Below are positions 1 through 64,000 of a DNA stretch of 64,000 bases, in pieces. Origin of the DNA: Robiginitalea sediminis (GTDB lineage: Bacteria; Bacteroidota; Bacteroidia; Flavobacteriales; Flavobacteriaceae); NCBI RefSeq assembly GCF_002198115.1, contig NZ_NGNR01000001.1:248001-312000 (forward strand), read 5' to 3'. A program made the translations under genes and the position numbers. The notes below the pieces were generated by a model. The model saw only the letters and a list, made by a program, of their open reading frames with translations. It was not told where the DNA came from and searched no databases. How positions within the stretch are numbered: the stretch's first letter is position 1; each line of letters opens with the position of its first letter.

Positions 1-891
1 GTGCAGCGTTGGCTGGATGCAAACCCTGCAAATGCTGCCTTACTTTCCCGCCTGGAATGGGTGCATGGCGATATCCTGGACCTGCCCTTCCTGGAAACCG
101 CCCTGACCGGGATCCAAACCGTATTCCACTGTGCCGCCCTGGTCAGCTTCGACCCATCCCAGGAGGCGGCCCTGCTGAAAACCAATTGGGAAGGCACGCG
201 CAACATGGTCAACACGGCCCTGTATGCCAAGGTGGAGGCCTTCTGCCATGTCAGTTCCATTGCCACGGTAGACGGTACGGCCGAAGTCCTTACCGAATCC
301 GACACCTGGGACCCTGCGCGCACCAACGGGTATGCCACCAGCAAATACCTGGGGGAAATGGAGGTCTGGCGCGGCAGCCAGGAGGGCCTGCAGACTCTTA
401 TTGTAAACCCGGGGGTCATCTTCGGGCCCGGGAACTGGGATGAGGGGAGCGGGCGCTTCTTTAGCCGCGTTGCCGGCGGCCTTCGGTATTACCCCCCTGG
501 GGGTACGGGATTTATAGGCCTGGATGACACCGTCCGCTGCATCCTGGCCCTGGTTCAAAAAAAAATGTACCGGCAGCGCTTCCTGCTGGTAAGCGAAAAC
601 CTTAGCTATCGATCCGTTTTGGTAACCATTGCCCGCAACCTGGGGGTGCGCCCCCCTTCCCGGCCGCTGCACCGGTGGCACCTGGAGTTGTTATGGCGGC
701 TGGATTGGGCCCGGCATCGCCTCACGGGCAGCCCGCGTCAACTCAGCCGGGGTATGGCCCGCCACATGGGAGGACCTGGCAGATATGGTAATAAAAAAGT
801 CAGGGAAGCCCTGGGGTACTCTTTTCAACCTATGGAGGAGGTCATAGCGGCCTGCGCAACGGCATTCAAAAAAGACAGGCCCGTAGGCTGA
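1..891 (+). CDS. NAD-dependent epimerase/dehydratase, 5' end cut by window
   Basis: Extended short-chain dehydrogenase/reductase of the epimerase type, probably acting on a sugar-nucleotide or other hydroxyl/keto substrate. The visible part carries the YATSK form of the catalytic YxxxK motif after an SS pair (HVSSIATVDG), and the family phrases TVFHCAAL and NPGVIFGPG. The N-terminal Rossmann glycine motif (GxxGxxG) and first strand are absent, so the frame is open at the left edge; the GTG at base 1 is probably an internal valine codon. It ends directly against the stop of a convergent lipoprotein gene with no spacer. Substrate cannot be told from the sequence. Confidence 0.85.
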   Translation: MQRWLDANPANAALLSRLEWVHGDILDLPFLETALTGIQTVFHCAALVSFDPSQEAALLKTNWEGTRNMVNTALYAKVEAFCHVSSIATVDGTAEVLTESDTWDPARTNGYATSKYLGEMEVWRGSQEGLQTLIVNPGVIFGPGNWDEGSGRFFSRVAGGLRYYPPGGTGFIGLDDTVRCILALVQKKMYRQRFLLVSENLSYRSVLVTIARNLGVRPPSRPLHRWHLELLWRLDWARHRLTGSPRQLSRGMARHMGGPGRYGNKKVREALGYSFQPMEEVIAACATAFKKDRPVG

Positions 892-1281
892 CTACTCCTG
901 AGGCGGGTTTTCCTCCTGCTGGTCCGAAGCCGACCGGCCACCCCGGATGACCTCCGTAATACTGTCCTTGTATTTCAGGATGCGCGCCTCCAGGGCCTCG
1001 TAAATCTGTTGGTATTCCACCGGGTTGGAAGCATAATAGAGGTCGCTCTGGGCAAACTGGAGACTGTCTATGCCGTACTTCTCATAGATAAAGGGCATAA
1101 CCCGGATATCGTTTTGCTCCAGGACGTTGGGGTAATTCCCCTCGATGGCATCCATGACCGAAAGGTCGAAGAGGATATCGGTCATCTGCGCATTGGGAAT
1201 GAGGTCCTGTGGGGGCTCCATCAGCTTCTCCCCACAGGAAACGAAGATCAATAAGGTCCCTATGGCTATCAGGTATCGCAT
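892..1281 (-). CDS. DUF4296-type lipoprotein
   Basis: 129-residue predicted lipoprotein. The N-terminus is a short hydrophobic signal ending in a lipobox-like FVSC, followed by GEKLMEPP. The body has the pattern of the Bacteroidota DUF4296 family (IPNAQMTDILFDLSVMDAI and a FIYEKYGIDS block); no enzymatic motif is visible and the function is unknown. Its ATG overlaps the stop of the upstream dihydroorotase gene by one base (TGATG), so the two are translationally coupled. The C-terminal tail is polar and probably disordered. Confidence 0.8.
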   Translation of the reverse strand: MRYLIAIGTLLIFVSCGEKLMEPPQDLIPNAQMTDILFDLSVMDAIEGNYPNVLEQNDIRVMPFIYEKYGIDSLQFAQSDLYYASNPVEYQQIYEALEARILKYKDSITEVIRGGRSASDQQEENPPQE

Positions 1282-2627
1282 CAGCGGTCGAATTCGAGTC
1301 TCATGGCATGGCTCTCGTCCGAGAGCGTGCCCTGGCTGTAGGCCAGGTGGCCATTGACAAAGGTATGCATTACCCGGGAACGGAAACGCTGTCCCTCAAA
1401 GGGGGACCAGCCGCACTTGTACAGGATGTTGGCGGGTTCCACGGTCCAGGGCAGGTCCGTACGCACGGCCACCAGGTCTGCGTAATACCCCTCCCTGAGG
1501 TAGCCGCGCCTGTCGATGTCGAAGAGAATGGCCGGGTTGTGGCACATTTTTTCCACGAGCCGCTCCACAGGCAGTACCCCGTCCAGGTGCTTTTCCAGCA
1601 GGGCGGGCAACACATGCTGTACCAGTGGCCCTCCGGAGGGGCACTCCAGGTAAGGGTTTGCCTTTTCTTCCAGGGTATGGGGAGCGTGGTCCGTAGCCAG
1701 GACGTCGATGCGGTCGTCCAGGACCGCCTCCCAAAGCGCACTGCGGTCTTCTGCGGTCTTGACCGCGGGATTCCACTTAATGCGGCTGCCCTTGTCCTGG
1801 TAGTCCGCATCGGAGAACCAGAGGTGGTGGACACAGGCTTCGGCTGTAATCTTCTTTTCTGCCAGGGGAATATCGTTGCGCAACAAGGAGGTTTCCACCC
1901 CGGTGGAGAGGTGGAAGACATGCAGGCGGGCCCCGGTTTCCTCAGCCAGGGCAATGGCCCGGCTGGAAGAGAGGTAGCAGGCCTCCGCACTGCGGATGAT
2001 CGGGTGCAGGTGCATGGGGATATCCGTCCCGTATTCCGCCTTGAAGCGCTCCGTATTGGCGCGGATGGTCTGCTCATCCTCACAGTGGGCGCAGATCACT
2101 AAGGGGGTACTGCGGAAGATCCGTTCAAGTACCTGCTGGTCGTCTACCAGCATATCCCCCGTGGAGGATCCCAGGAAGAGTTTAATATTGGAGGTAGCAC
2201 GGGGGTCCAGTCGTTTGATCTCTTCCAGGTTGTCATTGGTGCCCCCAAAGGGAAAGGCATAATTGGCAAACGAGGACCGGGCGCCCATGGCAAACTTCTC
2301 CTCGAGCCGCTCAATGGTAGTGGTCTGAGGCTTGGTGTTGGGCTGTTCCATAAAAGATGTAACACCCCCGGCCACTGCTGCGCGGCTTTCAGAGCGGATA
2401 TCGCCCTTATGGGTAAGCCCCGGCTCCCTGAAATGGACCTGGTCGTCTATGAGGCCCGGCAGGAGGTAGTGCCCCTCCAGGTCCAGGACCATCGCGCCTG
2501 GGTCGGAAATGTCCCGGTCTATCCGGCTAATAAAACGGTCCTCGATAAGCAGGTCTGCGGCCTCGGTTCTCCCTTCGTTGACCAAAAGGGCATTTTTAAG
2601 TAGTGTACGTTTCATTTTAAAATCCAT
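1281..2627 (-). CDS. pyrC: Dihydroorotase (amidohydrolase superfamily)
   Basis: Cyclises carbamoyl-aspartate to dihydroorotate in de novo pyrimidine synthesis. Seen: the FREPG substrate motif near residue 66-70, NIKLFLGSSTG carrying the candidate carboxylated lysine, CAHCEDE and FHLST with metal-ligand histidines, and ATDHAPHT near residue 312 with the catalytic aspartate. The usual HxH metal motif reads QVH (DDQVHFREPG), so the first histidine is glutamine; I recall this from other Bacteroidota dihydroorotases but cannot check it. The ATG at 2627 overlaps the upstream glycosyltransferase by 11 bases; ATG at 2615 (MKRTLL) would avoid overlap and is equally plausible. An allantoinase or hydantoinase relative is the main alternative. 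Confidence 0.85.
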   Translation of the reverse strand: MDFKMKRTLLKNALLVNEGRTEAADLLIEDRFISRIDRDISDPGAMVLDLEGHYLLPGLIDDQVHFREPGLTHKGDIRSESRAAVAGGVTSFMEQPNTKPQTTTIERLEEKFAMGARSSFANYAFPFGGTNDNLEEIKRLDPRATSNIKLFLGSSTGDMLVDDQQVLERIFRSTPLVICAHCEDEQTIRANTERFKAEYGTDIPMHLHPIIRSAEACYLSSSRAIALAEETGARLHVFHLSTGVETSLLRNDIPLAEKKITAEACVHHLWFSDADYQDKGSRIKWNPAVKTAEDRSALWEAVLDDRIDVLATDHAPHTLEEKANPYLECPSGGPLVQHVLPALLEKHLDGVLPVERLVEKMCHNPAILFDIDRRGYLREGYYADLVAVRTDLPWTVEPANILYKCGWSPFEGQRFRSRVMHTFVNGHLAYSQGTLSDESHAMRLEFDR

Positions 2628-3345
2628 TTTTTTTTAATAGGCTGCGGAACTTCATCCCCATCACCCCGAAAACGGCCTCCCAGATGATGGTCTTACTCAT
2701 TTTGGACTGCCCCTTTTCCCGGTCTGTGAAAACGATGGAAACCTCGTCCAGCCGGAATCCCTTTTTATAGGCCCGGTACTTCATCTCAATCTGGAAGGCA
2801 TACCCCACAAACCGAACCTGGTCCAGGTCTATGGCTTCCAGCACCTTCCGGTTATAGCAAACAAAGCCCGCAGTGGGGTCGTGCACGCGCATGCCCGTTA
2901 CAATCTTGACATAGATAGAGGCCCCGTAGGAGAGCAATACCCGGTGCAGGGGCCAGTTCACGACATTCACCCCTTTTTTATAGCGCGACCCGATGGACAT
3001 ATCGGCCCCATTCAGGCAGGCCCGGTGCAGGCGTGGCAGGTCTGTGGGGTCGTGGGAAAAATCCGCATCCATCTCAAAAATAAAGGGATAATCCCGTTCC
3101 AGGGCCCATTTAAACCCGTGGATGTACGCCGTCCCCAACCCGGTTTTTCCCTGCCGGCGCTCCAGGTGGAGCCTCCCGGGGAATTCATCCTGGAGCTGGG
3201 CTACCCGGTTTCCGGTGCCGTCCGGGGAATCATCGTCTACAATCAGGACGTCGTATGCCCGTGGCAGGTCAAAAACGGCGCGAATAATCGCCTCGATGTT
3301 TTCGATCTCATTAAAGGTAGGGATGATTACCAGTCCTTCTGCCAT
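2617..3345 (-). CDS. Polyprenol-phosphate mannosyltransferase (DPM1-like GT2)
   Basis: GT-A fold family 2 glycosyltransferase of the dolichol/polyprenol-phosphate mannose synthase type. It probably transfers a hexose from a nucleotide sugar to a lipid phosphate at the inner membrane face. Seen: VIIPTFNEIENIEAII at the N-terminus, DDDSPDGTG (nucleotide binding), EMDADFSHDP (metal-binding DxD) and a C-terminal TDREKGQSKMS block. No C-terminal membrane anchor is apparent. Start taken at 3345 (MAEGLVIIPT), because residues upstream of it are not family-like. The divergent neighbour is a GT39-type transferase that would use such a lipid-linked donor, so the two may work together. Confidence 0.87.
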   Translation of the reverse strand: MAEGLVIIPTFNEIENIEAIIRAVFDLPRAYDVLIVDDDSPDGTGNRVAQLQDEFPGRLHLERRQGKTGLGTAYIHGFKWALERDYPFIFEMDADFSHDPTDLPRLHRACLNGADMSIGSRYKKGVNVVNWPLHRVLLSYGASIYVKIVTGMRVHDPTAGFVCYNRKVLEAIDLDQVRFVGYAFQIEMKYRAYKKGFRLDEVSIVFTDREKGQSKMSKTIIWEAVFGVMGMKFRSLLKKNGF

Positions 3346-3435
3346 AGTTTCGGGTTTAGGGGCAAAAATACCACTTTTAAGCCCTTTTGCAGGCCTCCTG
3401 CCCAATTTTGTAACTCCGGGAATACCCCTTTTTTG

Positions 3436-3443
3436 TACCTTTG
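3436..3443 (+). promoter_or_regulatory. Bacteroidota -7 element TACCTTTG
   Basis: Perfect match to TAnnTTTG, 17 bases before the ATG of the GT39-type gene, in the divergent intergenic region. A TTG lies 25 bases upstream, a little far for a good -33 element. Confidence 0.6.
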
Positions 3444-3460
3444 GCCCAACGCCGGTACCT

Positions 3461-5119
3461 ATGAGACAACAACTTCCCCGGGTCCTGTTACTTGCGCTCG
3501 GGTGCTTGCTGCTGCTGAACCTCTTCCAGGCCTATTTCACCGGACTCCTGTACGACGAGGCCTACTACTGGTACTATGCCCAGAACCCGGCCTGGGGGTA
3601 CTTCGACCACCCGCCCATGGTGGCCTGGATGATCTGGGCCGGCATCCAGGTTTTTCCCGGGGAATTGGGCGTCCGCCTGCTGAGCTGCCTGGCCGGAACG
3701 GGCACACTGCTTCTGCTGTGGCGCCTGACCGACCACCCCGCCAAAAACAAACACCCCTGGCCCTTATTGTTGTGGCTGGTCTCCATTGTTCTGATGCACG
3801 CATATGGGTTCCTGAGTTTGCCGGATACCCCCCTGCTCTTTTTTACAGCCCTTTTCCTGTGGACCTACCGCAGGTTCCTGCAGGCACCCTCGCGTTGGTT
3901 CCTGTTGCTGGGGCTGGTCATGGCAGCCCTGATGTACAGCAAGTACCACGCCGCCCTTGTGATCCTCTTTACCCTGGCATCCAACCCCCGCCTGCTGCGC
4001 AACCCCTGGGCCTGGGCGGCAGTGGGCATTTCCCTGGTTGCCTATGCCCCCCACCTGTACTGGTTGTTCGACCACGACTTTGTCTCGGTGCGCTACCACC
4101 TATTCGAACGCCCCAACCAACCCTATAATTTCACCAAGTTCACAGCCGGGTATCTTGTAAACCTGCTCGCCCTTTTTGGCCTTACTTTTCCGTGGGTGTA
4201 CCTGGCCCTGTTCCGTTTCAGGCCTGCAGACCGCTTTGAGAAGGCCTTGCAATACCTCGCCTGGGGGGTGTTGCTCTTTTTCCTGATTTCGAGTTTCCAG
4301 CGCCGCGTACAGACCCAGTGGCTCATTGTGACCTGCATCCCATTGGCCCTGATCGTAGGCCAGGCCCTGGCCCGGCAACCCGGTTGGAGCAAATGGATTA
4401 AACGCGCGGCCATTGCCAACCTGGTGGTGCTGGGGTGGCTCCGCCTGGGGCTGGCTTACCCTCCCCTTTTCCCGGTTTACTTCGAGGCACATGGGAACAA
4501 AGCCTGGGTAGTGCGCTTGTCCGAAGTGGCAGGCGACGCCGAGGTTGTCTTTGAAAACTCCTACCGGCTGGCCTCCATGTATGGGTTCTACAGCGGCAGG
4601 CCCTCTTTCAGCCTCAACAACGTGTACTACCGAAAAAACCAGTATTCCATAGACGGGTCCGAGGCCTGGATGCAAGGCCGGAAGGTCTTGTTTATCCCAA
4701 AGGTGGCCACCTCGGGGGAACGCTCCTATACCGATGCCCGGGGCCGGCTCCGCTATGGCAATATCATGGATCCCTTTACCAGTTATCGGCAACTTCGGGC
4801 CCAAATCCTCCCTGAAGCGCCTGCACCACAGGACGGCACCTATACGTTTTCGCTTATCAATCCGTACCCGGAACCCGTACCCCTGGATTCACTGCGGTTT
4901 GGCATCGCCCTGCTGGATGCCTACAAAGAAGTGCAAAAGGTGCAGCCCATTACCCCGGAAGGTCCCATTCCCACTGGGCTCCTGAACCCCGGGGATACCC
5001 TCCGGTTCACATTCAGAAAACCGGCATCCGGGCAAGACACCCGCTACCTTAGGGCCGTGGTCAGCAAGAAGGGTTTTAATTGGGGGCTCAATGGTATCCC
5101 CCAGAAAATAGCTGAATAA
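3461..5119 (+). CDS. GT39-type (ArnT/PMT-like) membrane glycosyltransferase
   Basis: Integral membrane glycosyltransferase of the dolichyl-phosphate-mannose-protein mannosyltransferase/ArnT superfamily, using a lipid-phosphate sugar at the periplasmic face. The N-terminus is a membrane helix followed by LLYDEAYYWYYAQNPAWGYFDHPP, which holds the conserved acidic D-E pair of the first periplasmic loop. About ten hydrophobic segments follow to roughly residue 340, then a soluble C-terminal region of about 200 residues. Start set at 3461 (MRQQLPRV) after a -7 box; the open frame runs further upstream but is not protein-like. Acceptor (protein, lipid A or other glycan) unknown. The stop overlaps the next ATG by one base. 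Confidence 0.85.
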   Translation: MRQQLPRVLLLALGCLLLLNLFQAYFTGLLYDEAYYWYYAQNPAWGYFDHPPMVAWMIWAGIQVFPGELGVRLLSCLAGTGTLLLLWRLTDHPAKNKHPWPLLLWLVSIVLMHAYGFLSLPDTPLLFFTALFLWTYRRFLQAPSRWFLLLGLVMAALMYSKYHAALVILFTLASNPRLLRNPWAWAAVGISLVAYAPHLYWLFDHDFVSVRYHLFERPNQPYNFTKFTAGYLVNLLALFGLTFPWVYLALFRFRPADRFEKALQYLAWGVLLFFLISSFQRRVQTQWLIVTCIPLALIVGQALARQPGWSKWIKRAAIANLVVLGWLRLGLAYPPLFPVYFEAHGNKAWVVRLSEVAGDAEVVFENSYRLASMYGFYSGRPSFSLNNVYYRKNQYSIDGSEAWMQGRKVLFIPKVATSGERSYTDARGRLRYGNIMDPFTSYRQLRAQILPEAPAPQDGTYTFSLINPYPEPVPLDSLRFGIALLDAYKEVQKVQPITPEGPIPTGLLNPGDTLRFTFRKPASGQDTRYLRAVVSKKGFNWGLNGIPQKIAE

Positions 5120-5778
5120 TGGAGGCTGTAGCCAGATATATCGAATCTACAGACTGGATTAGCGCAATCTTCCTGCTGGGCCTGCTTTTGCTGGTTTTTG
5201 CGAAAGGCTTGTTCTACAGCCGCTTCCTGACCTTTGTTATCCTTCCCTTTAACAATAAATATATCATCCTGAATAATAAAAAGGGGAAGCTCCTAAGCGG
5301 GTTCCACCTTTCCCTAAGCCTGTTTCAGTGGCTCAACCTCAGCCTGTTCGGGTACTTTGCCCTGCAGGCCCTGGTCCCCGATTCCGGGCAGTGGGACCCT
5401 TTGGTCCTGTTTTTTATCCTTTTCGGGGCCCTTCTGGGTTTCACCCTTGCCAAACTCCTGCTGCAGTTGGCCTGCGGGTACCTTTTCGACAATACCAAAA
5501 TGATTTCCTATCTGGTTTTCCAGAAATGGTCGTACCTGAATTACAGCACCCTGGTTCTCTTCCCGGTGAACCTCCTGCTGACTTACCTGTTCCCGGGTTC
5601 AAAAGCACTGGTACTGATAGGGGTTATCCTCCTGTTTGCCGTGAATATCACGGGTTGGGCGAACATCCTGAAAATTCATCAAAAAGTGATCTCGGCCCAG
5701 TTTTTCTATTTTATTTTGTACCTTTGCGCACTTGAAATTGCTCCAGTTCTGATCGTAACAAACTTGGTAAACGCTTGA
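5119..5778 (+). CDS. DUF4271 membrane protein
   Basis: 219-residue polytopic membrane protein with about six hydrophobic segments, matching the flavobacterial DUF4271 family in length, topology and position next to hemD. The ATG shares a base with the preceding stop (TAATG). Function unknown; the constant link to hemD in this lineage (recalled, not checked) is the main clue. A -7-like box for hemD lies inside its 3' end. Confidence 0.75.
   Translation: MEAVARYIESTDWISAIFLLGLLLLVFAKGLFYSRFLTFVILPFNNKYIILNNKKGKLLSGFHLSLSLFQWLNLSLFGYFALQALVPDSGQWDPLVLFFILFGALLGFTLAKLLLQLACGYLFDNTKMISYLVFQKWSYLNYSTLVLFPVNLLLTYLFPGSKALVLIGVILLFAVNITGWANILKIHQKVISAQFFYFILYLCALEIAPVLIVTNLVNA
5719..5726 (+). promoter_or_regulatory. 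Internal -7 element TACCTTTG before hemD
   Basis: Perfect TAnnTTTG inside the 3' end of the DUF4271 gene, 56 bases before the hemD ATG; may give hemD its own transcript. No good -33 element seen. Confidence 0.4.
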
Positions 5779-5782
5779 TAGT

Positions 5783-6529
5783 ATGAAGGTAAAGACGATT
5801 CTGGTCTCGCAGCCGGAGCCAAAAATGGAAAACAGCCCTTATCTCCGGCTCATCGAAAAGGAGAAGGTCAAGGTAGACTTCAGGCCGTTTATCCACGTGG
5901 AAGGCGTTGATGCCAAAACGGTGCGCCAGCAAAAGATCGATCTCGCCAAATTCACCGCCATCATCCTGACCAGCCGCAACTCGGTAGACCACTTCTTCCG
6001 GATTGCAGAGGAGATGCGCTTCAAGGTGCCGGATACCATGAAATATTTCTGCCAGTCCGAAGCGGTGGCCTACTACCTGCAGAAATACGTCGTGTACCGC
6101 AAGCGGAAAATCTATGTGGGGAAGCGCAACTTTATAGACCTGGCGCCCCTTTTCAAGAAATACAAGGATGAGGAGTACCTGCTGCCCTCTTCGGACGTGC
6201 TGAAGCCCCAGGTGCCCGAAACACTGGAAAAGGCGGGTATCCGCTGGACGCGCGGTATTTTCTACAAAACCGTTATCAGCGACCTTTCCGACCTCAGGGA
6301 TGTTTACTACGACATCCTGGTATTCTTCAGCCCTTCAGGCATCGAGTCCCTGCTGAAAAACTTCCCGGACTTCGAGCAAAACAACACCCGTATTGCCGTC
6401 TTCGGCAATTCCACGGTAAATGCCGCTACCGAAGCCGGGCTGCGGATCGACATTCAGGCCCCTACGCCGGAGACCCCTTCCATGACCATGGCATTGCAGA
6501 AATACATCAACCAGGTCAATAAGAAATAA
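5783..6529 (+). CDS. hemD: Uroporphyrinogen-III synthase
   Basis: Closes hydroxymethylbilane with inversion of ring D to make uroporphyrinogen III for haem and related tetrapyrroles. The family is weakly conserved; recognisable parts are FTAIILTSRNSVDHFF near residue 55, a two-domain layout of about 248 residues, LLPSSDVLKPQVPETL at the domain hinge, DILVFFSPSGIESLL, and a C-terminal FGNSTVNAATEAGL. It lies four bases after the DUF4271 stop and is followed by a strong bidirectional terminator shared with pckA. Confidence 0.85.
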   Translation: MKVKTILVSQPEPKMENSPYLRLIEKEKVKVDFRPFIHVEGVDAKTVRQQKIDLAKFTAIILTSRNSVDHFFRIAEEMRFKVPDTMKYFCQSEAVAYYLQKYVVYRKRKIYVGKRNFIDLAPLFKKYKDEEYLLPSSDVLKPQVPETLEKAGIRWTRGIFYKTVISDLSDLRDVYYDILVFFSPSGIESLLKNFPDFEQNNTRIAVFGNSTVNAATEAGLRIDIQAPTPETPSMTMALQKYINQVNKK

Positions 6530-6546
6530 GCCCTTTAAAGGGTTAA

Positions 6547-6579
6547 AAAAAAGCCTCCCCAAGTGGGAGGCTTTTTTTA
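6547..6579. terminator. Bidirectional terminator between hemD and pckA
   Basis: Eight-base stem AGCCTCCC/GGGAGGCT at 6552-6572 with a five-base loop, flanked by an A-run on the left and a T-run on the right, so it can stop transcripts from both convergent genes. Confidence 0.9.
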
Positions 6580-6581
6580 TA

Positions 6582-8198
6582 TCAGAAGGCGTAGCGCTGC
6601 GGGCCGCCCCGCCGGATTTCCTCGCTGGCGTTGGCTTCGAACTTTTTAAAGTTTTCCCGGAAGGCATTGCTCAGCTTAAAAGCTGTTTTGTAGTAGGCCT
6701 CGTCATTATTCCAGGTAGCCCTCGGGCTCAGTACGCGTGTGGGCACCCCAGGGCACTCCCTGGGTTGCGCTACCCCGAACACCGAATGGATGTGGTAGGT
6801 GTCGTAGGTGTACAAGCCCAGCTGGCCACTGAGGGCGGCATGGATCATGGCCCGGGTATACTGGAGCTTCATCCGCGTTCCAACCCCATAAGGACCTCCG
6901 GTCCACCCGGTATTCACCAGCCAGACGTTGGTCCCGGCTTCTTTCATTTTCCGGCTCAGCATCTCGGCATAGACGGTTGGGTGAAGGGGCATAAAGGGGG
7001 CTCCAAAGCAGGCGGAAAAGGAAGGGACTGGCTCATCTACCCCGGCTTCCGTACCCGCCACCTTGGCCGTGTATCCGGATATAAAGTGATATGCCGCCTG
7101 ACTGGGGGTAAGCCTGGAAATGGGAGGCAAGACCCCAAAGGCATCGGCGGTTAAAAAAAAGATATGCTTGGGGTTCTGCCCAATGGACGGCTCCCGGCGG
7201 TTCTCAATATGGTAGAGCGGATAACTCACCCGGGTATTCTGCGTAATAGTGGTATCTGCAAAATCGACCGCTCCTTTGGTGTCCAGAATAACATTTTCGA
7301 GGATGGCACCCTTTCGGATGGCCCCGTAAATCTCAGGTTCGTTTTCGGCACTGAGGTTTATGACTTTGGCGTAGCAGCCCCCTTCAAAATTAAAGACGGT
7401 ATTTTCTGCCGTCCAGCCGTGTTCGTCGTCGCCTATGAGTTCCCGGTTGGGGTCGGTGGAAAGCGTGGTCTTACCCGTGCCCGAAAGCCCGAAGAAAATG
7501 GCGGTTTCCCCGTTCTCCCCTACATTGGCAGAGCAGTGCATCGGCAGGGTGTTCTCAAAAACAGGGAGGATAAAGTTCAAAGCCGAAAAAATACCCTTCT
7601 TGATTTCCCCGGTATATCCCGTACCCCCAATGAGTGCGATTTTCCGCGTAAAGTTCAGGATGGCGAAATTGTGCTGGCGGGTACCGTCCACCTCCGGGTT
7701 GGCGTGGAAGCCCGGGGCGTTGATCACGGTCCATTCGGCGTCGAAACCTTCGAGTTCGCGCTCCGTTGGCCTGATGAACATATTGTAGGCAAACAGGTTG
7801 GACCAGGGGTACTCATTGATCACCCGTATACCCATGCGGTAATTCGGGTCTGCGCAGGCAAAACAATCGCGCACAAACAGCTCCCGTCCGCCCAGGTAAG
7901 CCACCACCTTGTCGTAGAGGCGGTCGAAGGCTTCCGGCTCAAAAGGGATATTCACCGGGCCCCACCAGACCTTGTCCTCGGTAATGGCGTCTTTAACGAT
8001 GAAGCGGTCCTGGGGGGAACGTCCCGTAAACTCCCCGGTGTTCACCGCCAAAGCGCCGGAATCCGCCTCCCGGCCCATTCCCTTTTCAATAGTTATTTCA
8101 TGCAATTCGTCTGCGGAAAGCTGGTAACGTACCTTGTCCGATACAATCCCGTAGGATTCCAGCGAAATCGTTTTCGTATCCGAAGCGGATGAACTCAT
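6582..8198 (-). CDS. pckA: Phosphoenolpyruvate carboxykinase (ATP)
   Basis: Converts oxaloacetate and ATP to phosphoenolpyruvate, CO2 and ADP; first committed step of gluconeogenesis. Seen: the kinase-1a P-loop GLSGTGKTTLS near residue 240, kinase-2 motif GDDEHGW, TGRSPQDRFIV at the substrate site and SYPLYHIENRREPS. The length of 538 residues fits the ATP-dependent class. Start chosen at 8198 (MSSSASDTK): an upstream ATG at 8222 would fall within a -7-like promoter box at 8220-8227. Monocistronic. Confidence 0.97.
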   Translation of the reverse strand: MSSSASDTKTISLESYGIVSDKVRYQLSADELHEITIEKGMGREADSGALAVNTGEFTGRSPQDRFIVKDAITEDKVWWGPVNIPFEPEAFDRLYDKVVAYLGGRELFVRDCFACADPNYRMGIRVINEYPWSNLFAYNMFIRPTERELEGFDAEWTVINAPGFHANPEVDGTRQHNFAILNFTRKIALIGGTGYTGEIKKGIFSALNFILPVFENTLPMHCSANVGENGETAIFFGLSGTGKTTLSTDPNRELIGDDEHGWTAENTVFNFEGGCYAKVINLSAENEPEIYGAIRKGAILENVILDTKGAVDFADTTITQNTRVSYPLYHIENRREPSIGQNPKHIFFLTADAFGVLPPISRLTPSQAAYHFISGYTAKVAGTEAGVDEPVPSFSACFGAPFMPLHPTVYAEMLSRKMKEAGTNVWLVNTGWTGGPYGVGTRMKLQYTRAMIHAALSGQLGLYTYDTYHIHSVFGVAQPRECPGVPTRVLSPRATWNNDEAYYKTAFKLSNAFRENFKKFEANASEEIRRGGPQRYAF

Positions 8199-8219
8199 AC
8201 TATGGTGATTTTTGTGGTG

Positions 8220-8227
8220 CAAAGGTC
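8220..8227 (-). promoter_or_regulatory. Likely -7 element of pckA (GACCTTTG)
   Basis: One mismatch to TAnnTTTG, placed 21 bases before the preferred pckA start; it argues against the longer reading frame. Confidence 0.5.
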
Positions 8228-8266
8228 ATAAAATTTCGCCTGTTGATGGCCATATCCAGCAATTTG

Positions 8267-8653
8267 TTAGGTCAATGGCCTAAAAACACGATAAAGCAGC
8301 CAGAGCCATCCGGAAATCAACAGGGCGCCCCCTACCGGAGTGATCAAGGCTATTGAACTGAAATCCAAACCGGTGAGGGACTGGGTGCTAAGGGCGTATA
8401 TGGAAAAAGAGAAACAGAGGACCCCGGCCGTAATGAGCCGGAAAATGATCCTGGTATCCTGAAGCCGAAGGTCCTTTTGCGCGCCCAGGAAAAGGAGGAA
8501 CAGGGCATGGTACATCTGGTATTGCACCCCGGTTCGGAAGCTCTCCAGGGCCTCCGTTGGGAGGGCGTCTTTCAGGGCATGGGCACCCATTGCGCCGAGG
8601 ACCACGGCGAGTAGCCCGAAGAGGGCGCCGGTCATCCATATTGTTTTGTTCAT
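8267..8653 (-). CDS. DUF423 membrane protein
   Basis: 128-residue inner-membrane protein with four hydrophobic helices and the family N-terminus (GALFGLLAVVLGAMGAHALK, then a YQMYHALFLL block). Function unknown. Start set at 8653 (MNKTIWMTG); the longer open frame upstream overlaps the divergent promoter region and is not family-like. The last segment ends in LYRVFRPLT. Confidence 0.87.
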   Translation of the reverse strand: MNKTIWMTGALFGLLAVVLGAMGAHALKDALPTEALESFRTGVQYQMYHALFLLFLGAQKDLRLQDTRIIFRLITAGVLCFSFSIYALSTQSLTGLDFSSIALITPVGGALLISGWLWLLYRVFRPLT

Positions 8654-8722
8654 AACTCTCATGCAATATTTTTTTACAAATGTAACAATTGATACCTTCG
8701 TGTTTACCAAACCAAAAGTACT

Positions 8723-10096
8723 ATGCCGAGACGTATTCTGGTGATCGGGGCAGGAAAGTCCGCCGCCTATTTGTTGCATTACCTGTTGGAGCAGGCCCAG
8801 GCCGAGGACCTGGAGGTGGAAATTGCAGACAAGACCGTAGACCACCTGCCCGAAACCATTGCCCGCCACGAAAGGTGCCGGGTACGGTCATTGGACATCT
8901 CCGATGAACAGGCCCGCAGGGCCGCTGTAAAGGAGGCTCGCCTGGTTATTTCCATGCTCCCCCCTTCCCTCCACCTGGAAGTGGCAAAAGATTGCCTCGC
9001 CTTTGGTAAAAACCTGGTAACAGCCTCGTATATCAGCGAGGGGATGCGCGCCCTTGACCAGGAAGTACGGGACAAGGGGCTGGTCTTTATGAACGAGATC
9101 GGGCTGGACCCGGGCATAGACCATATGAGTGCTATGCAGGTCATAGACCGCATCAAGGCCCGGGGCGGGAAAATGCTGCTCTTCGAATCCTTTACCGGGG
9201 GCCTTTTGGCGCCGGAAAGCGACAACAACCTGTGGAACTACAAGTTTACCTGGAACCCCAGGAACGTGGTCCTGGCCGGTCAGGGAGGGGCTGCCAAATT
9301 CATTCAGGAAGGGACCTATAAATACATCCCCTACCATAAACTCTTCCGCCGCACCGAGTTCCTGGAAATCCAGGGATACGGCACCTTTGAGGCGTATGCC
9401 AACCGGGACTCCCTGAGCTACCGGCTGGCCTACGGGTTGGAGAACGCACTAACCCTGTACCGCGGCACCATGCGACGGGTCGGGTTTTCACGGGCGTGGA
9501 ATATTTTTGTCCAGTTGGGCATGACAGACGACAGCTACCGGATTGCCAATTCCAAAGGCATGTCCTACCGGGAGTTCGTCAACCTCTTCCTGCCCTACTC
9601 CCCAACCGACTCGGTGGAACTCAAGCTGCGCCACTACCTGAAGATAGACCAGGACGACATCATCTGGGGGAAACTGCTGGAGCTGAAGCTCTTTGACGCC
9701 AACCGTAAAATTCAGACCCCCAATGCCAGCCCGGCACAAGTGCTTCAGGAAATCCTGGAAGCCAGCTGGATGCTCAGCCCCGAGGACCGGGATATGATCG
9801 TGATGTACCACAAATTCGGGTACCTGCTGGACGGGAAAAAGTACCAGCTGGATTCGAACATGGTGGTCGTTGGGGAAAACCAGCGCCTCACGGCAATGGC
9901 CAAAACGGTTGGGCTGCCCGTGGCCATGGGGGCCCTGCTCATTCTCAACCAGCAGGTGAAAAAACCCGGGGTACAGATCCCCATACAGGCCGAAATCTAC
10001 GAACCCGTCCTGAAAACCCTGGCGGAAAACGGTATCGCCTTCCGCGAATACGAAGTCCCCTACCTGGGCTACAACCCAGACTCGGTAGCCTCTTGA
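8723..10096 (+). CDS. Saccharopine dehydrogenase-like protein
   Basis: NAD(P)-dependent oxidoreductase of the saccharopine dehydrogenase superfamily, 457 residues. N-terminal Rossmann motif ILVIGAGKSAAYLLHYLLE, then VISMLPPSLHLEVAKDCL, the family phrase NEIGLDPGIDHMSAM and SFTGGLLAPESDNN. In plants and some bacteria such enzymes act in lysine breakdown; substrate here is inferred, not shown. A box TACCTTCG (one mismatch to the -7 consensus) lies about 22 bases before the ATG. An Lrp-type regulator follows directly, which suits amino-acid metabolism. Confidence 0.85.
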   Translation: MPRRILVIGAGKSAAYLLHYLLEQAQAEDLEVEIADKTVDHLPETIARHERCRVRSLDISDEQARRAAVKEARLVISMLPPSLHLEVAKDCLAFGKNLVTASYISEGMRALDQEVRDKGLVFMNEIGLDPGIDHMSAMQVIDRIKARGGKMLLFESFTGGLLAPESDNNLWNYKFTWNPRNVVLAGQGGAAKFIQEGTYKYIPYHKLFRRTEFLEIQGYGTFEAYANRDSLSYRLAYGLENALTLYRGTMRRVGFSRAWNIFVQLGMTDDSYRIANSKGMSYREFVNLFLPYSPTDSVELKLRHYLKIDQDDIIWGKLLELKLFDANRKIQTPNASPAQVLQEILEASWMLSPEDRDMIVMYHKFGYLLDGKKYQLDSNMVVVGENQRLTAMAKTVGLPVAMGALLILNQQVKKPGVQIPIQAEIYEPVLKTLAENGIAFREYEVPYLGYNPDSVAS

Positions 10097-10138
10097 GCAT
10101 CTGACGGATTGTGCTATCTTTAGCGGGAGAATACGGGT

Positions 10139-10609
10139 ATGAAAGCAAACAAGGGCAACGTCCAGATAGACGGGATCGACAAAAAAATCCTGAGGTACCT
10201 CATGGAGGACGCTCGCAAACCCATCCTGGAAATTGCACGACATATCGGTATTTCCGGGGCAGCCATCCACCAACGCCTCCGGAAACTGGAAAAATCGGGC
10301 CTGCTGGCCGGATCCAAATTCGTGCTTAACCCCAAAGCGTTGGGATATACCACCATGGCTTACGTCGGCATTTTCCTGGACAAGGCCATGAGCAACCCCC
10401 AGGCCGTGAAAGCCCTGGAACAGATCCCGGAAGTGCTGGAATGCCACTACACCACGGGCAACTGGTCCATCCTTGTGAAAGTCCTCTGCAAAGACAACGA
10501 ACACCTGATGTTCCTGCTCAACAAAAAAATCCAGCAAATTGAAGGGGTTTCCCGCACGGAAACCTTCATTTCGCTGGATCAGCAAATAGACAGGCAGATT
10601 GCCCTGTAG
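10139..10609 (+). CDS. Lrp/AsnC family transcriptional regulator
   Basis: 156-residue feast/famine regulator. N-terminal winged helix-turn-helix (IDKKILRYLMEDARKPILEI, then HIGISGAAIHQRLRKLEKSG), followed by the C-terminal RAM ligand-binding fold (TMAYVGIFLDKA ... VLECHYTTGNWSILVKVLCKD). Such proteins form dimers to octamers and sense amino acids. It lies 42 bases after the saccharopine dehydrogenase-like gene, a plausible target or co-transcribed partner; alanine dehydrogenase nearby is another candidate target. Confidence 0.9.
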   Translation: MKANKGNVQIDGIDKKILRYLMEDARKPILEIARHIGISGAAIHQRLRKLEKSGLLAGSKFVLNPKALGYTTMAYVGIFLDKAMSNPQAVKALEQIPEVLECHYTTGNWSILVKVLCKDNEHLMFLLNKKIQQIEGVSRTETFISLDQQIDRQIAL

Positions 10610-10618
10610 GCCACCCGG

Positions 10619-11314
10619 TTAGTCCCTGCCGCCAAAGACCTGCAACCCCCAGTATACCAGGGAGGCCAGGGAGCCGATAGCGGCTACTACGTAGGTCCTG
10701 GCAGCCCATTTCAGGGCATCTTCGGACCCTTTATATTCCTGTGGCGTCACCATATTCCGGCGCTTCAGCCAGGCCAGGGCCCGGTTGCTGGCGTCGTACT
10801 CCACGGGCAGGGTGATAAAACTAAAGAGAGTGGCAAAGCCCATCATTACAAGGCCCGCCACAGCCACCCAGAACCCAAGCCCCGCACCGGAAGCAGCCCC
10901 AAGGACCAGCCCGCCGACTACCACCCACATAGAAAGCCCGGAGGTCACACTAACCACCGGCACCAGTTTGGAGCGCATGGTAAGCCACTCATAGGCCTGG
11001 GCATGTTGCACGGCGTGGCCGCACTCGTGGGCAGCTACGGCTGCCGCAGCCGCATTGCGCTGGTGGTAGACCCCTTCACTGAGGTTTACCGTCTTGTTCT
11101 TCGGGTTGTAGTGGTCGGTAAGCATCCCGGCCGTACTCACCACCTTAACGTCGCGGATGCCGTGGTCCTGCAGCATTTTCTCTGCAATCTCGGCCCCGCT
11201 CATGCCATTTTGCAAATGCACCTTGGAGTAGTGGCGGAACTTGCTTTTGAGGCGTGCACTCACCAGCCAGCTCACCAGGGCTATGGCTCCAATCAGTATA
11301 TAATATCCCATCAT
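10619..11314 (-). CDS. YugP-type membrane zinc metallopeptidase
   Basis: Neutral zinc metallopeptidase family (B. subtilis YugP-like), 231 residues. N-terminal membrane helix, then the zinc-binding motif AAHECGHAVQHA (HExxH form HECGH) near residue 100, two more membrane helices and a soluble C-terminal segment with PVEYDASNRALAWLK. Expected to be a membrane-embedded protease; substrate unknown. Two adjacent ATGs (11314, 11311). Convergent with the Lrp gene, nine bases apart. Confidence 0.87.
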   Translation of the reverse strand: MMGYYILIGAIALVSWLVSARLKSKFRHYSKVHLQNGMSGAEIAEKMLQDHGIRDVKVVSTAGMLTDHYNPKNKTVNLSEGVYHQRNAAAAAVAAHECGHAVQHAQAYEWLTMRSKLVPVVSVTSGLSMWVVVGGLVLGAASGAGLGFWVAVAGLVMMGFATLFSFITLPVEYDASNRALAWLKRRNMVTPQEYKGSEDALKWAARTYVVAAIGSLASLVYWGLQVFGGRD

Positions 11315-11354
11315 AAGGCAATAACTTTTGAATTAAATGTACGGCATGTATAGC

Positions 11355-11382
11355 AAAAATCCGGCCAGAGCGGCCGGATTTT
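11355..11382 (-). terminator. Terminator after alanine dehydrogenase
   Basis: Stem ATCCGGCC/GGCCGGAT at 11359-11379 extended by three A-T pairs, loop AGAGC, with a T-run on the minus strand. It separates ald from the downstream metallopeptidase gene. Confidence 0.8.
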
Positions 11383-11425
11383 GAAATGTGGGGTGTAAGG
11401 GCTGGAAACCTGACAGTATTGCCGG

Positions 11426-12529
11426 TCAGACCGTCGTATTTTCGACCAGGTCGAAGGCTTCGGCAATTTCGCGGTATACGATTTCGCCTTTAACGATATT
11501 CAGCCCCCGTGCCAGGGAAGCATCTTCCGCACAGGCCCGCTCCCAGCCCTTGTTGGCCAGGTCCAGGACGTACGGGAGGGTAACATTGGTAAGCGCCTTG
11601 GTGGAGGTATAGGGAACGGCCCCGGGCATATTGGCCACGCAGTAATGCACTACGTCGTCAATAATAAAGATGGGGTCTTCGTGGGTGGTGGGGCGCGAGG
11701 TTTCCACGCATCCGCCCTGGTCTACGGCCACATCCACGATAACCGCACCGGGGTGCATCAGCTTCAGCATGTCCCTGCGGATGAGTTTCGGGGCACGGGC
11801 TCCTTTCAGGAGGACCCCGCCTACCACCAGGTCGTGGGTGCGCAGGTGCTTCCGCAGGTTGTATTCGTTGGAATATTCGGTAACCACGTGGTTGGGCATT
11901 ACATCGTTGACGTAGCGGAGGCGTTTCATGTTTACGTCCATAATGGTCACATGGGCCCCGAGCCCTGCTGCCATTTTGGCTGCCTGGATGCCCACTGTCC
12001 CGGCCCCGAGAACCAGAACCCTGCCGGGGGGTACCCCGGGGACTCCCCCGAGCAATACACCCTTCCCTTTTTTGGGTTTTTCCAGGTACTTGGCCCCTTG
12101 CTGGATGGCCATGCGCCCGGCTACCTCAGACATGGGGGTAAGCAGGGGCAGGCTGCCATCGGCGTCCTCCACGGTTTCGTAGGCGATGCAAACCCCCTTG
12201 CGGTCTATCATGGCCCGGGTAAGGGATTCACTGGAGGCAAAATGGAAGTAGGTGAAGAGGATCTGGCCCTTCTGCACCAGGTGGTACTCCTCTTCTATCG
12301 GTTCCTTTACCTTCACAATCATCTCGCTGAGGGCATAAACCTGCCCGATGGTATCCAGGATGTGGGCCCCCGCCTTTTTGTAATCGGCGTCCTGGAAGCC
12401 GCTGCCTTCTCCCGCACCCGATTGTACGTGTACCGTGTGCCCTTGCTGCACCAGTTCAAAAACCCCTGCAGGGGTCATCCCTACACGGCTCTCATTGTTC
12501 TTGATTTCTTTGGGAATTCCAATGACCAT
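11426..12529 (-). CDS. ald: Alanine dehydrogenase
   Basis: Reversible NAD-dependent deamination of L-alanine to pyruvate and ammonium. N-terminal MVIGIPKEIKNNESRVGMTP is hallmark; VKVKEPIEEEY, YFHFASS, EVAGRMAIQQGAKYLEKP, the NAD-binding VLVLGAGTVGIQAAKMA and NMPGAVPYTSTKALTNVTLP follow in order. Length 367 fits. Expressed from its own promoter (perfect -7 box about 87 bases upstream) and ended by a hairpin. Confidence 0.95.
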   Translation of the reverse strand: MVIGIPKEIKNNESRVGMTPAGVFELVQQGHTVHVQSGAGEGSGFQDADYKKAGAHILDTIGQVYALSEMIVKVKEPIEEEYHLVQKGQILFTYFHFASSESLTRAMIDRKGVCIAYETVEDADGSLPLLTPMSEVAGRMAIQQGAKYLEKPKKGKGVLLGGVPGVPPGRVLVLGAGTVGIQAAKMAAGLGAHVTIMDVNMKRLRYVNDVMPNHVVTEYSNEYNLRKHLRTHDLVVGGVLLKGARAPKLIRRDMLKLMHPGAVIVDVAVDQGGCVETSRPTTHEDPIFIIDDVVHYCVANMPGAVPYTSTKALTNVTLPYVLDLANKGWERACAEDASLARGLNIVKGEIVYREIAEAFDLVENTTV

Positions 12530-12615
12530 ATCCGGTTGTTTACTGTTTGGTTGCTAAAATGGTGTGAAATATCGATTCGATACGAAAAAGTCGATGAAAT
12601 GAGGGGGTGATGGGA

Positions 12616-12623
12616 CAAAAATA
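12616..12623 (-). promoter_or_regulatory. -7 element TATTTTTG of alanine dehydrogenase
   Basis: Perfect TAnnTTTG on the minus strand, giving an untranslated leader of about 80 bases before ald. No clear -33 element. Confidence 0.55.
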
Positions 12624-12700
12624 ATCTTTTATACAAAACTACCCCCTTCTTTTTGGGGGTATGACTTCTTCAATTTATAGTTTTCAACATTTTATCCACC

Positions 12701-12729
12701 AAAAAAAGGGGGCCAAAACGCCCCCTTTT
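12701..12729 (-). terminator. leuS terminator
   Basis: GC stem GGGGGC/GCCCCC at 12708-12725 extended by A-T pairs, six-base loop, followed on the minus strand by a seven-base U-run; 20 bases after the leuS stop. Confidence 0.9.
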
Positions 12730-12749
12730 AAAAACGGTTACAAGGTGTC

Positions 12750-15584
12750 CTATCCCACAATATTCACAATCCGCCCCGGTACTACAATAACCTTTTTGGG
12801 TGGACGCCCCTGGAGTTGCTCCCCGGTCCGGGAGTCTGCCAGGACGGCTGCCTCGATGTCCTCTTTGGATAGGTCCAGGGGCAGTTCCATGGTGAAGCGC
12901 ACCTTTCCGTTAAAGGAAATGGGGTACTCCTTGGTGCTTTCCACCAGAAAAGCCGGGTTGAACTCCGGGTACGGGACATGGGCAATAGAGGTGGTGTGTC
13001 CGAGTTTATGCCAGAGCTCCTCCGCCATGTGGGGGGCATAGGGCTCAATTAGGATGGCCAGGGGCTCCAATACGGCCCGCTCGCGGCAATGCTGTGCGGT
13101 GAGCTCATTCACGCAGATCATAAAAGAAGACACCGAGGTATTAAAGGAAAAGGCCTGAATATCCTCCGTTACTTTTTTAATGGTCTTATGCAGGGTCTTG
13201 AGGTTCTGGGCAGAGGGTTCGCCCTCCAGGACTTCAAAGCTGCGGTCAGGCCCCTGGTGGTAAAGTTTCCAGAGTTTTTTCAGGAACCCGTATACCCCGC
13301 TAAGGCCGGCTGTGTTCCAGGGTTTGGACTGTTCCAGCGGCCCCAGGAACATCTCGTAGAGGCGCAAGGCATCGGCCCCATACTCCTCGCAGATCTGGTC
13401 CGGGTTGACCACGTTGTACTTGGACTTGGACATTTTCTCGACCTCCCGGTCCACTTTGAACACCCCGCCTTCGGTACGGAACTCGGCTTCTGCGAACTGG
13501 GGCTGCCATTTCCGGATGGCTTCGGGGTCTATCTCGTCCGAGGCGTTAACCAGGTTGGCATCTACCCGGATGGGTTCGGTCTGTTCCCCTTTGGCCAGGC
13601 CACTGCTCAGGTAGATCTGGGTGCCGGCCTTCCTGTGGATAAATGCACTGGTCCCCAGGATCATCCCCTGGTTGATGAGTTTGCGGGCATATTCGTCCGT
13701 GGGCACCCAGCCGCGGTCGTACATGAATTTCTGCCAGAAGCGGGAGTAGAGCAAATGCCCCGTGGCGTGTTCGCTGCCGCCTATGTAGACATCCACGTCC
13801 TTCCAGTAGCCAATGGCCTCAGAGGAAACCAGGGCCTGCTCGTTGTCCGGGTCCATATACCGGTTAAAGTATTGGGAACTCCCAGCCCACCCGGGCATGG
13901 TGTTGAGCTCCAGGGGGAAGACGGTCTTGTGGTCTATGCGGGCGTTCTCGGTAACGGTTTCCGCCTCGGTATCCCACGCCCAGCGGGTGGCGTTGCCCAG
14001 GGGCGGTTCCCCCGTTTCCGTGGGTAGGTATTTTTCCACCCCCGGCAGTTCCAGCGGGAGGCAGTGCTCCGGGATCAGGTGGGGCAGGCCTTCGGCGTCG
14101 TAATACACCGGGAACGGCTCCCCCCAGTAGCGCTGGCGGCTGAAGACCGCATCGCGCAGGCGGTAATTAATCGTACCCTTGCCCAGGCCTTTGGCCTCAA
14201 GGGCTTCTATAACCTTCATGGCAGCTTCCTTCTGACCCAGGCCGCTGATAAAGCCGGAGTTGGCGATTACCGCATTTTGTTTGTCTTCATAGGCCTCCTC
14301 CTCCACAGATACCCCTTCGAAGATATTGGGGATGGGGATCCCGAAATGGCGGGCGAAGTCGTAATCGCGCTGGTCCCCGCATGGAACAGACATTACCGCT
14401 CCCGTACCGTACCCGGCCAGGACGTAGTCCCCGATCCAGACCGGCACGGCCTCCCCGGTAAGGGGGTGGGTGGCGTAAGCTCCTGTAAAGGCGCCTGACA
14501 CGGTTTTCACGTCGGCCATCCGTTCCCGTTCCGAGCGGCGGGCAGTAGCGACCACATAGGCCTCCACCTCGTCCTTTTGCTCTGGGGTGGTAATCTTGCC
14601 TACCAGCTCGTGCTCCGGGGCCAGGGTCATGAAACTCACCCCGAAAATGGTGTCCGGGCGGGTGGTAAAGACCTCGATATCGAAGGCTTCCTGCCCCGGG
14701 CCAGGCTGTGTTTTAAAGGTCACTGAAGCCCCCTGGGAGCGGCCAATCCAATTGGTTTGAGCATCCTTAAGTGGCTGGGGCCAGTCTATGCCCTGCAACC
14801 CGTCCAGCAGGCGCTGGGCATAGGCGGTAATCCGCATGCTCCACTGGGTCATCTTCTTGCGCACCACCGGGAAACCACCACGCTCTGACACCCCGTTCAC
14901 CACCTCGTCATTTGCCAGGACCGTGCCCAGTTCCGGGCACCAGTTTACCTCGGCTTCGGCCAGGTAAGTGAGGCGGTATTTAAGCAACATCCGTTGTTTT
15001 TCGGCGGCGGAAAAGGCCTTCCATTGTCCGGCACTGAATTCGGGGGTGTCCGCATCGCAGGCAGCCCGAACCCCTTGGTTTCCTGAGGCCTCGAACCGCT
15101 CCACAAGCGTACTTACCGGTTCCGCCCGGTCTGCCTCCCTATTGTACCAGGAGTCGAAGAGCTGCATGAAAACCCATTGGGTCCACCGGTAGTATCGGGG
15201 CCTGGAAGTACGTACCTCCCGGGACCAATCGTAAGAGAAACCGATGGCGTCCAGTTGTTCCCGGTACCGGCTGATGTTCGCCTCGGTAGTCACCGCCGGG
15301 TGCTGGCCGGTCTGGATGGCGTATTGCTCTGCCGGCAACCCGAAAGAGTCGTACCCCATGGGCTGCAGGACGTTGTAGCCCTGGTGGCGCTTAAAACGGG
15401 CATAGATATCGCAGGCGATATACCCCAGCGGGTGGCCCACATGAAGCCCGGCCCCAGACGGGTACGGGAACATGGTTAGGGCGTAATACTTGGGTTTCTC
15501 CGACGGGTAGACCGCCCTGAATGTTTGATTTTCGGCCCAGAAGCGTTGCCACCTGGCCTCTATTTCCTTGTGATCGTAAAACAT
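12750..15584 (-). CDS. leuS: Leucyl-tRNA synthetase
   Basis: Class I aminoacyl-tRNA synthetase charging tRNA-Leu. HIGH-type motif HVGH at residues 48-51 in FPYPSGAGLHVGHPLGY; a large CP1 editing domain (TTRPDTIFGVSFMTLAPEHE, and YGTGAVMSVPCGDQRDYDFA); KMSKS near residue 718; an anticodon-binding and C-terminal domain ending in VVPGRIVNIVG. At 944 residues it is longer than E. coli LeuRS (860), with an insert of about 60 residues just before KMSKS (containing QTEPIRVDANLVNASDEI), as I recall in Bacteroidota enzymes. Confidence 0.97.
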   Translation of the reverse strand: MFYDHKEIEARWQRFWAENQTFRAVYPSEKPKYYALTMFPYPSGAGLHVGHPLGYIACDIYARFKRHQGYNVLQPMGYDSFGLPAEQYAIQTGQHPAVTTEANISRYREQLDAIGFSYDWSREVRTSRPRYYRWTQWVFMQLFDSWYNREADRAEPVSTLVERFEASGNQGVRAACDADTPEFSAGQWKAFSAAEKQRMLLKYRLTYLAEAEVNWCPELGTVLANDEVVNGVSERGGFPVVRKKMTQWSMRITAYAQRLLDGLQGIDWPQPLKDAQTNWIGRSQGASVTFKTQPGPGQEAFDIEVFTTRPDTIFGVSFMTLAPEHELVGKITTPEQKDEVEAYVVATARRSERERMADVKTVSGAFTGAYATHPLTGEAVPVWIGDYVLAGYGTGAVMSVPCGDQRDYDFARHFGIPIPNIFEGVSVEEEAYEDKQNAVIANSGFISGLGQKEAAMKVIEALEAKGLGKGTINYRLRDAVFSRQRYWGEPFPVYYDAEGLPHLIPEHCLPLELPGVEKYLPTETGEPPLGNATRWAWDTEAETVTENARIDHKTVFPLELNTMPGWAGSSQYFNRYMDPDNEQALVSSEAIGYWKDVDVYIGGSEHATGHLLYSRFWQKFMYDRGWVPTDEYARKLINQGMILGTSAFIHRKAGTQIYLSSGLAKGEQTEPIRVDANLVNASDEIDPEAIRKWQPQFAEAEFRTEGGVFKVDREVEKMSKSKYNVVNPDQICEEYGADALRLYEMFLGPLEQSKPWNTAGLSGVYGFLKKLWKLYHQGPDRSFEVLEGEPSAQNLKTLHKTIKKVTEDIQAFSFNTSVSSFMICVNELTAQHCRERAVLEPLAILIEPYAPHMAEELWHKLGHTTSIAHVPYPEFNPAFLVESTKEYPISFNGKVRFTMELPLDLSKEDIEAAVLADSRTGEQLQGRPPKKVIVVPGRIVNIVG

Positions 15585-15602
15585 GTTTTCCGGCTGCAGG
15601 CA

Positions 15603-15621
15603 CCGGGGGCGGACCCCCCGG
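15603..15621 (-). other. GC hairpin in leuS leader
   Basis: Perfect seven-base stem CCGGGGG/CCCCCGG with a five-base loop in the leuS untranslated leader, 18 bases before the start codon. It could influence translation; no U-run, so not a terminator. Confidence 0.4.
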
Positions 15622-15634
15622 GCATTTAACGCTG

Positions 15635-15642
15635 CAAAAATA
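15635..15642 (-). promoter_or_regulatory. -7 element TATTTTTG of leuS
   Basis: Perfect TAnnTTTG on the minus strand, about 50 bases before the leuS start. Confidence 0.55.
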
Positions 15643-15701
15643 AACGGAATCCATTTACTTTCCTATTTTTACACCTGAACTCCTGCCGTCTGTAAGCAAC
15701 T

Positions 15702-16580
15702 ATGAGCAAATCTTTTGAGCGGTACCAAAGGAGGAAGCTGATCTCCTCTTATTTTTCCGTCACCCTCAGTATTGCACTGGTACTCCTGCTCCTGGGGGTG
15801 CTGGGGCTTTTGGTGCTAAACACCCGCAAGCTGGCAGACCATTTCAAGGAGCAGGTGACCCTCTCGGTGTTTTTCAAGGACACGGCCAGGCAGGTGGAAA
15901 TAGACCAGCTTCAGAAAAGCCTGGTCATGGCCCCGTATACCAAGAATGCCCTTTACGTTTCCAAGGAGGAGGCCGCCGAACAGCACAGTGCGGAAATCGG
16001 CGAGAATTTCCTGGAATTCCTGGGGTACAACCCCTTAAAGAATTCCATTGACCTGCAGCTCAACGCCGCTTATGTGTCCCCCGTCCAGATAGACTCCATC
16101 GCCACTGACATCGAAACCCGGGAGTTTGTGGAAGAAGTGAGCTACGACCGGCCCACCATAGCCCTGCTTACGGAAAACGTACAGCGAATAGGGCTGGGGA
16201 TCCTGATTGCCTCTGGCGTTTTTACCCTGATAGCCGTGCTGCTTATCAACAGTTCCATCCGGCTTTCCATCTATTCGAAGCGTTTTATTATTAAAACCAT
16301 GCAAATGGTCGGGGCCACTAAATCCTTTATCCGAAGGCCCTTTATCTGGACCAATATCAAACTGGGGGTGCTGGGTGCCCTCATAGCCCTGGCAGCCCTC
16401 TACGGCCTGCTGTTCTACCTGGATGTCAATTTCCCGGACCTGGGGCTTATGGAAGACCTCCTTACCCTGATAGCCGTATTCGCCTCGGTTTTTGTTTTGG
16501 GGGTCCTCATTTCAGGCATCAGTACGTTTTTTGCCACCCAGCGCTTTTTAAACCTCCGCACAGACGACCTGTACTACTAG
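15702..16580 (+). CDS. ftsX: Cell-division ABC permease FtsX
   Basis: Membrane subunit of the FtsEX complex that activates peptidoglycan hydrolases at the septum. 292 residues: cytoplasmic N-terminus, first membrane helix (about 22-44), a periplasmic domain of about 120 residues (VTLSVFFKDTARQVEIDQLQ, with TREFVEEVSYDRPTIALL), then three more helices with the FtsX-type SIRLSIYSKRFIIKTMQMVG segment. FtsE is not adjacent. A -7-like TATTTTTA precedes the gene. First gene of a run with DUF3098, uppP and truB that ties division to lipid-carrier recycling. Confidence 0.93.
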   Translation: MSKSFERYQRRKLISSYFSVTLSIALVLLLLGVLGLLVLNTRKLADHFKEQVTLSVFFKDTARQVEIDQLQKSLVMAPYTKNALYVSKEEAAEQHSAEIGENFLEFLGYNPLKNSIDLQLNAAYVSPVQIDSIATDIETREFVEEVSYDRPTIALLTENVQRIGLGILIASGVFTLIAVLLINSSIRLSIYSKRFIIKTMQMVGATKSFIRRPFIWTNIKLGVLGALIALAALYGLLFYLDVNFPDLGLMEDLLTLIAVFASVFVLGVLISGISTFFATQRFLNLRTDDLYY

Positions 16581-16617
16581 CAGGGCGCAGAGCCGCCCCC
16601 GGCGGCCGAAAAAATAG

Positions 16618-16625
16618 TACCTTTG
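16618..16625 (+). promoter_or_regulatory. -7 element TACCTTTG four bases before DUF3098 ATG
   Basis: Perfect consensus but only four bases before the ATG, which would imply a leaderless transcript, or a start inside the gene; it may be a chance match. Confidence 0.35.
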
Positions 16626-16629
16626 AAAC

Positions 16630-16893
16630 ATGAGCAAGAAGAAAGTACAGGGGGGCGCCCCGCGCAGCAACCGGGAGTTCATCTTCCAGAAACGCAACTA
16701 CCTTTTTATGTTTGCCGGCCTGGTGCTCATTTCCCTGGGGTATATCCTGATGGCCGGTGGGGGAAGTGACGACCAGGCGGTCTTCAACCCGGAAATCTAC
16801 AGCTTCCGCCGCATCCGCCTGGCCCCAACCCTGGTACTCATTGGCCTGGGGCTGGAGGTCTATGCCATCCTGACCCACCCGAAGAAAAAATAA
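16630..16893 (+). CDS. DUF3098 small membrane protein
   Basis: 87-residue protein with two membrane helices (YLFMFAGLVLISLGYILMAG and LAPTLVLIGLGLEVYAILTH) and a basic cytoplasmic N-terminus. Matches the Bacteroidota DUF3098 family, which I recall sitting between ftsX and uppP. Function unknown; the position suggests a role in envelope synthesis or division. Confidence 0.82.
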   Translation: MSKKKVQGGAPRSNREFIFQKRNYLFMFAGLVLISLGYILMAGGGSDDQAVFNPEIYSFRRIRLAPTLVLIGLGLEVYAILTHPKKK

Positions 16894-16899
16894 CAGCCC

Positions 16900-17700
16900 T
16901 TGGACCTGATAGACGCCATCCTGCTGGGTATTATCCAGGGCCTGACCGAATTCCTGCCGGTATCTTCCAGCGGGCACCTGGAATTGGGTAAAGCCCTTTT
17001 GGGCGACACCTCAGTACCCGAAGAGAGCCTCTTGTTTACCGTGGTACTGCACTTTGCCACAGCCCTGAGCACCATCGTGGTTTTCCGCAAAGACGTTTGG
17101 GAAATCCTCGAAGGACTCCTGAAATTCCGGAACAATGAAGAATCCCGGTTTTCCCTGAAGATCGTTATATCCATGGTCCCGGCTGTAGTTATAGGGCTTT
17201 TCTTTGAATCGGAACTGGAACAATTTTTCGGGGGCAACATCACATTTGTCGGGGCCATGCTGCTGGTAACGGCCCTGCTGCTGTTCCTGGCAGACCGGGC
17301 CCGCGATACCCACCGGCCCGTTTCCTTCTGGGACTCCCTTATTATAGGAGGGGCACAGGCCATTGCCATGTTGCCCGGGATTTCCCGGAGCGGGGCCACC
17401 ATAGCAACCTCGGTCCTGCTGGGCGTAGATAAACGAAAGGCGGCCCGGTTCTCTTTCCTGATGGTGGTCCCCCTTATTTTCGGCAAGATGGCCAAAGATA
17501 TTTTCAGCGGGGAGCTCACCCTGGAGAGCGAGAATTTCTGGGCCATGGGCGCCGGCTTCCTTGCGGCCTTCGCAGCGGGTTTGCTGGCCTGTACCTGGAT
17601 GATCCGCCTGGTGCGCAACAGCAAACTCTCCATTTTTGCAGTATATTGCCTGCTGGTGGGCCTGCTGGCCATTGCCGCCGGAATCTGGCTGGCCCCGTAG
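16900..17700 (+). CDS. uppP: Undecaprenyl-diphosphatase
   Basis: Dephosphorylates undecaprenyl pyrophosphate to recycle the lipid carrier of cell-wall synthesis; overproduction gives bacitracin resistance. Both family motifs are clear: QGLTEFLPVSSSGHLEL at the N-terminus and LPGISRSGATIA near residue 155, with about eight membrane helices. The start is TTG at 16900, six bases after the DUF3098 stop; no ATG fits, since the first conserved residues follow immediately. Confidence 0.95.
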   Translation: MDLIDAILLGIIQGLTEFLPVSSSGHLELGKALLGDTSVPEESLLFTVVLHFATALSTIVVFRKDVWEILEGLLKFRNNEESRFSLKIVISMVPAVVIGLFFESELEQFFGGNITFVGAMLLVTALLLFLADRARDTHRPVSFWDSLIIGGAQAIAMLPGISRSGATIATSVLLGVDKRKAARFSFLMVVPLIFGKMAKDIFSGELTLESENFWAMGAGFLAAFAAGLLACTWMIRLVRNSKLSIFAVYCLLVGLLAIAAGIWLAP

Positions 17701-17716
17701 CCCAACCCATCCTGTT

Positions 17717-18427
17717 TTGGAACTCACCCGCGAAGCATTTCTGGAAGGGCAGATCCTGCTCATAGACAAACCCCTGGGGTGGTCCAGTTTTCAGGCGTTG
17801 AATGCCGTGAAGTGGACCATCCGCCGCGCGTTTGGCCTGAAGAAGATCAAGGTGGGTCACGCCGGTACCCTGGACCCCCTGGCCACCGGGTTATTGTTGC
17901 TTTGCACCGGAAAAGCTACCAAACGCATTTCGGAACTACAGGGCCTCGAAAAAGAGTACCAGGCCACCATGGTGCTGGGCTACACCACCCCTTCCTACGA
18001 CCTGGAAACTGAACCGGAACCCTTCGGAAGCACGGCGGGCATCACCCGGGAGCAAGTGGAAGCGGTGGCCAAAGCTTTCACCGGGGAAATTCGCCAGAAA
18101 CCGCCGGTATTCTCTGCCATTAAAAAGGACGGAAAGCGCCTTTATGAGTATGCCCGCAAAGGGCAGGAGGTGGAAATACCCGAACGGGTGGTACAAATCA
18201 GCCGCTTGGATATAGACCGGATGGAAGGGGCTGAAGTAGCCTTTACCGTGTCCTGCAGCAAGGGCACTTACATCCGCTCCCTGGCCCACGATATGGGGCA
18301 GGCCCTGGGGTGTGGCGCCTATCTCTCGGCCCTTAAAAGAACCAAAACAGGCGGTTTTTGCGTAGATAATGCGCTAACCCCCGATGATCTGAAGGCCCTG
18401 TTCCGGGAAGCGGGCTTTGAAGTATAA
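17717..18427 (+). CDS. truB: tRNA pseudouridine-55 synthase
   Basis: Makes pseudouridine 55 in the T-loop of tRNAs. GHAGTLDPLATGLL holds the catalytic aspartate; LLIDKPLGWSSFQ, QKPPVFSAIKKDGKRLYEYAR and CSKGTYIRSLAHDMG are typical. Start taken at TTG 17717 (reading LELTREAFLEGQ), which gives 236 residues and begins 16 bases after the uppP stop; the longer frame from 17636 lies inside uppP. Two successive genes thus use TTG starts. Confidence 0.93.
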   Translation: MELTREAFLEGQILLIDKPLGWSSFQALNAVKWTIRRAFGLKKIKVGHAGTLDPLATGLLLLCTGKATKRISELQGLEKEYQATMVLGYTTPSYDLETEPEPFGSTAGITREQVEAVAKAFTGEIRQKPPVFSAIKKDGKRLYEYARKGQEVEIPERVVQISRLDIDRMEGAEVAFTVSCSKGTYIRSLAHDMGQALGCGAYLSALKRTKTGGFCVDNALTPDDLKALFREAGFEV

Positions 18428-18490
18428 CTTCCTTTCAGGTATGGGTGGGGGACGCATATACTAAAACCAGGATTTGACTGTTATTGCTCT

Positions 18491-19207
18491 ATGCACCTGA
18501 ACCGAAGTCAGTTATCGCTTATCATTACCGCCTCCACCCTGGGGATCGTGGTGCTGACCCTGTTCAATATCCACCTGGGGGCAACCCTGGAGGAGGAATA
18601 TGTCATTGAGATGAGCCTTGAGGAAGAAGACCTGCCGGAACTGATGGAGCTCCCGGAGGAGGAGGTTTCCGAATCGGACCCGGTGCGCTCCCACATGGCC
18701 CTTAACGAAACGGCTAAGCCCCAATACGGGGACCCGGAGCCTCTGAAAACCCTAGAAGAACTCCTGCAGGAACGGGAAGCCCTCGAAAATCAGGAAGCCG
18801 GGGAACCCTACGCAGACAACGGGGACTACGCGGAACACCTGAAGGAACTGGCACGCAAACGGGAAGAGCTCAAAGAGCAGCTGGACCAGCAGGAGGCCGA
18901 AAAAAAGGAATACACCAATGTCCTCAAGGACCGGCGTACCTCCATCTCCTACTCCCTGGTGGAGCGGAATGCCCATGAATTACCCCCGCCCATCTATACC
19001 TGTATAGAGGGAGGCAAAGTGGTGATCAATATCGAGGTAGATGCCCTGGGATATGTGATCCAGGCCGATTTCAACGCCAAAAGTTCCGGCACCTCCAACG
19101 GCTGCCTGGTGGAAAACGCCATTGCCTATGCCCTAAAGGCCCGCTTCAACCCTTCATCGAGAAGTACCCAGAAAGGGACTATCACCTACCTCTTTCAAAG
19201 CAAGTAA
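18491..19207 (+). CDS. TonB-like single-helix envelope protein
   Basis: 238 residues: short cytoplasmic N-terminus, one membrane helix (about 9-29), an acidic stretch rich in E and L (EEDLPELMELPEEE), a charged coiled coil (about 100-145, AEHLKELARKREELKEQLDQ), and a C-terminal domain (GGKVVINIEVDALGYVIQAD ... AIAYALKARFNP) resembling the TonB C-terminal fold. The layout suggests an energy-transducer-like protein, but no ExbBD genes are near and the proline-rich linker of true TonB is missing. Its last 54 bases overlap the convergent thioredoxin-like gene. Confidence 0.65.
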   Translation: MHLNRSQLSLIITASTLGIVVLTLFNIHLGATLEEEYVIEMSLEEEDLPELMELPEEEVSESDPVRSHMALNETAKPQYGDPEPLKTLEELLQEREALENQEAGEPYADNGDYAEHLKELARKREELKEQLDQQEAEKKEYTNVLKDRRTSISYSLVERNAHELPPPIYTCIEGGKVVINIEVDALGYVIQADFNAKSSGTSNGCLVENAIAYALKARFNPSSRSTQKGTITYLFQSK

Positions 19208-19795
19208 CGCTTCCAGTTCCCGTGCAATAGCACTTCCGCCGTCGGTATTATACCACTGCTGGAGCGACTCCCTGAATTCGGCGCTCAAACCCCCGTGTTC
19301 GGCCTTGTAAGCCCGCACCATCTGCATGGGTTCCTCCGGCCTGGGCCCCCACTGACCGACCACTTCCAGGGAAGCCGCATCCAGCACCAGAAGCTTGGGG
19401 ATGGCCAGGGCACCGTCTGTGCGAAAGCGGTCCATGAGTTCCGGGTGGTCATCCCGCCCAGCAATGCGCAGCGAGAGGTTGGGGCTCTGGAGTTCGAAGG
19501 CGCGCATTACAGGCAACACCGGGGCTGCGTCTCCGCACCAGGATTCGGTGAGCACGAGCCAAATCATCCGGCTTTGGAGGTCGCGTAATTTCCTGGCAAC
19601 GGCCTCGTCCGGACGAAAACGCTTCTCCCACCGCTTCATACGCTGGTGGTTCAGCCGGGTATATCCCACAAGGGACTCGTCCTGGTTCAGACCAGAAGTG
19701 CGGCCTTCCCGGACCTGTTGCGCCATAGCTTCCCTATAGGCGGCATAGTCCGTGCTTTTTTTCAGGGCGCTTCTGATCTGGGTATGCAATTCCAT
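19154..19795 (-). CDS. Thioredoxin-fold protein with single active-site cysteine
   Basis: 213-residue cytosolic protein of a Bacteroidota thioredoxin-like family. The motif LTESWCGDAAPVLPVM sits where thioredoxins have WCGPC, so only the first cysteine remains (CGDA) and a disulfide exchange like that of thioredoxin is unlikely. IPKLLVLDAASLEVVGQWGP matches the cis-proline region. Start at 19795 (MELHTQIRS); an ATG at 19810 is possible. Function unknown. It overlaps the convergent TonB-like gene by 54 bases. Confidence 0.75.
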   Translation of the reverse strand: MELHTQIRSALKKSTDYAAYREAMAQQVREGRTSGLNQDESLVGYTRLNHQRMKRWEKRFRPDEAVARKLRDLQSRMIWLVLTESWCGDAAPVLPVMRAFELQSPNLSLRIAGRDDHPELMDRFRTDGALAIPKLLVLDAASLEVVGQWGPRPEEPMQMVRAYKAEHGGLSAEFRESLQQWYNTDGGSAIARELEALLALKEVGDSPFLGTSR

Positions 19796-19888
19796 GCTTT
19801 CTTTTTGCATCGTTTTGTGGCTTACCGGGTTACCGGAGTTCCCCTTAGTAGGAACCCGGGCGTAACCCTTACACCCCAACCCCAGGTA

Positions 19889-21307
19889 TTACGGTACGGT
19901 ATCCGGGGTAAATTCAGGGTTAATGCCCAGGACCTGGAAGAGGCCTGCCTGGGTCATCAGATACTTGTTCTGGACTGCATTTGCCTTGAGCCGGGCGTCT
20001 ATCAGGCTCCTTTCGCGGGTATTGATCAGAAAGATAGAACTCTCCCCGAAACTGAATTTGCGCTCTTCGGCCTGCAACATGCGCTCATAGTCCTGGACAA
20101 TCTGCCCGATGAGCAGGTTCTGCCGATCGAAGGACTCCAGCTCGTTGAATATCCCGGCAATCTTGTTTCGGATACTCACCCGGGCGTTGTCCCGCTCGAA
20201 CTGGGCTTCCTGCAATTTGGCCCGCGCCATCCTCAGGGCACCCCGTTCCTTCCGCAGGAATAGCGGCATGCGAAAGGTAATCCCCCCTTTGTACTCCTGG
20301 GTCTCAAAAGACCGTATAAACTCCGGGGTCTCGGTCAGGAAATTGTATTCCACGTCTATCTGGGGCAAGAGCTGGTTCACCTTAAGGCGTTTGTCCACCT
20401 CCAGGCCCTGTATCTTGAACTCCAGGGAGCGCAGCTTGGGGTGCGCCTCCAGGGCCAGGCTGTCCATGAGCCAGCCTTCGATCTGCAAGGTGCGGGCCAC
20501 CTCGGCCGAGGGCTCCAGGTCCGGGAGGACCCCTTCCTGCAGCTCTACGGGGACATTGTCCTCCATCCAGAGAAAGGCAGCCAGGTCCAGGGAGGCCTTG
20601 CGGTACTGTACCCCGGCCTGTTCCAGACTCAATTCCCGGTTCTGCACGGCTATGCGCGCCTCCACCGTATCGATGGCCGCCCGGTCCCCGGCCAGGGCGC
20701 TTTGGCGAATCCCCTCAAACCGCAGGCGGGCATTGTCCCGGAATTGCTCAAAGACCAGGTAATCACTGTAGGCCTGCAGCCAGTCGAAATAGGCGGCGGC
20801 TGCATCGTACAGGATCTGGTTGACCAGCAAATCGCGGTCTGCCTGGCCCTGGCGGGCAAAAAACCGGGCCCGGCGCAGGGTGGCCATGCGCTCGTCTATC
20901 CAAAGCCCGCGCGCAAGGGAAACCGATACCCCGGCACTGTAGAGTCCGTCTGAGGGCACGGTCTCGGTCGGGTTCAGGAAGTCCCCCTCGTTCTGCTCAA
21001 ACTGCCCCTTCAGTTCAATCCCGTACCAGGTCGGGATTTTAAAGGCGGCATTGAGGCGGTCGTAATACTCCGTCCCCTTAAAGCGCTTGCGGTCATAATC
21101 CACCTCCAGCTTGGGGTCGAACCCGCCCCGGGATTTGAGCAGGTTGGCCTCGGCCAGAGTGAGGGTCAGGTTGGCCTGCTTGGCTATGGGGTGGAACTGC
21201 TTCACAAAGGCCATATACTCCTGGAACCCCAGGACCTCCGTACCCTCCTGTTGCGCAGGCAGCAGCCATGTGCCAAAGGCCAGTAAAATGACAAATACCT
21301 GTCTCAT
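19889..21307 (-). CDS. TolC-family outer-membrane channel
   Basis: Outer-membrane efflux protein forming the exit duct of a tripartite exporter. Signal peptide (MRQVFVILLAFGTWLLPAQQ), then the two repeated helical hairpins typical of TolC (FVKQFHPIAKQANLTLTLAE, later MARAKLQEAQFERDNARVSI) and a QNKYLMTQAGLFQVLG C-terminal segment. 472 residues from 21307. Last gene of the TetR-ABC-HlyD-TolC operon, one base after the HlyD stop. Confidence 0.88.
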   Translation of the reverse strand: MRQVFVILLAFGTWLLPAQQEGTEVLGFQEYMAFVKQFHPIAKQANLTLTLAEANLLKSRGGFDPKLEVDYDRKRFKGTEYYDRLNAAFKIPTWYGIELKGQFEQNEGDFLNPTETVPSDGLYSAGVSVSLARGLWIDERMATLRRARFFARQGQADRDLLVNQILYDAAAAYFDWLQAYSDYLVFEQFRDNARLRFEGIRQSALAGDRAAIDTVEARIAVQNRELSLEQAGVQYRKASLDLAAFLWMEDNVPVELQEGVLPDLEPSAEVARTLQIEGWLMDSLALEAHPKLRSLEFKIQGLEVDKRLKVNQLLPQIDVEYNFLTETPEFIRSFETQEYKGGITFRMPLFLRKERGALRMARAKLQEAQFERDNARVSIRNKIAGIFNELESFDRQNLLIGQIVQDYERMLQAEERKFSFGESSIFLINTRERSLIDARLKANAVQNKYLMTQAGLFQVLGINPEFTPDTVP

Positions 21308-21308
21308 A

Positions 21309-22661
21309 CTATTTCTTGGAAGCGGTATCACCACCGTTTTGGGGGTTATAGTAGTTCGGGGGGAAGCCGTTCAGCTGCCGCCAGAGTTCAAACCAGATAG
21401 GTACGTCCTCCAGCAGCGCGATGGTGCTCGCACCGGAGCCCACCCGCAATTCCGTGGGCCATGGGTGGTCCTCCGGATCCGGGGCCAGCAGGATGCGGTA
21501 CTTCCCGTTGGGGCTGATAAAGGTCTCTATGGCCACTACCGTGCCCCCATAGGTTCCGTAGGAGACATTGGGCCATCCGCTGAAAATAATGGCAGGCCAT
21601 CCGTCGAACTGGATACGCACTTTTTCGCCTATGTGGACCAAGGGCAGGTCAATTGGTTCCACATAGGTCTCCACCGCCATATCGTACTTGGTAGGCATGA
21701 TGCTGACCAGTTCATCCCCCTCCTTGAAGGTCTCCCCTATCCCAGCGCGGATGGCTTTGTTCACGTAGCCGGTTTGCGGGGCCCGCACATAGTGCAGATC
21801 CCTCCGCCGCTCATAATTGGCATATTCATTTTCCAGTTTGGTGACCTGGGCCTCCGAATCGAACTGGTCGGATTCCGCCGTGGAACGGTCCGAACGCGCT
21901 TTGGAAATCTTGTCGGTATACTCCGCCTGTACCCGGTTGATTTCCACTTCGGCATTTATGATATCCGTCTTGCTGGCAAGCAATTTGGCCTCCTGGGAGA
22001 TGAGTTTTGCCTGAGCCTCCTGCAGTTTGAGTCTTTTTTCTTCCACGTCGGTAACGGCCTTGAGTCCTTCCTGTTCCAACTGGCTGGTCCGGTTGTATTG
22101 CCGCTCGGCGATTGCAATGTTGGTCCTGGCCGCTTCCAGGTCAATGCTGTCTGCCTGTACCTTGAGCCGGGCCTGCTGCAACTTGTTCCGCGCCTGGGCC
22201 AGTTTCAGCTCCCGCTCATTGTTCAGGGCGCTGATCTGCGTGCTGAGTGCCACCACTTTGTCCTGGTAGGACTCTACTGCCCTGCTTTTCGCCCGGACCT
22301 GCTGCTGGGTGCGCTCCAGCAGTCTGGGGTCGAAATACTCATTCTTGACCTCGGACATAAAAAGGATGGTATCCCCGGCCTGTACCAGGTCCCCCTCGCG
22401 CACAAACCACTTCTCGATACGCCCCGGGATGGGGGATTGTATGGTCTGGGGGCGCTGTTCCGGCTGAAGGGTAGTCAGGTACCCGTCTCCGGAAATATTC
22501 TGGGTCCAGGGCAGGAACAGCACAATGAGCCCGATACCCGCAAACGCCAGCAGGAACCGGTTGAAGTGCTTGTAGTGCCTCCGGTGGAACACTTTCTTGG
22601 CCGCCTGGAACCTGCCCAGGTCTACCTTCTCATTGAGTTTATTTGGCGATATATTGAGCAT
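21309..22661 (-). CDS. HlyD-type membrane fusion protein
   Basis: Periplasmic adaptor bridging the inner-membrane ABC protein and TolC. One N-terminal membrane helix (FLLAFAGIGLIVLFLPWTQ), a lipoyl half-motif (RPQTIQSPIPGRIEKWFVRE), a long alpha-hairpin coiled coil (about 110-260), the second half (VRAPQTGYVNKAIRAGIGE) and beta-barrel segments. 450 residues, longer than RND-type adaptors, as in type 1 secretion. Starts one base from the ABC gene's end. Confidence 0.9.
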   Translation of the reverse strand: MLNISPNKLNEKVDLGRFQAAKKVFHRRHYKHFNRFLLAFAGIGLIVLFLPWTQNISGDGYLTTLQPEQRPQTIQSPIPGRIEKWFVREGDLVQAGDTILFMSEVKNEYFDPRLLERTQQQVRAKSRAVESYQDKVVALSTQISALNNERELKLAQARNKLQQARLKVQADSIDLEAARTNIAIAERQYNRTSQLEQEGLKAVTDVEEKRLKLQEAQAKLISQEAKLLASKTDIINAEVEINRVQAEYTDKISKARSDRSTAESDQFDSEAQVTKLENEYANYERRRDLHYVRAPQTGYVNKAIRAGIGETFKEGDELVSIMPTKYDMAVETYVEPIDLPLVHIGEKVRIQFDGWPAIIFSGWPNVSYGTYGGTVVAIETFISPNGKYRILLAPDPEDHPWPTELRVGSGASTIALLEDVPIWFELWRQLNGFPPNYYNPQNGGDTASKK

Positions 22662-22662
22662 C

Positions 22663-24330
22663 TTATTTCTCTTTTACAATCTTCCCGTTCTCCATATAGA
22701 CTACCCGGCCGCACTTGTTCGCCCAGCGCTCGTTCTGGCTCACTACTACCAGGGCCCAGCCGTTGGCAGGGTCGGTGAGGAAATCCATCACCTCCGCCGC
22801 CTCGTCTGCCTTGAAATGGTCCAGGGGGTCCTTCAGCAACAGCAACCTGGGCTTGCGCAGGATACTCCGGGCCAGGACCAGTTTCTTGCTCACCGTATAG
22901 GGGATCTGCTGCCCTTCCGGGTAGAGGATGGTCTTTAACCCCATGGGCTGCTCCTTTACAAAGGAGATCAGCTTGGTTTTCTCCAGGGCCCAGTATACCT
23001 GTTCGAGGGTCACTGAGGCATCCCCAAAGGTCAGGTTGTCCAAAATGGTCCCTTCGAAGGGGGATTCCTCTGGCATGGACTTGCCCAGGTGGGAGCGGTA
23101 ATAATTCAGGTGTACTCCACTCAGGGCTACGTTGTTGACAAAAATCTGCCCCTCGTCCGGTTCGAGGATCCCCGCCATAAGGCGCAAAAGGGTCGATTTC
23201 CCCGAACCGGATGGGCCCTGCAGGAGGACCGTACAGGTCGGGGTCACCTTGAGATTTACCCCTTCCAGGATTGGCTTCTGCGTGCCCGGAACCCGGTAGG
23301 TCAGGTCCTTGACCTCCACATGGAATCCTTCATCCTCTTTAAAGGGCTTCTCCCCGCTGAGCGGTTCGAGCTCCTTGTCTACCACCTGCCCGAGTTTCTC
23401 CAGGGAGGTAAGGAGGTCATAGAAGGTTTCCAGGCCCAGGATTAGCTTCTCCACCGAACTGATCACCAACAGGATGATAATCTCGGCAGCGACAAATTGC
23501 CCGATGTTCATTTCCTGGTTCAGAACCAGCAGCCCCCCTATGAGCAAAAGACCGGCTGTTACCAGCACCTTGAAGCCTATCATCTGGATAAACTGGATAA
23601 CCAGTACCTTGAAGTGGCTCTCCCGGGCATCCAGATAGGAGCTTACAAGGGCATCGTTCTTGTTCAGGGCATGGGAGGTCTTCCCGGAAAGTTTAAAGCT
23701 GATGATGGTACGCGCCACTTCCTGTATCCAGTGGGCCACTTTGTATTTGTACTTGGACTCCTCCAGGGATGTTTCCAGGCCCCGCTGGGCGGTGTACTTG
23801 AAAACCACATAGATCAGCAGCAACAGCAACAGGCCGTAGATTATGAAAAACGGGTGATAAAAAGACAGCAGGAGCAACCCGAAAATGATTTGCAACAGGG
23901 CCGCTGGGAAATCCACCAGGATTTTGGCCAGGGATTTCTGTACCGTAAGGGTATCGAAAAAGCGGTTGGCCAGCTCCGGCGGGTAGTAGTTCACCAGTTC
24001 CCGCATCCGGATCTTGGGGAAGCGGTAGCTGAATTCGAAGGAGGCCCGGGTGAATATCTTTTGCTGCAGGTTCTCAATAATCCGGATCTGCATCAGCTGC
24101 AGTACCCCCACAAAGGCTACCCCAAGGGTTACCAGGATAACCAGGATAACCCAGGATGTACTGACCTGGGCACCCTGTATCAGGTTTATGATCGCCTGGA
24201 TCCCCAAGGGCAGGGAGAGGTTCACCAACCCCGCAAAAATGGCATAGTAAAAGACCTGGAGGACGTCTTTTTTCTCGAGGGTGAGCAACCCCATCAGACG
24301 CTGCCAGGTAGTTAGTATTTGTTTTGTCAT
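22663..24330 (-). CDS. ABC exporter with degenerate ATPase domain
   Basis: Fused membrane-ATPase half-transporter, 555 residues: about six membrane helices to residue 310, then a nucleotide-binding domain. Walker A is intact (QGPSGSGKSTLLRLM, about 370). Other key motifs are altered: the Q-loop reads MPEESPFEGT, the LSGGQ signature is replaced by IPYTVSKK (about 477), Walker B reads LLLLKDPLD instead of LLLLDEP (about 497), and the switch histidine is Q in VVSQNER (about 530). It may hydrolyse ATP poorly or pair with another subunit. No peptidase-C39 domain. Overlaps the TetR stop by one base. Cargo unknown. Confidence 0.85.
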   Translation of the reverse strand: MTKQILTTWQRLMGLLTLEKKDVLQVFYYAIFAGLVNLSLPLGIQAIINLIQGAQVSTSWVILVILVTLGVAFVGVLQLMQIRIIENLQQKIFTRASFEFSYRFPKIRMRELVNYYPPELANRFFDTLTVQKSLAKILVDFPAALLQIIFGLLLLSFYHPFFIIYGLLLLLLIYVVFKYTAQRGLETSLEESKYKYKVAHWIQEVARTIISFKLSGKTSHALNKNDALVSSYLDARESHFKVLVIQFIQMIGFKVLVTAGLLLIGGLLVLNQEMNIGQFVAAEIIILLVISSVEKLILGLETFYDLLTSLEKLGQVVDKELEPLSGEKPFKEDEGFHVEVKDLTYRVPGTQKPILEGVNLKVTPTCTVLLQGPSGSGKSTLLRLMAGILEPDEGQIFVNNVALSGVHLNYYRSHLGKSMPEESPFEGTILDNLTFGDASVTLEQVYWALEKTKLISFVKEQPMGLKTILYPEGQQIPYTVSKKLVLARSILRKPRLLLLKDPLDHFKADEAAEVMDFLTDPANGWALVVVSQNERWANKCGRVVYMENGKIVKEK

Positions 24331-25010
24331 CAGGAAGCTTGGTTTAAGGCAGCGCTAACGAGCTGCTTGAAAAAACGGGTGATGGTTTCGGGCTTTTTAC
24401 AATTGGTAAGGGACGGGAAGTGCACGTCCAGGAAATGCTGGTGGAGAGACCCCTCCAAAACCGTGCTGGCCAGACTCAGGGAAAACCCATAATCCCCGTC
24501 CACGGCACGGATCATCTCTGCGAGCCGTTCCACAAGCCTCTTGTATGGCTCAAAATAGCCTTCCCGGTTTTCCCGGTCTACAGATTTGGTCAGAAAGGGC
24601 TTGGAGTGCTCATTGACCATAATCCGGTTGAGGGCCACCTCGTCTATGTGTTCAAAGGCCATATCCAACTCTACGGGCTGAGTGAGGATCTCCAGGGCCT
24701 TGCTAAGCTTCTCCTCAGCGTCTGCAATCCCAAGGGTGTTCAGTACCAGGCGGTACTCCATCCAACCCCAGTACCAGGAAGAGAGATAGAGCAGGAATTT
24801 ATGCTTGTTCTCAAAATACCGGTATACCGAGCTCTCGTTGGAACCTACCTGCTCCCCCAGCTTTTTGAACGTAAAATTCTCAAAGCCGTGGGCGTCGATA
24901 AGGCCGATCCCATGCTCGACCAGCCGCTTTCCCAGATCGGAAGACTCCGGATCCTTAACAAAGACCTTTGGGTTGATCGCGATTTTCAGGTTACGTATTA
25001 AACGCTCCAT
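24330..25010 (-). CDS. TetR-family regulator of the export operon
   Basis: 226 residues. N-terminal helix-turn-helix (ENFTFKKLGEQVGSNESSVYRYFENKHKFL) after a variable start, then an all-helical ligand-binding domain. It is the first gene of the ABC-HlyD-TolC operon, with coupled stop and start, so it is likely an autorepressor that senses a cargo or a stress molecule. A 5-3-5 inverted repeat touches its -7 box. Confidence 0.87.
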   Translation of the reverse strand: MERLIRNLKIAINPKVFVKDPESSDLGKRLVEHGIGLIDAHGFENFTFKKLGEQVGSNESSVYRYFENKHKFLLYLSSWYWGWMEYRLVLNTLGIADAEEKLSKALEILTQPVELDMAFEHIDEVALNRIMVNEHSKPFLTKSVDRENREGYFEPYKRLVERLAEMIRAVDGDYGFSLSLASTVLEGSLHQHFLDVHFPSLTNCKKPETITRFFKQLVSAALNQAS

Positions 25011-25024
25011 GATAGATATTTTCG

Positions 25025-25032
25025 CAAATATA
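25025..25032 (-). promoter_or_regulatory. -7 element TATATTTG of the TetR-ABC operon
   Basis: Perfect TAnnTTTG on the minus strand, 14 bases before the TetR ATG. Confidence 0.6.
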
Positions 25033-25045
25033 ATAGTGTTACTAT
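25033..25045. promoter_or_regulatory. Candidate TetR operator, ATAGT-GTT-ACTAT
   Basis: Perfect five-base inverted repeat abutting the -7 box. The same half-sites recur with a nine-base spacer at 25063-25081 (ACTAT ... ATAGT), upstream of the divergent small-protein gene, so one regulator could control both directions. Confidence 0.45.
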
Positions 25046-25160
25046 CATTTATAAAGTGTTTAACTATTATTTAACGATAGTGATATTCCTGAAATCGAAG
25101 GATATTTTGTATATTCGTAATAATTGAAGCATATAATCCCATATCCTTAAAATAACAACC

Positions 25161-25511
25161 ATGAAAAAGATATTTTTTGCCGTATTCGCAATGACAGGTC
25201 TGATTCTTTCTGCTCAGGACCAAGCTGTTACCGTAAGCGAAGGCGCGGAATTCCAGATTGAAAAACCGGATGGCGACTTCCAGCACATCCTCTTTCCAAG
25301 GAAGAATTTTATCATTAAGCGGGGTGGTATTGCCAACATGAACCTCGCCGACGGCCTGCACGTGGTGGTAGACCGGGTGGAGCGCAAAGGAGACCGTCAG
25401 GTGGTTATCCTCCGCCGGAAGGACGGCGCCAAGTTTTTCCGGAATTTCAGCACTGTGGCCGCCTATTGGCCGGAAGCCATGCAGGCGGGCGAACTGGAGC
25501 CCTCCAGATAG
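25161..25511 (+). CDS. Small exported protein of unknown function
   Basis: 116 residues. Clear signal peptide (MKKIFFAVFAMTGLILSAQD), then a small basic beta-rich-looking domain (PDGDFQHILFPRKNFIIKRG, with HVVVDRVERKGDRQVVILRR). I do not recognise a family. A box TATATTCG at 25110-25117 (one mismatch to the -7 consensus) lies about 43 bases upstream. It is divergent from the TetR operon and could share its control. Confidence 0.7.
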   Translation: MKKIFFAVFAMTGLILSAQDQAVTVSEGAEFQIEKPDGDFQHILFPRKNFIIKRGGIANMNLADGLHVVVDRVERKGDRQVVILRRKDGAKFFRNFSTVAAYWPEAMQAGELEPSR

Positions 25512-25546
25512 TTGCCCCGGCTCTGCCGATGCCGTACCTTTAAGGC

Positions 25547-26110
25547 ATGGAGCTACACAGATGCGGATGGTGCGTGGGTGACCCGGTTTACGAAGCCTAC
25601 CACGATACGGAATGGGGTGTCCCCGTGCGGGACGACCTTCGGATGTTCGAATTCCTGATCCTGGAAACCTTCCAGGCAGGGTTAAGTTGGATAACGGTCC
25701 TAAAGAAAAGGCCCCATTTCCGCGAGGCCTTCGACGGCTTCGACTTCGAGAAAGTAGCCGCCTACGACGAGTCGAAAATCCAAAGCCTGCTCCGGAACCC
25801 GGGTATTATCCGCAACCGCCTGAAGGTGCGGGCAGCCGTATCCAACGCCCAGGCATACCTGAAAGTGAGGGAAAGCCATGGCTCCTTCTGCAACTATTTC
25901 TGGGAGTTTACCCAGGGAGAGACCATCCGAAACCAGGTAGCCGATTACAAAACAGCCCCGGCCACTACCCCGCTTTCGGACCGCATTAGCAAAGACCTGA
26001 AGCAGCACGGCTTTAAGTTTGTGGGCAGTACTGTGGTGTATGCGCACATGCAGGCCACGGGGATGGTGAACGATCATGAAATGAGTTGCTTTCGCTATGC
26101 GGACTTGTAA
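25547..26110 (+). CDS. tag: DNA-3-methyladenine glycosylase I
   Basis: Base-excision repair enzyme removing 3-methyladenine. 187 residues with the zinc-binding set of the Tag family: a cysteine in RCGWC near the N-terminus, a histidine in YHDTEWGVP, and His/Cys in NDHEMSC at the C-terminus. FQAGLSWITVLKKRPHFREAF is the helix-hairpin-helix-side signature. TACCTTTA, one mismatch from a -7 box, is four bases before the ATG. The last 14 bases overlap the next gene. Confidence 0.95.
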   Translation: MELHRCGWCVGDPVYEAYHDTEWGVPVRDDLRMFEFLILETFQAGLSWITVLKKRPHFREAFDGFDFEKVAAYDESKIQSLLRNPGIIRNRLKVRAAVSNAQAYLKVRESHGSFCNYFWEFTQGETIRNQVADYKTAPATTPLSDRISKDLKQHGFKFVGSTVVYAHMQATGMVNDHEMSCFRYADL

Positions 26111-26684
26111 AACCCTGCTTACCCTCTTGCTCCTGTTCACCGGAACCGCCCTGTTCTCCCAGGTCAAGTACGAGCGCGAATACCGCATCCGTCAGGAGCA
26201 ATTCCCGTCTGCTGCCCTGGAGGAAATGGCCCCTTTCCTGGAAGATGTCCGGCGGTTGCGGTTCTACCGGGAAATAGACAGCAGCCGCAGTAGCTACGAG
26301 ATGAAATTCCGTAAAGTCCGCCTGAACTACAGCGTTGAATTCACCCCGCAAGGCCAGCTGGAAGATGTCGAGATCGAGGTCCGCCCCATAGATATCCCTA
26401 ACGAAAGCTGGGGCAGGATCCTGGAACATTTAAACACCCTGTACCCAAAATACCGCGTCCGGCGCATCCAGCAGCAATATCCGCGCAGTGCCTTCCCGGA
26501 TGTGCCTTCAACCCTTAAAAACGCTTTCCAGAACCTCCTGCTGCCGCAGATCCGCTACGAACTGATCGTACAGGCAAGGACACCCGAAGGCCCCGGGCAA
26601 TACGAATACCTCTTCGACAGCGAAGGAGGGTTTCTATTAAAGCGAAAATCCCTGCCGCCAAATTACGACCATGTCTTGTATTAG
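26097..26684 (+). CDS. Exported protein of unknown function
   Basis: 195 residues with a signal peptide (TLLTLLLLFTGTALFSQVK). The mature part has alternating strands and charged segments (KVRLNYSVEFTPQGQLEDVE, with YRVRRIQQQYPRSAF), somewhat like PepSY/SmpA-type small periplasmic folds, but I cannot assign a family. It overlaps tag by 14 bases and the next gene by 14 bases, so the three are co-transcribed. Confidence 0.7.
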   Translation: MRTCKTLLTLLLLFTGTALFSQVKYEREYRIRQEQFPSAALEEMAPFLEDVRRLRFYREIDSSRSSYEMKFRKVRLNYSVEFTPQGQLEDVEIEVRPIDIPNESWGRILEHLNTLYPKYRVRRIQQQYPRSAFPDVPSTLKNAFQNLLLPQIRYELIVQARTPEGPGQYEYLFDSEGGFLLKRKSLPPNYDHVLY

Positions 26685-27351
26685 GTGGCTTCCCCTGCTG
26701 TTCTTGCTTTGGGGCATTTACGGTTTAGGCCAGGAAGGCCTTACCGTATTTGCCGAGCCCAGCGTGGCCCTGAACTACCGCGTGGGCCCTCACCTGAAAC
26801 AGAATGCCTCCATCCGAAGCCGGCATTTCCTGGTCAGGGATGGAGAATCCTTTACCCAAACCCGGCAGGCAGATCTCTCGGTATATACCAGCTATACCTG
26901 GCTGGGGAATTCCGGTGTGGCCCTGGGGGTGATGTATCGGTTTCGGGACCCTTTCCAACCCGGCTCCGGCAACGAACTGAGGGTTACCGAGCAATTGGAT
27001 TTCCGCCGCAGTTTCGGTCCGGTTCGCCTGGGGCAAAGGGCGCGGTGGGAACAGCGCATTTTTCAGGCTAATACCGTCCACCGCCTCCGGTACAGGCTCT
27101 CGGCAGACCTTCCCCTACAGGGCGAAAAGGCAGATGTGCGTGAATTTTACCTGATAGGTCAGGGGGAACCCCTGCTAAGTCTGGGGCGTTCCAGAGCCCC
27201 TCAATGGGACCTTCGCCTAACCGGCTTGCTGGGCTATCAGATTTCCGGAAACACCCGGCTGCAAATTGGGGGGGAATACCGTTGGGAAGCACTGAACACC
27301 CAAACCCGGAAAGTCCTGCTATGGCTCACTTCCCTGGTCCTTACCCTTTAA
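26671..27351 (+). CDS. DUF2490-type outer-membrane beta-barrel
   Basis: 226 residues: signal peptide (WLPLLFLLWGIYGLGQEG), then repeated amphipathic strands ending in aromatic residues (SVYTSYTWLGNSGVALGVMY; LRLTGLLGYQISGNTRLQIG) in the pattern of the Bacteroidota DUF2490 family. Probably a small outer-membrane barrel of unknown function. Overlaps the preceding gene by 14 bases and the convergent aat gene by 33 bases. Confidence 0.75.
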   Translation: MSCIRWLPLLFLLWGIYGLGQEGLTVFAEPSVALNYRVGPHLKQNASIRSRHFLVRDGESFTQTRQADLSVYTSYTWLGNSGVALGVMYRFRDPFQPGSGNELRVTEQLDFRRSFGPVRLGQRARWEQRIFQANTVHRLRYRLSADLPLQGEKADVREFYLIGQGEPLLSLGRSRAPQWDLRLTGLLGYQISGNTRLQIGGEYRWEALNTQTRKVLLWLTSLVLTL

Positions 27352-27996
27352 AATCCTCAGAAAATGGGCCCGCGGGATCTCCCGGGCCCCCAGACTCTCC
27401 AGGTGAGGGGTATGCACCTGGCAATCGACCAGGGCATAGCCCTGCTGCTTCAAGTCCTGAACCATACGAATGAACGCCGCCTTGGAGGAGTTCGAAACCC
27501 GGCTGAACATACTCTCCCCGCAAAAGACGTTCCCCAGGTCCACGCCATACAAGCCGCCCACCAGCTCTCCCTCCTGCCATACCTCGTAGGAAACGGCATG
27601 GCCCTGACGGTAGAGCTCCAGGTACGCCTGGCGCATGCCTGGCGTAATCCAGGTACCAAGCCCTTCTTTCCGGGGAATCTGTGCGCAGGCGTCTATAACC
27701 TGCTCAAAGGCCTTGTTACGGGTCACCCGGAACATGCCGGAAGCAAGGACTTTCTTCATGCTTTTGGAAATGCGGAGTTCCGAAGGGAAAAGGACCATCC
27801 TGGGGTCCGGGCTCCACCATAAAATAAGCGCGTCCTCATTAAACCAGGGAAAAATGCCGGAACGGTAGGCCAGCAGCAGCCGTTCCGGGCTGAGGTCACC
27901 CCCGGCCGCTACCAGGCCTTCGGGCCCTGCCCCCTCTGCGGGGGGAAAAACAAGGGCCTCCGAAAGAAAGGGTATGGGATAACGGGACTGGGACAT
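27319..27996 (-). CDS. aat: Leucyl/phenylalanyl-tRNA-protein transferase
   Basis: Adds Leu or Phe to N-terminal Arg/Lys of proteins, marking them for ClpAP in the N-end rule pathway. Seen: GLVAAGGDLSPERLLLAYRSGIFPW (quoted in part: GGDLSPERLLLAYRSGIF), WWSPDPRMVLFP, GTWITPGMRQAY, GGLYGVDLGNVFCGESMFS and SKAAFIRMVQDL. 225 residues, normal length. Confidence 0.95.
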   Translation of the reverse strand: MSQSRYPIPFLSEALVFPPAEGAGPEGLVAAGGDLSPERLLLAYRSGIFPWFNEDALILWWSPDPRMVLFPSELRISKSMKKVLASGMFRVTRNKAFEQVIDACAQIPRKEGLGTWITPGMRQAYLELYRQGHAVSYEVWQEGELVGGLYGVDLGNVFCGESMFSRVSNSSKAAFIRMVQDLKQQGYALVDCQVHTPHLESLGAREIPRAHFLRILKGKDQGSEP

Positions 27997-28026
27997 TGGT
28001 CTTTTAGACTAAAAATAGGGGCTGCC

Positions 28027-29403
28027 CTACCAAAAAAGCAAACCCAGAAGGAAGGTTACCCCTCCAAAAACCATAAAAACAAGGGAATACGGCAGGATTT
28101 CCCGCGCCTTAAGGCCCGTGATCCCCAAAAGGGGGAGCGCCCAGAAGGGCTGCATCATATTGGTAAGTTGGTCGCCATATGCCAGGGCCATAAGGGCCTT
28201 GGCCGGGGAAACCCCGAGGTCCATGGCGGCCTGGAGGATAACGGGACCCTGTACGGCCCACTGGCCCCCGCCGCTGGGGATAAATAAATTGACCATCCCC
28301 GCGCTGAAGAAGGTATACAACGGAAAACTCGTGGGGGTCCCTATAGCCACAAAAAAATCGGACACCATCTGTATGAGCCCGCTGTCTGCCATAATCCCCA
28401 TTATCCCAAAATAGAGGGGGAATTGAATCAGGATACCCGATGTGCCCCCAATGGCAGCGCCAATAGCCCTGCCAAAGCGTCCAATACTTCCATGGAGCAG
28501 CACCCCGAGTCCCAGCATAAAAAAGTTAAGCATGTCTGGAGTGAGGTCGAAGCGAAGCAACCTGGGGGTGTACTGAAGTATGAATGCCGTAAAAATCACC
28601 GCGGCAAAAATCCGGGCCACCCATGGGGACTGATCCAGGCGTTCGGCCCCCTGTAACTCCGTTTCCACCTCCTGCATCCCGTCTGTTTCTGGCAGCAGGG
28701 GAGCGCGCTCCGGGGTTTTTTTACCCAGGTACCAGGCAATAGTACCCAACCCCACCAACAGGATGGCAAACAGCAGCAGGTTGGAGCCAAAAAAGATGGT
28801 TTGGGAGGTAGGGATGCTGGAGGGAAAGGTTGCAAGCACTTCCTGGGGTACCACGTCCTTGAGCAGGAGGGGAATATGGCCCGGTTCAGAAGCCTTGATG
28901 GCAGCCGAACTACTTATGCCGCCGTTGCAGGTCATCAACCCGAGGTATCCGCAGGCCCCGATGAGGGGGTAATTAATCGGGATCCCATTTTTCTGGGCGT
29001 GTTCCCCCACCTTGCGGGCCAGGATGGCCCCGAAAATCAGGGCCAGACCCCAATTGAAAAACGCCACCGCAACAGTAGCGGATGCCACGAGTAACGCGGC
29101 CGAAGCCCCGTCCCTGGCCAGGGAAGTAATGCGCACCATAAGCCGTTCCATAGGCTTGCTCAATACCACGACATGCCCCAGGACCAGGATAAGCATCATC
29201 TGGTAGGCAAATACCAGCAGGCCCGGGTTCCATACCCCGCTTTCCCAGGCGCGCAAAACCTGCTTCCAGGAAGATGCCCCGGAGGGGTAATCACCGAACG
29301 CCCAGGCCAGGACCATGGTAAGGCCGGTAAGCAACAAGGCGATGATAAAGGGGGACGGCAGGATGCGCCTGAAGCCTGTCAGAACGGTGTTTCCCAATCC
29401 CAT
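28027..29403 (-). CDS. Short-chain fatty acid transporter (AtoE-like)
   Basis: 458-residue membrane protein with about 12 helices, of the AtoE/short-chain fatty acid permease family. Seen: GDYPSGASSWKQVLRAWESG near the N-terminus, GALILARK-like GAILARKVGEHAQKNG, LIGACGYLGLMTCNGGISSSAA, and the C-terminal PSGGGQWAVQGPVILQAA. Likely imports butyrate or related acids. No catabolic neighbours. Confidence 0.85.
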   Translation of the reverse strand: MGLGNTVLTGFRRILPSPFIIALLLTGLTMVLAWAFGDYPSGASSWKQVLRAWESGVWNPGLLVFAYQMMLILVLGHVVVLSKPMERLMVRITSLARDGASAALLVASATVAVAFFNWGLALIFGAILARKVGEHAQKNGIPINYPLIGACGYLGLMTCNGGISSSAAIKASEPGHIPLLLKDVVPQEVLATFPSSIPTSQTIFFGSNLLLFAILLVGLGTIAWYLGKKTPERAPLLPETDGMQEVETELQGAERLDQSPWVARIFAAVIFTAFILQYTPRLLRFDLTPDMLNFFMLGLGVLLHGSIGRFGRAIGAAIGGTSGILIQFPLYFGIMGIMADSGLIQMVSDFFVAIGTPTSFPLYTFFSAGMVNLFIPSGGGQWAVQGPVILQAAMDLGVSPAKALMALAYGDQLTNMMQPFWALPLLGITGLKAREILPYSLVFMVFGGVTFLLGLLFW

Positions 29404-29440
29404 AATTGTGGAATATGGCGTAAGGCCCTCCCCCTAAGGG

Positions 29441-29818
29441 TTAAAAGGGCAGGTCGTCGTAGTCCTCTTCCTTGAGGTCCTCTGCGGGCTCAAACGCTTC
29501 CATAGGGGGTACGGGCGGCATGCTGGCGTTTTCCTGCCCGGCTTCCAGCGACTCAATGCGCCAGCCCTGTATGGAATTAAAGTACTTGACCTCTCCTTGC
29601 GGACTGGTCCATTCCCGGCCCCTGAGGTCGATACTGATTTTTACCTTCTGTCCTACCTGATAGGCATCGAGCAGGTCGGTCTTATCCTGAACAAACTCTA
29701 TCAGCAGAAACTGCGGGTACTGGTCCTCAGTGGTCAGGACCACTTCCCTTTTGCGGAAGCCGTTGCTGCCGTATGTTTTTGTTGCGTCGATTTTCTTAAG
29801 TGTTCCTTGAATTTCCAT
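29441..29818 (-). CDS. DUF3127 protein (OB-fold-like, ssDNA-binding-like)
   Basis: 125-residue cytosolic protein. Begins MEIQGTLKKIDATKTYGSNG; contains KREVVLTTEDQYPQFLLIEF and GQKVKISIDLRGREW, the core of the Bacteroidota DUF3127 family, whose sequence looks like an SSB-type OB fold. The acidic tail ends in DDLPF, just as SSB does in this window, which supports a nucleic-acid or protein-docking role. Function not established. Confidence 0.82.
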   Translation of the reverse strand: MEIQGTLKKIDATKTYGSNGFRKREVVLTTEDQYPQFLLIEFVQDKTDLLDAYQVGQKVKISIDLRGREWTSPQGEVKYFNSIQGWRIESLEAGQENASMPPVPPMEAFEPAEDLKEEDYDDLPF

Positions 29819-29869
29819 GGGGTAAATTAAAAATGATCTATTGGTTTGGCTTTTGTTGCGGTTCGGATC

Positions 29870-30751
29870 TTACCGGTGCTCCCAGGCCAGCAGTATTTTC
29901 CAGGCAGAAGATACGTCATTCCCCGCTAAATAGCGGCGCGCTGCCTGGTGTACCTTCTCGGTGCTTCCGCCCTCCAGCAAGGCGCTTGCCTCCGGGGCCG
30001 ATTCCAGGAAAGCCGCTACTTCTTCGGTCTGGGGTAAGGCCTCCACATTCCCGAGCAGCCCCAGGTCATTCCCTGTAAGGATGGTACTGCTCCGGATGCC
30101 TTCAGGCATGAGGTCCATCCCGATACCCAGGTTGCGCAGGGGCTTGGGCACCTCAAACAGGCCCGAAGCCGACCGGCTGTACCAGTCCCCGCCCATACGC
30201 GCCACCAGGTCCTGTTTAGCCGGGTCCGGCCTGCCCTCTGCATCCAGGACCGCCCGGTCCAGATGAAGGGCCACCACCTGGCAAAAAACCAGGTTTCCGG
30301 CACCGCCCTGCTGGCCCAGGGGTCGGATCTCCGTGACCTCGCATTCGAACTGTGCAGGCGCCCCCGAAACCCGGAATGGCCGCACTTTCCGGGAGGGCTC
30401 CATCCCAAACCCGGCCTTGACAAACTCATTAACGCCCCTGGGGTATTCCGTGCTGGAGAGGGACATCTGCTGCACCATGGCGTAGGAAACAGTATTGATC
30501 ACGACTTCGGGGACCTCCCGAACGTTTTCCAGGGTGTGCTTCTCAGTATTGTCCCGGACCCGTCGGGCGGGTGAAAAGATCAGCACCGGCGGGTTGGCAC
30601 TGAAGACATTGAAAAAACTGAAGGGGGAGAGGTTGGGCGTGCCGGCGGCATCTACCGTACTGGCAAAGGCGATGGGCCTGGGTCCTATGGCCCCCAGCAA
30701 AAACCCGTGTAATTCCGGGGTTTCCATCTCCGACGGCAGCAAGGTGAGCAT
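29870..30751 (-). CDS. Flavin reductase-like FMN-binding protein
   Basis: About 293 residues. Split-barrel flavin-binding domain with GFLLGAIGPRPIAFASTV, LSPFSFFNVFSANPPVLIFS and NTEKHTLENVREVPEVVINT; a C-terminal helical extension of about 80 residues is specific to this family. May reduce free flavin or act as a flavoprotein. Start taken at 30751 (MLTLLPSEM), since a perfect -7 box at 30769-30776 makes the ATG at 30763 leaderless; 30763 remains possible. Confidence 0.85.
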   Translation of the reverse strand: MLTLLPSEMETPELHGFLLGAIGPRPIAFASTVDAAGTPNLSPFSFFNVFSANPPVLIFSPARRVRDNTEKHTLENVREVPEVVINTVSYAMVQQMSLSSTEYPRGVNEFVKAGFGMEPSRKVRPFRVSGAPAQFECEVTEIRPLGQQGGAGNLVFCQVVALHLDRAVLDAEGRPDPAKQDLVARMGGDWYSRSASGLFEVPKPLRNLGIGMDLMPEGIRSSTILTGNDLGLLGNVEALPQTEEVAAFLESAPEASALLEGGSTEKVHQAARRYLAGNDVSSAWKILLAWEHR

Positions 30752-30768
30752 CTCTTGTCCCATACCGG

Positions 30769-30776
30769 CAAAGGTA
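30769..30776 (-). promoter_or_regulatory. -7 element TACCTTTG of flavin reductase gene
   Basis: Perfect consensus on the minus strand. It lies 5 bases before one candidate ATG (30763) and 17 before another (30751), and so bears on the start choice. Confidence 0.5.
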
Positions 30777-30870
30777 GCAAAAATAAGGGCGGGGCCATAG
30801 GCAAATGGGGCCACGTCCCACAACAATTCCGCCTATTTTCAGTTATCTTAGCAAGACCAGCCCAAGGGGT

Positions 30871-32025
30871 ATGCGACTGAATCCACCCAAGAAATTCTCT
30901 AATGCCTTTTTGCTGCTTACCTCCTTTGTGATCGTAAGCCTGATCCTCTGGAATACCAATAGCTTTTTCCGGAAATTCAAGGAGGAGGAGCGCAACAAAA
31001 TGGAAATTTGGGCCACGGCCCAGTCCGAATTACTGCGTACCTCGGAAGACCAGGACCTGGGCAACCTTACCCTGCTGGTCCTTCAAAACAACAGCAGTAC
31101 CCCCATGATCCTGGTTAATGCGGATGGTTCCTTCAAAATAAACAACCTGCCCGAGATAGACCCCGCAGACAAGGCTAAAGTGGAAGCCCTGATTGCCTCG
31201 TTCCGGTCCCAGAATACGCCCATTGCCATAGACTACCAGGGGGAAACCCTGGCCACGCTTTACTACGGGGATTCCGAAGTTCTCAACAAACTCAAGTACT
31301 ACCCCATTGCCTTGTTGCTTATTATTTTCCTTTTTGGGGCGGTTATCTTTTTCTTTTTCAAAACCAACAAGGCCTCCGAGCAGAATAAACTCTGGGCCGG
31401 GATGGCCAAGGAAACCGCCCATCAGATAGGCACCCCGCTTACCTCCCTGCTGGGGTGGAACGAACTGCTTAAATCTGAAGCCCTAAACCCGAAAATCACC
31501 ACGGAAATCGAAAAGGACATCGGGCGCTTGCAAACCATCACCGAACGGTTTTCCCAGATTGGCTCCCTCCCGAAGCTGGAAGCCCACGACCTGGTGGCGG
31601 AGACGAGGAGCGCCGTGGACTACCTCAAAATACGGAGTTCCAAGCTCATCCATTTCAGCTTCCATGCCCCGGAAAAACCCATTGAGGTACTGCTCAACCA
31701 AAGCCTCTACAACTGGACCATCGAAAACCTGGTCCGCAATGGTATCGATGCCATGAAGGGCAAGGGGCAGATTAGTATTGAAATCATTCCAGACGGCCCC
31801 TGGGTTCGGGTATTGATCTCGGACACGGGCCAGGGCATCCCTAAAAAGAACTGGGCCCGTATTTTCGACCCTGGGTACACCACCAAAAAAAGGGGGTGGG
31901 GCCTCGGTTTATCGCTGGTACGGCGGATTGTGGAAGAATACCATAACGGCAAGGTACGGGTGCTCACCTCGGGAAGGGAAGGCACCGTGATGCAAATCTC
32001 CTTGCGGACGAACAACACACCATGA
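30871..32025 (+). CDS. Membrane sensor histidine kinase
   Basis: 384 residues. Helix 1 (about 12-28), a periplasmic domain of about 110 residues, helix 2 (about 146-165), then the kinase core: H-box AKETAHQIGTPLTSLLGWNE, N-box NLVRNGIDAM, G1 DTGQGIP and G2 GWGLGLSLVRRIVEEYH. The signal is unknown. No response regulator is adjacent, so it is an orphan here. Start at 30871; the longer frame from 30805 overlaps the divergent promoter. Its stop overlaps the next ATG (ATGA). Confidence 0.93.
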   Translation: MRLNPPKKFSNAFLLLTSFVIVSLILWNTNSFFRKFKEEERNKMEIWATAQSELLRTSEDQDLGNLTLLVLQNNSSTPMILVNADGSFKINNLPEIDPADKAKVEALIASFRSQNTPIAIDYQGETLATLYYGDSEVLNKLKYYPIALLLIIFLFGAVIFFFFKTNKASEQNKLWAGMAKETAHQIGTPLTSLLGWNELLKSEALNPKITTEIEKDIGRLQTITERFSQIGSLPKLEAHDLVAETRSAVDYLKIRSSKLIHFSFHAPEKPIEVLLNQSLYNWTIENLVRNGIDAMKGKGQISIEIIPDGPWVRVLISDTGQGIPKKNWARIFDPGYTTKKRGWGLGLSLVRRIVEEYHNGKVRVLTSGREGTVMQISLRTNNTP

Positions 32026-32378
32026 AAGGAATTCGAGCCAAAATCCTGCGCGAGGCGCCCCTCAGTAACAATTGCCCGGAATGTTTTAATCAGGATATGA
32101 CCCTGAGCTTTACCCAGCAGCACCGGGAAACCCGTTTTATGCATAAGGTGTACCGGGGAGTTACCCGCGAATTGCGCTGCAATACGTGCCAGAACCTCAT
32201 CTACCCCGTAACCTGGACGGAGGACATTGAAAGGAGTGTGGAATACTACGAAAAACTCGTACAACCCGAACGCCCGGGCGTGCGCCTGAAGCCCCTGTTT
32301 TATCTGGTGGCTATCCTCGTCCTGGCCCTGGCAGGCAGCCTGGTGTACCTCTACCTCTCCGGACTGCTTACAGCTTAG
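32022..32378 (+). CDS. Zinc-ribbon protein with C-terminal membrane anchor
   Basis: 118 residues. Two CxxC pairs (NCPECF near residue 17; RCNTCQ near residue 53) form a likely zinc ribbon on the cytosolic side, followed by one membrane helix at the C-terminus (PLFYLVAILVLALAGSLVYL). Translationally coupled to the sensor kinase (ATGA overlap), so it may be part of that signalling unit. Not a family I can name. Its end overlaps the convergent HIT gene by 11 bases. Confidence 0.75.
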   Translation: MKGIRAKILREAPLSNNCPECFNQDMTLSFTQQHRETRFMHKVYRGVTRELRCNTCQNLIYPVTWTEDIERSVEYYEKLVQPERPGVRLKPLFYLVAILVLALAGSLVYLYLSGLLTA

Positions 32379-32757
32379 CGCGGATCTTCCCGGCAATCGC
32401 TTCAAACACCTCCGGGCTCAGTTTCTCCTTTTTCTGGAAGGTAGCGTCTGCCATGCTGTTGAGGGGAATCAGGTGTACATGCACATGGGGAACTTCCAGG
32501 CCGATAACCGTGAACCCCACCCTCAGGCAATCCACCGCTTCATCGATAGCCACCGCCACCCTGCGGGAAAACCGCATCAGGCTGTCGTAGGCCTCCGGGT
32601 CCAGGTCCGTGATTTTATCCACTTCCTGCTTGGGCACACAGAGGGTATGCCCGGCACTGTTGGGGTTGATGTCCAGGAATGCGAAGTTGTCTGCGTCCTC
32701 TGCAATCTTGTAGCAGGGGATCTCCCCCTGGATAATCCGAGTGAATATACTGGCCAT
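32368..32757 (-). CDS. HIT-family nucleotide hydrolase/transferase
   Basis: 129 residues, HINT branch of the histidine-triad family, hydrolysing purine nucleoside phosphoramidates or similar. The triad HVHVHLIP is near residue 97-104 (PHVHVHLIPLN); FTRIIQGEIPCYKIAEDADN and FLDINPNSAGHTLCVPK are typical. The gene order HIT next to greA is common in Bacteroidota, as recalled. Confidence 0.95.
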   Translation of the reverse strand: MASIFTRIIQGEIPCYKIAEDADNFAFLDINPNSAGHTLCVPKQEVDKITDLDPEAYDSLMRFSRRVAVAIDEAVDCLRVGFTVIGLEVPHVHVHLIPLNSMADATFQKKEKLSPEVFEAIAGKIRAKL

Positions 32758-32800
32758 CTGTTCTTTTTACCCTAAAGATACAAAGTAGGCCCTTACGCCC

Positions 32801-33445
32801 TCAACCTTCCCTCCGAAAGAGCAGGTAGGAATAGATGGCCGGAATGATACTGATGACCAGGGTTATCCCCATAAAAATATAGAAGTGGGTCCGCCCCTGC
32901 ATCAGGAAGGAAATGAGGACCATAAGCAAGCCCCCTACAAACCAGAGCATCCCGCCCATTCTATGGGTTTTTTCCCAGATGGTGTTGTTCTCCAGGGTCC
33001 AGGGGGTGCGGAACCCGATAAAGTAATTGGGCTTTACGGTTTTCATATAATTCCCAAGGGCGGCGAAGAGCAACCCTACCAGGACAAAGATGAGCCGCGC
33101 AGACCCCTCTCCCCCTTCCTTAACCATGTATAGGACCACCAGGGCCAGGCCAGACATAAAGGTGACCAGGGCAAATTTCAGTTGCTGGTACTTGGCCCCC
33201 ATCTCCTGGATTTTCCGCTTGGGGTCTATGGCAGGTACTGCCAGCAAAATAAGATAGATCATCAGGGTAGTGACCACGGGGATGAGCCATAGCTCCTTTT
33301 TGGAACCCACACGGTCTACCTCCCCCTCTACATTCCAATGCAGGGGTACAGTATCCGGGAGGTCATTCCAGATGGTCCAGAGGTACACAAAAGGCACCGC
33401 TACTAACAACAAAAGCGGCAGTTCCGAACGAAAGGATGTCTTCAT
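32801..33445 (-). CDS. sdpI: SdpI-like DUF1648 membrane protein
   Basis: 214 residues, about six helices. N-terminal DUF1648 block (VPFVYLWTIWNDLPDTVPLHWNVEG; quoted part DLPDTVPLHWNVEG) and a C-terminal SdpI block (PNYFIGFRTPWTLENNTIWE, then THRMGGMLWFVGG). In B. subtilis SdpI gives immunity to the SDP toxin and signals to SdpR. No toxin gene was seen here, so the job may be envelope-stress sensing. Four bases after the ArsR-type gene. Confidence 0.85.
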   Translation of the reverse strand: MKTSFRSELPLLLLVAVPFVYLWTIWNDLPDTVPLHWNVEGEVDRVGSKKELWLIPVVTTLMIYLILLAVPAIDPKRKIQEMGAKYQQLKFALVTFMSGLALVVLYMVKEGGEGSARLIFVLVGLLFAALGNYMKTVKPNYFIGFRTPWTLENNTIWEKTHRMGGMLWFVGGLLMVLISFLMQGRTHFYIFMGITLVISIIPAIYSYLLFRREG

Positions 33446-33449
33446 GGTT

Positions 33450-33704
33450 TTAGTGTTTAAGGTTCATGACCCACTGCATGAGGTCTTCCAAAATGGTGGT
33501 GTTGATCGAATAGTAGAGAAATTGCCCATCCCTGCGGACCGACACCAACCCGGAACGTTTAAGCAGGTCTAAGTGGTGGGAGATGCTCGGCTTGGAGATG
33601 TCGAAATGCGAGGCAATATCACCTGCCGTAAGGTCTGTGTCCTTAAGGAGCTGCAGGATCTCACGCCGGGTGGGGTCGCTCAGGGATTTGAAGAGGGCAT
33701 TCAA
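33450..33704 (-). CDS. sdpR: ArsR-family autorepressor (SdpR-like)
   Basis: 84-residue winged helix-turn-helix repressor: FKSLSDPTRREILQLLKD, AGDIASHFDISKPSISHHLDL and a beta-wing VSVRRDGQFLYYSI. No metal-binding cysteines, as in SdpR. It forms a two-gene operon with the SdpI-like gene. A long inverted repeat with 11-base arms starts seven bases upstream of the ATG and is a convincing autoregulatory operator. Confidence 0.9.
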   Translation of the reverse strand: MNALFKSLSDPTRREILQLLKDTDLTAGDIASHFDISKPSISHHLDLLKRSGLVSVRRDGQFLYYSINTTILEDLMQWVMNLKH

Positions 33705-33711
33705 TGTTTAT

Positions 33712-33735
33712 ATATTTAGATAAATATCTAAATAT
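33712..33735. promoter_or_regulatory. ArsR-type operator, 11-2-11 perfect inverted repeat
   Basis: Arms ATATTTAGATA and TATCTAAATAT separated by AA, all 11 pairs matching. ArsR dimers classically bind 12-2-12 repeats overlapping the promoter; this one lies directly before sdpR in an AT-rich gap between sdpR and the stop of greA. Confidence 0.75.
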
Positions 33736-33781
33736 TAATTCAAATTTGCAAACCCCGGAACTCTTGGAGGGGGTCGTTTTG

Positions 33782-34255
33782 TTATCGGGTTATGTCCAGG
33801 ATTTCGAAAGCCATGGTCCCGTTGGGTACCTGGATTTCCGCGATATCGCCAACCTGCTTCCCGAGCAGGCCCTTCCCTATGGGGGAGGTTACAGAAATCT
33901 TGCCGCTTTTCAGGTCGGCTTCGCTCTCCGCAACCAGCGTATAGGTAAGCTTCTGTCCGGTTTTGGTGTTTTTCAGGGTAACGGTGGAGAGCACCAGTGC
34001 CTTGGAGGTGTCCAGCTGGGATTCGTCTATCAGGCGGGCATTGGCCACCAGTTCTTCCAGCTTTGCGATTTTCATTTCCAGCAAGCCCTGAGCCTCCTTG
34101 GCGGCATCGTATTCGGCGTTCTCGGACAGGTCTCCCTTGTCCCGCGCCTCGGCAATGGCTTCCGACGCCTTGGGGCGTTCCACGTCCCTGAGGTGGTTCA
34201 GCTCATCCTTCAACTTCTTCAATCCTTCTGCCGTATAATAGGATACCTTGCTCAT
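33782..34255 (-). CDS. greA: Transcription elongation factor GreA
   Basis: Stimulates RNA cleavage by backtracked RNA polymerase. 157 residues: N-terminal coiled coil with the catalytic acidic tip (SEAIAEARDKGDLSENAEYD) and a C-terminal FKBP-like domain (VTSPIGKGLLGKQVGDIAEI and VPNGTMAFEILDI). Single gene with its own -7 box. Confidence 0.96.
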   Translation of the reverse strand: MSKVSYYTAEGLKKLKDELNHLRDVERPKASEAIAEARDKGDLSENAEYDAAKEAQGLLEMKIAKLEELVANARLIDESQLDTSKALVLSTVTLKNTKTGQKLTYTLVAESEADLKSGKISVTSPIGKGLLGKQVGDIAEIQVPNGTMAFEILDITR

Positions 34256-34291
34256 AGCTGTAGGTTTATTAAATAGAAAATCCCCCGCAAT

Positions 34292-34310
34292 ACTTACGCG
34301 AATGGTAAGT
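34292..34310 (-). other. Inverted repeat in greA leader
   Basis: ACTTAC/GTAAGT with a seven-base loop in the 5' leader of greA, 37 bases before the start. Could form a weak hairpin or a protein site. Confidence 0.3.
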
Positions 34311-34328
34311 TATTTAGAGGATTTAAGA

Positions 34329-34336
34329 CAAATATA
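34329..34336 (-). promoter_or_regulatory. -7 element TATATTTG of greA
   Basis: Perfect TAnnTTTG on the minus strand, about 75 bases before the greA ATG. Confidence 0.55.
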
Positions 34337-34375
34337 GGCAATTTTTGCACATTTTTGTGGTACACGCCTCTTGTT

Positions 34376-34819
34376 ATGAAGGGATTAAGAATGCTTATTG
34401 TGGGCCTGGGCCTGCTCGCGCCGATGGCGTGCAGCAACGACCCTTCCAACCGGAACCCCTACCTGCAGGAAATTGGTTTCCGCTTCGACATCAACCTGAA
34501 CCTGCCCCTGTACAGCCCCCTGAACTTTATCAGTAATTCGGTTTACGTGAACAGTTCGGGTTCCGGGATCCGCGGTTTTTTCATCACCAATACCGGGACG
34601 GGCTTCCGCGCCTTCGAAGCCAGCTGCCCCAACCATCCGCCCAATAGCTGTTCCACTATGGAAATGGAGGGGCAACTGGCCCGATGCGCCTGCGAGGGAT
34701 ACGAATACAGCCTCTTTACCGGGCAATTGCTCAACCGGCCAAACGACGGGGAGCGTTACTTCGACATGCTGGAATACCGGGCTTCCCAAAACGGAAACGT
34801 GATTACCGTATCCAATTGA
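34376..34819 (+). CDS. Rieske-fold-like lipoprotein with altered ligands
   Basis: 147 residues. N-terminal signal with a possible lipobox (LAPMAC-SND), then a small domain in which ASCPNHPP and RCACEGYEYSLFTGQ resemble the two cluster-binding loops of Rieske proteins. The second loop lacks the usual histidine (CACEG where CPCHG is expected), so a normal 2Fe-2S Rieske cluster is doubtful. Function unknown. Start at 34376 (MKGLRMLIV). Convergent with the TonB-dependent receptor gene. Confidence 0.7.
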   Translation: MKGLRMLIVGLGLLAPMACSNDPSNRNPYLQEIGFRFDINLNLPLYSPLNFISNSVYVNSSGSGIRGFFITNTGTGFRAFEASCPNHPPNSCSTMEMEGQLARCACEGYEYSLFTGQLLNRPNDGERYFDMLEYRASQNGNVITVSN

Positions 34820-34832
34820 CGCTCCCTTTCCC

Positions 34833-37067
34833 TTAAAAGGTGAAGGTGGCCCCGGCCAGGAAATGGATGCCGGCCTGCGGGTAATACCCCACCCCCTCCA
34901 CGGTAGTAATAACCCCCGGGTTGGAGAAATCATCGTCGAAGGTATAGAAATAACCATTGGAACTATACAGGGCGTCAAATAGGTTATTCACCAGCAGATT
35001 GAGCTCTGTACGCGGCCACCAGCCCCTGGCCGGCAGGGTGTACTGCAGGTTCAGGTCCGTTTGCCAATAGGCCTCCAGCCGGGATAATTCCGCCTCGATA
35101 TTGCTCATGTACTGCGCGCCCACATACTTGGTTAGCAGGGCTGCCTGCAGGGATTCCGTGGGCCGGTATACCAGCCGGCTTGCCCCAACAACCCCGGGGG
35201 AATAGGCGATCTCTGTATTGCCGAGATTCCGGAGTTCCCCGTCGCGCCGGAAGAAAAAATCCACGTTTCGGTTGATGCTCAGGGAAAGGTTGGGCTGCCA
35301 GTACCACCGGTTCGTCAGTTTCACGCTGGCATCCAGTTCCAGACCCGTGCGGAAGGAATCGCCCACATTGGCGCGCAGGGGTGCCCCCACGTCGTTTAAC
35401 TCCCCGGTAAGGACCAACTGGTCCTTATACCTCATATAGTAAAGGTTGGCGTTAAAGGAAACCCCGGGGCGCTGCAGGCGCCAGCCCAGTTCGAAATCGT
35501 GCAACCGCTCCGGGCGGGGGTTGCCGTTTTCATAGTCGTTCCGGTTGGGTTCCCGGTTGGCGACCGCATAGGAGAAATAGAGGTTCTGACCCGGGTCCAG
35601 GGTATAGGTGATCCCCGCCTTGGGGTTGAAAAAACGAAAGCGGTCGTCTACCAGGCCGGTCTCCCGCCCATTGGCCTGGTACCGGACGCCACGGTACTGC
35701 AAATCCGCAAAAAGCCGCCAGTTGTCGCCCCACTGGTAGTCGGCCTTCAGGAAAAGGTTCCCGTCATCCTTGGTGGAATCGTCTTCATAGTAGCGGTCTC
35801 CCCGCTCCAGGCCAGGGGCGTAGCGCGCCCATATCACTTCCCCGAAATGGTCACCCCGGTAGGTATTCCATCCTCCCCCGAGGGTCAGGCCCAACTTGTT
35901 CTTCTGGTACTGGGCCGAAAATACGGTCCCGTAAAAATCGTTATCCAGCCAGCGCCGGCGGATGTAATCCGTGGAACTCCGCTCCTGCCCGTCTACCACC
36001 ACCGGGTCCTGGCCCAGGAAGGACAACTGTGAATCCGGGGCAAAGAAGACATTGGTGTAATACCAGTCGTCTACGTACTCCTCAAAAAAGCCCCGGCCGC
36101 GGGTGTAATGTACCGCAATATTGGTCCTCAGGTCTGCAGACCAGCCCTCGCTCCAGTGCAACTGGAAATGGTCCTGTTTGTAATTGTCGACCTGGTTTTC
36201 GTAAAAGCCTTCGAAAGTGCCATTGTCGTCGAACTGGATTCCGGCCACGTTATACCTCCGGTTGGTCTCCAGGTTGGCATCCACCCCTATGGCGCCAAGG
36301 ATGGCCGGGTCGAAGCCATACCAGGACTGGTAGGTGATTTCATGGCCCCCGAATAGCAGGGCCTTTACCAGGGTATTCCCATCCCGATATGCCCCCTGCA
36401 GGAAATAGGAATCCAGGTCCGAAGACGCCCGGTCTATATACCCGTCCGAGGCGATACGCGAAAGTCGCCCGCTCAGTTCAAACCCGTCGCCCATGAGGCC
36501 CGTACTAAACTTAAGGGTGGCTTTGTGGGTAGCGAAACTTCCCGCACTGGCTGCAAGTTCGGCAAAGGCTTCCTCCGATACAGCGTCGGTGAGCAGGTTA
36601 AGGCTGGCTCCGAAGGCGCCGGCGCCGTTTGTGGATGTCCCCACCCCCCGCTGCAGCTGCAGGCTCTGGGTGGAGGAGGCAAAATCCGGCATATTGACCC
36701 AGAAAGTCCCCTGGGACTCGGCATCGTTATACGGGATGCCGTTAATGGTTACGTTGACCCGGGTAGCGTCGCTCCCGCGGACACGGATACCGGTATATCC
36801 GATCCCCGCCCCGGCATCGGAGGTAGTGACCACCGACGGCATGAAATTCATGAGGATGGGGATGTCCTGCCCGAGGTTCCTGCTGCGGACCCGTTCGGCT
36901 TTGAGGTTGCTGAAACTAACCGGGGTTTGTTGCCCGGCGCGCAGAGCAGACACCAGGACCTCATCGAGGCGGATTTCATCTGCGGTTGTACTGTCCTGCG
37001 GTTGGTCCTGGGCTTGTAGTTGCAAAGCCAGCCCAAGAATGGCTACTGTAGAATAGATGCGTTTCAT
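34833..37067 (-). CDS. TonB-dependent receptor, probable thiamine uptake
   Basis: 744-residue outer-membrane transporter: signal peptide (TVAILGLALQLQAQ), a TonB box-like EIRLDEVLVSALRA, plug domain (GIRVRGSDATRVNVTINGIP; LQLQRGVGTSTNGAGAFGAS) and a 22-strand barrel ending in the aromatic AGATFTF. No carboxypeptidase-like N-terminal repeat, so not SusC-type. Substrate is inferred from the TPP riboswitch in its leader and from thiamine-related genes upstream: thiamine or its phosphates. A start-codon hairpin may add translational control. Confidence 0.9.
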   Translation of the reverse strand: MKRIYSTVAILGLALQLQAQDQPQDSTTADEIRLDEVLVSALRAGQQTPVSFSNLKAERVRSRNLGQDIPILMNFMPSVVTTSDAGAGIGYTGIRVRGSDATRVNVTINGIPYNDAESQGTFWVNMPDFASSTQSLQLQRGVGTSTNGAGAFGASLNLLTDAVSEEAFAELAASAGSFATHKATLKFSTGLMGDGFELSGRLSRIASDGYIDRASSDLDSYFLQGAYRDGNTLVKALLFGGHEITYQSWYGFDPAILGAIGVDANLETNRRYNVAGIQFDDNGTFEGFYENQVDNYKQDHFQLHWSEGWSADLRTNIAVHYTRGRGFFEEYVDDWYYTNVFFAPDSQLSFLGQDPVVVDGQERSSTDYIRRRWLDNDFYGTVFSAQYQKNKLGLTLGGGWNTYRGDHFGEVIWARYAPGLERGDRYYEDDSTKDDGNLFLKADYQWGDNWRLFADLQYRGVRYQANGRETGLVDDRFRFFNPKAGITYTLDPGQNLYFSYAVANREPNRNDYENGNPRPERLHDFELGWRLQRPGVSFNANLYYMRYKDQLVLTGELNDVGAPLRANVGDSFRTGLELDASVKLTNRWYWQPNLSLSINRNVDFFFRRDGELRNLGNTEIAYSPGVVGASRLVYRPTESLQAALLTKYVGAQYMSNIEAELSRLEAYWQTDLNLQYTLPARGWWPRTELNLLVNNLFDALYSSNGYFYTFDDDFSNPGVITTVEGVGYYPQAGIHFLAGATFTF

Positions 37068-37086
37068 TCGTAAATAGATTACGAAT
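37066..37086 (-). promoter_or_regulatory. Hairpin at the receptor start codon
   Basis: Perfect eight-base inverted repeat ATTCGTAA/TTACGAAT with a five-base loop. In the mRNA its 3' arm ends on the first two bases of the ATG, so it could hide the start codon and be the output stage of the riboswitch. Confidence 0.5.
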
Positions 37087-37216
37087 AAAAGGGGTCATTA
37101 TTCTGGTTACACTTGATTTTTGCGGCCCTTTGCCACTTGGTTTGGAAGAAGTCTGCGGCCCAGCGCCGACGGCCTCCTTTTCCGATTGCCTGCGCCTGAC
37201 GCAGGTCCTATCCGGA

Positions 37217-37316
37217 CTTCCCTTGGCAGCATTACCTGCCCAGGTTCATCGGGTATAATCTCAGCCCCGCAAAACCAAGCCGCCACAGCGGCTTTCCAAT
37301 GCGAAGCACCCCTTAT
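37217..37316 (-). promoter_or_regulatory. TPP riboswitch (THI element)
   Basis: Minus-strand reading shows the conserved thi-box blocks in order: AAGGGGTGC, a P3 side hairpin (AAGCCGC/GCGGCTT), GGGGCTGAGATTATACCC, GATGAACCTGGGCAGGTAAT and GCTGCCAAGGGAAG. CTGAGA, ACCC, GAACCTG and the closing AGGGAA match the TPP aptamer consensus. It lies 149 bases before the TonB-dependent receptor and 10 bases after a -7 box. Binding of TPP is expected to lower receptor synthesis. Confidence 0.95.
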
Positions 37317-37325
37317 GAGACAGGG

Positions 37326-37333
37326 CAAAGATA
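37326..37333 (-). promoter_or_regulatory. -7 element TATCTTTG for the riboswitch transcript
   Basis: Perfect TAnnTTTG, 10 bases before the aptamer, so transcription should start almost at the riboswitch. No clear -33 element. Confidence 0.65.
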
Positions 37334-37517
37334 GGGAGGAAATTAAAATTACGCCATAAAATCCCCGCACAAAAGCGCAGCCAAAACAGAGCAAAACAAA
37401 GACGGTAGTTTATGTGCCAATCAGCGTTCCGCGCTTTTAGTCACAAGGCACATAAGTAGGTCACTTCTGCCCTCCGGGATGTGGGAACAGTATCCGGTAG
37501 ACATTGCGGAAAGGGCG

Positions 37518-39620
37518 TCAGGGTTTACCGCTGTGGGCCGGTTTCAGCAGGTCGTTTACGGTCTTAACCGGGTTGAAGGTACTGACCGGGACTTCCACAA
37601 AGAGCGTGTTCCAGAATGCCATGGCCCCGTTCCAAAGCCCGGGGAGTTCCAGCGCTTTAAGGGGCCTTCCTTCATAGGTCTTCCCCGTAATGAAACCCTG
37701 TTTGGTGTCGATGTAGTTCATCAGGTTGAACTTACGCCCGTAGGCATCGCGGACCCCGCAAACCAGGTCTACCGGGTTAAAGTGGGTGGATTCCCTGAAA
37801 ATCCGTTCCTGGGCAGGATCCGAAAGGTCTGCCTGAGCCGATTCCACAATCTGCAGGGACTCGTTCCCGGAAGCGTCGGTAATCCAGAACGGGCCTCCCC
37901 CGGGCTCCCCTTCGTTTTTAACCATCCCGCAAACGCGGATAGGGCGGTCGAGCTTGTCCTTGAGGACCGCTACCTGGTCGTCTATACTCAGACTGTCGTA
38001 TGAAGGTTGGAAGCGCACATTGAGTTTTTCCTGAAGGAAGGTGCGGACCCTGACCAGCAAGTCGTGGTCCAGGCTCCCCTCCTGCAGCATGCGGGAGTAG
38101 CGGAATGCTTCCTCCTGAACTTCGAGGAGCACCCCTCCCAGGATTTCCTTCCAACGGGAAACCTCCTCCAGGGAACCGCGGGTAACCACATTGTCGATAT
38201 TCTTGATAAAAAGGATGTCGGCATCCTGCTCGTTCAGGTTCTCAATGAGGGCGCCATGCCCCCCCGGCCGGAAGAGCAGCTGGCCGTCGTTATCCCTGAA
38301 AGGCTCGTTCTCCGGGGTAACCGCCAGGGTGTCGGTGGACGGTTTCTGGAAGGAGAACCCCACCCGGAACCGGCAGCCCGTTGCCTTCCCGGTGCTGTCC
38401 TTAACCCGTTCGAATTCCTCCCGGAAGAGTTCCTGGTGCTGGGGGGAAATCGTAAAGTGCAGGCGGGCTTCATCTTCGCCTGCCGCATAAGCCGCCCCCT
38501 CAAAGAGGTGTTCCTCAAAAGGGGTAGCCAGGTGGTCTCCATACCTGTGGAAGGGCAGAAGTCCCTTGGGATAAAACCCGTAATTGAGGCCGTCCTCAGA
38601 AAGGAGCTCCTCCACAAAACGATACAGCACGTGGCCCTCCGGCAGGTCCTTGCCCCCAATGCGCCCCATGACCAACTCGTAAAAGGAGAACTCCTGCAAT
38701 CGGGAGTGGAACGCCTTTATGGAAGCGTTTTCCGGGTCTTGCAAGTAGGTCTCCAGGGTGACCCGACCCGGGTCGAAATGCTCCAGGAAATGGAACAGGG
38801 CCTTAAACATGCGGGATGCCGCCCCGGATGCCGGGATGAACTTCACCACCTGTTTCCCTGTCCTGGCCTCCCGGTAGCGCTTCAGGTAATGGTCCTGCAG
38901 GCCGGGGTCCAGACGCAGGATGCCATCGGTTACCACCGCGGCTTTGCTCAGGTGGACATGGGGGATTCCCTCCCGGAACGTCTCCACCTGGTCCTGTATT
39001 TTTTCCGGGGACATCCCCCGTGCTTCCATAAACCTCAGATCTTCGGTGCTAAACATGCTCATTGCTAATAGGTTGTCTATGTGCCGGACGGCTTTTTGGA
39101 GCCGCTCCTCCCGGCTACCGCTTAAAATTACGAATCTGCGACCAGTTTTAAGGAGGGCCTCCCGGAAATAGGCAAACATCTCTTCCCGCTGTTCCGGGCG
39201 GTCCCGCAGGTCGTCTGCTACCCAGGGTACGTCAATATCGGTCAGCAGGTAGAGGTCGTAGGTGTTCTCCAGGGCATGGTACTCCAGCACGGGGTCCACA
39301 AAGCCCTGGTAATAGGCTTCCGAATACACCTTGGTTACCAACAGGTCCGTATCGCAGATCAGGACCCGGTTGGCCCGTGCGGCGAGCAGGTTCTCCTGCT
39401 GCATTTGGCCCCGGGCTATGGGCAGCAGGTCTTCGGGCTGGCAGACCAGGCCTTCCCTGTCCCATTTTTCCTGCAGGTATTCCCGGGCGTATTCCGGCAC
39501 CCAAAGGGTTTGGTAATGGGCCGCCAGATCTGCTGCCAGGGTAGACTTCCCAGTAGATTCAGGGCCGAAAAGCACCACCTTCAGGAGGTCTGAAGGCTGT
39601 TGTTTAAGAGCTTCTTCCAT
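37518..39620 (-). CDS. NadR-like P-loop kinase fused to DUF4301
   Basis: 700 residues in one frame. Residues 1-185 are a NadR-type AAA/kinase domain: Walker A GPESTGKSTLA (about 19-29), VPEYAREYL, CDTDLLVTKVYSEAYYQ and DIDVPWVADDLRDRPEQR. From residue 187 (MSMFSTEDLRFMEARG) it is a complete DUF4301 protein, with KFIPASGAASRMFKALFHFL, GKDLPEGHVLYRFVE, RPGGHGALIENLNE and FIKNIDNVVTRGSLEE (nucleotidyl/sugar-transferase-like loops). I recall these as separate genes elsewhere; here DUF4301's natural start is in frame with no stop between. Context suggests the kinase part phosphorylates thiamine or nicotinamide riboside. Start at 39620 (MEEALKQQ), overlapping the transporter gene by 40 bases. Confidence 0.85.
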   Translation of the reverse strand: MEEALKQQPSDLLKVVLFGPESTGKSTLAADLAAHYQTLWVPEYAREYLQEKWDREGLVCQPEDLLPIARGQMQQENLLAARANRVLICDTDLLVTKVYSEAYYQGFVDPVLEYHALENTYDLYLLTDIDVPWVADDLRDRPEQREEMFAYFREALLKTGRRFVILSGSREERLQKAVRHIDNLLAMSMFSTEDLRFMEARGMSPEKIQDQVETFREGIPHVHLSKAAVVTDGILRLDPGLQDHYLKRYREARTGKQVVKFIPASGAASRMFKALFHFLEHFDPGRVTLETYLQDPENASIKAFHSRLQEFSFYELVMGRIGGKDLPEGHVLYRFVEELLSEDGLNYGFYPKGLLPFHRYGDHLATPFEEHLFEGAAYAAGEDEARLHFTISPQHQELFREEFERVKDSTGKATGCRFRVGFSFQKPSTDTLAVTPENEPFRDNDGQLLFRPGGHGALIENLNEQDADILFIKNIDNVVTRGSLEEVSRWKEILGGVLLEVQEEAFRYSRMLQEGSLDHDLLVRVRTFLQEKLNVRFQPSYDSLSIDDQVAVLKDKLDRPIRVCGMVKNEGEPGGGPFWITDASGNESLQIVESAQADLSDPAQERIFRESTHFNPVDLVCGVRDAYGRKFNLMNYIDTKQGFITGKTYEGRPLKALELPGLWNGAMAFWNTLFVEVPVSTFNPVKTVNDLLKPAHSGKP

Positions 39621-40213
39621 GCGAAGTATCCTTGAATGGCCAGGATGGTGAATATCAGGTATTGCAGGGAAAGCATCCCCCACCCCCTGTAGGCGTACAG
39701 GGGTACGGTAATTACGTCTGCCAGAATCCACAGGGTCCAGTTCTCGATTTTCTTAGTTGCCATATACCACATGGCCGTAAAAAAGATCCCGGAAGTGACC
39801 ATATCGGTGTAGTTGGTCCAGTCGGTTTGCGTCCCAAAAGCCCGGTAAACCCCATAAGTTACCGCCACGGTAAGGAGGAACAACAGTACCCCAATGCCCT
39901 TCTCCCTCCTGTTGGTGCGGGAGACACGCACCACGGGCGCCCCTTCCCTACGCCGCGACCAGTTCCACCACCCGTAGATGCTCATGAGGGAATAATACAG
40001 GTTGAGCATCATATCGCCCAGGAGTTCGTCACGGAGAAAAATATACATGGTGATCACCGTGGCAATAAGCCCGGTGGGATACACCCAGATATGCTCCCTC
40101 TTGGCGTAGACCACACTGGCTATCCCAAAAACAAAGGCAATAGCTTCCAGGGCTATTAGCGCGGCAGGGCGGTCCCGGTACGGGTCCAGGAAAAAATCAA
40201 AAATGGGGCTCAT
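39581..40213 (-). CDS. pnuT: PnuC/PnuT-family vitamin transporter
   Basis: 210 residues, about seven membrane helices, with the family pattern (YPTGLIATVITMYIFLRDEL, MLNLYYSLMSIYGWWNWSRR, and NWTLWILADVITVPLYAYRG). PnuC members carry nicotinamide riboside and PnuT members thiamine by facilitated diffusion, followed by intracellular phosphorylation. The DUF77 thiamine-binding gene overlapping upstream and the TPP riboswitch downstream favour thiamine. The partner kinase follows with a 40-base overlap. Confidence 0.88.
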   Translation of the reverse strand: MSPIFDFFLDPYRDRPAALIALEAIAFVFGIASVVYAKREHIWVYPTGLIATVITMYIFLRDELLGDMMLNLYYSLMSIYGWWNWSRRREGAPVVRVSRTNRREKGIGVLLFLLTVAVTYGVYRAFGTQTDWTNYTDMVTSGIFFTAMWYMATKKIENWTLWILADVITVPLYAYRGWGMLSLQYLIFTILAIQGYFAWKKLLNNSLQTS

Positions 40214-40457
40214 AGTCGCTGCGGTCCGTTTTGACCAGCTTAATAAAGAATACCGCCTGGCCCACCGCCTGCAAGCTGCGCTCCATCTCGTCCTGCAGTA
40301 GCTGCATCACCTCCCGGTACTCCCCGAATACCTGGGTGCTCATGGGGTTCTCCAAAACCGTAAGGCCCGATGCGCGCAGGGCTTTGATAAAGCGGATGAT
40401 TTCGGGTTCATACTGGTCCTGCAGGGGGCTGAGGGTGAGTTCTACGGATACCTTCAT
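40197..40457 (-). CDS. Thiamine-binding DUF77/YqgV-type protein
   Basis: 86 residues of the MTH1187/YkoF-like thiamine-binding family: MKVSVELTLSPLQDQYEPEI, FIKALRASGLTVLENPMSTQ and FGEYREVMQLLQDEM. These small ferredoxin-like-fold proteins bind thiamine in the cytosol. First gene of the operon with the transporter and kinase fusion, with which it overlaps by 17 bases. Confidence 0.87.
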   Translation of the reverse strand: MKVSVELTLSPLQDQYEPEIIRFIKALRASGLTVLENPMSTQVFGEYREVMQLLQDEMERSLQAVGQAVFFIKLVKTDRSDYEPHF

Positions 40458-40476
40458 CGGGGTTCATTTAGATGCC

Positions 40477-40484
40477 CAAAGGTA
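40477..40484 (-). promoter_or_regulatory. Promoter of the DUF77-transporter-kinase operon
   Basis: Perfect -7 box TACCTTTG with a TTG at 40505-40507 exactly 20 bases upstream, the best full promoter in the window. The leader is only about 15-20 bases, so no riboswitch fits in front of this operon. Confidence 0.75.
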
Positions 40485-40529
40485 GGCAGTAATGGGTTTT
40501 CGGCCAATACGGCACGGGCCCTTTGCCGC

Positions 40530-41162
40530 CTATTGCCGGATGGCGTAGGCACAGGTATACCCTTCGAATTCCAGGAAGTAGGTGCGAAAATCGGCCCGCA
40601 TGCCCTGATAGAGGGCCGTCCCGGTGCTCTGCCCGGAATCCATATCGAAATCGTCTATGTCTATATGGTTGAGGAAACTCAGCCCGGGGGTTGAAAGCAC
40701 TTTGTAAATGGACTCCTTGGCCCCCCACACCATGGTGAGCTTGCGGATAATGGCCTCGTCGTTGGCCAGGGAGCGGTATTCCCGAAGCGGGGTAAACTTA
40801 TGCGCTATGCGGAGTATCTTGTCCCGTTGCATCTCGATATCGATGCCCACCTCGGCCTCCTTCGATACGATAATCCCTGAAAACCCGAAGGAATGGGTAA
40901 TGGAGATGGAACACCCGTCGGCCAGGTGCGGTTTTCCGGCAGCGTCGTAGGTGAGATCGAAATCCGTATACCCGGCCTCGGCCAGTAAGTGGCGGATACT
41001 CAAAAAACCCCTGCGGTGGATTTCAGAACGCATGCCCTCCAGGCGCTCCGTACATTGTGGGCGGAGGGCTATCCCATGGGCCAGCGCAGCCTCCGGTTCG
41101 GTGATTTTCCAGACCAGTATTCGGCATCCCGGATGGGCTTCCAAAGACTTGAAAAGCGGCAT
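40530..41162 (-). CDS. 4'-phosphopantetheinyl transferase
   Basis: Attaches phosphopantetheine from CoA to acyl carrier proteins. 210 residues, Sfp-like size. Key blocks: SISITHSFGFSGIIVS, EVGIDIEMQRDKILRIAHKF (magnesium-binding D and E) and MVWGAKESIYKV. Probably the housekeeping enzyme for fatty acid synthesis in this lineage, since AcpS-type genes are often missing. Transcribed away from ahcY. Confidence 0.9.
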   Translation of the reverse strand: MPLFKSLEAHPGCRILVWKITEPEAALAHGIALRPQCTERLEGMRSEIHRRGFLSIRHLLAEAGYTDFDLTYDAAGKPHLADGCSISITHSFGFSGIIVSKEAEVGIDIEMQRDKILRIAHKFTPLREYRSLANDEAIIRKLTMVWGAKESIYKVLSTPGLSFLNHIDIDDFDMDSGQSTGTALYQGMRADFRTYFLEFEGYTCAYAIRQ

Positions 41163-41181
41163 GAGTTCGAATCAGATGATG

Positions 41182-41189
41182 TACCTTTG
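41182..41189 (+). promoter_or_regulatory. -7 element TACCTTTG of ahcY
   Basis: Perfect consensus between the divergent genes, giving ahcY a leader of about 105 bases in which I see no known riboswitch. Confidence 0.6.
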
Positions 41190-41300
41190 CAAAAATTGCG
41201 GCAACCCGCCCGGGCAAGGTACAAATTTAAGAGGCACTTTCCCCCGGGCCATTGAGCACGACAGGGGCCGCAACCAAAAAAAATGCTAATTACAAGGAAT

Positions 41301-42617
41301 ATGAATACCAAGAGTATCGAATACCTCCCCTACAAAGTAAAAGACATTGCCCTGGCAGACTGGGGCCGGAAGGAAATCCGCCTGGCAGAAGCTGAAATGC
41401 CCGGACTCATGGCCCTGCGCGAGGAATACGGCCCATCCCAGCCGCTTAAGGGTGCCCGCATTGCCGGTTGCCTGCATATGACCATCCAGACCGCGGTCCT
41501 GATTGAAACCCTCGTAGCCCTTGGGGCGGAGGTGACCTGGAGCTCCTGCAATATCTTCTCCACCCAGGACCACGCCGCAGCCGCTATAGCAGCGGCCGGT
41601 ATCCCGGTGTATGCCTGGAAAGGGATGAGCGAGGAGGAATTCGACTGGTGCATAGAACAAACCCTCTTCTTTGGCGAGGCGCGCAAGCCGCTGAATATGA
41701 TCCTGGACGACGGGGGAGACCTCACCAACATGGTGCTGGACCGGTACCCGGAGCTCACCAGCGGAATCCGAGGGCTCTCGGAGGAAACTACCACCGGGGT
41801 ACACCGCCTCTATGAGCGTTTCAAAAACGGAACCCTGCCCATGCCGGCCATTAATGTGAATGATTCGGTGACCAAATCGAAATTCGACAACAAGTACGGG
41901 TGCAAGGAAAGCGCCGTGGATGCCATCCGCCGCGCCACGGATACCATGCTTGCCGGAAAACGCGTCCTGGTTGCCGGCTACGGGGACGTAGGCAAAGGAA
42001 CTGCAGCCTCTTTCCGGGGGGCGGGAGCCATTGTAACCGTCACGGAAATAGACCCCATCTGCGCCCTTCAGGCCTGTATGGACGGATACGAAGTAAAGCA
42101 GATGGAAAACGTGGTTGGGAATATGGATATCCTTATCACGGCCACGGGGAACAAGGATATCATCCGGGAGGAGCACTTCCGTGCCATGAAAGACAAGGCC
42201 ATTGTCTGCAACATCGGTCACTTCGACAATGAGATCGATATGGCCTGGCTCAATACCCACTTCGGCGACACCCGGGTTGAGATCAAGCCGCAGGTAGACC
42301 AGTACACCCTGGACGGGAAAGACATTATTGTCCTGGCCGAAGGACGCCTGGTAAACCTGGGGTGTGCCACCGGCCACCCGAGCTTTGTAATGAGCAACAG
42401 TTTCACCAATCAGACCCTGGCTCAGATCGAACTCTGGAACAACCACGACCAGTACGAGAACCAGGTGTATACCCTGCCGAAACACCTGGACGAAAAGGTA
42501 GCTGCCCTTCACCTGGCTCGCCTAGGGGCGGAGCTCACCCCCCTGCGGCCGGAGCAGGCAAAGTATATTGGGGTGGACGTCAAAGGACCCTTCAAGCCGG
42601 AGTATTACCGCTATTAA
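41301..42617 (+). CDS. ahcY: Adenosylhomocysteinase
   Basis: Splits S-adenosylhomocysteine into homocysteine and adenosine, keeping the methyl cycle running. 438 residues with [60 protein letters not shown]-binding [14 protein letters not shown] and the C-terminal KAKYIGV-type [21 protein letters not shown]. Start at 41301 ([10 protein letters not shown]); an ATG at 41283 would add six residues. Confidence 0.97.
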
Positions 42618-42633
42618 CCGGCATCGCCAAATA

Positions 42634-42667
42634 AAAAAACCCCCGGAATTTCTTCCGGGGGTTTTTT
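42634..42667. terminator. Bidirectional terminator after ahcY
   Basis: Stem CCCCCGGAA/TTCCGGGGG with a TTTC loop, flanked by six A and six T; serves ahcY and the convergent DUF3332 gene. Confidence 0.95.
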
Positions 42668-42684
42668 GTTTCAGGGTTTAGGGT

Positions 42685-43269
42685 TTAGCGGGCCTCGGCC
42701 AGCATGCCCTCCATATTGTAGCAATCCCTGTATTCGCCAAGTAGGGCGAGCCCTTGCTCCGGGGTCAGGTCGTTGCGGATTTCCACCTCCTGCCCGTTGG
42801 GCATATACACGATATAGAAGCCTTCCTCCATTCGTGAAAGCGGGATAATTTCCCCATTAGGACGGATGGCGTTCCAGGATTTTTCATCGGGCCGGTAGAA
42901 CATTTCCAGCTTATTGCCCTTCTTGGGACCATCCACAACCACAATGGCCATGCGGTTTTTGGTGGCGGTAAGCTCGTAGGTATTCCCCTCGTGTTCCACC
43001 ATCTGGGTTTCCGATTCCCCGTCGCGCATGGCTATGGGGTTGGAGCCGGACCAGAATTCGATCACGTTGAATATCAACGTGTCGCCCAGGAAGAACAGCC
43101 CGTATACGGGAATAATGTTCAGCCCCCAGAAGACGAGGTTATTTACAAATTTGCTGTCGGATACGGTTTGGTTCCAGTCTTTCAGGTTATTAAAAGCCCG
43201 GAAGGATCCCAGGCAGCTGCTGAAGGTGAGCGCCCCCGCCATAACAAGGGCCATAAATGATTTTTTCAT
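42685..43269 (-). CDS. DUF3332 lipoprotein
   Basis: 194 residues. Lipoprotein signal (MALVMAGALTFSSCLGS), then LKDWNQTVSDSKFVNNLVFW, a hydrophobic stretch (LNIIPVYGLFFLGDTLIFNV) and the soluble part with EFWSGSNPIAM, as in the DUF3332 family. Function unknown. Monocistronic. Confidence 0.85.
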   Translation of the reverse strand: MKKSFMALVMAGALTFSSCLGSFRAFNNLKDWNQTVSDSKFVNNLVFWGLNIIPVYGLFFLGDTLIFNVIEFWSGSNPIAMRDGESETQMVEHEGNTYELTATKNRMAIVVVDGPKKGNKLEMFYRPDEKSWNAIRPNGEIIPLSRMEEGFYIVYMPNGQEVEIRNDLTPEQGLALLGEYRDCYNMEGMLAEAR

Positions 43270-43335
43270 TGGAAACGGATTTTAGTGTTACTGTCCTGAA
43301 TGTACACATTATCCGCAACCTTTTCAACACCTGAA

Positions 43336-43378
43336 AAAAGAAAGCCCCCCATCCGGTAGTCCGGGTGGGGGGCTTTCA
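43336..43378 (-). terminator. Terminator of rplU-rpmA
   Basis: Long stem of about 15 bases (GAAAGCCCCCCA... paired with ...TGGGGGGCTTTC, inner CCGG/CCGG) around a TAGT loop, followed by a U-rich tract on the minus strand; 20 bases after the rpmA stop. Confidence 0.93.
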
Positions 43379-43398
43379 GGTGTGTAATCCGAAAGTTC

Positions 43399-43659
43399 TT
43401 ACGCTTCGAAAGGCTCTATGGAGACAAAGGACTTGCCACCGCTTTTCTTGTCGAAGCGGACAATCCCATCCACTTTAGCGTGGAGGGTGTGGTCTTTCCC
43501 CACATATACGTTTTCTCCGGCATTGTGCTTGGTACCGCGCTGGCGAACAATGATGTTCCCGGCTACGGCTTTCTGGCCACCGAAAATCTTAACGCCAAGG
43601 CGTTTAGATTCCGATTCCCTTCCGTTCTTGGAGCTACCAACCCCTTTTTTGTGTGCCAT
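43399..43659 (-). CDS. rpmA: 50S ribosomal protein L27
   Basis: 86 residues: [40 protein letters not shown] and [20 protein letters not shown]. It starts directly with the mature-type N-terminus, without the cleaved extension found in Firmicutes. Follows rplU in the usual order. Confidence 0.98.
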
Positions 43660-43702
43660 GATTTAATCGTTTTGACGGGAACCCAGTTCCCGGTTACACC
43701 AT

Positions 43703-44242
43703 TTATTTTCCTCCGAGGGCTTCGATGAGTTCGGCTTTCTTCATGGAAGAGTAGCCGGTGATGCCCTTATCCTTTGCCATGTCCTTAAGCTCGGCCACGG
43801 TTTTGCTGCTCAGGTCTTCAGCGGCTTTGGGCTTGGCTGCCGGGGCAGCCGCCTCTTGCTTCTTCGGAGCAGCCTTCTCGGCCTTGGCTGGTTTGGATTC
43901 GGTTTTAGCAGGGGCGGCCTTCTTGGCGCCTTTGGCCACAATCCCCTCAATCACCAACTGGGTGAGCGGTTGCCGGTGTCCGTTCTTTACACGGTATCCC
44001 TTCCTGCGTTTCTTTTTAAAGACGATAACCTTATCGCCCTTCAGGTGCTTCACCACTTTCGCTTCAACGGCGGCACCGTCTATAGCCGGGGCGCCAACGG
44101 TTACCGCATCGCCGTCTCCAATGAGGAGTACCTGGTCAAAAGTCACCTTTTGGCCTTCCTCCGATTTGAGGCGGTTGACGAAAACCTTCTGGTCTTTCGC
44201 AACTTTGAATTGCTGCCCTGCTATCTCTACAATTGCATACAT
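43703..44242 (-). CDS. rplU: 50S ribosomal protein L21 with SAP-like C-terminal tail
   Basis: 179 residues against about 103 for standard L21. Residues 1-103 are L21 (MYAIVEIAGQQFKVAKDQKV; FKKKRRKGYRVKNGHRQPLT). Then comes an Ala/Lys/Pro-rich linker (about 104-143) and a 35-residue helical module (TVAELKDMAKDKGITGYSSM, then KKAELIEALGGK) resembling SAP/Rho-N domains that bind nucleic acid. Start at 44242; the frame upstream is not L21-like. Confidence 0.95.
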   Translation of the reverse strand: MYAIVEIAGQQFKVAKDQKVFVNRLKSEEGQKVTFDQVLLIGDGDAVTVGAPAIDGAAVEAKVVKHLKGDKVIVFKKKRRKGYRVKNGHRQPLTQLVIEGIVAKGAKKAAPAKTESKPAKAEKAAPKKQEAAAPAAKPKAAEDLSSKTVAELKDMAKDKGITGYSSMKKAELIEALGGK

Positions 44243-44363
44243 AGCCTTGGTTCTTAAAATCGTTTTTGAACTGCCCCCCGTCTGGCTCAATATTCCAGTA
44301 GCCGGAAAGGCGGGTGCAAATATAAACCTTAATTCTCAATTGGCAAGGCCGTTGCAGGATATT

Positions 44364-44816
44364 TTAGGCCTTTTTACGGGGGCTGGCCGATGGCTTCAAA
44401 AGCTGCATAAAAGCGAGGGTCAGCACCAGGGTAGTTGCAAGCCCCATAATGGCTACTGTCAGGAAGACGATCCCTTCGAAATTCTGGAAATCCTCGAAGA
44501 ATACGGTGGAAAGTGCAGGAAGGAATTCCGCATTGATCTCTGTACTGTAAAGGGCAAAGAAGACCGTGAAAACCGCTGTTGCCACCCCTCCGGTGACCAT
44601 CCCGGCCATAAATCCGGACCCGTAGCCAAACCCGTTGCCCGTCTGCATCCTGAAGGCTTTGATGGCCTCATAAATACCGAAACCGGTGATAACACCATTA
44701 AACAGACTGTAGAAAACGTTGGTGTGCAGCCCGAATAGGGACAGTAACAGGAAATAGGCAATAAGGCTGCCGCTGGTGGCAACCCCGTACCTTATGGGAA
44801 GGGCATAGGTTTTCAT
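44364..44816 (-). CDS. DUF4199-type membrane protein
   Basis: 150 residues, four hydrophobic segments (ATSGSLIAYFLLLSLFGLHT; SGFMAGMVTGGVATAVFTVF; GIVFLTVAIMGLATTLVLTL) and a basic C-terminus. Resembles the Bacteroidota DUF4199 family in length and topology. Function unknown. Confidence 0.7.
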   Translation of the reverse strand: MKTYALPIRYGVATSGSLIAYFLLLSLFGLHTNVFYSLFNGVITGFGIYEAIKAFRMQTGNGFGYGSGFMAGMVTGGVATAVFTVFFALYSTEINAEFLPALSTVFFEDFQNFEGIVFLTVAIMGLATTLVLTLAFMQLLKPSASPRKKA

Positions 44817-44982
44817 GAGTGGGATTTATGGGATTCCCTATAATTTAAGGATTTACAGGGAATTATTTTTAAAGATTTGTTAAAGGGCCGGAGGCGGCCG
44901 GCGGATTGTGGAAATGACCTTATTTTAGGGAGCGCATAACACCCCTTTAAGGGGAATTCAACAGAAACACAAAACATTAACC

Positions 44983-46302
44983 ATGAAAAAGTATTCCATT
45001 TTCGGATTGATGCTGGCTGCATCTGCCCTGGTTTCGGCCCAGGAAGTTGCCTACCAGGAGTACGACCTGGAGAACGGCCTGCACGTGATCCTGCACCAGG
45101 ACAATTCGGCCCCTGTGGTGGTGACCTCGGTCATGTACCATGTAGGGGGCAAGGACCGTACGGAAGGGCGAACCGGTTTCGCCCACCTCTTCGAACACCT
45201 GCTCTTTGAGGGCACCCAAAACATCGAAAAAGGGAAATGGTTCGAAATTGTCTCCTCCCATGGGGGGCAGAATAACGCCAACACCTCCCAGGACCGCACG
45301 TATTACTACGAGGTGTTTCCGTCCAACCACCTGGAACTGGGGTTGTGGATGGAGTCCGAGCGCATGCTCCACCCGGTCATCAACCAGGAAGGGGTAGATA
45401 CCCAGCAGGAAGTGGTCAAGGAGGAAAAGCGACTGCGCTACGACAACTCTCCGTACGGCCAGATCCTGCCCGTCCTCGGGAAGAACCTCTTCAAGGTGCA
45501 CCCCTACAAGGATCCGAATATCGGGTATATGGAAGACCTGGATGCTGCCACGCTCGAAGACGTGATCGCCTATAACCAGAAGTATTACGTCCCCAACAAT
45601 GCCGTTTTGGTGGTAGCCGGGGATATCGACGCGGAAAAAACCAAAAAAATGGTAGCCGATTATTTCGGCAGCATTCCCCGGGGTGCAGACATTGTCCGGG
45701 AATTCCCCACGGAAGAACCCATCACCGAGGAGGTGCGTAGCAAGGCCTACGACAAGAATATCCAGATCCCTGCCTCCATTGTGGCCTACCGGACACCGGG
45801 GTTCCGCGAGCGGGATGCCTACGTCCTGGACATGATTTCCTCCTACCTCAGCGACGGGCGCAGCTCAAAGCTCTACAAGAAGATGGTAGACGACCAGAAA
45901 CAAGCCCTCCAGGTGGGGGCCTTTAATATCGGCCAGGAAGATTACGGGATGTACATTGTCTTTGCCCTTCCGGTGGGCAGTACGCCCCTGGACACTTTGG
46001 TTTCCGAAATGGAGGAGGAAATAGCCCTGGTGCGTAGCGAACTCATTACGGAACGCGACTATACCAAGTTGCAGAACAAGTTCGAAAACCGCTTTGTGAA
46101 CTCCAATTCCAGCATCCAGGGCATTGCCAATTCCCTGGCCCGGAATTATATGCTGTATGGGGATACAGAACTTATCAATAAGGAAATTGAGATCTACCGC
46201 TCCATCACCCGCGAGGAAATCCGCGAGGTGGCCGAAAAGTACCTGAAACCGAACCAGCGGGTGGTCATCGATTACCTCCCCGAAGAAGCTCAAGACAACT
46301 AA
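44983..46302 (+). CDS. M16 zinc protease, catalytic subunit
   Basis: 439-residue exported insulinase-family peptidase. Signal peptide (SIFGLMLAASALVSAQ), then the inverted zinc motif HLFEH in GFAHLFEHLLFEGTQN near residue 70, with the distal glutamate expected in the following EEKRLRYDNSPYGQ region. It forms a pair with the next gene, as in two-subunit M16B peptidases, where both form one closing chamber that digests peptides. A -7-like TATTTTAG lies at 44921-44928. Confidence 0.93.
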   Translation: MKKYSIFGLMLAASALVSAQEVAYQEYDLENGLHVILHQDNSAPVVVTSVMYHVGGKDRTEGRTGFAHLFEHLLFEGTQNIEKGKWFEIVSSHGGQNNANTSQDRTYYYEVFPSNHLELGLWMESERMLHPVINQEGVDTQQEVVKEEKRLRYDNSPYGQILPVLGKNLFKVHPYKDPNIGYMEDLDAATLEDVIAYNQKYYVPNNAVLVVAGDIDAEKTKKMVADYFGSIPRGADIVREFPTEEPITEEVRSKAYDKNIQIPASIVAYRTPGFRERDAYVLDMISSYLSDGRSSKLYKKMVDDQKQALQVGAFNIGQEDYGMYIVFALPVGSTPLDTLVSEMEEEIALVRSELITERDYTKLQNKFENRFVNSNSSIQGIANSLARNYMLYGDTELINKEIEIYRSITREEIREVAEKYLKPNQRVVIDYLPEEAQDN

Positions 46303-46303
46303 G

Positions 46304-48385
46304 ATGAAGAAATCCGTTATACTCACACTACTGATTGGCCTGATCGCTTTTGGGATGCAGGCACAGATAGACCGCTCCCAGATGCCGCAACCGGCACCGG
46401 CCCCGGAGATTAACCTGGAAGAAGCCCAGCGGTTTGAACTCAAAAACGGCCTCACGGTCCTGGTGGTGGAAAACCACAAACTGCCCCGGGTATCCATACA
46501 GCTGACCATAGACAACCCTCCTATTCTGGAAGGGGATAAAGCCGGCGTGTCTTCCCTGACCGGAAGCCTGCTTGGGAAAGGCTCCAAGAGCATCTCCATG
46601 GATGACTTCAACGAAGAAGTGGATTTCCTGGGCGCCAGTATAAACTTTGGCTCCCAAAGCGCCTTTGCACAATCGCTTAGCAAGTATTTTCCCCGAATCC
46701 TGGAACTGATGGCAGATGCCGCCATCAACCCTAATTTCACCCAGGAGGAATTCGACAAGGAAAAGGAAAAGCTCCTTACGGCCCTCAAAACAGAGGAAAA
46801 GGACGTTTCCTCCATTGCAGGCAGGGCACAACGGGCCCTGGCCTATGGGAAAACTCACCCGTTCGGGGAGTTTACCACCGAAGAGACCGTAAAGAACGTA
46901 TCCCTTTTAGATGTAGAGGAATTCTACCGGAACTATTTTGTACCCGCCAATGCCTATCTGGTGGTCATTGGGGATGTTACCTTCGGACAGGTGGAGGAGT
47001 TGGCTAACGAATACTTTACTCCATGGACCAAGGCTTCTCCCCCTTCCCTCTCCTACGAGGATCCTGCCGATGCCCAGTATACCCAGGTCGGTTTCGTGGA
47101 TATGCCCAATGCGGTACAGAGTGAAATTGCCGTCCAAAACCTGGTGGATCTGCAGATGAACGACCCCGACTACCTGGCGGCCCTGGTGGCGAACCGGATC
47201 CTGGGCGGGGGCGCAGAAGCCCGGCTTTTCCTGAATCTCAGGGAAGATAAAGGCTATACCTACGGGTCCTATTCCCGGATTGGCAACGACAAATACGGAC
47301 CCTCCCGCTTCAGTGCCACGGCCAGCGTGCGCAACATGGTGACAGACAGCGCGGTGGTGGAAATCCTGAAGGAAATAGACCGCATGCGCACCGAACCGGT
47401 TTCCGACAAGGAACTGGAAATTGCCAAGGCCAAGTACACCGGTAGTTTTGTTCTTGCTCTGGAACAACCTTCCACCGTGGCACGGTATGCCTTGAATATC
47501 GAAACCCAGGACCTTCCCTCGGATTATTACAAAACCTACCTGGAGCGCCTCAACGCCCTTACCAAGGAGGATATCCAGCAGGCAGCCCAGAAGTACTTCA
47601 GTACGGACAAGGCGCGGGTAGTGGTGGCCGGAAAAGGTAGCGAAGTCCTGGAAAACCTCGAGAAACTCAGCTTCAATGGGAAGGCTGTACCCATCAAGTA
47701 CTACGATAAAATGGTGGAACCGGCTGAGAAACCGGATTACAACGCAGCTGTCCCCGAGGGCCTAACTGTTCAGGACGTCATTGGGAAGTATTTCCAGGCC
47801 ATTGGAGGGACGGAACAAATCGGAAAGATCCAATCGCTGAAACTCGTCTATGAAGGCTCTGCCATGGGCACAACCATCAAGATCGAGGAACTGCGGACCG
47901 CAGACCGCTACGCCCAAACCACGTACATGAACGATGCCCCGATGATGGGGGTAGTGGCCAAGGGCGACGAGCTGTACATGAAGCAGGGCAACAATAAAAT
48001 CCCGCTGCCCGAACAAATGCAGAAGGACATGCAACAGGTTATGGGTATTTTCCCGGAGCAGTCCGTGGCAGCAAACCCAGGGGCACGCCTAACCGGGACC
48101 GAGGAGGTAGACGGCAGGCCTGCCTACCGCATTGAGGTGCCCGGGGAAACCGTTCAGGCCACCTACTTTTTCGACGTGGAAACCGGGTTGAAGGTTAAGG
48201 AAGCTTCCGTGATCAATATGAACGGACAAACCCAGAACCAGGAGGTCTATATCAAGGAGTACCAGGAGGTGGACGGCATTAAGTTCCCGTCCTTAAAGAC
48301 CCAGTCTATGGGCCCGCAGCAAATTGAAAGCAAACTCCTGGAGGCAGTGGTCAACTACCAGGTTCAGGAATCGGATTTTGACTGA
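46304..48385 (+). CDS. M16 inactive partner with C-terminal LolA-like domain
   Basis: 693 residues. Signal peptide, M16 fold (FELKNGLTVLVVENHKLPRV) lacking the HxxEH motif: where it should be, the chain reads GVSSLTGSLLGKGSKS. It keeps the ARYALNIETQ (R/Y) substrate-binding segment of inactive subunits. Residues from about 480 form an extra domain (VQDVIGKYFQAIGGTEQIGK ... DVETGLKVKEASVINM) like LolA/LppX-type lipoprotein carriers. One base after the catalytic subunit gene. Ends in a 22-base overlap with the convergent transporter gene. Confidence 0.9.
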   Translation: MKKSVILTLLIGLIAFGMQAQIDRSQMPQPAPAPEINLEEAQRFELKNGLTVLVVENHKLPRVSIQLTIDNPPILEGDKAGVSSLTGSLLGKGSKSISMDDFNEEVDFLGASINFGSQSAFAQSLSKYFPRILELMADAAINPNFTQEEFDKEKEKLLTALKTEEKDVSSIAGRAQRALAYGKTHPFGEFTTEETVKNVSLLDVEEFYRNYFVPANAYLVVIGDVTFGQVEELANEYFTPWTKASPPSLSYEDPADAQYTQVGFVDMPNAVQSEIAVQNLVDLQMNDPDYLAALVANRILGGGAEARLFLNLREDKGYTYGSYSRIGNDKYGPSRFSATASVRNMVTDSAVVEILKEIDRMRTEPVSDKELEIAKAKYTGSFVLALEQPSTVARYALNIETQDLPSDYYKTYLERLNALTKEDIQQAAQKYFSTDKARVVVAGKGSEVLENLEKLSFNGKAVPIKYYDKMVEPAEKPDYNAAVPEGLTVQDVIGKYFQAIGGTEQIGKIQSLKLVYEGSAMGTTIKIEELRTADRYAQTTYMNDAPMMGVVAKGDELYMKQGNNKIPLPEQMQKDMQQVMGIFPEQSVAANPGARLTGTEEVDGRPAYRIEVPGETVQATYFFDVETGLKVKEASVINMNGQTQNQEVYIKEYQEVDGIKFPSLKTQSMGPQQIESKLLEAVVNYQVQESDFD

Positions 48386-49302
48386 TTTGCCATAGCATTT
48401 TCAGGGAAGGCACTCCTTTTGGGGTGCCTTTTTTGTTTGTTGACCAGGTATATTCCGCCCAGGATAAGTCCTGCAGCGCCCAGCTGCCCCACGGAAAACC
48501 GTTCCCCGTCCAGGACCCCCCAGAGGATACCTACTACCGGGATCAGGTAGGTAACCGATACCGAAAATACAGGGGTTGATATCTGGATAAGCCGGTTGAA
48601 CATGACCTTGGCCACACAGGTTCCAAAAAGGCAGAGCACAAAAACATACCCCAGGGCCGGAACAAAGGTCGGGGCCTGGCGGACTCCCACCGAAAGCGAA
48701 CTGGAAACAATCAACATAACCAGGGCCACCGGGAGGATACACACAAAATTCCCGACGGCAATCCCCATGGGACTTACACCGGAGAGTTTGCTTTTGATGA
48801 TATTGGCATTGCAGGCATACCCCAGGGAAGCCAGCACCACCAGCAGGGCATAGCTGTAATCCCTGCCCGGGTTTATGCCCGCCCCGAGCAGGATGAGCAC
48901 CAGGGCGCCCGCAAGGCCCAGGCCCACCCCGGCAACCTGGTTCCTGGTAAAGGGTATCCCGAAGGCGAAATAGCCTACAAAAATCGTGAAGATGGGAACC
49001 AGGGAATTGAGGACAGCGGTAATACCGCTATCGATCTCGGTTTCTGCAAAGGCAAAGAGGTACATAGGCACCAGGCTTCCCACTACCCCGCTGAGGGCTA
49101 CCCATTTCCACTGCCCCGGGCCAATGGTCCTTAGGGAGCGCCAACCGATACCCAAAAGCATCGCTGCTGCCATCGTGATCCGGATACTCCCCAGCTGTAG
49201 GGGCGTGAACCCCTCCAGCCCTTTTTTAATAAGGATATAAGAACTCCCCCAAATCAGGGAAAGAACCAGCAAATAAACCCACCTTCTGTTGCGTTCGCTC
49301 AT
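48364..49302 (-). CDS. EamA/DMT-family transporter
   Basis: 312 residues, ten helices in two EamA repeats (LVLSLIWGSSYILIKKGLEG; ALLVVLASLGYACNANIIKS). Likely a metabolite or amino-acid exporter; substrate unknown. A box CAACTTTG (49316-49323, minus strand) is one mismatch from a -7 element. Its 3' coding end contains the terminator of the convergent M16 operon. Confidence 0.88.
   Translation of the reverse strand: MSERNRRWVYLLVLSLIWGSSYILIKKGLEGFTPLQLGSIRITMAAAMLLGIGWRSLRTIGPGQWKWVALSGVVGSLVPMYLFAFAETEIDSGITAVLNSLVPIFTIFVGYFAFGIPFTRNQVAGVGLGLAGALVLILLGAGINPGRDYSYALLVVLASLGYACNANIIKSKLSGVSPMGIAVGNFVCILPVALVMLIVSSSLSVGVRQAPTFVPALGYVFVLCLFGTCVAKVMFNRLIQISTPVFSVSVTYLIPVVGILWGVLDGERFSVGQLGAAGLILGGIYLVNKQKRHPKRSAFPENAMANQSKSDS
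48407..48434 (+). terminator. M16-operon terminator inside the convergent gene
   Basis: Stem AAGGCACTCC/GGGGTGCCTT (one G-U pair), TTTT loop and a T-run, 21 bases after the M16 stop but within the coding end of the opposite-strand transporter. Confidence 0.85.
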
Positions 49303-49324
49303 GGTTTCTTTCGCGCAAAGTTGC

Positions 49325-49332
49325 TATTTTTG
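49325..49332 (+). promoter_or_regulatory. -7 element TATTTTTG
   Basis: Perfect TAnnTTTG, 25 bases before the lipoprotein gene at 49358. Confidence 0.5.
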
Positions 49333-49357
49333 AGGGTATAATCATTCGTATTTCCCG

Positions 49358-49807
49358 ATGAAATATCCCCATCTCCTCCGCAACCTGTTTTTAGCAACCC
49401 TTTTAGCATCTGGCATATCTTGCAAGGACAAGGCTACGGATGCACCGGATGCAGGGGAAACCCGCATGGAAACCGTAATCGCCATCCACGATGAGGTCAT
49501 GCCCGAAATGAAGACCATCGGGCAGCTCGTGGGCCTGCTAAAACCGCTGGCAGACAGCACCGAAGCGGGCAAGCCCTACCAGGCGGCCATGGAAGACCTT
49601 CAGGCGTCTTACAAGAGCATGATGGACTGGATGCAAGGTTTCGGGGACCGATTCACCTACGAGGAAATCATGGAGGGCAAACCCCTTACTTCCCAGAAAA
49701 AAGAGTGGCTGGAAGAGGAAGAAATCAAGGTTAAGGCCATGCGGGACGAAGTAATGGGCAGCATAGAACGCGCCCGGGAATTACTGAAAAAACAAGCGCA
49801 GGATTAA
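49358..49807 (+). CDS. Small helical lipoprotein
   Basis: 149 residues. Lipoprotein signal ending SGISC-KDK, then a mainly alpha-helical, charged body (METVIAIHDEVMPEMKTIGQ; EEEIKVKAMRDEVMGSIERA). Similar Bacteroidota proteins are often labelled as viral A-type inclusion-like, a weak name based on coiled coils. Function unknown. Overlaps the convergent dehydratase by four bases. Confidence 0.78.
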   Translation: MKYPHLLRNLFLATLLASGISCKDKATDAPDAGETRMETVIAIHDEVMPEMKTIGQLVGLLKPLADSTEAGKPYQAAMEDLQASYKSMMDWMQGFGDRFTYEEIMEGKPLTSQKKEWLEEEEIKVKAMRDEVMGSIERARELLKKQAQD

Positions 49808-50754
49808 AAGGGCAGGTTCCCCAGGTCTACATTTCCCCCGGAGACCAGAATCCCGGTTTGCAGCCCCGCAAAACGCTCCGGGGATTTCAGGACAGCTGCA
49901 AAGGCAACTGCGCTGGAGGGTTCAATCACGATTTTCATCCGTTCCCACACCAGCCGCATGGCGGCTACGATCTCCCCTTCTTCTACCCGGATAATCGTCC
50001 TGACGTGCTTTTGGATGACCGGGAAGGTATGACTGCCCAATACCGTACGCAGGCCGTCGGCAACCGTATACCCGCCTGTATTGCCTTCGATTTTTCCACT
50101 CTGCAGGGACCGGTAGGCATCGTCTACCGCAAAGGGCTCCCCCCCAACAGGCTCGCACCCGGGCGCCATAAAGGCCGTTGCCAGGGCCGTGCCCCCCAAC
50201 AGGCCGCCGCCCCCCACCGGGGCTACCACGCAATCCAGGCCGGGGACCTCCTCCAGCAGCTCTGCACAAGCAGACCCCTGGCCCAGCATAACCATCGGGT
50301 CGTTCGAAGGGTGTATAAACAGGGCCCCGGTCTCCCGGGCAATTTGTTCCGCAGCCGCCTCCCGCGCTTCCAGGGTGGGGGCGCATTCGGTAATGATCCC
50401 TCCATAGGTGCGTACGCCCTCCCGCTTTACCGCAGGCGCATTGGTGGGCATCACAATATGGGCCGGGATACCCAGGGAATGGGCAGCCAGGGATAAGGCC
50501 TGTGCAAAGTTCCCGGAGGAATGCGTAACCACGGCCGGGACGTCCCCCTGGGCCTGTAACTGCAACAACGCATGGGTAGCCCCGCGTATCTTATAGGACC
50601 CTCCCCTCTGGAAATTCTCGCACTTAAAGGATAACCGCGCCCCGGAAAGCTGGTCGAGCAGGCGGGAACGCAGCACCGGGGTCCGGTGCACGTGGGGTGC
50701 GATCATCTCACGGCAGAGACGGAGTCCTTCAGGGGTAAGTGCGGGGTGAGCCAT
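49804..50754 (-). CDS. PLP-dependent threonine/serine dehydratase or racemase
   Basis: 316 residues, fold-type II. PLP lysine in FKCENFQRGGSYKIRGATHA, VTHSSGNFAQALSLAAHSLG, and the glycine-rich phosphate loop VAPVGGGGLLGGTALA. It lacks the C-terminal ACT domain of biosynthetic IlvA. Serine racemase and catabolic threonine deaminase are both possible. Follows gldD by ten bases on the same strand. Confidence 0.88.
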   Translation of the reverse strand: MAHPALTPEGLRLCREMIAPHVHRTPVLRSRLLDQLSGARLSFKCENFQRGGSYKIRGATHALLQLQAQGDVPAVVTHSSGNFAQALSLAAHSLGIPAHIVMPTNAPAVKREGVRTYGGIITECAPTLEAREAAAEQIARETGALFIHPSNDPMVMLGQGSACAELLEEVPGLDCVVAPVGGGGLLGGTALATAFMAPGCEPVGGEPFAVDDAYRSLQSGKIEGNTGGYTVADGLRTVLGSHTFPVIQKHVRTIIRVEEGEIVAAMRLVWERMKIVIEPSSAVAFAAVLKSPERFAGLQTGILVSGGNVDLGNLPF

Positions 50755-50763
50755 AGTAATGCG

Positions 50764-51321
50764 CTATTTCCAGCGGAGACTCTCCATAAGCCTCCGGATA
50801 TCGTTTTGCAGATACACTGCCGCCGGCAGGATGGAATCGTAATTGGGCTTCGCATAAAAGTACAGCGAGCCGGTAACAAAATGGCGGGTGCTGTCTGTTA
50901 CGTAAAACTGGCTTTGGGATGCGGCATCGCCCTTTACTTCGTAAAACATACCATATACCCCGTTATCGGGGTCCACATAGGGTTGCTCCAGGATGTTGTC
51001 TGCCTTAACCACGTGCTCATAAGATAGCTTCTGGGCATCCGAAAGGAGTTCCTTCAGGTTGCCTTCCACTGGTTTGTAGGTAATATAGATGGAGCCCTTC
51101 ATGGGTTTGTAATCCAGGACCAGGTTGCATCCGGATTCTTCCGACTGTGCAGCCAGGCGGTTAAATTCGAAGGTGTACGGGCAATCTGCATCCAGCACCT
51201 TATAAGCGTGTACCGGATAGTCCAGGCGCAGCATGGCCTTGGGCTTCGGGACCGGGTCCTCCCCGCAGCTTCCCAGCAGAATGGCAGCCACAAGGGCTGT
51301 AAGCGTTGTTCTAATGCTCAT
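50764..51321 (-). CDS. gldD: Gliding motility lipoprotein GldD
   Basis: 185 residues: lipobox LLGSC-GEDP, then KPKAMLRLDYPVHAYKVLDA, CPYTFEFNRLA and NCNLVLDYKPM-like SGCNLVLDYKPMKGSIYITY. GldD is required for gliding and type IX secretion in Flavobacterium johnsoniae. It overlaps gldE by 11 bases, in the known order ssb-gldE-gldD. Confidence 0.94.
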   Translation of the reverse strand: MSIRTTLTALVAAILLGSCGEDPVPKPKAMLRLDYPVHAYKVLDADCPYTFEFNRLAAQSEESGCNLVLDYKPMKGSIYITYKPVEGNLKELLSDAQKLSYEHVVKADNILEQPYVDPDNGVYGMFYEVKGDAASQSQFYVTDSTRHFVTGSLYFYAKPNYDSILPAAVYLQNDIRRLMESLRWK

Positions 51322-52639
51322 GGGGCAATGCGATTTTTATCTGTTTCAGGCGCTTGCGGTCCAGGCTTTCCACCACAAATTCATACCCCTCAAAAGGGAC
51401 GACTTCCCCCCGCCTGGGAAAGCTGCCCGCTACCTCCAGTACAAAACCCGCAATGGTTTCCGCCTCTCCCTTATGGGATTCGAAAACCGACTCATCGTGG
51501 ATTCGGGCTACCCGGTAGAAATCCTTCAGGTTGGTCTTTCCCTCAAATACATAGGTATGGTCGTCCAGCTTGGAATACACCAGGTCCTCGTCGTCGAATT
51601 CATCGCTGATATCCCCTACGATCTCTTCGATAACGTCCTCCAGGGTCACGATCCCAGAAGTACCGCCAAACTCGTCTACCACAATGGCCAGGTGGTTTTT
51701 CTTGTTCTGGAATTCCAGCAGCAAATCGTCCAGCTTCTTGTTCTCCGGGACAAAAAAGGGCTCCCGGATCAGGGACGTCCAGTTAAAGACCTTCCGGTCC
51801 AGGTACGGCAGGAGGTCCTTTACATAGAGCACCCCCACGACCTTGTCTACATTTTCGCTGTAAACCGGGATGCGGGAGTAGCCGTTTTTCTTGATTTCCT
51901 CCAGGACTTCGGGGAATTTCAGATCCTCGGGAAGGGCAAAAATATCCATGCGCGGCCGCATGACCTGCTTGGTATCGGTGTTGCCGAACGAAACAATGCC
52001 CTCCAGTATTTTCTGTTCCTCCTTGGTGGTATCCCCCTCCGAAGTGAGCTCCAGGGCCTGCGAAAGGTGGTCTACGCTCAGGCTGGACTTCTGTTTCCCG
52101 AGGCGCCTGTAGAGCAGGAGGGTACCTGCCCGCATAGGCGCTGTAAGCGGTGTGAAAACTACATCGAGGGCTTTAAACGGGTAGGCCATCCGCCTCAGAA
52201 AAGGGATGCGGTTCCGGTTGGCATAGACCTTCGGTAGGATTTCCCCGAAAAGCAGGATCAGGAAGGTGGCAAGCACGATCTCCACCACAAAACGCAGGGA
52301 AAGGAAGCCAAAATAGACCTGGTCCACCCGGGCAAAGAGGGTTTCCCCCATGTCTGTAAACAACAGTACTATGCCAATGTTTATGGCATTGTTGGCCACC
52401 AGGATGGTTGCCAGGAGTTTCTTGGGTTTCTGGAGCAGGCGGTTGATAATGGCCCCGGGGGTGCCCCCGTTGTCGCGCAGGTCGTTGAGTTCCGTCTGGG
52501 ACAGCCCGAAAAAAGCAACCTCAGACCCTGAAATGAGCGCAGATCCCAGGAGCAGCAGGACCAGGAAAAGGGTCTTGAGGGTCAGGATCCCATTCCAGGC
52601 GAGCAGGGGCAATACCAAAAAAAGGGGCTCCGGGTCCAA
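51311..52639 (-). CDS. gldE: Gliding motility-associated GldE (CBS-domain membrane protein)
   Basis: 442 residues: N-terminal CNNM/DUF21 membrane domain with four helices (LFLVLLLLGSALISGSEVAF; ILVANNAINIGIVLLFTDMG), a CBS pair (MRPRMDIFALPEDLKFPEVL; VVGVLYVKDLLPYL; AIVVDEFGGTSGIVTLEDVI) and a C-terminal CorC/HlyC-type transporter-associated domain. Linked to GldD function in gliding; related CNNM proteins handle magnesium. Confidence 0.93.
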   Translation of the reverse strand: MDPEPLFLVLPLLAWNGILTLKTLFLVLLLLGSALISGSEVAFFGLSQTELNDLRDNGGTPGAIINRLLQKPKKLLATILVANNAINIGIVLLFTDMGETLFARVDQVYFGFLSLRFVVEIVLATFLILLFGEILPKVYANRNRIPFLRRMAYPFKALDVVFTPLTAPMRAGTLLLYRRLGKQKSSLSVDHLSQALELTSEGDTTKEEQKILEGIVSFGNTDTKQVMRPRMDIFALPEDLKFPEVLEEIKKNGYSRIPVYSENVDKVVGVLYVKDLLPYLDRKVFNWTSLIREPFFVPENKKLDDLLLEFQNKKNHLAIVVDEFGGTSGIVTLEDVIEEIVGDISDEFDDEDLVYSKLDDHTYVFEGKTNLKDFYRVARIHDESVFESHKGEAETIAGFVLEVAGSFPRRGEVVPFEGYEFVVESLDRKRLKQIKIALPHEH

Positions 52640-52659
52640 GCGCAGTCAGTTTGATTCCA

Positions 52660-53127
52660 TCAGAACGGGAGGTCGTCTTCTTCCTCGGCCTCCACCCCCT
52701 GGGCGGGTTTATCCGAGTACTGGGGGTTTCCTGCAGCCGGAGGGTTTTGTCTCTGTTGTTGCATTTCGCCCCCCCGGGCATCGGCCTCCCCTTTGGGCGA
52801 GAGGAAGGTAAAGTCCGTAACCTGCACCTCGGTGGTATACCGGGTAGCGCCGTCCTCCCCTTGCCACTGGCGGGTCTTCAGGCGTCCTTCCACATAGATC
52901 AGGTCACCTTTTTTCAGGTATTTCTCACAGATTTCAGCGGCCTTGTTCCGCACCACAATGTTGTGCCATTCCGTATTGGTGACCTTCTCCCCGGTTTGCC
53001 GGTTGGTATAGGACTCATTGGTGGCAATGGGAAACCTCCCGATACAGTTGCCGCCTTCAAAATAATGGAGCTTCACCTCGTCTCCCAAATGCCCTATCAG
53101 CATCACCTTATTTAATGTACCGCTCAT
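52660..53127 (-). CDS. ssb: Single-stranded DNA-binding protein
   Basis: 155 residues: OB fold (MSGTLNKVMLIGHLGDEVKL; EWHNIVVRNKAAEICEKYLK; GDLIYVEGRLKTRQWQGEDG), a Gln/Pro/Ala-rich linker and the protein-docking tail EEEDDLPF. Lies between mutY and gldE. Confidence 0.97.
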   Translation of the reverse strand: MSGTLNKVMLIGHLGDEVKLHYFEGGNCIGRFPIATNESYTNRQTGEKVTNTEWHNIVVRNKAAEICEKYLKKGDLIYVEGRLKTRQWQGEDGATRYTTEVQVTDFTFLSPKGEADARGGEMQQQRQNPPAAGNPQYSDKPAQGVEAEEEDDLPF

Positions 53128-53143
53128 ATCCGTTGTATTAAGG

Positions 53144-54193
53144 TCAAAAGTACGAATTTTTGACTGTTTCCATGAATTTGGATATCAACACCGGCACCGG
53201 GTAAGCCTCCCACTCATTATAGGGGATCCCGACGCTGCCCAGGTCCTCGAGCCCCACCATCCAGAAGGTGGTTATCAGGTGCTGGTGCGACAATTTGTGC
53301 ACGATGGGCTCCGGGTTAAAGCAACGGATATCCATACGCCCCGGCGGCATGCCCAGGTGGGCTTCCAGACACTGGCGGATATCCTCCTCCCCCGGGTCTT
53401 CCTCAGACTCCAGCAGGGGAAACTGGTAGAGGCCCTGCCAGATACCCCGCCCGGTCCGCCGGTGCAAAAAGGTGGCGAGGTCCGGCCCCAACGGCACCAG
53501 GTAGTGCAGCCTCCTTTGGCGCGCTGCTTTGCCCTTCTGTTTGGCGGGCAACTGCAGGACCCGGCCCCCGGCCAGGGCCTTACAGGCTGAAGAGAAAGGA
53601 CAGCGGTCACAATCCGGGGCCTTGGGCTGGCAATGCACGGCCCCGAATTCCATCAGGGCCTGGTTGAAATCGCCGGGCCGGTCACTGCGGATAAGGGCTG
53701 CTGCCAGTTCGCGGAACTCCCGCTGTCCGGCCGGGATATTGATATAGGTCTCCACCCCAAATACCCGGCTTAACACGCGGAATACGTTCCCGTCTACCAC
53801 GGGCACCACCTCGTCAAAGCAGACAGAGGCGATGGCTGCAGCCGTATAGGGCCCTATACCTTTTAAGGTAAGGAGTGCTTTATAGGTATTGGGGAACCGG
53901 CCGCCGTGCACCCCGGCCACCTCCCGGGCGGTCTGGTGGAGGTTGCGCGCCCGGGAATAGTACCCCAGGCCCTGCCAGAGTTTCAGAACCTCCTCCTCAG
54001 AAGCAGCTGCCAGATCTTCTACCCTGGGGTAGGCGCTTAGGAAACGCAGAAAATATGGGGTGCCCTGGGCTACACGGGTCTGTTGGAGGATGATTTCGGA
54101 GAGCCAGACCACGTACGGGTCCCGGCTGCCCCTCCAGGGCAAATCGCGCTTGTGGGTGTCATACCATTGTAAGAGGATGGCGGAAAAATCCAT
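53144..54193 (-). CDS. mutY: A/G-specific adenine glycosylase
   Basis: Removes adenine opposite 8-oxoguanine. 349 residues: LPWRGSRDPYVVWLSEIILQ-type start (quoted part DPYVVWLSEIILQQTRV), helix-hairpin-helix LKGIGPYTAAAIASV with catalytic aspartate in VPVVDGNVFRVLSR, the 4Fe-4S ligands in CQPKAPDCDRCPFSSAC, and a C-terminal NUDIX-like recognition domain. First gene of a run with ssb, gldE, gldD. Confidence 0.96.
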   Translation of the reverse strand: MDFSAILLQWYDTHKRDLPWRGSRDPYVVWLSEIILQQTRVAQGTPYFLRFLSAYPRVEDLAAASEEEVLKLWQGLGYYSRARNLHQTAREVAGVHGGRFPNTYKALLTLKGIGPYTAAAIASVCFDEVVPVVDGNVFRVLSRVFGVETYINIPAGQREFRELAAALIRSDRPGDFNQALMEFGAVHCQPKAPDCDRCPFSSACKALAGGRVLQLPAKQKGKAARQRRLHYLVPLGPDLATFLHRRTGRGIWQGLYQFPLLESEEDPGEEDIRQCLEAHLGMPPGRMDIRCFNPEPIVHKLSHQHLITTFWMVGLEDLGSVGIPYNEWEAYPVPVLISKFMETVKNSYF

Positions 54194-54211
54194 GGGATTT
54201 CAATGGGCTTG

Positions 54212-54219
54212 CAAAACTA
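54212..54219 (-). promoter_or_regulatory. -7 element TAGTTTTG of mutY operon
   Basis: Perfect TAnnTTTG on the minus strand, 18 bases before the mutY ATG. Confidence 0.55.
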
Positions 54220-54273
54220 AGGCTTTTAAGCAGTTAAAAATCTCCGGGCAGCCAAAAGATTGAATAATATTTA

Positions 54274-54281
54274 TATATTTG
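54274..54281 (+). promoter_or_regulatory. -7 element TATATTTG of HU gene
   Basis: Perfect consensus in an AT-rich stretch, 33 bases before the HU ATG. Confidence 0.6.
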
Positions 54282-54314
54282 CAACCCTGAAAACCTACAG
54301 ATAATAATAATACA

Positions 54315-54605
54315 ATGACCAAAGCAGATATCGTATCGAAAATCTCAGAAAAACTGGGAATGGAAAAGGGAGATGTTCAAGCCACCGTGGAGAGTTTTAT
54401 GGAGGAGGTAAAGGCATCCTTGGAGAATGGAGACAATGTCTATTTGCGTGGTTTTGGTAGCTTCATCATCAAAACCCGGGCCGAGAAAACCGGACGGAAT
54501 ATCTCTAAGAATACTACTATCAAGATACCTGCTCATAACATCCCTGCATTTAAACCCGCCAAAGTTTTTGTGGAAGGAGTTAAGAGTAACGTGCAGGTGA
54601 AATAA
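54315..54605 (+). CDS. HU/IHF-family DNA-binding protein
   Basis: 96 residues: MTKADIVSKISEKLGMEKGD, VYLRGFGSFIIKTRAEKTGR and the DNA-arm region KNTTIKIPAHNIPAFKPAKV. Nucleoid protein that bends DNA. Visibly less GC-rich than its neighbours, as expected for a highly expressed gene with selected codons. Followed by the mS38-like mini-gene. Confidence 0.96.
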   Translation: MTKADIVSKISEKLGMEKGDVQATVESFMEEVKASLENGDNVYLRGFGSFIIKTRAEKTGRNISKNTTIKIPAHNIPAFKPAKVFVEGVKSNVQVK

Positions 54606-54624
54606 TAACCGTTAATTACGAGCT

Positions 54625-54714
54625 ATGCCGAGTGGTAAAAAACGAAAAAGACATAAGGTAGCAACGCACAAGCGCAAGAAGCGCAGAAGAGCGAACCGCC
54701 ACAAGAAAAAGTAG
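54625..54714 (+). CDS. 29-residue basic protein, AURKAIP1/COX24 (mS38-like)
   Basis: Complete short gene between HU and rng. It starts MPSGKKRKRHKVATHKRKKR and ends in RRRANRHKKK; 19 of 29 residues are Lys or Arg. This matches my recollection of the bacterial AURKAIP1/COX24-domain proteins related to mitochondrial ribosomal protein mS38, so it is probably a small-subunit ribosomal protein. The stop codon lies inside the following terminator stem. Probably co-transcribed with HU. Confidence 0.85.
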   Translation: MPSGKKRKRHKVATHKRKKRRRANRHKKK

Positions 54715-54733
54715 TCTTCGCACTACTTTTTTT
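54706..54733 (+). terminator. Terminator overlapping the mini-gene stop
   Basis: Stem AAAAAGTAGT/ACTACTTTTT with a six-base loop and a seven-T run. The TAG stop of the mS38-like gene forms part of the stem. Confidence 0.9.
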
Positions 54734-54860
54734 CCTTTTATACGTTCATTGACATAGGAATTCTCAAGTAGGATTTCGACGGGTTTACGATAGTAACCTG
54801 TACATATATTGTTTAATCCATTCATGCCCGCATGCCGGGTGTGAAGCAAAATCGAATCAG

Positions 54861-56414
54861 GTGAACAGAGAGTTAATCGTAAGATCCAACACCGATTCCG
54901 TCGATTTTGCCCTTCTTAAGGATGGAAAACTCATTGAGCTGCACCAAGACGAGAACGACCACAAATTCAATGTGGGAGATGTGCTTCTGGCCAAAATACG
55001 CAAGCCGGTTTCCGGCCTGAATGCGGCCTTCGTTGATGTGGGGTACGAGAAAGATGCTTTTTTGCATTACCACGACCTCGGCCCGCAACTGCAAAGCCTT
55101 CTCAAATTTCTCAAGAGAGCCCGTTCCGGCCGGATGCGGGACTATACGCTCAAGGACTTTCCCTTCGAAAAAGACATCGACAAGAACGGTAGCATCAAAG
55201 ATGTTATCAAGCCGAACCAGGCCCTGTTGGTGCAAATCGTGAAAGAACCGATTTCCACCAAAGGCCCGCGCATCAGCTCTGAAATTTCCATAGCTGGGCG
55301 CTACCTCATCCTGGTCCCTTTCTCCGACCGGGTATCCGTGTCCCAGAAAATAGGGAGCAAAGAGGAAAAAAGCCGGCTCAAGCGATTGGTCCAAAGCATC
55401 AAGCCCAAAGGGTTTGGCGTGATCATTCGCACCGTTGCAGAAGGCAAAAAAGTTGCGGAACTCGACAAGGATCTGCAGAATCTGGTATCCAAATGGGTAT
55501 CGATGTGCAAAAAATTGAACAGGGCGTCTACCCCTTCCAAGGTCCTGGTAGAACTCAACCGGGCATCTTCCATCATCCGCGATGTATTCAATGATACATT
55601 TACCGGCATACATGTGGACGATGAAACGCTCTACAACCAGATCAAGGACTATCTGCATGAAATTGCCCCGGAAAAGGAATCCATTGTAAAACTGTACAAC
55701 TCTTCCGTCCCGATTTTTGAAAAATTCGGGATAGAGCGGCAGATCAAAACCTCTTTTGGCCGGACGGCCTCCATGAGCAAAGGCGCCTACCTGGTGATCG
55801 AACACACAGAGGCGCTGCACGTCATAGACGTGAACAGCGGGAACCGTTCCACCCGGGCCAAAAACCAGGAAGACACCGCCCTGGAAGTGAATTTGCTGGC
55901 AGCTTCGGAAATCGCACGCCAACTGCGTCTGAGAGACATGGGCGGCATCATTGTGATAGACTTCATCGACATGGTGCGGCCGGAGCACCGCAAAAAGTTG
56001 TTCAACCATCTCAGAAACGAGATGGAGGACGACCGGGCCAAGCACAAAATCCTTCCCCCGAGTAAATTCGGGCTCGTCCAGATCACCCGCCAGCGGGTTC
56101 GGCCGGAGGTCAATATCAAGACCACCGAAGAGAACCCCAGCGGCAGCGGACAGGAAGTAGAAGCCCCCATCGTGATGATTGAAAAGATCAACCACGAATT
56201 GGAGCAAATTGTCAAACGCAATGGAAAAATCAAGCACATAGTGCTGAATACCCATCCGTTTATTGCAGCATACCTGACCAAAGGGTTTCCCTCTATCCGA
56301 TCCAAGTGGTTCCTAGAACACAAGAAATGGGTCAAAATACAACCGCGGGATGCGTACACGTATCTCGAATACCGGTTCCAGGACAAAGAAGGAAAAGACC
56401 TGGTCTCAGAATAA
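54861..56414 (+). CDS. rng: Ribonuclease G (Rne/Rng family)
   Basis: Endoribonuclease for rRNA maturation and mRNA decay. 517 residues: N-terminal S1 domain (VGDVLLAKIRKPVSGLNAAF), RNase H-like and 5'-sensor parts (EPISTKGPRISSEISIAGRY), catalytic core aspartates in LHVIDVNSGNRSTR and GIIVIDFIDMVRPEHRKKLF, then QITRQRVRP. It has no RNase E-like scaffold tail, so the G type fits. GTG start at 54861, since the first conserved residues (NRELIVRSN) follow at once. Confidence 0.95.
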   Translation: MNRELIVRSNTDSVDFALLKDGKLIELHQDENDHKFNVGDVLLAKIRKPVSGLNAAFVDVGYEKDAFLHYHDLGPQLQSLLKFLKRARSGRMRDYTLKDFPFEKDIDKNGSIKDVIKPNQALLVQIVKEPISTKGPRISSEISIAGRYLILVPFSDRVSVSQKIGSKEEKSRLKRLVQSIKPKGFGVIIRTVAEGKKVAELDKDLQNLVSKWVSMCKKLNRASTPSKVLVELNRASSIIRDVFNDTFTGIHVDDETLYNQIKDYLHEIAPEKESIVKLYNSSVPIFEKFGIERQIKTSFGRTASMSKGAYLVIEHTEALHVIDVNSGNRSTRAKNQEDTALEVNLLAASEIARQLRLRDMGGIIVIDFIDMVRPEHRKKLFNHLRNEMEDDRAKHKILPPSKFGLVQITRQRVRPEVNIKTTEENPSGSGQEVEAPIVMIEKINHELEQIVKRNGKIKHIVLNTHPFIAAYLTKGFPSIRSKWFLEHKKWVKIQPRDAYTYLEYRFQDKEGKDLVSE

Positions 56415-56415
56415 G

Positions 56416-56451
56416 AAACAGCCACCCCCAACCGGGTGGCTGTTTTTTTTT
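56416..56451 (+). terminator. rng terminator
   Basis: Stem AAACAGCCACCC/GGGTGGCTGTTT with a six-base loop and a nine-T run, directly after the rng stop. Confidence 0.95.
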
Positions 56452-56528
56452 GCCCTGGTTCCGGCACGAATCCTGCCACATCCTTCTGCCTGAATTCTTT
56501 ATTTTAGACCGTACAAATGCTTCTTGTT

Positions 56529-58934
56529 ATGTATCCCCGCAATGCGTTCCTACTTCTAACCGCAATTCTCACCCTGGCCGGCTGCAGCCAACCCGGCACC
56601 ACACAACCGGAAGGCATGGCCGCGACCCTGGCGGGTACCCCATTCCTGGAAGGGCGGCCCCAATACCTGGCCAGCCCTTTTGTTACCCCGGGCGACCGTG
56701 CCTATATGGTGGGCCACCAAGACGGCAGCTTCCCGGAACTGGGGTGGCACATTAAAGGGGAGATGGGGGGCATCTGGGCGCATCCCATAAAGCTGATGGA
56801 TGGGTTTAGCGCCATGGTAGACTTTGGTGATACATCTGTTATTTTAAAGAATGCAACCCGTTTCGCGAATTATCCCATGGCCAATCGGCACGATTTTTCC
56901 CTGGATTCGCTAGGCCTTGAAGTCTCCCGATTACAGTTTGCCCCTGATGGGATGGAAGGGGTTGTAGTAGAATTTGAATTTCGGAATCAAAAGCAGAATC
57001 TACTAAAATTCGATTTTGATTTTATCGGACATTCCGACTTGAGGCCTACCTGGCTTGGAGAACGAACCGGGATGGCAGATGCAAAAGACCTGGCGCAATA
57101 CGATTCCATAAACAAGGCATGGGTAGTAAAGGACAAGGACAACCCCTGGTGGGTAATGTTCGGTTCTGAGCGGGGCCCGTCCGATACAGGAGGATCAAAA
57201 CCTTTTTACAGGGGCAATGGGACATCTTCAGAACTCATGTATCCTATAGAAATTGAACCGGGCGGAACAGAATTTCTTCGCTTTGTTATAGTCGGCTCAT
57301 CCCATTCCGAAGAAGCGGCCAAAAATACCTATTCCGATTTGTTGGCAAATGCCGACACTTATCTGGCCGCTAAACGCGACCGGTACGCGGCCCTGGCGGA
57401 ACGCTCCAAACTGACCATCCCGGATTCGGCCCTGCAGCAGACTTTTGAATGGCTCAAATACAATGCGGACTGGATGATCCAGACCGTACCGGGCATTGGG
57501 ACGGGCATTACCGCCGGCATCCCTGATTACCCCTGGTGGTTTGGGGTGGACAGCGAATACGCGCTAAGGGGGTATATGGCCGTGGGGCAGGACGAGGTGG
57601 TCTACCAAACCATCCACCTGCTGGACAGCGTCTCCCGGGCCGTAAACGGGAACGGGCGCATCCTCCATGAGATGTCTACCAACGGGGCGGTCTTTAACCC
57701 CGGGAATATTAATGAGACCCCTCAGTTTGCCTCCCTCATCTGGCATGTGTACCGGTGGAATGGGGACAAGGAGTTCCTCAAAAAATACTACCCTACAATT
57801 CAAAAAGGCCTGGCGTGGCTGATGAAAACCAACGACGCCAACGCGAACGGTTTCCCGGATGGGTTTGGGATGATGGAAATCCACGGCCTGGACAGCGAGA
57901 TGATCGATGTGGCCGCCTATACCCAGGCGGCTTTTATGCATGCCAGCCTCATAGCACGGGAACTTGGGGATACGCAGGCCTCGGAAGACTACCTGGCCAA
58001 GGCCATGGAACTGGCCCGCAAAATCAATGACGAATTCTGGTCGGAAGAATTTGGGTCCTATGCCGATTTTATGGGAACGGACCAGCAAGCGTTGCATCTA
58101 ATCGAAGATGCGATTGTGCGGGCGGATACCCTCAACAAGCCCTGGGCAGTGGCCGAGCTGGAACAGACGCGCAAGGCCATCCTGGCCAACCCACAGGAGG
58201 GTCTCAGGCCCTTTGTGGTCCACCATAACTGGGTGGTGAACACCCCCATGGAAATGGGGATTGCGGATTCGGCCAAAGCCATCCGGGCCCTGGAAACCGC
58301 CCGAAAATACACCAATCCCTTCGGCATGTTTGTTACCGGGATAGACCGGGACGAAAGCGCGGGGACGGACGAAGGCTCTTTCCAGGGGAGCAAGGTCTTC
58401 TCCTATACCGGGGCGGTGATGACCCTCCCTACCGGGGTGCAGGCCGTGGCCGAAAACAACTACGGTCGGCCGGACATGGCCCTGGACTACTTGAAAAGAA
58501 TGACCCGCAGTTTCAGCTATGCCCTGCCCGGGAGTATGTACGAAGTATCGCCGGATTACGGCATGATAGTCCAGGCGTGGAACCTCTACAGCTTTGCAGT
58601 CCCGATTGTGGAGCAGTTTTTCGGGATTTCTCCTATGGCCGCACGGAAGGAAATCCGCATTGCCCCCCAAATGCCCACCGCCTGGAATACAGCCAGCCTG
58701 GAACACGTGGGCATTGCAGGCAATTCCGTTTCGGTACACTATACCAAAAAAGCCAATGGGCGGATTCACCTTCGTGTGGAACAATCCAACCCGGGTTGGA
58801 CCCTGATTTCGCCGGTACCGGCATCCGGGGCGGACCGTCTGGAAATTATAAGCGGACAACTGCAGGAAACCGGTCCGGGCACCTTTACGGTTACCTCCCA
58901 GGAAGGCATCCTCGAATTCGAATACCTCCCATGA
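56529..58934 (+). CDS. Lipoprotein glycosidase, six-hairpin (alpha/alpha)6 type
   Basis: 801 residues. Lipobox LTLAGC-SQP after a short signal. A beta-sandwich-like N-terminal region (about 30-270) is followed by an (alpha/alpha)6-barrel as in amylo-alpha-1,6-glucosidases and GH63/GH37 relatives: FEWLKYNADWMIQTVPGIGT, IPDYPWWFGVDSEYALRGYM (likely general acid), NGAVFNPGNINETPQFASLI, WLMKTNDANANGFPDGFGMM and DEGSFQGSKVFSYTGAVMTL. Probably cleaves oligosaccharides at the cell surface; exact sugar unknown. An ATG at 56517 would sit too close to a -7-like box at 56500-56507. Bases about 56815-57365 are clearly AT-richer than the rest. Confidence 0.82.
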   Translation: MYPRNAFLLLTAILTLAGCSQPGTTQPEGMAATLAGTPFLEGRPQYLASPFVTPGDRAYMVGHQDGSFPELGWHIKGEMGGIWAHPIKLMDGFSAMVDFGDTSVILKNATRFANYPMANRHDFSLDSLGLEVSRLQFAPDGMEGVVVEFEFRNQKQNLLKFDFDFIGHSDLRPTWLGERTGMADAKDLAQYDSINKAWVVKDKDNPWWVMFGSERGPSDTGGSKPFYRGNGTSSELMYPIEIEPGGTEFLRFVIVGSSHSEEAAKNTYSDLLANADTYLAAKRDRYAALAERSKLTIPDSALQQTFEWLKYNADWMIQTVPGIGTGITAGIPDYPWWFGVDSEYALRGYMAVGQDEVVYQTIHLLDSVSRAVNGNGRILHEMSTNGAVFNPGNINETPQFASLIWHVYRWNGDKEFLKKYYPTIQKGLAWLMKTNDANANGFPDGFGMMEIHGLDSEMIDVAAYTQAAFMHASLIARELGDTQASEDYLAKAMELARKINDEFWSEEFGSYADFMGTDQQALHLIEDAIVRADTLNKPWAVAELEQTRKAILANPQEGLRPFVVHHNWVVNTPMEMGIADSAKAIRALETARKYTNPFGMFVTGIDRDESAGTDEGSFQGSKVFSYTGAVMTLPTGVQAVAENNYGRPDMALDYLKRMTRSFSYALPGSMYEVSPDYGMIVQAWNLYSFAVPIVEQFFGISPMAARKEIRIAPQMPTAWNTASLEHVGIAGNSVSVHYTKKANGRIHLRVEQSNPGWTLISPVPASGADRLEIISGQLQETGPGTFTVTSQEGILEFEYLP

Positions 58935-59416
58935 ACCGGTTTGGCTATAAGGCCTATACGGTAGAAGAGGCCACCCGCAAACTGGAACGCTACTGTGCCT
59001 ACCAGGAACGCTGCCATAGCGAAGTGGTGGAACAATTGCGGCGGATGCGGATGATTCCCGAAGCCATTGACCAGATTGTAGTACACCTCATACAGCACGA
59101 ATTCCTCAACGAAACGCGCTTTGCCCTGGCCTTCGTCAGGGGGAAATTCCGGCAGAAAGGCTGGGGACCCCTCCGCCTATCGGCTGAACTGCGCAACAAG
59201 GGGGTTTCCGAAAACCTGATTTCCCGGAGCCTGGACGCTATTTCAGAAGACGAGTACGCCCGCCGTTTCCAGGAGGTCGCAGCCCGGAAGGCCGACACCC
59301 TGAAAGAGGAGGACCGGGAAAAAGCCCGGCAGAAACTCTTTCATTACCTCTATTACCGGGGGTGGGAAAAAGACCGGATTTACGGGGCACTACGGGAACA
59401 TTTCCCGGGTGGTTAG
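58931..59416 (+). CDS. recX: Regulatory protein RecX
   Basis: 161-residue helical modulator of RecA filaments. Three-helix repeats are visible: EEATRKLERYCAYQERCHSE, LIQHEFLNETRFALAFVRGK, GWGPLRLSAELRNKGVSENL, and LFHYLYYRGWEKDRIYGAL. The ATG overlaps the glycosidase stop (ATGA). recA is not in the window. Last four bases overlap the convergent cupin gene. Confidence 0.93.
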   Translation: MNRFGYKAYTVEEATRKLERYCAYQERCHSEVVEQLRRMRMIPEAIDQIVVHLIQHEFLNETRFALAFVRGKFRQKGWGPLRLSAELRNKGVSENLISRSLDAISEDEYARRFQEVAARKADTLKEEDREKARQKLFHYLYYRGWEKDRIYGALREHFPGG

Positions 59417-60273
59417 GCCTTGAGGTTGCGGTGGGTCCGCACAATGGCCTCCTCATTTTTCCAATCGATCCAGCGCTGACCGCGGATTCGGCGCATGAGG
59501 TTATCGTAGTGCCGCATGATAAAAATATTGTACAGCGCCTTGCTCAGGTGTCTGGGGTTACGCGCAAGGCCCCTGAGGCTCATGGAGAACCCCGGGGTTA
59601 TATACCGCATATAGTGCCAGTACCCTTCCGGGATATAGAGGACCTCCCCATGGTTGAGCCGGGCGCGATAGCCGCTTACATGCCGAAGGGCGGGCCACTT
59701 TTCAAAGTCTGGGGCAGCAAAGTCTATAGACTCGTGGGTGATGAGTGAATGGGGGATCTTGTAGAGATACCGGTTCTCGGTCTGGGAAAACAGGATGCAT
59801 TCCTTCTCCCCTTCGAAGTGGAAGTGAAAGATATTGGCCAGGTCTATATCGTAGTGCATGAAGGTGTAGGAATCTCTTCCCCCGAAAAAGAGCATGGGCA
59901 GGCTTTTCATAAGCCGCAACCCGAAGTCCGGGTATTCGAAATCCGCCTGCAACTCCGGTACTTCCTTGAGGATATTCCATAGGAAAATGCGGTAGCGGGT
60001 GGGTTCCTTCAGCAGGAGATCGATGTATTCGGACATGCGCATTTTCGCATGGGGCTCGTTAAACCCGTCGTTGTAGTCCACGGGCCGGTCGTCGTAGAGC
60101 GGGACGATCTTATCGCCGGCCACCTTCCGCATATACTCCAGGTTCCACTTGGAATAGGCCGGCCAATCCGCTATAGCCTCTTCGATAACCACGGGTTGCT
60201 GCTTCCGGAAGTAGGATTCCAGAAACGCCTCTTTGGAAATACGGGGGACCCTTGGAACATCTTGTAAATACAC
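59413..60273 (-). CDS. Cupin-8/JmjC-like protein
   Basis: 286 residues. VPRISKEAFLESYFRKQQPV, then FMHYDIDLANIFHFHFEGEK with the HxD iron-ligand pair, YKIPHSLITHESIDF, and the second half with HGEVLYIPEGYWHYMRYITP. The HxD...H layout fits a 2-oxoglutarate/Fe(II) hydroxylase of the FIH/JmjC type, possibly acting on a protein or ribosome side chain; substrate unknown. Confidence 0.85.
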   Translation of the reverse strand: MYLQDVPRVPRISKEAFLESYFRKQQPVVIEEAIADWPAYSKWNLEYMRKVAGDKIVPLYDDRPVDYNDGFNEPHAKMRMSEYIDLLLKEPTRYRIFLWNILKEVPELQADFEYPDFGLRLMKSLPMLFFGGRDSYTFMHYDIDLANIFHFHFEGEKECILFSQTENRYLYKIPHSLITHESIDFAAPDFEKWPALRHVSGYRARLNHGEVLYIPEGYWHYMRYITPGFSMSLRGLARNPRHLSKALYNIFIMRHYDNLMRRIRGQRWIDWKNEEAIVRTHRNLKA

Positions 60274-60341
60274 GGGGCAGGTGATTTTTAAGTCCGTTGC
60301 GTTTCGCTAAGCGCCGGGAAGCGGATTTCGCGTGGTGCGGC

Positions 60342-61421
60342 CTACTTCCCCCTGGCGCGTTCGTTGCGGGGGATCTTGTGTCCCGGGCGGCTCCAGCGCG
60401 GCTTCTCGCCCAGGGCTTCCCACTGGGAGGCCCCGGCTTCGACCGTTTCCGGCTGGGCCTTCTTGGCAAAGGGCTGCTGGGGGGTTAGCCCTAACTCGCG
60501 AAACATCTCCATATCCTCGTTTACATCCGGGTTGGGAGTGGTCAGGAGTTTGTCTCCGGCAAAGATACTATTGGCCCCGGCAAAGAAGCAGAGGGCCTGT
60601 CCTTCCCGCGTCATCCCGGTGCGGCCTGCCGAGAGGCGCACCTGGGTCTGGGGCATAACGATTCGGGTAGTGGCTACCATCCGGACCATTTCCCAGATGG
60701 AAACGGGCTCCATCTCTTCCATAGGGGTGCCCGGCACGGCTACCAGGGCATTGATGGGCACAGATTCCGGCTGCGGACTAAGGGTACTGAGCGCTACCAG
60801 CATCCCGGCCCGGTCTTCTGCGGCCTCTCCCATCCCGATAATCCCACCGCTGCAGACCGTCACATTGGTCTTCCGGACATTGCCGATGGTTTCCAACCGG
60901 TCCTGGTAGGCCCGTGTGGAAATCACGTCCTTGTAGTAATCCTCAGATGTGTCCAGGTTGTGATTATAGGCATAAAGGCCGGCCTCGGCCAGTCTGCGGG
61001 CCTGGTTTTCGGTCAGCATGCCCAGGGTGCAGCAGACTTCCATGTCCAGTTTGTTAATGGTCCGCACCATCTCGAGCACCTGGTCAAACTCCGGGCCGTC
61101 CTTCACATTCCGCCATGCAGCGCCCATGCATACGCGGGAGCTGCCGGAGGCCTTGGCGCGCAATGCCTGGGCCTTTACCTGGGAAACACTCATCAGGTCG
61201 TTGCCTTCTATATCGGTGTGGTACCGGGCCGCCTGAGGGCAGTAGCCGCAATCTTCAGGGCAGCCTCCCGTCTTGATAGACAACAGGGTAGATACCTGTA
61301 CCGTGTTCGGGTCGTGATACTTCCGGTGAACGGAGGCCGCCCGGTAGAGCAGCTCCATGATCGGAAGGTTGTACACGTCCAGGATTTCCTCCCGGGTCCA
61401 GTCATTACGGATATCACTCAT
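60342..61421 (-). CDS. bioB: Biotin synthase
   Basis: Radical SAM enzyme inserting sulfur into dethiobiotin. Radical-SAM cluster motif in KTGGCPEDCGYCPQAARYHT (CxxxCxxC), then CMGAAWRNVKDGPEFDQVLE, AYNHNLDTSEDYYKDVISTR, CSGGIIGMGEAAEDRAGMLV and RLSAGRTGMTREGQALCFFA-type 2Fe-2S region. 359 residues with a basic disordered C-terminal tail. Near a ketoacyl synthase and bioA. Confidence 0.97.
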   Translation of the reverse strand: MSDIRNDWTREEILDVYNLPIMELLYRAASVHRKYHDPNTVQVSTLLSIKTGGCPEDCGYCPQAARYHTDIEGNDLMSVSQVKAQALRAKASGSSRVCMGAAWRNVKDGPEFDQVLEMVRTINKLDMEVCCTLGMLTENQARRLAEAGLYAYNHNLDTSEDYYKDVISTRAYQDRLETIGNVRKTNVTVCSGGIIGMGEAAEDRAGMLVALSTLSPQPESVPINALVAVPGTPMEEMEPVSIWEMVRMVATTRIVMPQTQVRLSAGRTGMTREGQALCFFAGANSIFAGDKLLTTPNPDVNEDMEMFRELGLTPQQPFAKKAQPETVEAGASQWEALGEKPRWSRPGHKIPRNERARGK

Positions 61422-61446
61422 AGATTCGTTCTTTGATGATCTACTT

Positions 61447-61454
61447 CAAAAATA
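61447..61454 (-). promoter_or_regulatory. Promoter of bioB (TTG-N20-TATTTTTG)
   Basis: Perfect -7 box with a TTG at 61475-61477 spaced by 20 bases on the minus strand, about 25 bases before the bioB ATG. Confidence 0.7.
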
Positions 61455-61485
61455 GGCCATTGCAGGAGAATGCACAATCCCCAAT

Positions 61486-62637
61486 TTAGTGCCCTTCCCC
61501 GGGGCGCTCCAACAGTACACTCACCGCATTGCCGCCAAAGCCCACGGCATTGACCATTACACGCCGGATGGGCCGGGACTCAGCCTCCTGGCCCAGGTAG
61601 GGCAAAGCCGGGATTTCCTGCCGCTCCAGCATATAAAGGGCAAGCTCCAGGCTTAAAAGGCCGGAGGCGCCAAGGGTATGCCCAATTTTCCATTTGTTGG
61701 AGGTCAGGGCAGGCATAGCCCCCCGGAATACCTGTTCCACCGCACGGAGCTCTGCCCGGTCCCCCAGGCGCGTTCCCGGGGCATGCAGCACAATGGCGTC
61801 CACATCAGATGGCATGGTTTCTCCAAGGGCCATGGTCATGGAGCGTTGCAGGCAACCGGCATCGGCAGACAGCGAGACGGCATGGGTTAGCGGCTCCGTG
61901 GCGTACCCAACCCCCGCTATCACGGCCAGGGCATCTTCATGGGCGCCCCCTTCCAGGGCCACCACCCCGGCGCCTTCCCCCAGGACCATGGTGTTGGATT
62001 CCTTCCGGGGGTCCAGGGCACGGCAGGGATAAGGCGCAGCCTCCTGGCTGTAAATCTTAAGGGCCGCCATTTGTTTAAAGGTAAAATCGGTCAGCGGGGC
62101 CTCGGCCCCCCCAACCAAAAAGCCGTCGGCCATCCCGGAACGGATCCAGGCGCATCCGTTCAGCAGGGCGTGCAGGGCCGTGGAACAGGTGATGGAATGG
62201 GAAATGGCCGGGCCAAGGGTCCCTAGGTCGTGGGCTACCCAGGAAGCGATATTGCCCAGGGTGGTACTGGGGGAGGCATGGCTGTTTACTGATCCGGAGC
62301 GAAGCAGTTCCCCATGGTGGCTTTCCCACAGGCCGGTAGCCCCGCGCGAGGACCCCAGGTTAACCCCTATGCGCATATCCGGCGCCCAGCGGGCGGCCTG
62401 CAACGCCTTTCGGGAAACCCATAGGGCGTACAAAACAGTGTCGTCCAGGCGGCCATAGGATTCCAGGGAGGCCCGCAGCTGCTCCTTGAGGGGCTCCGGG
62501 ATTGCCCCGGCCCACCACCTTTGCCCGCCGGATTCCCTAAGGGTTAACCGGGACTGCGGATCCGAATAAAACCGGGAGGCATCCTGCTCATCGCCCAAAG
62601 CGCTCAGCGAGGCCAGGGAACGGATGGAAATCTTCAT
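61486..62637 (-). CDS. Beta-ketoacyl synthase-like thiolase-fold enzyme
   Basis: 383 residues, shorter than FabF. Catalytic triad visible: cysteine in SHSITCSTALHALLNG, first histidine in IVLHAPGTRLGDRAE, second in SNKWKIGHTLGASGLLSLEL. KESNTMVLGEGAGVVALEGG and VNAVGFGGNAVSVLL are family-typical. The position between bioB and bioA suggests a role in making the pimeloyl part of biotin, which is inference. Confidence 0.87.
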   Translation of the reverse strand: MKISIRSLASLSALGDEQDASRFYSDPQSRLTLRESGGQRWWAGAIPEPLKEQLRASLESYGRLDDTVLYALWVSRKALQAARWAPDMRIGVNLGSSRGATGLWESHHGELLRSGSVNSHASPSTTLGNIASWVAHDLGTLGPAISHSITCSTALHALLNGCAWIRSGMADGFLVGGAEAPLTDFTFKQMAALKIYSQEAAPYPCRALDPRKESNTMVLGEGAGVVALEGGAHEDALAVIAGVGYATEPLTHAVSLSADAGCLQRSMTMALGETMPSDVDAIVLHAPGTRLGDRAELRAVEQVFRGAMPALTSNKWKIGHTLGASGLLSLELALYMLERQEIPALPYLGQEAESRPIRRVMVNAVGFGGNAVSVLLERPGEGH

Positions 62638-62653
62638 CGGGAGCGATTTTTGG

Positions 62654-62661
62654 CAAAACTA
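62654..62661 (-). promoter_or_regulatory. -7 element TAGTTTTG of ketoacyl synthase gene
   Basis: Perfect TAnnTTTG on the minus strand, 16 bases before the ATG. Confidence 0.5.
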
Positions 62662-62751
62662 CGGGTTTTCATTTGGGAGGGAGGCCATACCCCGGGCGGG
62701 AATCGTTAAAATCGTATTTTTACCGTGGGGTCCCGAAACACCCCGGCACCT

Positions 62752-63525
62752 ATGTCTACTCCTTCCCTGGCTATCGTCATCCCCTGCTACAACGAGTACG
62801 GCCGCCTGTACCCCGATCGGTTCAGGGGGTTCTTAAGTCAGCACCCGGACGCCTTTATCTGTTTCGTGGACGATGCCTCCACAGACCGGACCCCGGAATT
62901 GCTGGAAGGGTTCCGGGCTGAATTCCCCGGGCAGGTAGCCGTATGTACCAACCCCTCCAACACCGGAAAGGCAGGTGCCGTTCGGCATGGGGTCCTCTAC
63001 GCCCACCAACACAACCTTGCCCCTGCCCTGGCCTATCTGGACGCCGACCTGGCTACCTCTCTGGAGGAGTGCTACTCCTACCTCCCGTCCCTGGAGGAAA
63101 AAAGCTTCCTTTTTGCCTCCCGGATTCTTATTGTCGGCTCTGAAATTGAGCGCACCTTTATGCGGTTTTTCGTCGGGCGGGTCATAGCCACGGCTATATC
63201 CAATATCCTGAACCTGAAGGTCTACGACACCCAATGCGGGTGTAAGGTTTTCCGCTCGGAGCTGGCGCCCCTACTGTTCGGGGAACCCTTTGTTTCCCGC
63301 TGGCTCTTCGATGTGGAGCTTTTCAGCCGGATCTTGTCTGAATATGGGCCGGAAAAAGGGGAAGCCCTGATGCGGGAAATCCCGGTCCGCCGATGGATCG
63401 ACCAGGGGGAATCCAAGGTCCGGATTACCTACGGGTTCCGCCTTTGGTGGGACCTGCTCAGGATAGGTACGCGGCACCGGCGCGCTATGAAGCCCTGGAG
63501 GAATCAGCCCAAACCGGAACAGTAA
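62752..63525 (+). CDS. GT2 glycosyltransferase, dolichol-phosphate-glucose-type
   Basis: 257 residues. SLAIVIPCYNEYGRLYPDRF, CFVDDASTDRTPELLEGF, NTGKAGAVRHGVLYAHQ, ALAYLDADLATSLEECYSYL and DTQCGCKVFRSELAPLLF, the last typical of Alg5/DPM-like enzymes. Likely makes a lipid-phosphate sugar. Start at 62752 (MSTPSLAIVI). Overlaps the bioA end by 22 bases on the opposite strand. Confidence 0.85.
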   Translation: MSTPSLAIVIPCYNEYGRLYPDRFRGFLSQHPDAFICFVDDASTDRTPELLEGFRAEFPGQVAVCTNPSNTGKAGAVRHGVLYAHQHNLAPALAYLDADLATSLEECYSYLPSLEEKSFLFASRILIVGSEIERTFMRFFVGRVIATAISNILNLKVYDTQCGCKVFRSELAPLLFGEPFVSRWLFDVELFSRILSEYGPEKGEALMREIPVRRWIDQGESKVRITYGFRLWWDLLRIGTRHRRAMKPWRNQPKPEQ

Positions 63526-64000
63526 TCCAGCAGTGATTCCATGGTGCTGTAAATCTGCCCCAGCGCCTCCTGAGAAATGACATACGGGGGCAGGGTATAA
63601 AGGGTCCGGCCCAGCGGCCTCAGGTAAACGCCGTTTTCCAACCCGCGCTGATAGAGTTGCTGCCTTAAATCGCCATAGCGCTCTGCGCCGATGCGGATGT
63701 CAAGGGCCAGGATGGCCCCTATATGGCGAATCTCCGCTACCATGGGGTGGCCTTCCATGCGGGCGGCAAATTCCCGGTGGCTTTCCATTACCCGTTTCAG
63801 GCCATCCTGGATTTCAGAAGACTGATAGAGTTCCAGTGCCGCCAGCGCGGCCTCGCAGGCCAGGGGGTTAGCGGTATAGGTATGACCATGGAAAAAGCCC
63901 TTGGCCACCTCATCGGCATAAAAGGCATCGTAAACCTCCTGGGTACAGGTGGTAACGGCCAGAGGCAGCAGCCCGGCAGAGAGGGCTTTGGAAAGGCATA
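63504..64000 (-). CDS. bioA: DAPA aminotransferase BioA, C-terminal part
   Basis: Adenosylmethionine-8-amino-7-oxononanoate aminotransferase, cut by the right edge. Reading in from base 64000 the frame gives LSKALSAGLLPLAVTTCTQE with the PLP lysine, FYADEVAKGFFHGHTYTANP, LACEAALAAL, and DIRIGAERYGDLRQQLYQRG, RPLGRTLYTLPPYV. Frame stays open to the edge; the N-terminal half lies outside. Complements bioB in this biotin region. Confidence 0.93.
   Translation of the reverse strand, partial: CLSKALSAGLLPLAVTTCTQEVYDAFYADEVAKGFFHGHTYTANPLACEAALAALELYQSSEIQDGLKRVMESHREFAARMEGHPMVAEIRHIGAILALDIRIGAERYGDLRQQLYQRGLENGVYLRPLGRTLYTLPPYVISQEALGQIYSTMESLLDYCSGLG

Follow-up and report, generated by a model that had tools for sequence, protein, structure and literature searches.

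A putative thiamine salvage locus of a flavobacterial thiamine auxotroph, with a NadR-type kinase and a TPP aptamer placed before the receptor alone

The minus-strand locus described here, which lies in the 64,000-nucleotide window (the whole stretch of DNA analysed) of a marine, Robiginitalea-like member of the Flavobacteriaceae, is predicted to serve thiamine salvage in an organism auxotrophic for the vitamin, in which only the receptor would be under TPP control, through a switch that masks its AUG; judging from sequence, we give this reading a probability of roughly 0.7. Thiamine would be carried across the outer membrane by a TonB-dependent receptor, would equilibrate across the inner membrane through PnuT, be bound by DUF77, and be trapped through phosphorylation by a NadR-type kinase, most likely as thiamine monophosphate, which ThiL would turn into TPP; control by TPP would reach the receptor only. 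The genes and the aptamer are as follows.

34833..37067, minus strand: TonB-dependent receptor (OMthi/Omr1-like), 744 aa (PF00593 E 3.3e-26, Plug E 8.6e-9)
37202..37323, minus strand: TPP riboswitch aptamer whose P3 carries a long extension (RF00059 35.8 bits, E 2.9e-5, full length)
37518..39056, minus strand: DUF4301 domain, fused, with a UDP-sugar pyrophosphorylase-like fold, a passenger (PF14134 and AF2 model)
39057..39620, minus strand: AAA_28 kinase domain resembling the ribosylnicotinamide kinase of NadR, a thiamine kinase by prediction (PF13521 E 2.4e-44)
39581..40213, minus strand: PnuC/PnuT-family inner-membrane transporter, 210 aa (PF04973 E 8.3e-52; TIGR01528 93.7 bits; 4QTN homologue)
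40197..40457, minus strand: DUF77/Thiamine_BP protein, 86 aa (PF01910 29.3 bits, E 8.5e-7)

Profile and covariance-model matches bear out the elements listed in the initial annotation, whose coordinates, ending at the DUF77 promoter, are also correct. The order DUF77, PnuT, kinase, DUF4301, TPP aptamer, receptor is kept in about 75 Flavobacteriaceae loci, where the aptamer lies directly 5' of the receptor and never before DUF77-PnuT, and similar clusters are also seen in other families. The DUF77 protein exceeds the PF01910 cut-off of 24.9 bits. The transporter gene, which shares 40 bases with the gene that follows it, encodes a protein passing the PnuC model TIGR01528, so that PnuT and PnuC are inseparable by sequence alone; in the motif columns considered, the window transporter resembles the solved nicotinamide riboside transporter 4QTN. 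A genomic link of the transporter to thiamine genes is nevertheless present in its conserved order with DUF77, the TPP aptamer, and the receptor. Thiamine is the predicted substrate of the receptor, the transporter, DUF77, and the kinase.

A search for thiamine biosynthesis genes, proposed in the initial annotation, recovered ThiL elsewhere in the genome (289 bits), while profile searches of the genome gave no match for ThiC (PF01964), ThiE (PF02581), or TPK (PF04263), which together would make an uptake-plus-kinase route necessary. The proposal of a single uptake path in which the TPP aptamer is limited to the receptor is thus supported by the conserved gene order, the aptamer position, and the absence of matches for ThiC, ThiE, and TPK. 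ThiL itself was discarded as a discriminating marker, since it is nearly universal, being found in 156 of 158 genomes and even where TPK is present and ThiE missing, and its presence alone does not point to a monophosphate product.

Two putative promoters were recognised, one before DUF77 and one before the aptamer, with the -7 box consensus TAnnTTTG taken from PMC9723704.

40505..40507, minus strand: TTG, putative -33 element before DUF77 (sequence)
40477..40484, minus strand: TACCTTTG, -7 box (TAnnTTTG) before DUF77 (sequence and recurrence in relatives)
37328..37335, minus strand: TATCTTTG, -7 box of the riboswitch transcript, directly 5' of the aptamer (sequence)

The promoter 5' of DUF77, TTG-N20-TACCTTTG, is present exactly as initially written. 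Upstream of DUF77, 35 of 93 relatives have TAnnTTTG within 90 nt, where shuffles would give 4.8; the -33 TTG lacks such conservation, the pair of TTG and -7 box being found in 4/93. The claim that the aptamer has its own promoter is likewise backed by the TATCTTTG box immediately upstream, with TAnnTTTG just 5' of the aptamer in most relatives. A single transcript from the phosphopantetheinyl transferase onward, with read-through giving the receptor some transcription from the upstream promoter in addition to its own, would agree with the common direction and order of the genes and with the roughly 190 bases separating the DUF4301 stop from the aptamer; however, we deem it rather unlikely in light of the recurrent -7 box before the aptamer and of the other DNA that several relatives carry inserted 5' of the aptamer.

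The window aptamer is the sole RF00059 match in the genome, and its score lies below the RF00059 gathering score of 54.3, which is a detection cut-off and not a structural feature. Run with default settings over the whole window, Rfam reported nothing, and nine relatives with the same aptamer gave no gathering-level RF00059 match either. Alignment over the full model displays the TPP core CUGAGA ... ACCC..GAACCUG ... GGUAAUGC ... AGGGA together with P2, P3, P4, and P5, and the core columns are invariant or nearly so in 20 aligned aptamers. Row 1 of alignment A2 gives the window aptamer after manual shortening of the P3 loop, and model R1 served only for locating aptamers. On these sequence features, the element is classed as a TPP aptamer despite its score, and it is predicted to bind TPP.

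Downstream of the aptamer, the leader can form two helices that compete for one strand.

37308..37314, minus strand: AAGGGGU strand of the aptamer, belonging to P2 and proposed to pair with the H1 loop (duplex prediction)
37083..37103, minus strand: H1 anti-sequestor hairpin, GAAUAA (37098-37103) with UUAUUC (37083-37088), loop UGACCCCUU (conserved element)
37062..37090, minus strand: S sequestor helix, UUUUAUUCGUAA (37079-37090) with UUACGAAUGAAA (37062-37073), masking the AUG (folding and covariation)

A covarying helix masks the receptor AUG in about 60 flavobacterial leaders. Helix S shows three to four pair types at -3, -4, and -6 (GC/CG/UG/AU at -3 and UA/AU/GC at -4), counted from individual folds and not from alignment A4, since the latter misplaces variable loops. 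By folding, the receptor AUG has an unpaired probability of 0.02, compared with 0.38-0.53 at other starts of the same loci, and its exposure rises from 0.02 to 0.41 when H1 is held by hard constraints. The H1 element is conserved in about 60 flavobacterial leaders and shares with S the 5' strand of the latter; its loop contains ACCCCUU, the complement of the aptamer strand AAGGGGU. In duplex prediction the best AAGGGGU duplex falls on H1 in 57 of 69 leaders, with modest z-scores per leader (mean -1.2) for this long-range pairing of a G-rich strand. The same start helix is absent from most other families tested; one leader from another family (L171) keeps ACCCCUUU with different stems (GCGAG/CUCGU and UGAUUAA/UUAAUCA) and an AUG unpaired probability of 0.00.

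These elements suggest a translational OFF switch, in a phylum in which Shine-Dalgarno sequences are hardly used. With TPP bound, the GGGG strand would stay in aptamer P2 and the 12-bp helix S would form, hiding the receptor start codon; without TPP, AAGGGGU would pair with the ACCCCUU loop of H1, which would withdraw UUAUUC from S and expose the AUG. Both the contact of H1 with the aptamer strand and the direction of the switch are model-based predictions. In B. thetaiotaomicron, the mRNA levels of pnuT and OMthi, both preceded by TPP riboswitches, vary little (PMC5613172), which fits translational control. It is unlikely that the riboswitch acts instead on transcription, by termination or Rho, with the start-codon helix being incidental: stable hairpins do lie 3' of the aptamer in the window, but the stable hairpin CCUGCG..CGCAGG has no U-tract behind it, and the start-codon helix, which is conserved with covariation, has its 5' strand in common with the element that is complementary to the aptamer. 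A consistent hairpin right behind the aptamer was also considered as the expression platform and set aside, since its z-scores are weak, although it occurs in many leaders.

The kinase domain (AAA_28 match at aa 14-173 of the kinase-DUF4301 protein) keeps the P-loop NadR kinase fold, as its AF2 model (pLDDT 96.6) resembles NadR 8x7f with Z 22.6. It scores 110 bits with the NadR model TIGR01526, whose cut-off is 341, the kinase domain alone being matched, and profile search found no TPK catalytic domain (PF04263) in the protein. In a quick tree, this kinase and NadR kinase domains were not cleanly separated. Of the 102 Bacteroidia genomes that lack ThiE, 77 carry the kinase only, 22 TPK only, none both, and 3 neither (Fisher p 2e-19, which overstates independence because the exclusion tracks lineages); the thiamine-phosphorylating enzymes covered by this count are the kinase and TPK. 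Counted by family, 28 have the kinase, 11 TPK, none both, and 1 neither. Within 60 nearer relatives, seven genomes without a PnuC-adjacent kinase carry it elsewhere, mostly by DUF77, the receptor, or the usual cluster neighbours. One genome (G025) lacks this kinase, and its TPK lies in the operon TPP-receptor-PnuT-TPK. The kinase is also absent from the genomes G029 and G047, which possess ThiC and lack PnuC, as predicted beforehand. Taken from sequence comparison, the NadR-related kinase probably replaces TPK as thiamine kinase.

Such one-for-one replacement could also mean that the kinase is a pyrophosphokinase giving TPP directly, with ThiL unneeded in the route, and the persistence of ThiL in TPK-only genomes makes its presence undiagnostic; however, the kinase folds like nucleoside and nucleotide kinases, which transfer one phosphate, and bears no resemblance to the TPK family, which renders this improbable. 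Very improbable is the reading of PnuC and the kinase as a unit for nicotinamide riboside uptake merely adjoining a thiamine receptor, as the PnuC model, the 4QTN-like motif columns, and NadR as the closest fold would allow, since in several genomes the kinase adjoins DUF77 and/or the receptor but no PnuC, TPK takes its place in the riboswitch-led operon of G025, the exclusion with TPK is exact in ThiE-less genomes, and a NadR-type protein distinct from the kinase accompanies it in five genomes, in four of them beside its own PnuC.

The fusion of kinase and DUF4301 in one ORF (37518-39620) is real in the window, as initially annotated, but is not supported as a functional unit, since only 25 of 124 related ORFs were scored as fused, the remainder being two separate genes, neighbouring or slightly overlapping, and DUF4301 is free-standing in other families. 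The fused protein matches PF14134 at aa 192-696 with 696.9 bits (cut-off 27, E 2e-209). The AF2 model of DUF4301 (pLDDT 91.4) aligns with 2i5k (Z 22.3, rmsd 3.4, 322 aligned), a fold common to UDP-glucose and UDP-GlcNAc pyrophosphorylases. We know of no tie of DUF4301 to thiamine, and its candidacy as a thiamine enzyme was rejected given this shape, its absence from most kinase-bearing genomes, and its free-standing occurrence; DUF4301 is a passenger outside the thiamine pathway.

More broadly, we lean slightly towards the view that most thiamine auxotrophs of the class Bacteroidia use the NadR-type P-loop kinase in place of TPK, as the main thiamine kinase of the class, and that the TPP riboswitches of flavobacteria act on translation, through a three-helix switch masking the start codon itself and not a Shine-Dalgarno sequence. 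Marine and gut communities are shaped by vitamin B1 supply, and surveys list Bacteroidota populations for which no system of B1 synthesis or transport has been described (PMC10881298); two reasons may be offered for a system being missed, namely that the TPP aptamers of these bacteria tend to fall below the Rfam cut-off and that their likely thiamine kinase carries no such annotation. If the view is correct, genomes would suffice to recognise thiamine auxotrophs of the class, and a gene family would be assigned to the missing enzyme. The action of TPP riboswitches, deemed uncertain in a phylum with little Shine-Dalgarno use (PMC5613172), would then become testable by a few point mutations.

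The aptamer core is the same as in RF00059 TPP riboswitches such as the translational one of E. coli tbpA, from which the present element differs by its long P3 extension, weak P1, and lack of a Shine-Dalgarno sequence, and by a platform in which a helix masks the AUG itself and the rival hairpin is complementary to the aptamer. In E. coli, the thiamine kinase ThiK (YcfN), which has an aminoglycoside-phosphotransferase fold, converts thiamine to TMP, on which ThiL then acts; the reaction is the one proposed here, but the enzyme is unrelated to this P-loop kinase. PnuC-NadR salvage of nicotinamide riboside likewise combines a Pnu transporter with a homologous trapping kinase, whereas the kinase studied here lacks the NMN adenylyltransferase domain and is linked to DUF77 and a TPP aptamer. 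In B. thetaiotaomicron, OMthi (BT2390) and pnuT-tnr3 (BT2396-2397) likewise join a TPP riboswitch, a TonB receptor, PnuT, and a thiamine-phosphorylating enzyme into one route (PMC5613172); there, however, pnuT-tnr3 also has its own TPP riboswitch, whereas here only the receptor has one, and the place of Tnr3 is filled by the NadR-type kinase.

According to our analysis, all elements of the locus described in the initial annotation lie on the minus strand of the window in the arrangement that it had proposed, within a Robiginitalea-like genome of 3.3 Mb that is 100% complete. In transcription order, with the PPTase gene upstream of them, they are as follows.

40530-41162, minus, phosphopantetheinyl transferase (PPTase)
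40197-40457, minus, DUF77/Thiamine_BP
39581-40213, minus, PnuC-family transporter (PnuT)
37518-39620, minus, kinase-DUF4301 fusion
37202-37323, minus, TPP aptamer
34833-37067, minus, TonB-dependent receptor

Both proposed promoters are also present in the sequence; of the one preceding DUF77, the -7 box is shared by part of the family (35 of 93 relatives versus 4.8 expected), whereas no conservation is seen for the -33 TTG. The PnuT and kinase genes have 40 bases in common (39581-39620), and a comparable overlap occurs in other genera (L238 and L240), which, at the sequence level, suggests translational coupling. Beyond the receptor, a small lipoprotein-like ORF (34355-34819, plus) with CPNH and CAC motifs looks, on visual inspection, like a Rieske protein in which a ligand position is altered, and Pfam comparison gave no match for it.

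The order AhcY (reversed), PPTase, DUF77, PnuT, kinase, DUF4301, TPP aptamer, receptor, GreA, HIT recurs in about 75 Flavobacteriaceae loci, where the aptamer immediately precedes the receptor and never DUF77-PnuT, so that its restriction to the receptor stands as first described. Among the other families of Bacteroidia, the kinase mostly adjoins PnuT, and the aptamer and receptor come next in many. Many relatives carry an extra gene between PPTase and DUF77, which by its C-terminal motif resembles, by eye, a geranylgeranylglyceryl phosphate synthase, and in several Allomuricauda/Flagellimonas loci (L061, L063, L068, L074, and similar) an insert of about 4 to 5 kb separates DUF4301 from the aptamer, some of them showing a weak match to a histidine kinase. 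Of 124 related ORFs, 25 were scored as fused; the remainder encode kinase and DUF4301 as two genes, in many cases with an overlap of a few bases. DUF4301 (predicted model pLDDT 91.4), which matches UDP-glucose and UDP-GlcNAc pyrophosphorylases (Z 22), was detected in 25 of 158 genomes, is free-standing elsewhere, and is a passenger.

The search for thiamine biosynthesis genes in the source genome found ThiL and no match for ThiC, ThiE, or thiamine pyrophosphokinase (TPK); the organism therefore has to import thiamine and phosphorylate it with something else. Together with the conserved gene order, this supports well the single thiamine pathway initially proposed. We consider it likely (roughly 0.8), on comparative grounds, that the kinase, an AAA_28 protein resembling the NadR ribosylnicotinamide kinase, has a role in thiamine use. 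Among 60 relatives, 55 encode a PnuC-family transporter, accompanied by the kinase in 48 and by TPK in 6, with one overlap; most kinases away from PnuC adjoin DUF77, the receptor, or the usual cluster neighbors. In two ThiC-positive genomes without PnuC, the kinase is also missing, matching the expectation set beforehand. Across 158 Bacteroidia genomes, each at least 95% complete, profile A1, with long NadR-like proteins excluded by length and score, detected the kinase in 89, compared with TPK in 29, ThiE in 56, and ThiL in 156. The 102 genomes lacking ThiE comprise 77 with the kinase only, 22 with TPK only, none with both, and 3 with neither (28, 11, 0, and 1 when tallied per family); the exclusion has a Fisher's p of 2e-19, which is only indicative since shared ancestry is ignored. 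Such mutual exclusion is the pattern expected if both enzymes perform the same job. In genome G025, where the NadR-type thiamine kinase was searched for and not found, a riboswitch-led operon (L144, 4290-8236) reads TPP aptamer-receptor-PnuT-TPK and is, judged by gene content, a natural swap of kinase and TPK. Five genomes have the kinase and a separate NadR-type protein, the latter with its own PnuC in four. A second, distant AAA_28 protein with an FDRGIPD-like motif (L142, G000:C8:322145-322657) occurs in most relatives.

The predicted kinase model (pLDDT 96.6) best matches the NadR kinase domain (8x7f; Z 22.6, rmsd 2.0, 177 residues, 29% identity), followed by thymidylate and deoxynucleoside kinases (Z about 16). 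Since these neighbors transfer one phosphate, thiamine monophosphate is favored and is the probable product on modeling grounds. Across the class, genomes with TPK but without ThiE, in which thiamine monophosphate should not form, still retain ThiL.

The aptamer, the only TPP riboswitch match in the genome, scores 35.8 bits against an Rfam gathering score of 54.3, so that a default Rfam scan of the window shows none. None of nine relatives with the same aptamer matched at gathering level, even though an alignment of 20 aptamers (P3 loop of the first row shortened by hand) shows next to no variation in the core. B1 regulation in Flavobacteriaceae is therefore probably undercounted in surveys that use this score.

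Leaders between aptamer and receptor vary widely, but about 60 distinct ones share GAAUAAU-n-ACC(C/U)CUUUU-AUUC...AUGAAA in the final 40 bases before AUG. Local folding yields a UUUUAUUCGUAA / UUACGAAUGAAA helix burying the start codon, whose mean unpaired probability is 0.02 versus 0.38 to 0.53 for other gene starts in the same loci, and this masking helix covaries at -3 (GC, CG, UG, AU) and -4 (UA, AU, GC). The alternative pairing GAAUAA/UUAUUC disrupts it, bringing modeled AUG exposure to 0.41, and the loop of this hairpin, ACCCCUUU, is complementary to the aptamer G strand AAAGGGGU, whose best duplex against the whole leader lies at the conserved element in 57 of 69 leaders. A second clade has both partners longer (AAAAAAGGGGU with ACCUCUUUUU), and L171, from another family, retains ACCCCUUU and a masked AUG with wholly different stems. 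A three-helix switch thus appears fairly likely from sequence and folding: with TPP bound, the G strand would be held in P2, the masking helix would win, and the receptor would be repressed, a predicted sign that fits repression by TPP. Start-codon masking may be more widespread, given that in L215 (about 2570-2640, another family) the AUG also falls within a long hairpin that precedes a TPP-controlled receptor.

Our search, confined to open-access literature, found no paper that names an AAA_28/NadR-type thiamine kinase and none on such a start-codon switch. In Bacteroides, a TonB receptor, PnuT, and Tnr3 are under TPP riboswitches, and in B. thetaiotaomicron the receptor and pnuT mRNAs respond hardly at all to thiamine (PMC5613172), which is compatible with translational control. 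Facilitated diffusion requires a trapping enzyme, a role that the kinase would fill. In Baltic and coastal surveys, omr1 and pnuC dominate Bacteroidetes B1 transcripts (PMC12442306), and Bacteroidota clusters without any described B1 system are reported (PMC10881298). This type of locus is already known; newly predicted are the role assigned to the kinase and the architecture of the switch.
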